A stretch of 32,957 nucleotides of DNA, from assembly GCA_945946665.1 (NCBI GenBank), contig CAMEWO010000024.1, positions 1-32,957 of the forward strand. Reading direction: 5' to 3'. The notes beneath the pieces were generated by a model. It saw only the letters and a list, made by a program, of their open reading frames with translations, had not been told where the DNA came from and made no database searches. Below, in pieces: positions 1-32,957 of this stretch. The translations under genes and the position numbers were made by a program. This stretch comes from an uncultured Eubacterium sp. (GTDB lineage Bacteria > Bacillota > Clostridia > Lachnospirales > Lachnospiraceae). The number at the start of each line of letters is the position of its first letter. The stretch's first letter is position 1.

Positions 1-55
1 TATAGGGCGCCAGCCCGACAGCGAGAAGAAGCCGAAGGCGGATTTGAGCTGGCAT
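1..55. repeat. 55-bp direct repeat, copy 1
   Basis: This 55-bp block recurs without change at 134-188. Its ends carry GCCAGC and GCTGGC, so the unit can fold on itself. The two copies flank the terminator hairpin at 90-125. The copy starts at the window edge and may extend further left. Confidence 0.9.
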
Positions 56-85
56 GGCGAAAAGAGAGGGGAGCAAAAAGGTTAG

Positions 86-125
86 AAAATCGCCCTGCAA
101 GTTTACTTGTAAGGGCGAATTTTTT
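86..125 (+). terminator. Intrinsic terminator between the two 55-bp repeats
   Basis: The arms TCGCCCTGCAAG (90-101) and CTTGTAAGGGCGA (106-118) pair around a TTTA loop with one bulged A, followed by six T (120-125). A-rich sequence on the left would also give a U-tract on the minus strand, so it may act in both directions. It probably ends a gene lying left of the window. Confidence 0.75.
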
Positions 126-133
126 AAGCATTT

Positions 134-188
134 TATAGGGCGCCAGCCCGACAGCGAGAAGAAGCCGAAGGCGGATTTGAGCTGGCAT
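134..188. repeat. 55-bp direct repeat, copy 2
   Basis: Identical to 1-55, with a start-to-start distance of 133 bp. Its last base coincides with the first base of the dyad array that follows. Such perfect conservation between neutral-looking intergenic copies points to recent duplication or a mobile palindromic unit (inference). Confidence 0.9.
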
Positions 189-449
189 CTGCCTCACATG
201 CTATATAAGGTGACTTTGGGCAGAGAAAATATGGATATCCATGACCTTTTTTCAGAGAATTTCTGCCTATACCAATATAGAATGCCAGTTTTAGGCAGAG
301 AAAATATCGTGGTTTATGCCTTTCATCGCCAAATTCTTCTGTCTAAACCAATGTAAAACCTCTTGTTTGGGTAGAAAACATCATTGGATTTGCCTTTTTT
401 TGCAAGTTTTTCTCTGCCTAAATCAATCAAGAACACCAGCTTAGGCAGA
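188..449. repeat. Diverged ~75-bp tandem repeat with dyads
   Basis: Four 37-38-bp dyads bounded by TCTGCCT and GGGCAGA/AGGCAGA lie at 188-224, 262-299, 338-375 and 413-449, with start spacings of 74, 76 and 75 bp. The stretches between them also resemble one another (AAAATAT..GG..TTTGCCTTT), so the whole 75-bp unit is repeated rather than dyads separated by unique spacers. No gene was found from 1 to 726; a run of codons at 54-356 crosses these repeats and is not credible. Confidence 0.8.
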
Positions 450-540
450 TGACAGTTAGTATCTTTAAAAATACGCTCTTTTAACCTGACAAACCCCACA
501 AATTCTGATTCTATTTAATTGACACTGTTCATATGCACCG

Positions 541-596
541 CTCTTGTAACACAGTTCTTATAACACTGTTCTTATAACACTGTTTTTATATCATTT
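541..596. repeat. 14-bp tandem repeat upstream of sstT
   Basis: Two perfect copies of TTCTTATAACACTG (555-568, 569-582) are flanked by degenerate copies at 541-554 and 583-596. They sit just downstream of a consensus TTGACA (519-524) and about 130 bp before sstT. A -10-like TATAAT occurs at 632-637. Regulatory repeats or slippage products are both possible. Confidence 0.75.
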
Positions 597-726
597 TTTC
601 GAACAATATATACTTTTTGGGAAAAATAATATATAATGTCGTCTATGGTTACTGGTGAGAAGATATTATTTGATATTATTATACCGGCCGAGATGACAGC
701 AAAAACATTTGCGGAATGGAGAAGAT

Positions 727-1953
727 ATGAAAAAGATAGTAAAGAAATACACAGAAATTCCTTTGATTTTAAGGATTTTGACAGGATTAATAATCGGAGT
801 TCTGTTTGGCATATTTTTGCCACAGGCAGAGTTTATAATGGTATTTGGTGAAGTTTTCGTCGGCGCATTAAAGGCAATTGCACCAATATTGGTGTTCATT
901 CTGGTCGTTAGTTCTCTTGCCAGTGCAGGTAAAGGGATAGGAAAACGATTCTCAATGGTTATATTTTATTATATGATTAGCACATTTATAGCAGCAGTAT
1001 GTGCAGTTATTATCAGTTACGTGTTCCCTGTTATTATTCCCCTTGCAAACACTGCAGTTGAGCAGAGTGCCCCAACAGGACTTGGAGAGGTGTTCCGTAC
1101 ACTGTTAAATAACATGGTTGCAAATCCTGTGGCAGCGCTTATGAATGCTAACTATGTAGGAATTCTTACATGGTCGGTTATACTTGGTCTTGCAGTCAGA
1201 AAAAAAGCATCAGAAGGTACAAAAAATGCTTTAAGTGATCTGTCAACTTCTGTATCAACGGTAGTAGGATGGGTGATTCAGCTGGCACCTTTTGGAATTA
1301 TGGGACTGGTATATGGATCTGTAAGTGAGAATGGTATTGAGATATTTACTACTTATGGCAAGCTTTTAGCGGTATTGCTGGGCTGTATGCTTATGGTAGC
1401 ACTGGTTGTAGATCCACTTATTGTTGGCATCTCGCTGAAGAGAAATCCATATCCATTAGTTTTACATTGTTTTAAAGAATCAGGTCTTACAGCATTCTTT
1501 ACAAGAAGTTCGGCAGCTAATATTCCAGTTAATATGAAGTTATGTGAAGATTTAGGCTTAGACAAGGAGTACTATTCAGTTGCAATTCCTCTTGGTGCTA
1601 CAATTAATATGGACGGAGCTGCAATTACAATTACGGTCATGTCTCTTGCAGCAGCTTTCTCACAGGGGATTCAGGTTAATATTGTAGTTGCAATTATATT
1701 AAGCTTTGTGGCAACTCTGGGAGCTTGTGGGGCATCAGGAGTTGCAGGTGGTTCCCTTCTGTTGATTCCAATGGCATGTTCTCTTCTTGGAGTGTCACAG
1801 GATGTTGCAATGCAGATGGTGGGAGTTGGATTCATTGTTGGAGTTGTTCAGGATTCTTTAGAAACAGCAATTAACTCATCAGGAGATGTAATGTTTGCTG
1901 CGACTGCAGAGTTCAGGGAGTGGCTTAAGGAAGGAAAGGAAGTTAAGTTCTAA
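727..1953 (+). CDS. sstT: Serine/threonine:Na+ symporter SstT
   Basis: A 408-residue member of the dicarboxylate/amino acid:cation symporter family, close to the 414 residues of E. coli SstT. Such proteins take up serine and threonine with sodium across the cytoplasmic membrane. The substrate-binding half is clear: RSSAANIPVN at residues 260-269, the NMDGAA motif at 294-299, and QDSLETAINSSGDV near 375-388. Hydrophobic segments run through the whole chain. The ATG at 727 is preferred over the upstream in-frame TTG at 709 because GGAG lies five bases before it and the chain then begins MKKIVKKYTE. It stands apart from the following genes by about 100 bp. It may support serine use by the sdaAB-sdaAA genes further on (inference). 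Confidence 0.93.
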   Translation: MKKIVKKYTEIPLILRILTGLIIGVLFGIFLPQAEFIMVFGEVFVGALKAIAPILVFILVVSSLASAGKGIGKRFSMVIFYYMISTFIAAVCAVIISYVFPVIIPLANTAVEQSAPTGLGEVFRTLLNNMVANPVAALMNANYVGILTWSVILGLAVRKKASEGTKNALSDLSTSVSTVVGWVIQLAPFGIMGLVYGSVSENGIEIFTTYGKLLAVLLGCMLMVALVVDPLIVGISLKRNPYPLVLHCFKESGLTAFFTRSSAANIPVNMKLCEDLGLDKEYYSVAIPLGATINMDGAAITITVMSLAAAFSQGIQVNIVVAIILSFVATLGACGASGVAGGSLLLIPMACSLLGVSQDVAMQMVGVGFIVGVVQDSLETAINSSGDVMFAATAEFREWLKEGKEVKF

Positions 1954-2051
1954 ATTAAGTAACTGAAGACGGCACTTTTATTTTTTGTTTAAGCCTTTAA
2001 TGCCGGTATGGCTTTTAGGAATATATTTAAAATACGTTGGAGGAAAGTAAT

Positions 2052-2774
2052 ATGAACGTAATGATGAGTGACATTATCAATAGTCCGCTTCTGCTTACAC
2101 TTGTAATAATCGGACTGCTGTACATAGTGGGATTCTCACTTGTGTATCTGAAAAAAGCTTGTAAAAGATGTATCGAGCTTGGAATTACTAAAGAGGAGAT
2201 TAAGAAAGTTATCAAATCAAGCTGCGTATTCTCAATAGTTCCAAGTCTTTCAATTGTTGTAGGTTTATTTGTACTTATATCTGTACTTGGTACAGTATGG
2301 TCATGGTGGAGACTTTCAGTTATAGGTTCTTTATCATATGAAACCATGATTGCCGGAAGTGTATCTACTGCGCTTGGATTTGGCTCAACAGCAGAGATGC
2401 TTTCAAATGCAACAGGACAGCAGTTCGGTGTTGTCATGATTCTTATGAGTATTGGTATGCTCAGTGGTTTCCTTATTCTTATTCCATTTGGCAAGAAGCT
2501 CTCAATGAGTGTTAATAAGACAGAGAATTCAAGTGACTGGAAGCATGTATTCAGTGGAGTGTTTATGCTCTGTATGTTCGCTGTTTATATTCCTGTTCTT
2601 CTTATCGGAGATACAATACAGGCATGCGTAATGCTGACAGGTCTTGTTGTAGCTGTAGCTCTTGGAATATTTGCCAAGAATCCAAAGCTTCGCTGGCTTG
2701 GCGATTTTATTATGGCATTTTCAATGATAGCAGGTATGGCATCTTCAATTTTGTGGGTTAAGCTGTTTGGCTAG
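2052..2774 (+). CDS. DUF5058 family membrane protein
   Basis: A 240-residue polytopic protein that I recognise as DUF5058 family from the N-terminal pattern (NSPLLLTLVIIG, then a basic loop with KKACKRC and a TKEEIKK helix) and the VWSWWRLSVIGS stretch. No function is established for the family. Start chosen at the ATG after GGAGGAAAG; an in-frame TTG at 2037 has no ribosome site. It ends 12 bp before the next membrane protein, and the two are probably cotranscribed and form one complex, plausibly a transporter (inference). It follows sstT after a weak hairpin near 1991-2016. Confidence 0.8.
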   Translation: MNVMMSDIINSPLLLTLVIIGLLYIVGFSLVYLKKACKRCIELGITKEEIKKVIKSSCVFSIVPSLSIVVGLFVLISVLGTVWSWWRLSVIGSLSYETMIAGSVSTALGFGSTAEMLSNATGQQFGVVMILMSIGMLSGFLILIPFGKKLSMSVNKTENSSDWKHVFSGVFMLCMFAVYIPVLLIGDTIQACVMLTGLVVAVALGIFAKNPKLRWLGDFIMAFSMIAGMASSILWVKLFG

Positions 2775-2786
2775 GAGGAGAGTAAT

Positions 2787-3542
2787 ATGAGTAAGAATAG
2801 TAAAAATGAGATGGATTCCTTTCAGGCATGGTGTCACAGATGGGGAAGAGTAGGTACTGTAATTGCTCTGGCATATATGATTGCCCTTCCTTTCATAGTT
2901 CTTGGAGTATATGGCTGCATGCCAACACTGGGTATGGTATTTAATGTTGCAACATTTGGAATACTTCTTATATATGTACCTGTAGGATTTTCAGAAGCAA
3001 TTACATATACACCAATACTTGGTTCAGCATCATATCTTACATTTATAACAGGTAACATTATGAACCTTAAGGTTCCTTGTGCAGTTAATGCCATGAATAT
3101 AACCAAGAAAGAGCCTAATACACCAGCAGGTGAGGCTATTGCTTCAGTGGCCGTTGCTGTCTGCTCAATTATGACGGTAGTTCTCCTTGCACTTGCTGCA
3201 CTTCTTAGTACATGGATTAGCCCAATATTTGAGCTTCCTGCAGTTAAGACTGCTTCAGGATACCTGATTCCTGCATTATTTGGTTCATTGACACTGGGAC
3301 TTTTCGCCAGCACTAATACTGGAAAGAAGGTTGTTAAGAATGGCCTGGCAGGTGTTATTCCTGTAATTGTAATTGTTGCAATTCTTGCACTTGTAGTAAG
3401 AGTATCAAGTGGCGGTTCTTTATTCGGAGCTGTAGGTTTCATCATCATTATTATGCTTCCTGTAGCAATTCTTTCATCATGGATTATGTGGAAGAAGGGT
3501 GTTATCAAGGTAGTTGATAAGGAAGAGAAGAAAGCTGAGTAA
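2787..3542 (+). CDS. Polytopic membrane protein, partner of DUF5058 protein
   Basis: A 251-residue protein with a charged N-terminus (about 20 residues), several hydrophobic helices, and a basic and acidic cytoplasmic tail (VVDKEEKKAE). I do not recognise a named family. A GGAGGAG ribosome site lies inside the 12-bp gap after the DUF5058 gene, which indicates coupled expression. Conserved-looking polar positions inside the membrane region (SEAITYTP, NAMNITKK, FASTNTGKK) would fit a transport role, but this is inference. It could equally be a membrane scaffold. Confidence 0.7.
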   Translation: MSKNSKNEMDSFQAWCHRWGRVGTVIALAYMIALPFIVLGVYGCMPTLGMVFNVATFGILLIYVPVGFSEAITYTPILGSASYLTFITGNIMNLKVPCAVNAMNITKKEPNTPAGEAIASVAVAVCSIMTVVLLALAALLSTWISPIFELPAVKTASGYLIPALFGSLTLGLFASTNTGKKVVKNGLAGVIPVIVIVAILALVVRVSSGGSLFGAVGFIIIIMLPVAILSSWIMWKKGVIKVVDKEEKKAE

Positions 3543-3641
3543 TTTAGCAGATAATAATCTGGGATAATATTTTGGGTTGTAAACTTCCACACAGGGTTAA
3601 CAATCTTTATACATGTTCCGATACATAGTATGATAATCCAT

Positions 3642-3665
3642 TCTGCCGCCTTTTTTGGCGGCAGA
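3642..3665. other. Strong hairpin between genes
   Basis: TCTGCCGCC (3642-3650) and GGCGGCAGA (3657-3665) form a perfect 9-bp stem with an all-T loop. No T-run follows on either strand, so a simple intrinsic terminator is not certain. It sits between the membrane-protein pair and the EF-hand protein gene, where a transcript end or a processing site would be expected. Confidence 0.6.
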
Positions 3666-3747
3666 GTGAATTTATAACTAAATAACATTTCAACTAACAG
3701 CTATTAGGTAAACGGATTTACCGAATTCGCTTAGAAAGGAGTCTATT

Positions 3748-4929
3748 ATGAAGATAGCAAACAGTTCAGTTGTAATGGCATCGGGACACCAGGAGAGTTC
3801 TTATTCTTATAAGAAGTCTGTAACTATGGAAGCTTCAATATCAAAAGATTTACCCGGTGCAATTCTAACATTATCCGCAGAGGCGGAGGGAAAATCCTTC
3901 GTAGAAAGTATGGAGGAGTACAAGGAACAAAAGAAAGAAGAAGCTGCCAGAAAGAAGCAGGAGAATGAACAAAAGTTCGCCGATTCTATGGCAGAACAGC
4001 TTCGCAAGTTACAGAAATCAGGCTCACTTAACATGGAGATGTCTGATGAGTACAGAATGAAGCTGGAACTATTAAAACGTCTATTTCAAATGTTGACCCG
4101 TGGAAAAGCGTTGGATGACAGTGGAAATTTAACGCAGGATTCTCCGGAGATTCTGGATTTAAGGTCTCCTTCATACAGGATAGGGACTGAATCGTCAAGC
4201 ACAAGTGCGTCTGTTAAATCCCTTGGTTCTATATCTATCGGAACAGGCAGCTCTGGTACTACATGGCAAAGGGTAACTGCCACTTCGGGATTCGTAAGTG
4301 AGTCAGAGTCTACCACTTTTGCATCATCTGGTATGGTTAAGACCCAGGATGGAAGAAGCATTGATTTCAATATAGAAGTTTCTATGTCCAGAGCATTTAC
4401 AAGTCAGATTAACACCTTAACAACACAAAATTACATAAAAACAGATCCTCTTGTGATTAATCTGGACACAGATATTGGAAGTGTAACTGACCAGAAATTC
4501 TTATTTGACCTGGATTCTGACGGAGATGAAGAGGAGATTTCATTTGCAGGAAAGGGCAGTGGATTTCTAGCTTTAGACAGAAATGGAGACGGGCGTATAG
4601 GTGATGGCTCGGAATTGTTTGGAACTAAGAGTGGAGACGGATTTAAGGACCTTGCTGCTTTCGATGAAGATGGCAACGGATGGATTGATGAGAATGACAG
4701 TATCTATTCTAAACTCAAGGTATGGACAAAGGATGAAGATGGAAATGATTACCTGATAAACCTTAAGGATGCAGATGTAGGTGCAATATATCTTGATAAT
4801 GCCCATACCCAGTTCAGTTTAAAGGACGGTAATAACAGGCTGAATGGAGAGATTAAAAAGACCGGTATATATCTTCATGAGAGTACTGGAGCAGCAGGAA
4901 CTCTGAATCATGTTGATTTAGCAGTTTAA
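3748..4929 (+). CDS. Protein with coiled coil and EF-hand-like calcium loops
   Basis: A 393-residue protein of unknown function. Residues about 50-115 are rich in Glu, Lys and Gln and likely form a coiled coil. A Ser/Thr-rich stretch (about 148-200) follows. The C-terminal half carries aspartate-rich loops: DLDSDGDEEE at 254-263, DRNGDGRIGD at 277-286 and DEDGNGWIDE at 306-315, in the order seen in many bacterial calcium-binding modules with the GSELFG signature. No signal peptide is visible, so the protein is either cytoplasmic or exported by a leaderless route. AAGGAG precedes the ATG. It is likely a single-gene unit, between a hairpin at 3642 and the promoter at 4959. Confidence 0.72.
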   Translation: MKIANSSVVMASGHQESSYSYKKSVTMEASISKDLPGAILTLSAEAEGKSFVESMEEYKEQKKEEAARKKQENEQKFADSMAEQLRKLQKSGSLNMEMSDEYRMKLELLKRLFQMLTRGKALDDSGNLTQDSPEILDLRSPSYRIGTESSSTSASVKSLGSISIGTGSSGTTWQRVTATSGFVSESESTTFASSGMVKTQDGRSIDFNIEVSMSRAFTSQINTLTTQNYIKTDPLVINLDTDIGSVTDQKFLFDLDSDGDEEEISFAGKGSGFLALDRNGDGRIGDGSELFGTKSGDGFKDLAAFDEDGNGWIDENDSIYSKLKVWTKDEDGNDYLINLKDADVGAIYLDNAHTQFSLKDGNNRLNGEIKKTGIYLHESTGAAGTLNHVDLAV

Positions 4930-4958
4930 AAATGGTAATGGTAATAATACAGGAATTG

Positions 4959-4967
4959 TGATATAAT
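4959..4967 (+). promoter_or_regulatory. Extended -10 promoter for the antiporter operon
   Basis: TGATATAAT matches an extended -10 (TGn before TATAAT). No good -35 is present at the expected distance, which is usual for this class. The start would fall near 4974, immediately before the hairpin at 4977-5014. Confidence 0.5.
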
Positions 4968-4976
4968 ATCCACATT

Positions 4977-5014
4977 GGCAGTTCGCCATATTCTGAATGA
5001 AAAGGCGGACTGCC
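4977..5014 (+). promoter_or_regulatory. 5'-end hairpin in antiporter mRNA leader
   Basis: GGCAGTTCGCC (4977-4987) pairs with GGCGGACTGCC (5004-5014): 11 bp with one G-U pair and a 16-nt loop. The ribosome site GGAGGA (5028-5033) lies outside the stem. A short T-rich stretch (5015-5024) follows. It could stabilise the 5' end or act as a weak attenuator. Confidence 0.55.
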
Positions 5015-5038
5015 TCTGTTTTGTATTGGAGGAATCAT

Positions 5039-6646
5039 ATGAAAAAGAACAAGATAAGTATTATAAGCATAGTAGTGGTTTTGTTGGCTGTGGCTGTTCT
5101 GGGTATCGTATCCATTTTTTCGGAAAGTGTACCTTCCCCATCAACCTATGCCACATTCTGGTCGTTGGTGCCACCTTTGGTCGCCATTACACTGGCTCTG
5201 ATTACCAAAGAGGTGTACAGTTCACTTTTCGTAGGAATTGTTGTTGGTGGTGTATTTGCTGCTAATTTTAATTTTGAAGGAACAGTTAACACTATATTTC
5301 ACGATGGAGTGGTTGGAGTTCTTACAAGCAGCTATAATGTAGGTATTCTCATATTTCTGGTAATACTTGGAACCATGGTTGCCCTGATGAATAAATCAGG
5401 TGGCTCAAAGGCTTTTGGTATATGGGCTTCCAAACATATCAAATCAAGATGTGGCGCACAGCTTGCTACTATTGTTCTGGGAGCATTGATATTCATTGAT
5501 GACTATTTTAACTGCCTGACAGTGGGCAGCGTTATGAAACCTGTTTCTGACAAGTTTAAGATATCAAGAGCCAAGCTTGCTAATATTATTGATTCTACAG
5601 CAGCTCCAATATGTATTATAGCGCCTATTTCTTCATGGGCAGCGGCTGTTGCGGGATTCGTTGACGGAGAGGATGGACTTGCTCTCTTTGTCAAGGCGAT
5701 ACCTTATAATTTTTACGCAATACTTACCATAATAATGATGGTAGGTATAGTACTTATGAATGCCGAATTTGGACCTATGGCTGTTCATGAGAAGAATGCA
5801 GTTAACGGAGACATATTCTCTGATGGAAAAAACCACGACAACGATATTGAGGAAGAGGATAATCCCCAGTCTCATGGTAAGGTTATTGACCTGTTAATTC
5901 CTATTATCAGCCTGATTGTGTTCTGTGTAATTGGAATGATTTATACAGGCGGATTCTTCTCTGGCGAGGGCTTTATAACAGCCTTTTCACAGAGTGATGC
6001 ATCAGTGGGACTGGCACTGGGAAGCTTCTTTGCACTGGTAGTCACAATATTCTTATATTGTATTAGAAATGTACTGGATTTCAAGAGCTGCATGGATTGT
6101 ATTCCAGAAGGATTTAAATCAATGGTTCCGGCAATTCTTATCCTGACATTTGCGTGGACATTAAAGGGAATGACAGATATTCTTGGAGTTAAGGAATTCG
6201 TATCAGTCGCCATGCAATCAGTTTCAGGAAACTTTATGAATTTAATGCCGGCAGTTATATTTATTGTAGGATGCCTGATTGCTTTTGCTACAGGAACCTC
6301 ATGGGGAACATTTGGTATTCTTATTCCTATTGTTGTTGCTGTATTCCAGAATACTAATTATGAGCTTATGATTATATCAATTTCTGCATGTATGGCAGGT
6401 GCAGTATGTGGAGACCACTGCTCACCTATATCTGATACAACTATTATGGCTTCGGCAGGAGCCCAGTGTAATCACGTTAACCACGTATCAACACAGCTTC
6501 CTTATGCAATGGTTGCGGCGGCTGTGTCCTGCGTTAGTTATATAATGGCTGGATTTATACAGAATGCTTTCATATCACTGCCTATTGCAGTGGCTCTTAT
6601 GATTGCGGTTCTTGTATTAATTAAGCGTGTGCGGAAAGAAGCATAG
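5039..6646 (+). CDS. NhaC-family Na+/H+ antiporter-type transporter
   Basis: A 535-residue polytopic protein of the NhaC family, which exchanges sodium for protons or carries organic solutes across the cytoplasmic membrane. Family motifs are FIDDYFNCLTVGS (about 152-164), ATGTSWGTFG (417-426) and CGDHCSPISD followed by TTIMASAG (457-474). A polar acidic loop (about 260-275) sits between the two membrane halves. The start is placed at the ATG preceded by GGAGGA; a further in-frame ATG at 4997 lies in the leader hairpin and lacks a ribosome site. The next gene begins 28 bp after its stop, so it probably heads an operon with the flavodiiron and thrH genes. The substrate cannot be fixed from sequence alone. 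Confidence 0.85.
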   Translation: MKKNKISIISIVVVLLAVAVLGIVSIFSESVPSPSTYATFWSLVPPLVAITLALITKEVYSSLFVGIVVGGVFAANFNFEGTVNTIFHDGVVGVLTSSYNVGILIFLVILGTMVALMNKSGGSKAFGIWASKHIKSRCGAQLATIVLGALIFIDDYFNCLTVGSVMKPVSDKFKISRAKLANIIDSTAAPICIIAPISSWAAAVAGFVDGEDGLALFVKAIPYNFYAILTIIMMVGIVLMNAEFGPMAVHEKNAVNGDIFSDGKNHDNDIEEEDNPQSHGKVIDLLIPIISLIVFCVIGMIYTGGFFSGEGFITAFSQSDASVGLALGSFFALVVTIFLYCIRNVLDFKSCMDCIPEGFKSMVPAILILTFAWTLKGMTDILGVKEFVSVAMQSVSGNFMNLMPAVIFIVGCLIAFATGTSWGTFGILIPIVVAVFQNTNYELMIISISACMAGAVCGDHCSPISDTTIMASAGAQCNHVNHVSTQLPYAMVAAAVSCVSYIMAGFIQNAFISLPIAVALMIAVLVLIKRVRKEA

Positions 6647-6674
6647 AATACTTTTATCAGAAGGAGAGACGAAA

Positions 6675-7832
6675 ATGAGTAAGATTGAGATTTCGGATGC
6701 AGTACGTTATATTGGATGTGATGATCATTCTATTGATTTATTCGAGAGTCAGTACAAGGTACCTAATGGAGTTTCTTATAATTCATATCTTATACTTGAT
6801 GAGAAAATTGCAATTATGGATACTGCAGATGCAAGAGTTACAGATGAGTGGTTTGCAAATCTTGACAGGGAACTTTCAGGAAGAACTCCTGACTATCTGG
6901 TAGTTTCCCATATGGAGCCTGACCATGCATCTAATATTAAGAAGGCCTGTGAAAAATATCCTGATATGATGATTGTGGGTAATGCCAAGACATTTGCAAT
7001 GATACCACAGTTCTTTGATATTGATATAAGCCAGCGCAAGGTTGAGGTTAAAGAAGGGGATACCCTTTCACTGGGCAAGCATGTTCTTACATTTGTTATG
7101 GCACCAATGGTTCACTGGCCAGAGGTAATGGTAGAGTATGAAAGCACAGAAAAGATTCTTTTTTCAGCTGATGCTTTCGGTAAGTTTGGTGCACTTGATG
7201 TGGATGAGGATTGGCTTGGTGAGGCAAGACGTTACTTCATCAATATTGTTGGCAAGTATGGCAATCCTGTACAGGCACTTTTAAAGAAGGCTGCTAATCT
7301 GGATATAAGTATTATTGCCCCACTTCACGGACCTGTACTGAAGGATAATCTTGGTTTCTATATTGACAAATATAACACATGGTCAACCTACACACCTGAA
7401 GAATCAGGAGTGACAGTGGCATATGCTTCAATTCATGGTAACACAGCTGCTGTTGCAAAGAAGATGGCAGAGATTATTGAAGAAAAAGGACATAAGGTTA
7501 ACGTATTTGATCTGTCAAGATGTGACATGTCATCAGCAGTAGCCAGTGCATTCCAGTATGATAAGCTGGTTTTAGCTGCACCTACATATGATGCAGGTAT
7601 ATTCCCTCCTATGGAAGATTTTCTTCTTCACCTTAAGAGCAAAACCTTCCAGAACAGAGATGTAGCTGTTATTGAGAATGGTTCATGGGCAATAACAGCA
7701 GGGAAGCTTATGACAGGGTATGTTGAAGGCTTTAAGGGCTGTACAGTCAAGGGAATGGTTACAGTGAAATCTGCTATGAAGGATTCAACAGTTACAGAGC
7801 TGGAAGCTTTAGCTGATGCGCTTTATGCATAA
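6675..7832 (+). CDS. FprA-type flavodiiron protein
   Basis: A 385-residue flavodiiron protein, of the kind that reduces oxygen to water or nitric oxide to nitrous oxide in the cytoplasm of anaerobes. The N-terminal beta-lactamase-like domain keeps the diiron ligands: H79, E81, D83 and H84 in HMEPDH, H147, D166 and H218 (LHGP). The C-terminal flavodoxin domain starts near 245 and binds FMN through ASIHGNT (251-257). Length is that of the two-domain form, without a fused rubredoxin, so it needs a separate electron donor that is not in this window. AAGGAGAGA precedes the chosen ATG; an upstream in-frame ATG at 6627 overlaps the antiporter gene. Confidence 0.92.
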   Translation: MSKIEISDAVRYIGCDDHSIDLFESQYKVPNGVSYNSYLILDEKIAIMDTADARVTDEWFANLDRELSGRTPDYLVVSHMEPDHASNIKKACEKYPDMMIVGNAKTFAMIPQFFDIDISQRKVEVKEGDTLSLGKHVLTFVMAPMVHWPEVMVEYESTEKILFSADAFGKFGALDVDEDWLGEARRYFINIVGKYGNPVQALLKKAANLDISIIAPLHGPVLKDNLGFYIDKYNTWSTYTPEESGVTVAYASIHGNTAAVAKKMAEIIEEKGHKVNVFDLSRCDMSSAVASAFQYDKLVLAAPTYDAGIFPPMEDFLLHLKSKTFQNRDVAVIENGSWAITAGKLMTGYVEGFKGCTVKGMVTVKSAMKDSTVTELEALADALYA

Positions 7833-7879
7833 ATAATACTCTGCAATGCAGAGAAAAATATATAAGAAGGAGGAAAGAT

Positions 7880-8482
7880 ATGTATATTACTTGTTTGGAT
7901 TTGGAAGGAGTTTTAGTACCTGAGATTTGGATTGCATTTGCAGAGGCAAGTGGAATTCCTGAGCTGAAGAAGACAACCAGAGATGAGCCAGATTATGACA
8001 AGCTCATGAAGTGGAGACTGGGAGTTCTTAAAGAACATGGACTTGGATTGAAGGAGATTCAGGAGACAATAGCCAAGATTGATCCTTTGCCAGGAGCAAA
8101 GAAATTCTTAGATGAGCTTCGTTCATTTACCCAGGTAATTATAATCAGTGATACATTTTCACAGTTTGCAACTCCTCTTATGGAGAAGTTAGGATGGCCA
8201 ACAATATTCTGTAATTCACTTGAAGTTGCAGATAACGGTGAGATAACAGGATTCAAGATGCGCTGTGAGCAGTCAAAGCTTACTACTGTTAAGGCGTTAC
8301 AGTCAATTGGATATGAGACTATTGCCAGCGGTGACAGCTACAATGACCTTGCTATGATTAAAGCCAGCAAGGCAGGTTTCTTATTCAAGAGTACAGATAA
8401 GATTAAGAATGATAATCCTGAACTTGAGGCATTCGAGACATATGATGAGCTCATGGCAGCAATTAAGAAGGCTATGATTTAA
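7880..8482 (+). CDS. thrH: Phosphoserine phosphatase / homoserine phosphotransferase ThrH
   Basis: A 200-residue haloacid-dehalogenase-fold enzyme closely resembling ThrH, which removes phosphate from phosphoserine and can transfer it to homoserine. It opens with CLDLEGVLVPE, where D7 is the nucleophile and E9 takes the place of the usual second aspartate, as in ThrH. Motif II is IIISDTF (about 92-98) and motif III GDSYNDLAM (about 152-160). AAGGAGGAAAG precedes the ATG. A perfect small hairpin (CTCTGC-AAT-GCAGAG, 7839-7853) without a T-run lies between it and the flavodiiron gene, so read-through is likely. It connects serine and threonine metabolism with sstT and the sda genes. Confidence 0.9.
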   Translation: MYITCLDLEGVLVPEIWIAFAEASGIPELKKTTRDEPDYDKLMKWRLGVLKEHGLGLKEIQETIAKIDPLPGAKKFLDELRSFTQVIIISDTFSQFATPLMEKLGWPTIFCNSLEVADNGEITGFKMRCEQSKLTTVKALQSIGYETIASGDSYNDLAMIKASKAGFLFKSTDKIKNDNPELEAFETYDELMAAIKKAMI

Positions 8483-8490
8483 TATCAGAA

Positions 8491-8547
8491 AATATACCAG
8501 AAAACATGCCAGTGCATGCAAATCGGATGATTGTGCACTGGTATATT
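8491..8547 (+). promoter_or_regulatory. Two mutually exclusive stem-loops
   Basis: AATATACCAG (8491-8500) pairs perfectly with CTGGTATATT (8538-8547), and CCAGTGCA (8509-8516) pairs with TGCACTGG (8534-8541). Both need the same CTGG, so only one stem can form at a time. No T-run follows. The stretch is the 3' end of the thrH transcript and lies before the next promoter. Confidence 0.5.
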
Positions 8548-8581
8548 AATGAGGCTATCTGACAAGACAGATAAAAATAAC

Positions 8582-8610
8582 TTGACAAGACAATAATATA
8601 GTTTTATTCT
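8582..8610 (+). promoter_or_regulatory. Promoter with overlapping direct repeat
   Basis: Consensus -35 TTGACA (8582-8587), a 17-bp spacer and -10 TATTCT (8605-8610). The 10-bp word TGACAAGACA occurs at 8560-8569 and again at 8583-8592, over the -35, so it is a candidate operator. The start would be near 8617, giving a leader of about 24 nt. Confidence 0.65.
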
Positions 8611-8640
8611 ATCATCATGCTTTAATTTGGAGGAAAGATG

Positions 8641-9687
8641 ATGGAAAAGGTAAAAAAAGTTCTGAACCACATATTTATTGATGGTTTGGGTGGAATGGCA
8701 CTGGGCTTGTTCTCAACTTTGATTATTGGAACAATTATTGCCCAGATTGGAACATTTGTAGGTGGAACAGTTGGTACATATATAACCGGAGCTGCCAATG
8801 TGGCAAAAACATTGACAGGAGCAGGTATTGGTGTGGGCGTGGCAGTTAAATTTGCTTCATCTCCACTTGTTACAATATCTGCGGCTGTTGCTGGTATGAT
8901 TGGAGCTTTCCCTACAGTCAATTCTATGACAGCATTTGCATTGGGAAAACCAGGTGAGCCATTAGGAGCATTTGTGGCAGCCCTTGTTGCAATAGAGCTT
9001 GGCAGACTTGTATCTAACAAGACTAAGGTTGATATCATTGTTACACCATTTGTATCAATTTGCTCAGGTGCCCTTGTGGGATATGTAATTGGACCACCAA
9101 TCTCACAGTTTATGATGTGGTTAGGAAATCTTGTTAATATTAATGTTGAGCAGCATCCTGTTGTGGGAGGTATTCTTATCTCTGTACTTATGGGGATGAT
9201 TCTTACACTTCCAATCAGCTCAGCAGCTATTGGCGTGTCTATGGGTATTACAGGTGTTGCAGCAGGTGCAGCAACCATCGGATGCTGCTGTCAGATGGTG
9301 GGATTTGCAGTTGCCAGCTACCGTGAGAATAAGATGGGTGGCTTGATTGCCCAGGGAATAGGTACATCAATGCTTCAGATTCCTAATATTGTGAAGAAAC
9401 CAATTATATGGCTTCCTTCAATTATATCCAGTGCAATCTTAGGCCCAATATCCAGTGCAGTACTTCATATGACCAGCACACCAACAGGTTCAGGTATGGG
9501 TTCTGCAGGATTCGTGGGACAGATTATGGCATGGCAGAGCATGTCAGCAACAATGTCTGTTACAGTTGTGGCTGTTGAGATAATTGTAATGCACTTTATT
9601 CTTCCTGCTCTTGTAACTTTTGTTGTTTCAGAGCTTATGAGAAAATTTGGATTAATCAAGGAAGGGGATATGCTTCTCCGTCTGTAA
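8641..9687 (+). CDS. PTS EIIC-like membrane protein (PTS_EIIC_2 family)
   Basis: A 348-residue Gly- and Ala-rich polytopic protein resembling the PTS_EIIC_2 (PF13303) group of sugar phosphotransferase permeases. The N-terminus HIFIDGLGGMALGLFSTLI and the repeated hydrophobic helices through about residue 345 support this. No EIIA or EIIB domain or gene is nearby, so phosphate coupling is not shown; some family members may be sensors or non-PTS carriers (inference). Two ATGs occur in tandem (8638 and 8641); the second has the better 7-base spacing from GGAGG. It is a single-gene unit between the promoter at 8582 and the terminator at 9764. Confidence 0.82.
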   Translation: MEKVKKVLNHIFIDGLGGMALGLFSTLIIGTIIAQIGTFVGGTVGTYITGAANVAKTLTGAGIGVGVAVKFASSPLVTISAAVAGMIGAFPTVNSMTAFALGKPGEPLGAFVAALVAIELGRLVSNKTKVDIIVTPFVSICSGALVGYVIGPPISQFMMWLGNLVNINVEQHPVVGGILISVLMGMILTLPISSAAIGVSMGITGVAAGAATIGCCCQMVGFAVASYRENKMGGLIAQGIGTSMLQIPNIVKKPIIWLPSIISSAILGPISSAVLHMTSTPTGSGMGSAGFVGQIMAWQSMSATMSVTVVAVEIIVMHFILPALVTFVVSELMRKFGLIKEGDMLLRL

Positions 9688-9763
9688 AGATATTCTATGA
9701 TTTTCTGCAAAAAATGTCGAAATTTCTGTTAAATATAGTGAAATTTAATTAGGAATATGATAG

Positions 9764-9802
9764 AATAAACTTTGTGTTATCAAACGCAAAGTTTATTTTT
9801 TT
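9764..9802 (+). terminator. Intrinsic terminator after the EIIC-like gene
   Basis: AATAAACTTTG (9764-9774) pairs with CAAAGTTTATT (9787-9797) around a 12-nt loop and is followed by T residues to 9802. A promoter-like GTGAAA (9738-9743), 17 bp, TAGAAT (9761-9766) overlaps its left arm, so the hairpin may also cut short transcripts headed for the GGDEF gene. Confidence 0.75.
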
Positions 9803-9871
9803 AGCAAAAACCTCTTAATCATTTAATGTTTACATATATATGGGGGTTAATGCATTTAAAGAGGGGATTAA

Positions 9872-10936
9872 ATGTATAATATTAAATGGGACAAGGTTGA
9901 TATTAAGAAGCTTACAGGGTTTTCAGTGAAAGCCATACTGCTTCTGTTTCTATTAATTCATGTGTATTTCGGGGGATTTTATATCCATTATGATGCAGAC
10001 TTTATGGTAAAGTTAAATATTATAAGTCTGATTGTAATTGCAGTTGCAGCGGTTCTTGCACATAGGAAGAAGTATCAGCTGTTATTTAACATTATATTAG
10101 TTGAAGCAGATTTTCACATAACAGTGGCAACTATATCCTTTGGGTGGTATTGTGGATTTCAGAATTATCTTATTGCCCTTGTAGTTTTAATATTCTTTGT
10201 AGACTACTGTTCTAAGTCTACGAGGTTGTTTTATGTAAGGGCAGTGAAGCTTTCTGTTATGTGTTTTATATCTTATATTGCTGCTTATATCTGTACTATT
10301 GTTATGGCAGAGCCTTATCTTATTGATGAGAAGACTGCCAGAGTTACCCAGATGATTTCTTCAGTAGCGGTATTTGCTACTGTTGTGATTACATTGTGGA
10401 TTCTTATTCAGTTTACTTTCAGGATTGAGACTAAGATGTCAACACAGGCATATAATGACAAGCTGACAGGGTTGCCTAACAGATATTATTTTGTGGAGAA
10501 TTTTGACCTTCTTATGAAGGAATGTGAGAAAGAAGCTGTATTTGTGGCAATAATGGATATTGATGATTTTAAGAGAGTCAACGATACCTATGGTCATAAC
10601 GCAGGAGATTACGTTCTTCAGACAGTTGCCGGGATTATACGCGCAAAGTGTGATAATATGGTTATCTGCCGATGAGGTGGAGAAGAGTTCCTTCTTTCAG
10701 GTGAAGCACCGGGAAAGGATGAGGATGCCAGAAGGAAGATGTATCACGAGCTGAATAATATCCGCAAATCCATTGGCAATTACGATTTTGAGTATGAGGG
10801 TAACAGATTCAGGATTACTCTGACAATGGGTGTATCTTTTTACGGAGAGGCTGAAACGCTTGAAGACTGGATAGAATCTGCTGATAAGAAGCTGTATTCA
10901 GGCAAGCTTAGTGGTAAAAATAAACTGGTAAGCTAG
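9872..10936 (+). pseudogene. Membrane diguanylate cyclase (GGDEF) with in-frame TGA
   Basis: Six or so hydrophobic helices (about 15-185) are followed by a GGDEF domain that would make cyclic di-GMP. DKLTGLPNR (196-204) and DIDDFKRVNDTYGHNAGD (229-246) are intact. Codon 268 is TGA (10673-10675), and the same frame continues directly with GGEEFLLSGEAPGKDEDA and on to GVSFYGEAETLEDW and a normal end at 10936. In GGDEF proteins the position before GG(D/E)EF is usually Trp or Tyr, so TGG to TGA is the simplest change. As written, translation stops after 267 residues, before the active site. No other damage is seen in the last 88 codons, which suggests a recent mutation, a sequence error or read-through. 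AGAGGGG precedes the ATG. Confidence 0.85.
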
Positions 10937-10999
10937 ACCGTTTTGCCAGATATTATTTCTGTATATTTTTAGAATAGCTGATTGGAAATGGGGATTGAC

Positions 11000-11731
11000 A
11001 TGAAATTTAGTTGCAGATACAGAGTTGGAATTGAAGAAATCGGACATGACCATAAAGCCTCATTAAAAGCAATGGTAACATTTCTTGAGGACAGTGCGTG
11101 CTGGCATTCAGCTACAGTCGGTTATGGGATTAAGGAAGTTGAGACAAAACACAGGGCATGGGTGGTTCTGGACTGGAAGATTAAGGTAATAGAATATCCT
11201 GAGTATCAGGAGGAACTTACAGTGTCTACATGGTCCCGCTACATGGACGGAATACGTGCCTTCAGGGACTATGAAATGAGAGGGGCTGATGGAAGGCTGC
11301 TTGCTACAGGTTCTTCCAAGTGGATTCTCACTGATACTGAAAGAAGAAGACCCGTAAGATTAACAGATGATATTAATGAACTATACGGAACAGAGCCAGA
11401 TATGGCAATGGACGAAGAGATTGAGGAACTTACATATGATGAGGCATTATTTGAGAATGGGTACACCACACAGTATTTTGTTACCCGACGAGACATAGAT
11501 GTTAATAAACATGTCCATAATATTAATTATATAGATATTGCGTATGATGCCATGCCAGAGGAGATATATTCGAAGTTTGTCATGGGAGGATTTACCCAGC
11601 TTCACATCCTGTACAAAAAGGAGATTAAACTGGGTGATACTGTAACATGTAAATACATTGAACAAAACGGACATCATACAATTGCGTTACTTGTAGATAA
11701 TAAGATGCACTCCATTATTGATTTCTCATAA
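11000..11731 (+). CDS. Acyl-ACP thioesterase
   Basis: A 243-residue double-hotdog acyl-ACP thioesterase (PF01643 type), which releases fatty acids from acyl carrier protein in the cytoplasm. The C-terminal hotdog has the active-site pattern D165-x-D167-x-N169-x-H171 followed by NINYID. The N-terminal hotdog includes the HRAWVVLDW strand (51-59). The ATG at 11000 is preferred because GGGG lies six bases before it; in-frame TTG at 10982 and ATG at 10988 have poor ribosome sites. The gene has its own terminator, whose stem overlaps the last codons. Link to the neighbouring GGDEF gene is positional only. Confidence 0.88.
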   Translation: MKFSCRYRVGIEEIGHDHKASLKAMVTFLEDSACWHSATVGYGIKEVETKHRAWVVLDWKIKVIEYPEYQEELTVSTWSRYMDGIRAFRDYEMRGADGRLLATGSSKWILTDTERRRPVRLTDDINELYGTEPDMAMDEEIEELTYDEALFENGYTTQYFVTRRDIDVNKHVHNINYIDIAYDAMPEEIYSKFVMGGFTQLHILYKKEIKLGDTVTCKYIEQNGHHTIALLVDNKMHSIIDFS

Positions 11732-11743
11732 TGGAGTATTTTT
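11709..11743 (+). terminator. Terminator overlapping the thioesterase stop codon
   Basis: ACTCCATTAT (11709-11718) pairs perfectly with ATAATGGAGT (11728-11737) over a 9-nt loop, followed by ATTTTT. The stop TAA (11729-11731) lies inside the right arm, so the last seven codons are also terminator sequence. Confidence 0.85.
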
Positions 11744-11752
11744 GTAGCAAAA

Positions 11753-11868
11753 GCCCGGAAAGCGAAGAATGTGCTTGCACAATTCTTCATTTGCCGGGCA
11801 AGGGAACAGCGAGAAGCTTTGCTCCCCGCTGTGAGTGTGCGGAATCGAGTAGGAGTAGCCTACTCGAT
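11753..11868 (+). promoter_or_regulatory. Three-hairpin leader of the ABC exporter operon
   Basis: Hairpin A (11753-11799) joins GCCCGG with CCGGGC and GAAGAAT with ATTCTTC, with a GTG-CTTG-CAC tip. Hairpin B pairs ACAGCG (11806-11811) with CGCTGT (11827-11832). Hairpin C is a perfect 10-bp stem, ATCGAGTAGG with CCTACTCGAT (11844-11868), ending one base before the ribosome site AGGAGAG. None has a T-run. Part of A (11753-11781) matches 25 of 29 bases with the minus strand of 20382-20410, so at least that part is a dispersed repeat. A 21-codon frame runs from ATG 11769 to TGA 11834; its translation is unproven. Confidence 0.6.
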
Positions 11869-11879
11869 AGGAGAGAGAT

Positions 11880-13604
11880 ATGAAAAGAATATGGATGTAT
11901 ATCAGGGAATATAAGAAGGAATGTGTACTGGCACCTCTGTTTAAGATGCTGGAGGCAACATTTGAACTTTTTGTTCCACTGGTTGTGTCAGGAATTATTG
12001 ATAATGGTATAGGAAATAATGATAAAGATTATATAATAAAGATGTGCCTTCTGCTTATCGGTCTTGCAGTAATCGGACTTGTGTGTTCCATAACAGCCCA
12101 GTACTTCAGTGCAAAAGCGGCAGTAGGATGTGCCACAGGGATGAGACACCATCTGTTTAAGCATATTCAGAGCCTGTCCTTTACAGAGATGGATACAATT
12201 GGAGCATCAACTCTGGTCACAAGAATGACAAGTGACATTAATCAGGTTCAGAATGGAGTGAATCTTGTATTAAGGCTGTTTCTTCGTTCACCATTTATTG
12301 TGTTTGGTGCAATGATAATGGCATTCACAATTGATTACAAGGCAGCACTTGTATTTGTGGCAGCTATTCCTGTTCTGGCTTTAATTGTATTTGGAATCAT
12401 GTTGTCCACAAGGCCTATGTACAAGAATGTACAGGCAGGACTTGATAAGATTCTTGGAATTACCAGAGAGAATCTGACCGGTGTAAGGGTTATAAGGGCT
12501 TTTAATATGGAGGATGAGGAGATTGGCAGATTCAAGGAGGCTAATCAGAATCTGAACAAGCTCCAGAAGTTCGTAGGTAAGATATCAGGTCTTATGAATC
12601 CACTGACATATGTAGTGGTAAATATTTCAATAATTGCACTTATATGGATTGGTGCAGTGAGAGTTAATCTTGGAACACTTTCACAGGGACAGGTTGTAGC
12701 TTTATATAACTATATGTCACAGATTCTTGTGGAGCTTATTAAGCTGGCTAACCTGGTAATCAGCATAGCCAAGGCTCTTGCCTGTGCCGGACGAATTGAC
12801 ACTGTATTTCAGGTGCAGTCAGGCATGGAATATGGAAGGATTAAAGCTGCATACGGATTCGATGATAACACTCCGGCTGTTGAGTTCAAGAATGTCTCCC
12901 TGAAATATTCAGGTGGAGGAGATAATACTTTGACAGATATTAGTTTCTCTGTTATGCCTGGTGAAACTGTGGGGGTAATTGGTGGAACAGGTTCAGGAAA
13001 AACTTCACTGGTGAGCCTTATCCCAAGGTTTTATGATGTAACTGGGGGAGAGGTTTTAATTAACGGAATTAATGTTAAAGAATATACAGAAGATTCCCTG
13101 AAGAAAAAGGTTGCTGTAGTTATGCAGAAAGCAATGCTTTTTAAGGGGACAATAAGAGACAACATGAAGTGGGGAGATGCAGATGCCTCAGATGAAGATA
13201 TATTAGAGGCTTTAAGAGTATCCCAGTCTCTTGAATTTGTTGAGAAAAAGCAGGGAAAACTGGATGCCTTTATTGACCAGCAGGGAAAGAACCTGTCAGG
13301 AGGACAGAAGCAGAGGCTTAATATTGCCAGAGCACTGGTAAGAAAGCCGGATATTCTTATTCTGGATGACAGTGCTTCCGCTCTTGACTATGCTACAGAC
13401 GCAGCTTTAAGAAATGCTATTTCAAATCTTAATCCTGCGCCTACATTATTCATAGTCTCCCAGCGTGCGGCTTCTCTTATGCATGCAGATAAGATAATTG
13501 TGCTGGATGATGGAGAAATGGTGGGAATTGGTACACATGAGGAGCTTCTGGCAGGATGTGAAGTGTATCAGGAAATATATAATTCACAGTTTAAGCAGGA
13601 TTAG
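11880..13604 (+). CDS. ABC exporter half-transporter, degenerate-site subunit
   Basis: A 574-residue protein with an N-terminal six-helix exporter domain (about 1-320) and a C-terminal ATPase. Walker A is GGTGSGKT (368-375), the Q-loop Gln is near 416, the signature LSGGQ is at 472-476. Walker B reads LILDDSAS, with Asp instead of the catalytic Glu, and the switch His is replaced by Gln (VSQR, Q528). These losses mark the non-hydrolysing site of heterodimeric exporters such as TM287/288 and BmrCD. The partner gene starts 23 bp downstream. Substrate is unknown; drugs, lipids or peptides are possible. Expression may be tuned by the structured leader. Confidence 0.92.
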   Translation: MKRIWMYIREYKKECVLAPLFKMLEATFELFVPLVVSGIIDNGIGNNDKDYIIKMCLLLIGLAVIGLVCSITAQYFSAKAAVGCATGMRHHLFKHIQSLSFTEMDTIGASTLVTRMTSDINQVQNGVNLVLRLFLRSPFIVFGAMIMAFTIDYKAALVFVAAIPVLALIVFGIMLSTRPMYKNVQAGLDKILGITRENLTGVRVIRAFNMEDEEIGRFKEANQNLNKLQKFVGKISGLMNPLTYVVVNISIIALIWIGAVRVNLGTLSQGQVVALYNYMSQILVELIKLANLVISIAKALACAGRIDTVFQVQSGMEYGRIKAAYGFDDNTPAVEFKNVSLKYSGGGDNTLTDISFSVMPGETVGVIGGTGSGKTSLVSLIPRFYDVTGGEVLINGINVKEYTEDSLKKKVAVVMQKAMLFKGTIRDNMKWGDADASDEDILEALRVSQSLEFVEKKQGKLDAFIDQQGKNLSGGQKQRLNIARALVRKPDILILDDSASALDYATDAALRNAISNLNPAPTLFIVSQRAASLMHADKIIVLDDGEMVGIGTHEELLAGCEVYQEIYNSQFKQD

Positions 13605-13627
13605 AAAATACCGGGAAGGAGGCAGAC

Positions 13628-15382
13628 ATGAAGAAGGATAACAAATCCAGTTCAGGCAGGACACTTAAAAAAGTAATGCTTAGAATTAAAAGATACTGGG
13701 TATACTTAATAATATCCATATTAATGGCTGTAATTACAGTGGCATCAAGTCTTTATGCTCCTATTCTTGTGGGTAATGCCATTGATTATATAATTGGCCC
13801 TGGTGATGTGGATTTTATTGGTGTTAAAGTCGTGATAATGAAGTTTGCACTGGTAATTGTGTGCACAGCTGTATCACAGTGGATTATGAACATTTGTAAC
13901 AATAAGATAATATACCATGTAACAAGAAACATAAGAGACGAGGCAATAGAAAAGATTGAACATCTGCCTTTGAGCTATATTGATTCCCATTCCTATGGTG
14001 AGGTGGTAAGCCGGGTAATAGCTGATGTAGACCAGTTTGCTGATGGACTTCTTATGGGATTTACCCAGTTTTTTACCGGTGTTACAACCATAGTGGGAAC
14101 GTTGCTTTTCATGATTATGATTAACGTTAAGATTACCCTGGTGGTAGTTCTTATTACACCAGTGTCATTTCTGGTGGCAGGCTTTATTGCAAAAAAGACT
14201 TATTCAATGTTTAAGCTGCAATCAGAGACCAGGGGAGAGCAGACGGCTTTAATTGATGAAATGATTGGCGGTCAGAAGGTTGTTAAGGCTTATAACCATG
14301 AACAGGAAACCATGGATAAGTTTGATGAGATTAATGAAAGACTTCAGAAGTATTCATTGAAAGCTATATTTTTCTCATCAATTACCAATCCGGCTACAAG
14401 ATTTGTCAACAGCCTTGTTTATGCGGGAGTGGCTGTAACAGGAGCTATTTCAGCAATAAATGGTGGAATAAGCGTTGGACAGCTGGCAACATTTTTAAGC
14501 TATGCCAACCAGTACACCAAGCCATTTAACGAGATATCTGGTGTAATTACTGAATTGCAGAATGCACTTGCCTGTGCTGCAAGAGTATTTGAACTGATTG
14601 AGGAGCAGCCAGAGACAGCGGACAAACCAGATGCCGTTGTGCTTGATAATGCAGATGGAAGTATCAGTCTTGAAAATGTTTATTTCTCATATACTAAAGA
14701 TAAGGAGCTTATTACAGACTTTAATCTTAATGTGAAGCCGGGACAGAAGATAGCTATTGTAGGGCCAACTGGATGCGGAAAGACAACAATCATTAATCTG
14801 TTAATGCGTTTCTATGATGTGGACAGCGGTTCAATTAAGGTATCTGATGTGGATATTAAAGATATGACAAGACATTCATTAAGAGCCGGTTTCGGAATGG
14901 TGCTTCAGGATACATGGCTAAGGGCTGGCACAATCCGTGATAATATTATTATGGGTAAGCCGGATGCCACTGAGGAAGAGATAATTGAGGCTGCCAAAGC
15001 AGCCCATGCCCACAGTTTTATTAAGCGTCTGCCTGACGGCTATGATACTGTTATTGGTGAGGATGGGGGAAGTCTCTCCCAGGGACAGAAGCAGCTTTTA
15101 TGCATTACAAGAGTAATGCTGTGCCGTCCGCCTATGCTGATTCTTGATGAAGCTACTTCGTCAATTGATACAAGAACAGAGCTTAAGATACAGAATGCTT
15201 TCAATAAGCTGATGGAGGGAAGAACAAGTTTTATCGTAGCCCACAGACTTTCTACAATCCAGTCTGCGGATCTGATACTGGTTATGAAGGACGGACATAT
15301 TATTGAACAGGGAAACCACAGAGAACTTCTTGCAAAAGGCGGATTCTACAAGAATCTGTATGAAAGCCAGTTTGCCCAGTAA
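13628..15382 (+). CDS. ABC exporter half-transporter, catalytic subunit
   Basis: A 584-residue partner of the preceding protein. The membrane domain covers about 20-320. The ATPase has Walker A GPTGCGKT (379-386), Walker B LILDEATS with the catalytic E508 and the switch H539 in VAHR. Its signature is LSQGQ (483-487) instead of LSGGQ, and this altered signature would face the degenerate Walker B of the partner, as in TM288. So one consensus and one degenerate ATP site are predicted. AAGGAGG lies before the ATG. The 64-aa gene and tetR follow but have their own promoter. Confidence 0.93.
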   Translation: MKKDNKSSSGRTLKKVMLRIKRYWVYLIISILMAVITVASSLYAPILVGNAIDYIIGPGDVDFIGVKVVIMKFALVIVCTAVSQWIMNICNNKIIYHVTRNIRDEAIEKIEHLPLSYIDSHSYGEVVSRVIADVDQFADGLLMGFTQFFTGVTTIVGTLLFMIMINVKITLVVVLITPVSFLVAGFIAKKTYSMFKLQSETRGEQTALIDEMIGGQKVVKAYNHEQETMDKFDEINERLQKYSLKAIFFSSITNPATRFVNSLVYAGVAVTGAISAINGGISVGQLATFLSYANQYTKPFNEISGVITELQNALACAARVFELIEEQPETADKPDAVVLDNADGSISLENVYFSYTKDKELITDFNLNVKPGQKIAIVGPTGCGKTTIINLLMRFYDVDSGSIKVSDVDIKDMTRHSLRAGFGMVLQDTWLRAGTIRDNIIMGKPDATEEEIIEAAKAAHAHSFIKRLPDGYDTVIGEDGGSLSQGQKQLLCITRVMLCRPPMLILDEATSSIDTRTELKIQNAFNKLMEGRTSFIVAHRLSTIQSADLILVMKDGHIIEQGNHRELLAKGGFYKNLYESQFAQ

Positions 15383-15393
15383 TATTTTCAATC

Positions 15394-15421
15394 TTGAATT
15401 AATCAGAAGAAGTGCTACAAT
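15394..15421 (+). promoter_or_regulatory. Promoter for the 64-aa gene and tetR
   Basis: TTGAAT (15394-15399), 16 bp, TACAAT (15416-15421), with TG one base before the -10 (extended -10). The start would fall near 15428, about 95 nt before the first gene. Confidence 0.6.
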
Positions 15422-15467
15422 ATCTTTACAGATTATAAATATGTGTTTAAATATTCTGTGTGTAATG

Positions 15468-15507
15468 GCGCCACAGGACACGCAGAGGAATTTACATTAT
15501 GTGGCGC
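15468..15507 (+). promoter_or_regulatory. Leader hairpin before the 64-aa gene
   Basis: GCGCCACA (15468-15475) and TGTGGCGC (15500-15507) form a perfect 8-bp stem with a 24-nt loop. It ends six bases before the GGAG ribosome site (15514-15517). In DNA form it could also be a binding site for the TetR protein, though the arms are far apart. Confidence 0.4.
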
Positions 15508-15523
15508 AGAAATGGAGATAACT

Positions 15524-15718
15524 ATGACTCTTATTAATAAAGATAAATTCTTAAACGGTGTTGGAAAAGCTGTTGATGCAGCCAATAATGCAGCAGATAA
15601 GGCTGACCAGTTCATTAAGGACAATGAGATTGACAAGAAAGCAAAGAATGTTGCCAATGAATTTGCCGATGGAATTAAATCTGTAGGAACAAGTATAGAG
15701 AATCTTTTTAAGAAATAA
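15524..15718 (+). CDS. Small helical protein of 64 aa
   Basis: Unrecognised 64-residue protein, rich in Ala, Asn, Asp and Lys, without Cys, Trp or a membrane segment. The pattern of small hydrophobics every three to four residues (VGKAVDAANNAADKADQF) suggests amphipathic helices. GGAG six bases upstream fixes the ATG; a longer in-frame extension to 15443 would run through the leader hairpin. It is followed 15 bp later by tetR and shares its promoter. A helper of the ABC exporter or a stress protein is possible but not shown. Confidence 0.65.
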   Translation: MTLINKDKFLNGVGKAVDAANNAADKADQFIKDNEIDKKAKNVANEFADGIKSVGTSIENLFKK

Positions 15719-15733
15719 TTGAGAGGTGTACAG

Positions 15734-16252
15734 ATGGCTAAAGCTGCTGGAGAGAAGACTAAACGCAACAAGAAGACACGTATGCGTATTGGTGAATCTA
15801 TCATCTCATTAATGCATGAAATACCATATGACGAAATCAGGGTTTCTGAAGTGGCAAAGCAGGCGAATGTGTCACGAATGACATTTTACCAGTATTATTC
15901 CACTAAGGAAGAGGCATTGAAGGACTACCTTAATGAGATTGTGGAAGAATATCTTGAGAATGAGGGTGGCAAGGATAATACAGATATTCTAAGCTACAGA
16001 CAGATAATGTCCACCTTGAAATTCTTCGACAGATATTCAGATTTCTTCTTAAGTCTGGTGAAGGCAGAGAGACATTCATTCGTTATGGATGCATTTAATG
16101 ATTATGTTGCAGGTTATCTGTTAAGGTCCAGGAAAAGGTCAGAATATGAAGTATACTATTACGCAGGTGCACTTTTTAATGTATTTATGCAGTGGGAACT
16201 TCATGGTAAGAAAGAACCTGTAGAACAAATTGCAAAATTATTTGCAAAGTGA
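15734..16252 (+). CDS. TetR/AcrR family transcriptional regulator
   Basis: A 172-residue regulator with a basic start (KTKRNKKTRMRIG), and a TetR helix-turn-helix at about 37-62 (VSEVAKQANVSRMTFYQYYSTKEEAL). The remaining chain is the ligand-binding helical domain, rather short for the family. The ATG at 15734 is preferred to the TTG at 15719, with GAGAGGTG upstream. Located 350 bp downstream of the ABC exporter, it is a candidate regulator of the exporter or of its own small operon (inference). The gene ends at the promoter and terminator region before sdaAB. Confidence 0.85.
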   Translation: MAKAAGEKTKRNKKTRMRIGESIISLMHEIPYDEIRVSEVAKQANVSRMTFYQYYSTKEEALKDYLNEIVEEYLENEGGKDNTDILSYRQIMSTLKFFDRYSDFFLSLVKAERHSFVMDAFNDYVAGYLLRSRKRSEYEVYYYAGALFNVFMQWELHGKKEPVEQIAKLFAK

Positions 16253-16258
16253 TATTAT
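16230..16258 (+). promoter_or_regulatory. Candidate sdaAB promoter inside the tetR 3' end
   Basis: TTGCAA (16230-16235), 17 bp, TATTAT (16253-16258). The predicted start near 16265 lies directly before the terminator at 16271. Without it, only about 33 bp remain between terminator and sdaAB for another promoter. Confidence 0.45.
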
Positions 16259-16270
16259 ATAACAAAAGCA

Positions 16271-16306
16271 AAGGCGCTTACTTCCGCACGGAGTAAGTGC
16301 CTTTTT
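16271..16306 (+). terminator. Terminator or attenuator between tetR and sdaAB
   Basis: AGGCGCTTACTTCC pairs with GGAGTAAGTGCCT around GCAC, with one bulge and one G-U pair, followed by five T (16302-16306). It ends the tetR transcript. If the promoter at 16230 is used, it is also the first structure of the sda mRNA. A second small stem (CTCGG-TTTA-CCGGG) follows at once. Confidence 0.8.
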
Positions 16307-16339
16307 CTCGGTTTACCGGGTTAATATAAGGAGGACATA

Positions 16340-17002
16340 ATGAGTATATTTGACGTGATTGGACCAGTGATGGTAGGACCTTCAAGTTCTCACACAGCGG
16401 GAGCAGTAAGAATTGGTTATATATCAAGAAAGCTTCTTGGGGAGAACATAGTTAAGGCAGACATCAGGCTTTATGGTTCATTTCTTGCAACAGGAAAGGG
16501 ACATGGAACAAGAAAAGCTGTAGTGGCAGGACTTCTTGGGATGAAACCGGATGATATGAGAATTCCTGACAGCCTGGATATTGCAGCTTCACAGGGAATG
16601 GAAGTGACCTTCGGAGAAGCACAGCTTAAGGATGCCCATCCTAACACAGTCCAGATGTTTTTAACTGGTGCATCAGGAAGAAGCCTTGAAGTAGTTGGTG
16701 AATCTCTGGGAGGTTCACGAATCAACATAGCCCAGATAGATGGTATTAATACTAACTTTTCAGGGGATTATCCCACTCTGGTTGTCCATAACCTGGATCA
16801 GCCCGGTCATGTATCTGAAGTTACAGCAATGCTTGCCCACAAGGGTGTGAATATTGCATATATGCAGCTGTACCGCTCTAACAGAGGTGGAGAGGCTGTT
16901 ATGGTTGTGGAATGCGACCAGGAAGTACCACAGGAAGGAATTAAATGGCTGGAGAAGGCGGAAGGTGTAGTGAAGGTTACTTATCTTTCCCTGCTTGACT
17001 AA
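16340..17002 (+). CDS. sdaAB: L-serine dehydratase, beta subunit
   Basis: A 220-residue beta subunit of the iron-sulfur L-serine ammonia-lyase, which turns serine into pyruvate and ammonia. It begins with the diagnostic VIGPVMVGPSSSHTAGAVRIG region (split over residues 6-26). An ACT domain occupies about 146-215 (NLDQPGHVSEVTAML), a likely site for serine binding. AAGGAGGA precedes the ATG. The alpha-subunit gene follows after 18 bp with its own GGAGG. Together with sstT and thrH it suggests active serine use. Confidence 0.95.
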   Translation: MSIFDVIGPVMVGPSSSHTAGAVRIGYISRKLLGENIVKADIRLYGSFLATGKGHGTRKAVVAGLLGMKPDDMRIPDSLDIAASQGMEVTFGEAQLKDAHPNTVQMFLTGASGRSLEVVGESLGGSRINIAQIDGINTNFSGDYPTLVVHNLDQPGHVSEVTAMLAHKGVNIAYMQLYRSNRGGEAVMVVECDQEVPQEGIKWLEKAEGVVKVTYLSLLD

Positions 17003-17020
17003 TGTAATAATGGAGGAAAT

Positions 17021-17890
17021 ATGATAGTTTATCATTCTATTAAGGATATTATAGAAATCTGCAACAGTGAGAACATGGAGTTCTGGGAAGTTATATTAAA
17101 GGCAGATTCATTTGAAAGAAATGTGCCAGAGGAAGAGTCCTTCAGGACAATGGCAGGGATGTTCGATGCCATGAAAAATGCTGACAGAGGTTATGATGGG
17201 AATTTGCGTTCAGCAAGTGGCATGGCTGGTGGAGATGGTGCTAAGATGCAGGAATACAACCAGTCAGGTAAGAACATATGTGGAGATTTCATGGCACTTG
17301 TTATGGAAAAGGCATTGAAAACAAGCGAATCTAATGCCTGTATGAAAAGAATAGTGGCTGCCCCTACGGCTGGCTCCTGCGGAGTTATTCCGGCTGTATT
17401 CCTGTCATATCAGGAAAAATATAATGTGCCCGATGACACAATGATTAAAGCGATGTTCGTGGCAGCAGGAATAGGGGCTGTTATTACAGAAAATGCATAT
17501 ATTGCCGGTGCATCAGGTGGCTGTCAGGCAGAGATAGGTTCATCAAGTGCTATGGCATCGGCAGGTCTGGTTTATCTTCAGGGCGGTGACGCAGAGCACA
17601 TTGCCAATGCAGCAGCTCTTGCATTGAAGAATATGCTGGGACTTACCTGCGACCCGGTATGTGGACTTGTAGAGGTTCCTTGTATTAAAAGAAATGTAAT
17701 CGGTGCAGTAAATGCAATTTCATATGCGCAATTATCTATGGCGGGAATTATGAGTGCAATTAAGCCAGATGAGGTTATAGACAGCATGAGACGTATAGGC
17801 GATGTGCTGCCGGCTTGTTTAAAAGAGACAAGCCAGGGAGGACTGGCTGTAACCGAAAGTGCCATGGCAGTAGCAAAGAGGCTGAAGTAA
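17021..17890 (+). CDS. sdaAA: L-serine dehydratase, iron-sulfur alpha subunit
   Basis: The 289-residue catalytic subunit. C168 (GGCQAE), C210 and C221 keep the 42- and 11-residue spacing known for the 4Fe-4S ligands of L-serine dehydratases; C214 is an additional cysteine in LTCDPVCGLVEVPC. PTAGSCGVIPAV (115-126) is another family motif. The cluster has an open iron that binds the serine hydroxyl, so the enzyme is oxygen-sensitive, in line with an anaerobe. It is cotranscribed with sdaAB. Confidence 0.95.
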   Translation: MIVYHSIKDIIEICNSENMEFWEVILKADSFERNVPEEESFRTMAGMFDAMKNADRGYDGNLRSASGMAGGDGAKMQEYNQSGKNICGDFMALVMEKALKTSESNACMKRIVAAPTAGSCGVIPAVFLSYQEKYNVPDDTMIKAMFVAAGIGAVITENAYIAGASGGCQAEIGSSSAMASAGLVYLQGGDAEHIANAAALALKNMLGLTCDPVCGLVEVPCIKRNVIGAVNAISYAQLSMAGIMSAIKPDEVIDSMRRIGDVLPACLKETSQGGLAVTESAMAVAKRLK

Positions 17891-17898
17891 TCTGTTTC

Positions 17899-17927
17899 TT
17901 GTAAAAATTCCCGAAAAATTGTATTAT
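17899..17927 (+). promoter_or_regulatory. Promoter for the DUF4317-pepT pair
   Basis: TTGTAA (17899-17904), 17 bp, TATTAT (17922-17927). The start would lie near 17934, 27 nt before the GTG start codon. It begins nine bases after the sdaAA stop. Confidence 0.55.
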
Positions 17928-17960
17928 ATTATAAGCAATTTACTTCTGGAGGATACAACA

Positions 17961-19103
17961 GTGAACAGGAAAGATATTAACGAAATTAAATCCCAATATA
18001 CATTACAGGATTGTGGAATACTTAAGCTATGTGGCTGCTATGTTGATGGGGAGAAGAATAAGGTTACTAAGATTGCCTCCACATTTTTGAATCTGCCAGA
18101 AGGAGAGCAACATAAATATTTTGATATATTTAAGAAGACACTTTCAGGAACACCAGGGAAAAATCTTCTGGATATGAGGTTCAATACAGATGCGTACAGG
18201 CAGGATGGCGCAAGAACAAGACTGTTTGCTTTAAGAGACAGTGAGCTTAAGGATGAGGGAATTCTGGATGAATTCTATGACAGAGTTATTACTTCATATG
18301 ATTATCCAGGTAATTATCTTATTTTGCTTATTAACCAGGTATATGATGTGCCTGGTAAGACAACAGATGGCATTGAGATGGAAGATGCATCTAATGAGGT
18401 TTACAGCTATATTCTGTGCAGCATATGCCATGTGTCCCTGTCAAAACCGGGGCTTGGATATAATGAGGAGATTAATGAATTTCACGATTTACGACAGTTC
18501 CATATAGTAGATTCTCCGGATACAGGTTTCCTTTTTCCTGCATTTAATGACAGAAGCCAGGATGATGATGGTGTATTATACTATACAAAAGATGCAGATA
18601 ATTTCCAGAACAGCTTTTTATCATATGTTCTGGACTGTAATGTACCTATGCCTGCGGCAGACCAGAAGGAGACGTTCCAGAATCTGGTCACAGAGACTCT
18701 TGGTGATACATGTGATTATGAGACAGTTAAGAATATACATGACAATCTTAATGAGATGATTGAGGAAGGCAAAGGCGCTCCTGAACCGGTAACACTGGAT
18801 AAGGTAAGTGCAAGAGAACTTCTTGAAAAGAGTGGCGTCAGGGAAGAGAAGCTGGCTGATTTTGAGGAACATTTTGAGAGGGCAGCAGGGGATGAAGGTA
18901 AGCTTCTTGCCTCTAATCTGGCTGCAACGAGAAAATTCGAGGTGAAAACACCGGATGTGGTGGTTAAGGTTAATCCAGATAAGACAGACCTCATTAAGAC
19001 CATGATTATAGGTGATAAACAGTGCATTGTCATAGAGATAGATGAGCATCTTGAGGTCAATGGAATATCCGTAAATCCCGAAACGGGGGAGGTAATAGAA
19101 TGA
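17961..19103 (+). CDS. DUF4317 family protein
   Basis: A 380-residue protein of the DUF4317 family (PF14199), recognised from the N-terminal pattern NRKDINEIKSQYT, CGILKLCGCYVDGEKN and FDIFKKTLSGTPGKNLLDM. The function is unknown; no signal peptide or membrane segment is seen. Start is GTG at 17961, seven bases after GGAGGA and matching the usual family N-terminus; an ATG at 17919 falls inside the promoter. The stop TGA overlaps the pepT start in ATGA, indicating translational coupling. The C-terminal region after about 270 is acidic and may form a separate module. Confidence 0.88.
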   Translation: MNRKDINEIKSQYTLQDCGILKLCGCYVDGEKNKVTKIASTFLNLPEGEQHKYFDIFKKTLSGTPGKNLLDMRFNTDAYRQDGARTRLFALRDSELKDEGILDEFYDRVITSYDYPGNYLILLINQVYDVPGKTTDGIEMEDASNEVYSYILCSICHVSLSKPGLGYNEEINEFHDLRQFHIVDSPDTGFLFPAFNDRSQDDDGVLYYTKDADNFQNSFLSYVLDCNVPMPAADQKETFQNLVTETLGDTCDYETVKNIHDNLNEMIEEGKGAPEPVTLDKVSARELLEKSGVREEKLADFEEHFERAAGDEGKLLASNLAATRKFEVKTPDVVVKVNPDKTDLIKTMIIGDKQCIVIEIDEHLEVNGISVNPETGEVIE

Positions 19104-20374
19104 CATCAGTAGTTGACAGATTCTTAAGATATGTAAAATATGATACCCAGTCAGATGAAAATGCATCCCTGGAAGGAAAATTTCCAAGTACAGATAAACA
19201 GCATGAGCTTGCAAAGCTTCTGGCACAGGAACTTGAAGAGATGGGTGCAGACAGTGTGTATTACGACAGCCGGTATGGTTATGTGTATGCAAAGATATTG
19301 AATAATTCGGACATGGGAAGAATTCCTACACTGGCATACATTGCTCATATGGATACATCTCCTGAAGTTAGTGGAAGGAATGTTAACCCCCAGATAATAA
19401 GAAATTACCAGGGTAAAGATATAGTGCTGGGGGAGGATTCTCTCAATGCCCAGTTAAAGTTAAGAGAAGCAGGTAATGAAGGAAGGCAGTATGTATTATC
19501 TCCAAGAGAATTCCCGGAACTTATGCAGTATAAGGGAAAGGATTTGATTACCACAGACGGAACCACTCTTCTGGGAGCAGATGATAAGGCTGGAGTGGCT
19601 GAGATAATGGCTATGGCAGAATATCTCCTGACCCATCCTGAAGTGAAGCATGGAGATGTGGCAATCTGTTTTACTCCAGATGAGGAGGTTGGAGCAGGAG
19701 TAGACCATATTGATTTGAACAGACTAGGGGCAGATTATGCTTATACAGTTGATGGTGGTGGTATAGGTGAACTGGAATATGAGAATTTCAATGCAGCTTC
19801 AGCGACAGTGACAATTACAGGAAGAAATGTTCATCCCGGAGATGCAAAGGGAAAGATGATTAATGCTGCCATTGTGGCAAGGGAATACGACAGAAGGCTT
19901 ACAGACAGGGACAGACCTGAATATACAGAAGGATATGAAGGCTTTTACCATCTTACTGAGATTAATGGCTGTGTTGAGTCAGCCACATTAAAATATATCC
20001 TGAGAGACCATAACAGGCAGTTCTTTGAATCCAAGAAGAGAACGATGATGCAGCTGGCTGATATTATGAACCGAGAAACAGGTAAAGAGATTATACATGT
20101 GGAGATTAAGGACCAGTACTATAATATGAAAGATAAGCTGGGAGATGCCATGTTTCTGGTAGATAATGCCAAGCTTGCCATGGAGGATATTGGAATAATT
20201 CCTAAGATACGGCCAATTCGCGGCGGTACAGATGGCGCAAAACTATCATATATGGGGCTGCCTTGTCCTAATCTGTGTGCCGGAGGACATAATTTTCATG
20301 GAAGATATGAATATATATGTATTCAGTCAATGGAAAAGATTGTGGAGCTTCTGGTGAAGTTAATAAGTATATAG
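19100..20374 (+). CDS. pepT: Peptidase T (tripeptide aminopeptidase)
   Basis: A 424-residue M20 metallopeptidase that removes the N-terminal residue of tripeptides in the cytoplasm. Two-zinc ligands and catalytic residues are visible: H83 and D85 (AHMDTSP), D161 or D162 (GADDKAG), E195/E196 (TPDEEVG), D218 (VDGG), and a C-terminal His in GGHNFHGRYE. Length is slightly above the ~408 of E. coli PepT. It starts within the ATGA overlap with the DUF4317 gene. It is last in its operon and ends before the convergent cstA unit. Confidence 0.94.
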   Translation: MTSVVDRFLRYVKYDTQSDENASLEGKFPSTDKQHELAKLLAQELEEMGADSVYYDSRYGYVYAKILNNSDMGRIPTLAYIAHMDTSPEVSGRNVNPQIIRNYQGKDIVLGEDSLNAQLKLREAGNEGRQYVLSPREFPELMQYKGKDLITTDGTTLLGADDKAGVAEIMAMAEYLLTHPEVKHGDVAICFTPDEEVGAGVDHIDLNRLGADYAYTVDGGGIGELEYENFNAASATVTITGRNVHPGDAKGKMINAAIVAREYDRRLTDRDRPEYTEGYEGFYHLTEINGCVESATLKYILRDHNRQFFESKKRTMMQLADIMNRETGKEIIHVEIKDQYYNMKDKLGDAMFLVDNAKLAMEDIGIIPKIRPIRGGTDGAKLSYMGLPCPNLCAGGHNFHGRYEYICIQSMEKIVELLVKLISI

Positions 20375-20381
20375 ATAATAC

Positions 20382-20410
20382 TTGTGCAGGCACGTTCTTC
20401 GCTTGCAGGG
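20382..20410 (-). repeat. Dispersed repeat fragment
   Basis: The reverse complement of this 29-bp stretch matches 25 of 29 bases of 11753-11781 in the ABC exporter leader, sharing the core AGCGAAGAA and TGCACAA. Both lie in intergenic DNA. Confidence 0.65.
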
Positions 20411-20415
20411 TTGCT

Positions 20416-20452
20416 AAAAAAATCCGCTGGAGGGATTAACCTTCCAGCGGAT
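20416..20452 (-). terminator. cstA terminator between convergent genes
   Basis: ATCCGCTGGA (20422-20431) and TCCAGCGGAT (20443-20452) form a 10-bp stem. Six to seven A on the left (20416-20422) give a T-run on the minus strand, so it stops cstA transcription. It may also help to end pepT transcription. Confidence 0.85.
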
Positions 20453-20507
20453 AATATTATTATAAAATAGTACTCTTGTGAGCAGCTGTCTTAAAACTTT
20501 TCATTAA

Positions 20508-22211
20508 TTAAGCAGCAGCCTGAGTCTTCTTACCGAATAATACTTTGCAGCCCTCAACAAGAAGAGAGAATGCAAGGCAGAAGATTGGGACGATGAATAC
20601 GCAGAGGAGCCCCTCAACGTTCCAAGCGCCTGTTCCGTTAATTAATGCCTTAGCATATGTTACAAAGCTGATTACTAACTGGCTCATTGAAGCAGCAGCC
20701 ATGAAGAACATTGGTATATAGAACATGTTGTGCTTCTTGCCAACTGACTTGAGGTATACAGCAGCAGCCATAAGAGCTGGAACTGATACAAGCTGGTTGC
20801 AGGCACCGAACAGCTTCCAGAGTGTAGCATAACCACCAACACAGAGGATAGCTGCAAGACCAATGTTAACAAGTGTTGCTACATATGTATTAGAGAGAGC
20901 CTTTCTTACTGGATGAGCATCCTCCTCACCCTCCTTAGCTGCAAAGAGTTCCTGGAATGTGAATCTTCCAAGACGGCAGCAAGTATCAAGTGATGTTAAG
21001 CAGAATGCAGATACAGCAAGTGAAATAACTGTGAATGCAACCTTACCAGCTGACTCTGAGAATCCCATGTTAAGGAAGAATCCCTCGATTGCTGAAGCAA
21101 ATACGATTGAAGGTGTTCCAAGCTTCTCACCTGTTGCAACACTAGTAACACCATTAGCTGATACAGAAGCTACACAGATAAGTGAAATAACAGCAAGTAA
21201 ACACTCAATTAACATAGCACCAAAACCAACCATCTTGGCACTCTTTTCATTGTCAAGCTGTTTAGCAGTTGTACCAGAAGAAATAAGGCTGTGGAAACCA
21301 GATACAGCACCACATGCTACAGTGATGAACAATGTAGGGAAGAGGAAGCTGTTACCAACCTTGAATCCAGCAAATGGTGTTAAGTTAACTGCTGGGTTAG
21401 AGAAGATAATACCGATAGCAGCTGCACCAATCATTAAATAGAGAAGGAAGCTGTTAAGGTAATCTCTTGGCTGTAAAAGAATCCATACAGGAGTTACAGA
21501 AGCAATTGCACAGTATATGAATACGATTGCTCTCCAGAATGCAACTGTACTGAAGCTACCCTGGATAGGGAACTTAAGACCAAGAGCGATAGCTACAAAT
21601 AATACAACAACACCAGCGATTGTAGAAACTACAAGTGGTGCATGCTTACGATATACGAAAAATCCGAATGCAATGGCAAGTGGGATGAACAGGATAGATG
21701 CTGTTGCAACTGAACCATTAGCAGCTGGGTTAGAAGCACCAACTGAAAAGAATGTCTTAGCAACGATATCTGCGAAAGCAGCATCTACAAGTAACATAAC
21801 TAACCATGTGAAGATTGAGAACATGTACTTACATCTCTGGTTTAATACATTTCCCATAACCTCTCCGATTGACTTACCCTTATTACGGATAGAAACGAAC
21901 AATGCTGAGAAATCCTGTACGGCACCGATGAAGATACCACCGAGTAATACCCATAAAAGAACTGGAACCCAGCCGAATACTGCAGCCTGGATAGGGCCGT
22001 TAATAGGACCTGCACCAGCAATAGATGCAAAATGATGACCTAAAAGCACAGGTGCTTTAGCAGGTACATAGTCAACTCCGTCCTCAAGTTCATGAGCTGG
22101 AGTTTTTCTTGATGGATCGATGCCCCATTTCTTAGCAAGCCATCCACCATAGAAGATGTAGCCTAATACAAGCGCTACGATTGAAATTAAAAGAATTACA
22201 ATACCACTCAT
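20508..22211 (-). CDS. cstA: Carbon starvation protein A family transporter
   Basis: A 567-residue polytopic protein of the CstA/BtsT family, taking up pyruvate and/or peptides. The N-terminal region YGGWLAKKWGID, the DGVDYVPAK loop and LGHHFASIAGAGPINGP (about 57-73) are diagnostic. Shorter than the ~700-residue E. coli CstA but normal for Firmicutes. AAGGAGGAG precedes the ATG. A 180-aa gene lies 49 bp upstream on the same strand and probably shares the promoter at 22849-22877. With pepT facing it, the locus may serve peptide use (inference). Confidence 0.93.
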   Translation of the reverse strand: MSGIVILLISIVALVLGYIFYGGWLAKKWGIDPSRKTPAHELEDGVDYVPAKAPVLLGHHFASIAGAGPINGPIQAAVFGWVPVLLWVLLGGIFIGAVQDFSALFVSIRNKGKSIGEVMGNVLNQRCKYMFSIFTWLVMLLVDAAFADIVAKTFFSVGASNPAANGSVATASILFIPLAIAFGFFVYRKHAPLVVSTIAGVVVLFVAIALGLKFPIQGSFSTVAFWRAIVFIYCAIASVTPVWILLQPRDYLNSFLLYLMIGAAAIGIIFSNPAVNLTPFAGFKVGNSFLFPTLFITVACGAVSGFHSLISSGTTAKQLDNEKSAKMVGFGAMLIECLLAVISLICVASVSANGVTSVATGEKLGTPSIVFASAIEGFFLNMGFSESAGKVAFTVISLAVSAFCLTSLDTCCRLGRFTFQELFAAKEGEEDAHPVRKALSNTYVATLVNIGLAAILCVGGYATLWKLFGACNQLVSVPALMAAAVYLKSVGKKHNMFYIPMFFMAAASMSQLVISFVTYAKALINGTGAWNVEGLLCVFIVPIFCLAFSLLVEGCKVLFGKKTQAAA

Positions 22212-22260
22212 TATAGAGCTCCTCCTTAGAAAATTAGGTGAAATAAATATGCGAAAAATC

Positions 22261-22803
22261 TTATTCTTTACCAGCTTTCAAGTCTTTAAATACATTCTTA
22301 CACAGTTTGAGCTTTGTTTTTCCTGCAGCATTGGTATATACCTTGGAATTCAGGGTATCTACCAATATTACATGAGCCTCGCTGTAACCTCGTGTATACA
22401 TCTTATAGTACTTAGTGAATCTGTATCCCTTAACCTTTCGGATAACATCCTTAGTTAGTGGACAACCACACACCATAATAAGTGTGAGGTATGAATACAT
22501 ATGATCTTTTTCTGGATCTGATCCATCATTTCTTACATAGTGGGGTTCCAGATAATCTGTCAAAACAGTAGTAAGCTGGTCAAAGTCCTCAACTGTGAAG
22601 GATTCCTCGTAAGTATTGATAATGCAGTATTCATGACTGTCACAGGCCCATAATTGTGCCTTCTTGACTAATACATACTTATCAACATGGGCATGAAAAC
22701 ATGCCAATGCATCGTAAGTATGTCCATTCCAGGTAAAAGGTCTGGTGAAATCGAAAGTGCTTTCAAAATATTTAATTAATCTATTAAAATATTTTGATAC
22801 CAT
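22261..22803 (-). CDS. Uncharacterised 180-aa protein upstream of cstA
   Basis: A soluble-looking protein without signal peptide. The pattern FDFTRPFTWNGHTYDALACFHAHVD (read in parts) and KYVLVKKAQLW resembles a small family I believe is labelled DUF8052, but I hold this loosely. The C-terminus is basic (KLKLCKNVFKDLKAGKE). AAGG lies before the ATG, and a strong promoter sits about 40 bp upstream. It leads into cstA, so a regulatory or accessory role for that transporter is possible. No catalytic motif was recognised. Confidence 0.7.
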   Translation of the reverse strand: MVSKYFNRLIKYFESTFDFTRPFTWNGHTYDALACFHAHVDKYVLVKKAQLWACDSHEYCIINTYEESFTVEDFDQLTTVLTDYLEPHYVRNDGSDPEKDHMYSYLTLIMVCGCPLTKDVIRKVKGYRFTKYYKMYTRGYSEAHVILVDTLNSKVYTNAAGKTKLKLCKNVFKDLKAGKE

Positions 22804-22848
22804 AATAATCCTTTCAACTGTATATAATAATCATTTAACGCATGATTG

Positions 22849-22877
22849 ATTTTAAGCCTTGACAAGCCTACTGTCAA
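22849..22877 (-). promoter_or_regulatory. Promoter of the 180-aa gene and cstA
   Basis: On the minus strand: TTGACA (22877 to 22872), 17 bp, TAAAAT (22854 to 22849), nearly consensus. The -35 is one arm of the palindrome TTGACA-N7-TGTCAA at 22859-22877, the other arm giving a plus-strand TTGACA. A symmetric operator or back-to-back -35 boxes are possible. Confidence 0.7.
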
Positions 22878-23011
22878 TATTTTATTTAATAAATATTTAA
22901 ATATATTTAATAATTAAAACCATTATTTTATGATTTTCTTATTTTTTATGTTTTCTATATCTTAACTTGGTGCTAAAATAATAGGTCGGAATAAATAATA
23001 TATATTGCCAA

Positions 23012-23041
23012 TTGGGATATGCAGATTGTTAATATTATAAC
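23012..23041 (+). promoter_or_regulatory. Candidate promoter of the ATP synthase operon
   Basis: TTGGGA (23012-23017), 18 bp, TATAAC (23036-23041). It would start transcription near 23048. The plus-strand TTGACA at 22859 has no good -10 at normal distance and is a weaker alternative. The AT-rich gap 22804-23096 contains no gene; atpI is not found. Confidence 0.4.
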
Positions 23042-23096
23042 TTGAATATGAAAAACATATTTGCTACAATCTGCATTGGAGAAAGGAGATGGTCTT

Positions 23097-23783
23097 TTGG
23101 GGTCTATTGCTGAAAGATTAATGGACGAGCTGGAATGTAAGACCGTGTTTACTATTCCGGTATTTGGCGGAATAGCTGTTACTGAATCCGTTGTAGTTAC
23201 ATGGATAATCATGGCAGTATTGATACTGGTTTCATTCTTTCTTACCAGAAATCTTAAGATTAACAACATTAGCAAAAGACAGGCCGTGGCAGAGCTTATA
23301 GTAACCAAGCTGACAGGAATAGTTGAGAATATGATTGGACCGAAGGGAAAGGTATTCGTTCCTTATCTTACTACAGTTTTGTGTTACATAGGATTGTCCA
23401 ATATTATCGGGTTATTTGGTTTTAAGTCACCGACTAAGGATCTGACAGTAACCGTTGCCCTGGCAGTTATGAGTATCGTACTGGTGGAGGGTGCCGGAAT
23501 ATGTTTCCAGGGATTTAAGAAATGGCTGCACAGATTCACAGAACCAATGGTTATTGTAACACCAATTAATATTCTGGAAGTATTTACAAGGCCTTTGTCA
23601 CTCTGCATGCGACTATTTGGTAACGTATTAGGCGCATTTGTAATCATGGAACTTATTAAGATGGTAGTTCCAGTAATACTTCCATCTGTATTCAGTCTGT
23701 ACTTTGATTTATTTGACGGACTGTTGCAGGCGTATGTATTTGTATTTTTAACTTCCTTATATATACAGGAAGCAATAGAGTAA
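23097..23783 (+). CDS. atpB: ATP synthase F0 subunit a
   Basis: The 229-residue stator channel subunit of the F-type ATP synthase, in the cytoplasmic membrane. The C-terminal helices carry the conserved Arg in RPLSLCMRLFGNVLGAFV, and the chain ends in AYVFVFLTSLYIQEA. Start is uncertain: TTG at 23097 has AAGGAG eight bases upstream; ATG at 23121 gives a typical MDELECKTVFTIP N-terminus but only a weak ribosome site. An out-of-frame ATG at 23089 opens a 10-codon frame whose TAA overlaps that ATG (TAATG). First gene of the operon. Confidence 0.92.
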   Translation: MGSIAERLMDELECKTVFTIPVFGGIAVTESVVVTWIIMAVLILVSFFLTRNLKINNISKRQAVAELIVTKLTGIVENMIGPKGKVFVPYLTTVLCYIGLSNIIGLFGFKSPTKDLTVTVALAVMSIVLVEGAGICFQGFKKWLHRFTEPMVIVTPINILEVFTRPLSLCMRLFGNVLGAFVIMELIKMVVPVILPSVFSLYFDLFDGLLQAYVFVFLTSLYIQEAIE

Positions 23784-23816
23784 TTTCACAGATTAATTAA
23801 ACGGAGGATTATTAAA

Positions 23817-24041
23817 ATGGGTACACTTATAGCAATCGGAGCAGGAATTGCAGTATTTGGAGCAGTAGGAGCAGGTATAGGTATTGGTATAGCAACAGGT
23901 AAGGCATCTGAGGCAGTAGCAAGACAGCCAGAGGCAGATGGCAAAATCCGTAACATCCTTATTCTCGGATGCGCCCTTGCAGAGGCAACAGCTATCTATT
24001 GTTTCGTAATAGCACTTATGATAATTGTTATGCTTAAGTAA
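23817..24041 (+). CDS. atpE: ATP synthase F0 subunit c
   Basis: A 74-residue double-helix hairpin of the rotor ring. The polar loop ARQPEADGK and the ion-binding E56 in LAEATAIY are present. In sodium-type c subunits (I. tartaricus) a Gln stands in GxGQG and Ser follows the Glu; here the positions are Ile (GIGIGIA) and Ala (EAT). Thr and Tyr of the same site remain. Loss of two ligands favours proton coupling (inference from known structures). ACGGAGGAT precedes the ATG. Confidence 0.95.
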
Positions 24042-24098
24042 TACTGACAGCTAATTACATCTTAGTAAGGACACATTAAGGGAAAGGAAGGTTGCGGT

Positions 24099-24584
24099 AT
24101 GATCAGGATAGATGCAGCCAATTTGATATTCACAGTAATCAACCTTTTAGTGTTGGTAGTGGCAATGAGAATTTTTCTGTTCAAGCCCGTTCAGAATATA
24201 ATCGCTAAACGTCAGGAAGAGGCGGATAAGCAGCTTCTTGAGGCAGCTAAGAAGCAGGAGGAAGCAGCGGCTTTGGAGCAGAAGTGTTCTGACACACTGA
24301 ACAACATTGAGGAAGAGAAGAAGAAAGCCTTAAGCGAAGCGAGAAAAGATGCAGATACTGCATATCAGAAGATTATTGATGATGCCAATAAGAAGGCAGA
24401 CAAGATCAAAGAAGATGCTGAGATTGAGGCAGAGAATACTAAGACACAGATAATTAAGAAGGCAGAGAAGGAAATTGCTGATATGGTTGTAAGTGCTGCT
24501 ACCAAGGTTGTGGCAGGAAACGATAATGTCAGTGTAGATAACTCTTTGTATGATGAATTTTTGAATAAAGCAGGTGAAGAATAG
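24099..24584 (+). CDS. atpF: ATP synthase F0 subunit b
   Basis: A 161-residue peripheral stalk subunit: one N-terminal membrane helix (about 8-28, [18 protein letters not shown]), then a long charged coiled coil with Lys/Glu/Ala repeats to about 135. It joins F0 to the delta part of F1. Its stop TAG overlaps the GTG start of the delta-alpha gene by one base (TAGTG), so the stalk partner is translated in direct coupling. Confidence 0.94.
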
Positions 24585-26608
24585 TGACTAATAAAGCATA
24601 TGAATATGCACAGGGTATGCATGATTTACATGTTTCCAGGGACTTAATCCAACAGGTTAATGGAATACTTGAAGCTGTTCCACAGGTAAGAGTTGATTTT
24701 GAAAATCCTTCAGTGCCAGTTGAGAAGAAGCACATGATAATTGACAGGATATTTCCTGAATCTGTAAGGAACTCTTTAAAGATATTATGTGACAATAATG
24801 ATTTTGCCCTCTGGAATGACATATGTGAGGCATATGAGAGCATAACCAGCACACCGGAGAAAAGGTGGTCAACGGCACAGCTTCTGTATGTGACACCACC
24901 CAACGAGGAACAGCTTGATAAAATAAGAAAGTTTCTTGCAAGGGAATATAATAATGAAGATATTACTATTGAGACTAAAGAAGATAAATCGCTGAAAAGT
25001 GGATTTATCTTAAGAGTAGGCTCTAAGGAATATGACTGGAGTGAGCAGGGAAGAATCAACCAGCTTAAGGATAAGATTAACAGTGCTGTGACCAGTTCAA
25101 CCGGTCTTAACATAAGCCAGGAAAATATTATCTCAATTCTTAAAGCAAGTATTGAGGACTTCCAGCTGGCGGCAAAGGACAAAGAGATTGGTGTTGTTAC
25201 ATATGTAGCTGACGGAATTGTGTCAGTAGATGGAATTGACCATGCCTGCTATGGTGAGATAGTTATATTTGACTGTGGCGTCAAGGGAATGGTTCAGGAT
25301 ATACGCCGTGATGATATTGGAGTTATCCTTTTCGGAAAGGAAACTGAGATATTTGAGGGAAGCCGTGTGGTAAGAACCGGGAAAATAGCAGGTATGCCAG
25401 TTGGTGAGGGATTCCTTGGAAGAATCGTTGATGCCCTGGGTAACCCTATTGACGGGCATGGAGAGATAGACGCAGCAGGTTACAGACCTCTGGAGAATCC
25501 GGCACCAAGTGTAGTTGACCGTGAATCTGTAAATGTTCCTATGGAGACAGGAATTCTTGCAATAGATTCTATGTTCCCAATAGGACGTGGACAGAGAGAG
25601 CTTATTATAGGTGACAGGCAGACAGGTAAGACATCCATTGCCATGGATACAATCCTTAACCAGAAGGGAAAAGGAGTTATATGTATATATGTGGCAATCG
25701 GACAGAAGGCTTCAACCGTTGCACAGCTTGTTAACACATTAAAGAAGAAGGGTGCCATGGATTATACTATTGTTGTATCAGCAACAGCTTCAGACCCGGC
25801 ACCATTACAGTATATTGCTCCATATTCAGGAGCAGCTCTGGCAGAGTACTTTATGTATAACGGCAGGGATGTACTTATTGTGTATGATGACCTTTCAAAG
25901 CACGCAGTGGCGTACAGAGCCATTTCCCTGCTTCTTGAGCGTTCTCCTGGCCGGGAGGCTTATCCTGGAGATGTATTCTATCTTCACTCAAGACTTCTGG
26001 AGAGGTCAGCCAGAATTACAAAAGAGCTTGGAGGAGGTTCCATAACAGCACTGCCTATTATTGAAACTCAGGCAGGTGATGTGTCAGCCTACATACCAAC
26101 TAATGTAATATCTATCACTGATGGACAGATATATCTGGAGAGTGAGTTGTTTAACGCAGGTCAGAGACCAGCGGTTAACGTAGGTCTTTCTGTATCAAGA
26201 GTTGGTGGTGCTGCCCAGAATAAGGCCATGAAAAAGGCAGCAGGAAGCATACGTATTGACCTTGCACAGTACAGGGAGATGGAAGTGTTTACCCAGTTCT
26301 CATCTGACCTGGACGATAATACCAAAAAGCAGCTGGCTCATGGAAGTGCCTTGATGGAGCTGTTAAAACAGCCTACAGGTTCACCTCTGTCAATGGAGCA
26401 GCAGGTTGTTATATTAGTGTGTGCCAATGCACATGTATTCAGTGATATTCCGGTTGATAAAATCAGAGGTTTCAAGAATGAATTGCTTAAGTTCTTTGAC
26501 AGAAGCCATCCGGAAATATTAAGCAGCATAGTGTCAGCAGGAGGACTTCCAGAAGACCTTGTGGCTTCTATTGTGGATGCGGCAAAGGAATTCAAGGCTT
26601 CAGTTTAA
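24584..26608 (+). CDS. atpH-atpA: ATP synthase F1 delta-alpha fusion
   Basis: One uninterrupted 674-codon frame. Residues 1 to about 168 are a delta subunit ([10 protein letters not shown] at the start, [20 protein letters not shown] near 139-158), and about 172-674 a complete alpha subunit ([17 protein letters not shown] at 177-193, Walker A GDRQTGKT at 343-350, the arginine finger R539 in SVSRVGG). The sum fits 175 plus 502 residues. No stop, ATG or ribosome site for a separate alpha is seen at the junction; the first internal Met of alpha is near 236. So alpha would be made only as part of the fusion, giving three delta copies per F1 unless the protein is cut. Start is GTG, overlapping atpF. 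Confidence 0.93.
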
Positions 26609-26623
26609 TTTTTGGAGATTATT

Positions 26624-27580
26624 ATGGCTAATGCAAGAGAAATTCAAAACAGAATAAAAAGTATCCAGGATACGATGAAGATTACCAATGCCATGTATAT
26701 GATGTCATCCATGAAGCTTAGGAAGGCAAAGAAGAAACTGGAGGATACAGAACCTTATTTCATCGAACTTCAGAAGATTATCTCTGAGATACTTCTTCAT
26801 TTTCCGGATATGCGGCATATGTATTTTGATAACAGAGCCAAGGATATGCAGGAGAGTGTAAAGAAAAAGGGATATGTAATAATTACTGGAGACAAGGGTC
26901 TGGCAGGAGCATACAATCATAATGTAATGAAAGAAGCCCAGAGACTTGTAGACGAATCTTCTGATTATAAGCTGTACATAGTAGGTGAGCTGGGAAGGAG
27001 TTATTTTGGCAGAAACGGATACAATGTGGATTCTGCATTCTGCTATTCTGCTAATAATCCTTCCATGCACAGAGCCAGGGTAATTGCAGAGTACCTTCTT
27101 AAACTGTATAAGGAGGAAGAACTGGATGAGATTGACATAGTATTTACCAATATGAACAGCAGCATAAGCGAGGAGGTTGTGGTAAAGCAGTTACTGCCAT
27201 TAAAAACCCACAACTTCATTAAACAGGAGCTGATGGATGACATGGTTTCCTCAAAACAGAAGTATGATGCTGAGACTCTGGAAAAAGCAGATGACTGGTA
27301 TCTTATATATCCTTCTCCACGGAAGGTTCTGGAAAAGGTTGTATATAATTATGTAACAGGATTCGTATATGGCGCCCTGGTTGAGGGCTCTGCCAGTGAG
27401 GAGAATGCCAGAATGCTGGCTATGCAGTCTGCTACAGAGAATGCCCAGGCTATGTTAAAGGAGTTGTCTGTTGAGTACAACAGAGTGCGTCAGGCTGCTA
27501 TTACCCAGGAGATAACAGAGGTTATTGGTGGTGCTAAGGCTCTCAAGAAGAAGAAAATGAAACAAAGGCAGGAAAGATGA
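26624..27580 (+). CDS. atpG: ATP synthase F1 gamma subunit
   Basis: The 318-residue central rotor shaft. Both coiled-coil ends are clear: NAREIQNRIKSIQDTMKITNAM at the N-terminus (given here by its first and last words) and SEENARMLAMQSATENA with GGAKAL near the C-terminus. It is about 30 residues longer than most gammas, partly because of a basic tail (KKKKMKQRQER) and partly from the middle domain. The ATG at 26624 has GGAG six bases upstream; an in-frame codon at 26612 is not supported. Confidence 0.94.
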   Translation: MANAREIQNRIKSIQDTMKITNAMYMMSSMKLRKAKKKLEDTEPYFIELQKIISEILLHFPDMRHMYFDNRAKDMQESVKKKGYVIITGDKGLAGAYNHNVMKEAQRLVDESSDYKLYIVGELGRSYFGRNGYNVDSAFCYSANNPSMHRARVIAEYLLKLYKEEELDEIDIVFTNMNSSISEEVVVKQLLPLKTHNFIKQELMDDMVSSKQKYDAETLEKADDWYLIYPSPRKVLEKVVYNYVTGFVYGALVEGSASEENARMLAMQSATENAQAMLKELSVEYNRVRQAAITQEITEVIGGAKALKKKKMKQRQER

Positions 27581-28993
<1,413 letters not shown>

Positions 28994-29062
28994 TTGCAGC
29001 CAAAGGACTTGACATAAGCCTTTCGCTTATATATGTAAGCGGTAAGGAAGAATGGAGTAGAT

Positions 29063-29494
29063 ATGAATACCTTCAATTTAAGAATAATAGCCTGTGATAA
29101 GGTGTTTTATGAAGGACCATGTGAGATACTTATATTCCCCGGTTATGACGGACAGATGGCAGTTATGGCTAATCATGAGACCATGACTACAGCCATTGAG
29201 ATTGGTGAGATTAAATTCCGTGTTCCGGGAAGTAGTGAATACAGGATTGCTGTTGTGTCGGACGGATTAATGTGCGTAGGGCACAATCAGGTTGTTATAG
29301 TTGTGTATTCAGCGGAGCGTCCGGAGGATATTGATAAATTCAGGGCCCAGGCTGCCCTTGAGAGAGCAAGGGAACAGCTGCAGCAGAAGCAGAGTATTAT
29401 GGAATATCATATTTCCAAGGCTTCCCTGGCAAGGGCGATGGCACGATTAAGCAGTGCCAGCCACAGCAACAGAAGTTTTAATGATCCACAATGA
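29063..29494 (+). CDS. atpC: ATP synthase F1 epsilon subunit
   Basis: A 143-residue subunit with the N-terminal beta sandwich (FPGYDGQMAVMANHE, about 27-41) and a C-terminal helical hairpin (ALERAREQLQQKQSI) that can block the rotor. GGAG precedes the ATG. The 69-bp gap after atpD contains a small hairpin ATAAGC-CTTTC-GCTTAT and a TTGACA without a good -10. Last gene of the operon. Confidence 0.94.
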   Translation: MNTFNLRIIACDKVFYEGPCEILIFPGYDGQMAVMANHETMTTAIEIGEIKFRVPGSSEYRIAVVSDGLMCVGHNQVVIVVYSAERPEDIDKFRAQAALERAREQLQQKQSIMEYHISKASLARAMARLSSASHSNRSFNDPQ

Positions 29495-29535
29495 ATGCAT
29501 ATGTGGCGGAGAATAAAACAAAACTAAGACATTAT

Positions 29536-29579
29536 GGGACTGGTATATACCTGTGTGTATATTCCGGTCCAATTTTTTT
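29536..29579 (+). terminator. ATP synthase operon terminator
   Basis: GGACTGG-x-ATATAC (29537-29550 region) pairs with GTATAT-x-CCGGTCC ending at 29570, with one G-U pair and one mismatch, then AATTTTTTT. Well placed 40 bp after atpC. Confidence 0.85.
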
Positions 29580-29590
29580 AATATAAAAAT

Positions 29591-29659
29591 TGCCGATTTG
29601 TGCTGAAAATTGCCGATTTGCGTTATTGCTATTGAGAATAGCGAGAAATGTGGTATTAT
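29591..29659 (+). promoter_or_regulatory. LytTR-type operator and promoter of the agr-like operon
   Basis: AAAATTGCCGATTTG occurs perfectly at 29586-29600 and 29606-29620, a 20-bp period fitting two major grooves on one DNA face, as for LytTR regulators. The -35 TTGAGA (29632-29637) follows, then 16 bp and TATTAT (29654-29659) with TG before it. A close copy of the whole block occurs at 32632-32701. Confidence 0.75.
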
Positions 29660-29690
29660 GTGTGAGAATGCAGATGGTGGGGAGATTACA

Positions 29691-29744
29691 TTGAACATGG
29701 CATCTTGTAATTGTGAAAGGGCAAGAGTATTATCTATCATGTAG
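29691..29744 (+). other. Possible 17-codon leader peptide
   Basis: TTG at 29691 follows GGGGAG by six bases and opens MNMASCNCERARVLSIM, ending with TAG at 29742-29744, directly before the regulator's ribosome site. The sequence GGTGGGGAGATTACATTG around its start recurs, with two changes, at 32813-32829. Translation is not proven. Confidence 0.25.
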
Positions 29745-29758
29745 GGGGTGCGATGTTA

Positions 29759-30481
29759 ATGAATATAGCCATATGTGATGATGAAAAGATATTTATAGAA
29801 AGAATTAATGATGGAATAACCGGGTATTTCAGAAAGAATGACATGGATTACACAGTTACATCTTTTACGTCGGGGCAGGATTTTATTGCTCTAGGGGAGA
29901 ATGTGCTGGAATTCAATCTCGTGTTTCTTGACATCTGTATGGAAAACAGCAATGGACTGGAAGTGGCAAAGTTCATAAGACAGCAGTCTAAGGATATATT
30001 AATTGTGTTTGTAAGTGCTTTTATTGATTATTCCGTTCAAGGCTATCATTTTGATGCATTAAGGTACATATTAAAAGATGCCATGCTTGGCAGGGCGATA
30101 GAAGAGAGCCTGGATGTTGCTTTATCACGAATAGAGCATAAGAATATATATATTGAGGAAGAATTCAATGAAGGCAAGAGAAAATTCGCACTGTGTAACC
30201 TGTATTATATTGAGTGTATAAAACATTGGCTGTATTTTCACATATATGATGGTAATGCCATGAAGGTATATAAGACATACAAAACCATGAAGAGTATTGA
30301 AGAAAAATATTTTAGCCATAATTTTCTGGAAGTCCGTAAGGGGGTTCTTGTTAATCCCGAAAAAGTGAAAAATGTTTTGAGGTATGAAATGAAGCTGGAT
30401 AATGATGATATCATAGTCATACCTAAGGAAAAGTATATGATGGTCAAGAATAGCATTATGTCATACAGGGAGGATATGTAG
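29759..30481 (+). CDS. LytTR response regulator (AgrA-like)
   Basis: A 240-residue two-component regulator. The receiver domain starts NIAICDDEK and has the phosphoacceptor D58 in VFLDICMENSNG; the LytTR DNA-binding domain occupies about 140-238 (LYYIECIKHWLYFH, FLEVRKGVLVNPEKV). The usual Lys-Pro near the end of the receiver is Lys-Asp here (YILKDAM). Two starts are possible: ATG 29753 is 4 bases from AGGGGG, ATG 29759 is 10 bases away and gives the normal MNIAICDDE. The kinase gene begins directly after its stop. Predicted to bind the repeats at 29591 and 32632, thereby controlling itself and the secreted product. Confidence 0.9.
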   Translation: MNIAICDDEKIFIERINDGITGYFRKNDMDYTVTSFTSGQDFIALGENVLEFNLVFLDICMENSNGLEVAKFIRQQSKDILIVFVSAFIDYSVQGYHFDALRYILKDAMLGRAIEESLDVALSRIEHKNIYIEEEFNEGKRKFALCNLYYIECIKHWLYFHIYDGNAMKVYKTYKTMKSIEEKYFSHNFLEVRKGVLVNPEKVKNVLRYEMKLDNDDIIVIPKEKYMMVKNSIMSYREDM

Positions 30482-31792
30482 ATGGTGAATTTTATCTATA
30501 GTATGGTAGTAATTGCTTTTCAAGAGATATGCTCAGATATTTTATTTAGTTCTTTCAGTGTTAAGCGATATAAAAGTAAATTTATTAACATTGTAATATA
30601 TGCTTTGCTGGCTGTATCATTTTTTATAGTAGCTAATACAGATTATATAAGGAATAATATGTTTCTTAAAATAATAATTGTAATTTTGTTATATTCGTTG
30701 GCTGTGTATACGTTATACAGGAACAGTATTGTTAAAAGCATTGTGTTATCGACATTATTTGAGACTTTAGCGTGTGTCTGTGATTTTTTCGTACTTTTTA
30801 TTTTTACACAAATATTGGGAAATCTGACTGGTATTGTAGATGATTTAGACCCAGTTGGAAGTGTAATTGTTGTTAGCAGTAGTTCATTATTGTTTATTAT
30901 TGTTATAATAGCCAGGAGTGTGTTTTACAGGAAGAATGCAGAGGTAATGTCTGTTAAGGAATGGGTAAAATTCATGGCCTGCCCACTTATAACTATGTGT
31001 ATTCTGTGCTCGATTGTGGGAGGGTCAGGTGGAATTAAAGGTATTCAGTCTGATAATGTGAATCTAATAATATTAATGGGGCTTATTTTCATTAATGTTT
31101 CACAGTACTATATGTTGAATGATACACTTGTAAGTCAGGCTAAGATAAGAGAAGATGACAGAATGAGAACGGAGATGGAATCACAGATAAGGCTGTATGA
31201 ATCTATATCTGATAATTATGAGAAACAGAAGAAAATAGCTCACGAATATAAGAATCATCTGCAATGTATCAATACTCTGGCAGTTAAGAAACAATATGAT
31301 GAGTTAAAGGACTATGTTGGTAAACTGTGTAAAAAACAGGATAGTGTAATGTATGCCATTAATACGAATAATCCAATCATTAATGCCGTTGTTAATACTA
31401 AGTATCAGAAGGCTGTGGACAACGAGATTCTGTTATCCTTTTTAGTTGATGATTTATCAGATTTGAAGGTGGATGATGAGGATATGGTTGTCATACTTTC
31501 CAATCTGTTGAATAATGCTTTGGAAGCATGTAAGAAGTGTGATGAAAGAATTATAAGATTGAAAATCATTAGGGAAGATGGGGATATTCTTATCTCTGTA
31601 GAAAATAACTGTAATGTTACAGTGACATCCAATAAAGGAAGTTTCATGACTACTAAGACTGATAATCCGGAAGAACATGGAATTGGAATTAAGAATGTAA
31701 TTAATCTGGTTGAGAAGTATAATGGAACTTATACTATAAAAAGTGACGATAAAAAGTTTGTATTTTCAATTGTAATACCTAAGGGGTATTAA
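30482..31792 (+). CDS. GHKL sensor histidine kinase (AgrC-like)
   Basis: A 436-residue membrane kinase of the AgrC type. About six hydrophobic helices fill residues 1-215, a coiled linker follows, and the phosphoacceptor H254 sits in AHEYKNHLQ. The ATPase part has the N-box NLLNNALEAC (341-350) and G-box EEHGIGIKN (397-405), typical of HATPase_c_5. It should sense the cyclic peptide outside the cell and phosphorylate the LytTR regulator. GGGAGG in the 3' end of the regulator gene provides the ribosome site; the ATG adjoins the stop. Confidence 0.92.
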   Translation: MVNFIYSMVVIAFQEICSDILFSSFSVKRYKSKFINIVIYALLAVSFFIVANTDYIRNNMFLKIIIVILLYSLAVYTLYRNSIVKSIVLSTLFETLACVCDFFVLFIFTQILGNLTGIVDDLDPVGSVIVVSSSSLLFIIVIIARSVFYRKNAEVMSVKEWVKFMACPLITMCILCSIVGGSGGIKGIQSDNVNLIILMGLIFINVSQYYMLNDTLVSQAKIREDDRMRTEMESQIRLYESISDNYEKQKKIAHEYKNHLQCINTLAVKKQYDELKDYVGKLCKKQDSVMYAINTNNPIINAVVNTKYQKAVDNEILLSFLVDDLSDLKVDDEDMVVILSNLLNNALEACKKCDERIIRLKIIREDGDILISVENNCNVTVTSNKGSFMTTKTDNPEEHGIGIKNVINLVEKYNGTYTIKSDDKKFVFSIVIPKGY

Positions 31793-31811
31793 TTGCAGAG
31801 GATATGGTGGA

Positions 31812-32387
31812 ATGATACACAGGGTAATAGCAGGCATAGTTGGTCAGATGGCAAGAGAAGGTCTTATTATGCCACAGGAAACTGAGAATTATGTATATAC
31901 TTATGAGGTGATATGTGAAAAGGTAATTTCATTGGGAGCGATTATGATATTGGGGCTGATGCTTAATAATATTGTTAATACTGTATTATATATGATGTTT
32001 TTGCTTTCGCTTCGTAAGAGAACAGGTGGATTTCACATGCCGTCTTTCTTTATGTGTTATGTTAGTTCGATTTCTGTGTACATACTGACATATTGCTGTA
32101 TAAGATATATGTATGACTTTTATGTGTTCATAATATTATTTTCAATATCAGTATTAGTAATAGGGATTATTGGGACTGTTAATCATCCAGATATGCATAT
32201 GAATTCTGCAGAGTTATCTGGAAGCAAGAGAATAGCGAGAATTAATCTGGCAATAGAGTTAGGTGTCATTATTATTTCAATATATATTGGCATAGATAAG
32301 GTAAGTATTGGCTATATGATGATGGGAGTGATTCAGTGTGCATTTCTGTTGTTCATGGCTAAAATTATTAAGCAGGAGGTGAAATAA
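31812..32387 (+). CDS. agrB: AgrB-type peptide processing protease
   Basis: A 191-residue integral membrane cysteine protease that trims the AgrD precursor and forms its thiolactone ring. The motif LRKRTGGFH ends with H75, and C82 follows seven residues later, the same spacing as H77 and C84 of S. aureus AgrB. Hydrophobic helices surround it. The kinase stop lies 19 bp upstream. The 3' end of the gene carries AGGAGGTGA, the ribosome site for agrD, so the two are translationally linked. Confidence 0.93.
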   Translation: MIHRVIAGIVGQMAREGLIMPQETENYVYTYEVICEKVISLGAIMILGLMLNNIVNTVLYMMFLLSLRKRTGGFHMPSFFMCYVSSISVYILTYCCIRYMYDFYVFIILFSISVLVIGIIGTVNHPDMHMNSAELSGSKRIARINLAIELGVIIISIYIGIDKVSIGYMMMGVIQCAFLLFMAKIIKQEVK

Positions 32388-32522
32388 GTGGAACAGTTAA
32401 AGAGAAAGAGTCTTAAGGTACTGAAGGATATGACAAAGATGGTTGTAAAGCAGAAATCAGAAGAATGGCCACCAGTTTGTCCAAGTATACTATATCAACC
32501 AAAGAGACCAGAGAAGAAGTGA
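32388..32522 (+). CDS. agrD: AgrD-like autoinducer precursor
   Basis: A 44-residue precursor with GTG start, six bases after AGGAGGTGA and directly abutting the agrB stop. The N-terminus (MEQLKRKSLKVLKDMTKMVV) is basic and amphipathic, as in AgrD. The only Cys is in WPPVCPSIL, followed by YQPKRPEKK. Listeria AgrD has CFMFV followed by YEPKSP, and clostridial AgrDs have similar YQPK tails, so a five-residue ring CPSIL is predicted, cut before Tyr (inference). The tail is short and basic rather than acidic. Position after agrB strongly supports the call. Confidence 0.88.
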   Translation: MEQLKRKSLKVLKDMTKMVVKQKSEEWPPVCPSILYQPKRPEKK

Positions 32523-32525
32523 TAT

Positions 32526-32567
32526 GTAAAGAAGACCTGCGATGTGTGAATCGCAGGTCTTCTTTAC
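32526..32567 (+). terminator. agr operon terminator
   Basis: A perfect 18-bp stem (32526-32543 with 32550-32567) and a GTGTGA loop, three bases after the agrD stop. Its right arm ends TCTTCTTTAC, so the T-rich tract is inside the stem. The symmetric shape could also slow decay of the mRNA. Confidence 0.8.
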
Positions 32568-32631
32568 AATAAAGATTTTGTTAAATTGGGACATATTAAG
32601 AATGATAATACAATTAAAATAATATATATTA

Positions 32632-32701
32632 TGCCGATTTGTGCTGAAAATGTCCGTTATGCGTTATGAGTATTGAATTATAATCTTTATTTATATACAA
32701 T
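32632..32701 (+). promoter_or_regulatory. Second LytTR-type operator and promoter
   Basis: The first 20 bases, TGCCGATTTGTGCTGAAAAT, are identical to 29591-29610, and 38 of 50 bases match without gaps. The second half-site TCCGTTATG fits 8 of 9 positions of the known AgrA consensus. The -35 TTGAAT (32673-32678) begins 19 bp after the second CCG, as in the first copy, then 17 bp and TACAAT (32696-32701). Confidence 0.75.
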
Positions 32702-32707
32702 GCCAAT

Positions 32708-32902
32708 GTGATGTAGCTACAGCGAAAAAATATAAAGGGGGATTAATTAATTGACACATAAATATTAATCTTTTTTCAATGAATGTTTATGTGCCGAATG
32801 CAATGTATCAAGGGTGGAGAGATTCATTGCGGTGTGTAAGTACACCAATTTTTATAGCAGATATTTAATCTGCTAAATTAAAAACAAAGGAGATAAAATA
32901 TT
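32708..32902 (+). promoter_or_regulatory. Structured leader of the secreted-protein gene
   Basis: Stems include CACATAAA with TTTATGTG (32755-32793), GGTGT with ACACC (32831-32846) followed by AATTTTTAT, and AGCAGAT with ATCTGCT (32856-32874). A perfect TTGACA at 32751-32756 with TTCAAT 18 bp later may be a second promoter. TTATGTG, GAATGCA and GGTGGAGAGATTCATTG (32787-32829) repeat, in order, sequence from the leader at 29656-29693. A 13-codon TTG-initiated frame (32827-32868) follows the SD-like word. Confidence 0.5.
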
Positions 32903-32957
32903 ATGAAAATTTCAAAATTTTTCAAAGTAGCTGTTGCATCAGCGTTATTGATTACAA
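32903..32957 (+). CDS. Start of a secreted protein or peptide (truncated)
   Basis: Only 18 codons are inside the window: MKISKFFKVAVASALLIT. Two or three Lys near the start and a hydrophobic core (VAVASALLI) indicate a signal peptide. AAAGGAGAT precedes the ATG. No cleavage site or mature part is visible. Given the LytTR-type promoter in front, it is the probable output of the agr-like system; whether it is an enzyme, adhesin or bacteriocin cannot be said. Confidence 0.75.
   Translation, partial: MKISKFFKVAVASALLIT

Follow-up and report, generated by a model that had tools for sequence, protein, structure and literature searches.

A single gene from an uncultured Eubacterium species (Lachnospiraceae) encodes the delta and alpha subunits of an F-type ATP synthase as one polypeptide. 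It lies in the 32,957-nucleotide stretch of DNA analyzed here, contig CAMEWO010000024.1 (hereafter the window), and forms one frame of 674 codons without internal stops, which begins with a GTG overlapping the stop codon of the b gene by one base and ends with a stop at 26606-26608 (Table 1). Judged from gene content, it is the only delta and the only alpha gene in a complete second F-ATPase operon of proton type. The fused frame is conserved among relatives, alpha has no start signal of its own in it, all parts of the protein are under selection, and the delta N-terminal domain is repeatedly absent from related fusions. Because every F1 takes three alphas, each F1 would probably carry three delta moieties. 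The reading that we prefer, an uncut delta-alpha chain with three delta moieties per F1 and one to three peripheral stalks possible, has in our judgment about an even chance of being right.

In the 674-residue protein a complete alpha follows a complete delta (OSCP). The Pfam OSCP match spans residues 6-164 and profile positions 10-171, the three Pfam alpha domains span residues 201-670, and the NCBIfam atpA model (TIGR00962) covers residues 177-672 with 759 bits against a cut-off of 484. In an alignment of 43 sequences the Walker A motif GDRQTGK is invariant and the adjoining T nearly so. An AlphaFold2 model of the window protein, built with 43 fused sequences, shows six helices in the delta N-terminal domain (residues 3-88) and a beta-alpha-beta-beta-beta-alpha fold in the C-terminal domain (residues 97-170), followed by a helix at residues 177-199 and alpha. 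By blocks, pLDDT is 66-87 for residues 1-160 and below 50 for the junction (168-199) and parts of alpha, with a value of 67 for the whole. The delta C-terminal domain is the canonical docking site for b2. The N-terminal domain, kept in the window protein, is the part missing from the relatives termed deltaDN-alpha. Frame, Pfam, NCBIfam, and relatives thus bear out the claim of the initial annotation that delta and alpha are fused in one 674-codon frame.

Table 1. Features of the F-ATPase operon in the window
Feature	Position	Strand	Evidence
a subunit	23061..23783	+	Frame from TTG (start provisional); profile matches
c subunit, proton-type, GAGIGIG...ALAEAT, no Gln at sodium-ligand position	23817..24041	+	Pfam, motif
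b subunit, separate 161-aa frame with own stop	24099..24584	+	Frame list, Pfam
delta-alpha fusion gene	24584..26608	+	Frame, Pfam, NCBIfam; kept in relatives
delta N-terminal domain, approximately residues 1-96, six-helix bundle	24584..24871	+	Pfam OSCP, model, dN/dS
delta C-terminal domain, approximately residues 97-166	24872..25081	+	Pfam OSCP, model; found in fused sequences of relatives
Junction/linker, approximately residues 167-176	25082..25111	+	Low model confidence at 168-199
alpha with its own N-terminal helix, residues 177-674	25112..26605	+	TIGR00962, invariant Walker A
gamma subunit	26612..27580	+	Frame from TTG (start provisional); Pfam, NCBIfam
beta subunit	27593..28993	+	Pfam, NCBIfam
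epsilon subunit	29063..29494	+	Pfam, NCBIfam

A sequencing artefact or frameshift at the junction was considered and is ruled out, since the fused frame recurs in many assemblies; the search of related genomes removes this worry of the initial annotation. A separate assembly (L012/L031), 98% identical, has the same fused frame. Named genomes were scanned as well, and of 589 loci the best 80 by match, a set biased to near relatives, were kept. Judged from frame length, 73 of the 80 contain the fused frame (54 full-length, 19 half) and 7 are unfused. The 19 half-fusions lack the delta N-terminal domain, their frames starting near residue 98 of the window protein; stop-to-stop frames measure 581-604 aa in 17 of them. 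Among 21 genomes of the same genus, seven have the full-length fusion (68-98% identity), five (G002, G012, G015, G017, and G019) encode a second, unfused alpha of this type that is 71-76% identical (cut short in G017), and nine have no second copy of this alpha type among the matches listed. Outside the genus, G023 is half-fused and G024, from another genus, is unfused. Records of the scan of named genomes that carry no metagenome-bin label include Pseudobutyrivibrio ruminis DSM 9787, P. xylanivorans DSM 14809, Agathobacter ruminis JK623, strain GAM79 (a complete genome), and Caproiciproducens galactitolivorans YR-4.

The fusion extends well beyond the genus. An even sample of 391 genomes from the class was screened for an uninterrupted frame of at least 575 residues reaching into delta, and at least 35 fused genomes from 15 families were counted by hand among the matches listed, nine of them full length. 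All 18 regions retrieved from those 35 genomes (15 + 3) were fused, and five further regions of the class sample without such a frame were all unfused. Pfam detected OSCP in each of ten fused proteins; seven of these are half-fusions, in which the match is confined to the C-terminal part of OSCP. Among 398 genomes sampled from the phylum there were at least nine fused frames; among the matches listed only two are full length, both in the window's family, and four half-fusions lie beyond the window's class. L178-L181 represent deltaDN-alpha frames of genomes outside that class. A model of a half-fusion has a pLDDT of 59 overall, with the delta C-terminal part confident. In one half-fused group (L120-L125 and L128) the a subunit is only about 22-26% identical to that of the window, and the membrane part of these enzymes may be of another lineage.

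The window operon reads a-c-b-(delta alpha)-gamma-beta-epsilon and encodes all eight F-type subunit types together. The separate single delta subunit of F-type ATP synthases is absent from it, and the sole other OSCP protein found in the genome (2.45 Mb in 48 contigs) belongs to a canonical F-ATPase operon on contig C2, which encodes a separate delta (182 aa) and alpha (502 aa). The gamma frame of the window comprises 322 aa from its TTG (possibly with a later ATG start) and so exceeds the Pfam and TIGR01146 profiles, which have 285-286 positions. A 180-aa frame (22264-22803, minus strand) that lies directly upstream of the operon has no Pfam match at E 0.001. Just downstream an agr-type quorum-sensing locus (29753-32522, plus strand) encodes a LytTR response regulator, a GHKL sensor kinase, and AgrB, as identified by Pfam; a 44-aa frame directly after AgrB resembles an AgrD peptide when judged by eye (...PPVCPSILYQPKRPEKK).

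Sodium-type c subunits carry a Gln in helix 1 and an ES or ET pair in helix 2. The canonical operon of the window's genome has this motif (GPGIGQG ... AVAETT, with Gln and ETT), whereas the window c subunit lacks it, with Ile in place of Gln and EA after the carboxylate. The Ile is found in 80 of 80 operons related to that of the window, fused or unfused, and GQG and ETT were found by tblastn in the c subunits of 14 of 14 canonical operons from other genomes (L173, too short, was left out). By these motifs, the fusion belongs to a second F-ATPase of proton type that accompanies a normal sodium-type operon. A link to an Ech hydrogenase in the window's genome is unsupported, as a NiFe-hydrogenase large subunit was not found there. 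RnfC was found, and with Rnf present and that large subunit not found, the window enzyme may instead spend ATP to pump protons.

With two alphas in one cell, hexamers of fused and plain canonical alpha might assemble with one delta per F1. A canonical alpha is indeed encoded in the window's genome, and a search of 50 of the 80 genomes (49 fused and the unfused L084) with canonical alpha, at E 1e-100 or better, recovered one in 40 of the 49 fused genomes. However, in the other nine no second F-type alpha was found at this threshold, and each has exactly one OSCP match, the fusion itself. L079 is among these nine, several of which are draft or metagenome assemblies. Moreover, the two alphas of the window's genome are about 58% identical and the two operons differ in ion motif. 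Mixing would be possible in most of these fused genomes but seems to be no general requirement, and we regard mixed hexamers as a highly improbable solution.

The stoichiometry problem raised by the initial annotation, three alphas against one delta per F1, is genuine. The initial annotation had stated that the frame has no internal start. This needs amending in one respect: a single in-frame GTG does occur at the junction (V169, 25088-25090), although it lacks a Shine-Dalgarno match and is missing from the 98% identical twin. In 12 unfused sister genes, several of them near-identical, alpha starts with GTG or TTG eight codons before a conserved IISI, behind a Shine-Dalgarno sequence of 7 or 8 bases (GGAGGTGA in 11, GAGGTGA in one). 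Junctions were compared in 78 fused genes (59 full, 19 half) after four duplicate rows had been dropped. An in-frame start codon is found at most 25 codons before IISI in 48 of these, and a start codon with a Shine-Dalgarno match of at least 5 bases in 13; a match of at least 7 bases was found in none of the 78, compared with all 12 unfused sisters. The TGA stop of delta forms the end of the alpha Shine-Dalgarno sequence in seven of the 12 sisters, delta and alpha share a frame in seven, and both features coincide in two, L084 (with a second stop adjoining) and L099. If a gene such as L099 lost a single stop, the two genes could be fused and the alpha start weakened at once.

An internal start for free alpha was also looked for at residues 13-260 of the 59 full fusions, and no conserved site was found in the delta part or the junction. 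Some in-frame start with a match of at least 5 bases occurs within these residues in 46 of the 59; among the true gene starts, which served as a control, 47 of 59 do. One site is widely shared (35/59), at window residue 238 inside alpha, where the codons are forced by a conserved KGM motif. Two genes are exceptions. L079 (C. galactitolivorans YR-4) has AAGGAG, a 6-base match, and an in-frame ATG at the junction, the only such junction of the 78; fused and free alpha could possibly be made from this one gene, and no other F-type alpha was found in the genome. L077 has GAGGTGA and an in-frame TTG near residue 99, close to the delta domain boundary, from which a deltaDN-alpha protein could possibly be made by a full-length gene.

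Such starts, together with the junction GTG of the window and a linker that is variable and modelled with low confidence, speak for an F1 of one delta-alpha and two plain alphas, with the free alpha arising by internal initiation or by post-translational cutting. Against this, the junction starts are not conserved and the Shine-Dalgarno match of 7 or 8 bases of the unfused sisters is missing from every fused junction. Furthermore, if delta were cut off, it is hard to see an advantage for deltaDN-alpha lineages in dropping the N-terminal domain. We therefore consider a supply of free alpha by either route unlikely.

The history of the gene was traced in trees of alpha. A quick tree of 122 alphas contains at least 14 changes of architecture. 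A careful tree of 83 rows (39 remote, canonical, or near-duplicate rows were left out) contains at least 10, or at least eight when full and half fusions alone are counted, several weak backbone branches making the exact number uncertain. Forcing the 17 half-fusions into one clade was rejected (log-likelihood 203 lower, p-AU 4e-72). As regain of a lost domain is implausible, changes between full and half fusions are read as losses, and the best tree suggests that the delta N-terminal domain was lost repeatedly, about eight times, in fused lineages. The full fusion L104 falls together with three unfused genes (100/99). Separate from the main fused clade are L119 (by unfused L129), the L120 and L111 groups, and L126 (by unfused L116 and L117). 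This suggests about six separate fusion events, if the unfused state is ancestral.

Transfer of the missing domain to the b subunit was ruled out: the half-fused frame begins at the end of b, and the median length of b is 161, 162, and 163 aa in full, half, and unfused operons, respectively. On this evidence the domain is gone from half-fusions rather than moved into b. In 15 half-fused genomes, an OSCP match was found on the fused frame in 14, always within profile positions 88-172 (G478 lies below the family cut-off and G486 was read through one stop), and none was found on the fused frame of G452. The full delta of a canonical operon is also present in 12 of the 15, while G458, G480, and G481 have no other OSCP match in the genome.

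In full fusions the ratio of mean dN to mean dS is 0.10 in alpha, 0.18 in the delta C-terminal domain, and 0.26 in the delta N-terminal domain. Of the 133 pairs retained for unsaturated dS in alpha, 89 gave N-terminal and 98 C-terminal values. Across 210 pairs from the same 21 genomes, mean identity of the N-terminal domain is 39% in fused and 46% in canonical deltas, and that of the C-terminal domain is 52% and 53%. Relaxed decay of the N-terminal domain in full fusions was considered on these grounds and is only mild; with dN/dS well below 1, the domain is, by this measure, under purifying selection that is still at work.

A selected N-terminal domain, modelled as a six-helix bundle, is what would be expected if the fused chain formed a normal single-stalk enzyme, in which one delta is seated, two hang free, and the fusion only secures the supply and anchoring of delta. 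The authors of PMC12229609 likewise conclude that this domain limits the enzyme to a single stalk. If two of the three N-terminal domains are idle, the third still seems to be needed, which counts against the boldest reading, and a domain that is kept and selected points to one seated delta and perhaps to a single stalk. The repeated loss of the domain in fused lineages, however, suggests that it is not needed for anchoring there, and an enzyme with two idle delta domains would bear a permanent cost. A plain single-stalk enzyme is thus a serious possibility, which we hold somewhat short of probable.

In our preferred reading, the uncut chain with three delta moieties, one delta would be seated normally, with its N-terminal domain lying on the F1 axis while its C-terminal domain holds b2. 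The remaining two alphas carry delta C-terminal domains that could dock b2 as well, together with an a subunit, so that the head could carry one to three peripheral stalks while two N-terminal domains are displaced. Anchoring, normally the task of the delta N-terminal domain, would pass to the covalent link; the domain would then be dispensable, which would account for its repeated loss in relatives. Loss would lead to the deltaDN-alpha form, which builds up to three stalks in the laboratory. With more a subunits around each ring, the number of protons per ATP would rise, an advantage when the proton-motive force is low. The three outcomes listed by the initial annotation (three delta domains, proteolytic cutting, or a changed stalk) remain the right list, within which relatives and the engineered enzyme favor three deltas, possibly with a multiplied stalk. 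It is a real possibility, though less likely than not, that the many lineages that independently dropped the domain became symmetric three-stalk machines with a high proton-per-ATP ratio. If so, F-type enzymes with several stalks would be a common natural feature of anaerobic gut bacteria.

To our knowledge, one delta and one peripheral stalk per F-type ATP synthase have been treated as fixed. The natural series of separate genes, full fusion, and half fusion, with many independent losses and with named strains among its members, makes the evolution of the gear ratio testable. In the engineered enzyme, stalk number sets the protons per ATP (PMC12229609), and in the accessible text of the literature found, a gear ratio changed by added stalks is described for that enzyme only. 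A search of full-text literature, mostly non-subscription, returned among the matches listed no description of a full-length delta-alpha fusion, its spread, its link to a proton-type operon, or the repeated loss of the N-terminal domain.

Delta is joined to a different operon neighbor in other known systems. A b-delta fusion is known from mycobacteria and Gordonia (PMC5709465), and in N-ATPases delta is absent or fused with b (PMC11738941). As in the window, delta is joined there to the product of a neighboring gene, but the partner is b rather than alpha, and b of the window is separate. The N-ATPase gene order, given as beta-epsilon-X-X-a-c-b-alpha-gamma (PMC11738941), also differs from that of the window operon.

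Another parallel is provided by P. ruminis, whose membranes are reported in reviews to have sodium- and proton-dependent ATP synthase activities (PMC11026938, PMC11187502, on work of Schoelmerich 2020). Like the window's genome, it combines one sodium-type and one proton-type F-ATPase per cell; in strain DSM 9787 (L034/G438) the operon with the proton-type c subunit contains a full delta-alpha fusion and the other a sodium-type c. As its proton-type operon is the fused one, the fused enzyme is probably active in DSM 9787, although the assayed strain may differ. The fusion goes unmentioned in the accessible text of these reports (PMC11026938, PMC11187502).

Among the closest known systems is the deltaDN-alpha enzyme, and in view of it the impression of the initial annotation, which knew of no described delta-alpha fusion, is not supported. 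In engineered Bacillus PS3 FoF1 bearing deltaDN-alpha, up to three peripheral stalks were seen by cryo-EM, with up to three a subunits and an H+/ATP of 5.8 (PMC12229609). A natural deltaDN-alpha fusion is already in print as well, in Acidaminococcus fermentans and two UniProt entries (PMC12229609, 2025). In a PDB search with the window protein, 9jc1_I, a 580-aa chain named delta subunit plus alpha subunit, was the only one among 60 listed of 161 matches to align from the delta part through alpha (query 104-667); from its name and length it is taken to be the construct of PMC12229609. As in the window, the engineered enzyme has the delta C-terminal domain fused to the N-terminus of alpha and no separate delta. 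The window fusion differs in being natural, in its place in a proton-type second operon, and in keeping the delta N-terminal domain, which is missing in A. fermentans and which the engineers removed to allow several stalks (PMC12229609). The half-fused relatives, nearly the same size as the 580-aa chain, share the engineered design, and the window protein represents the stage before it.
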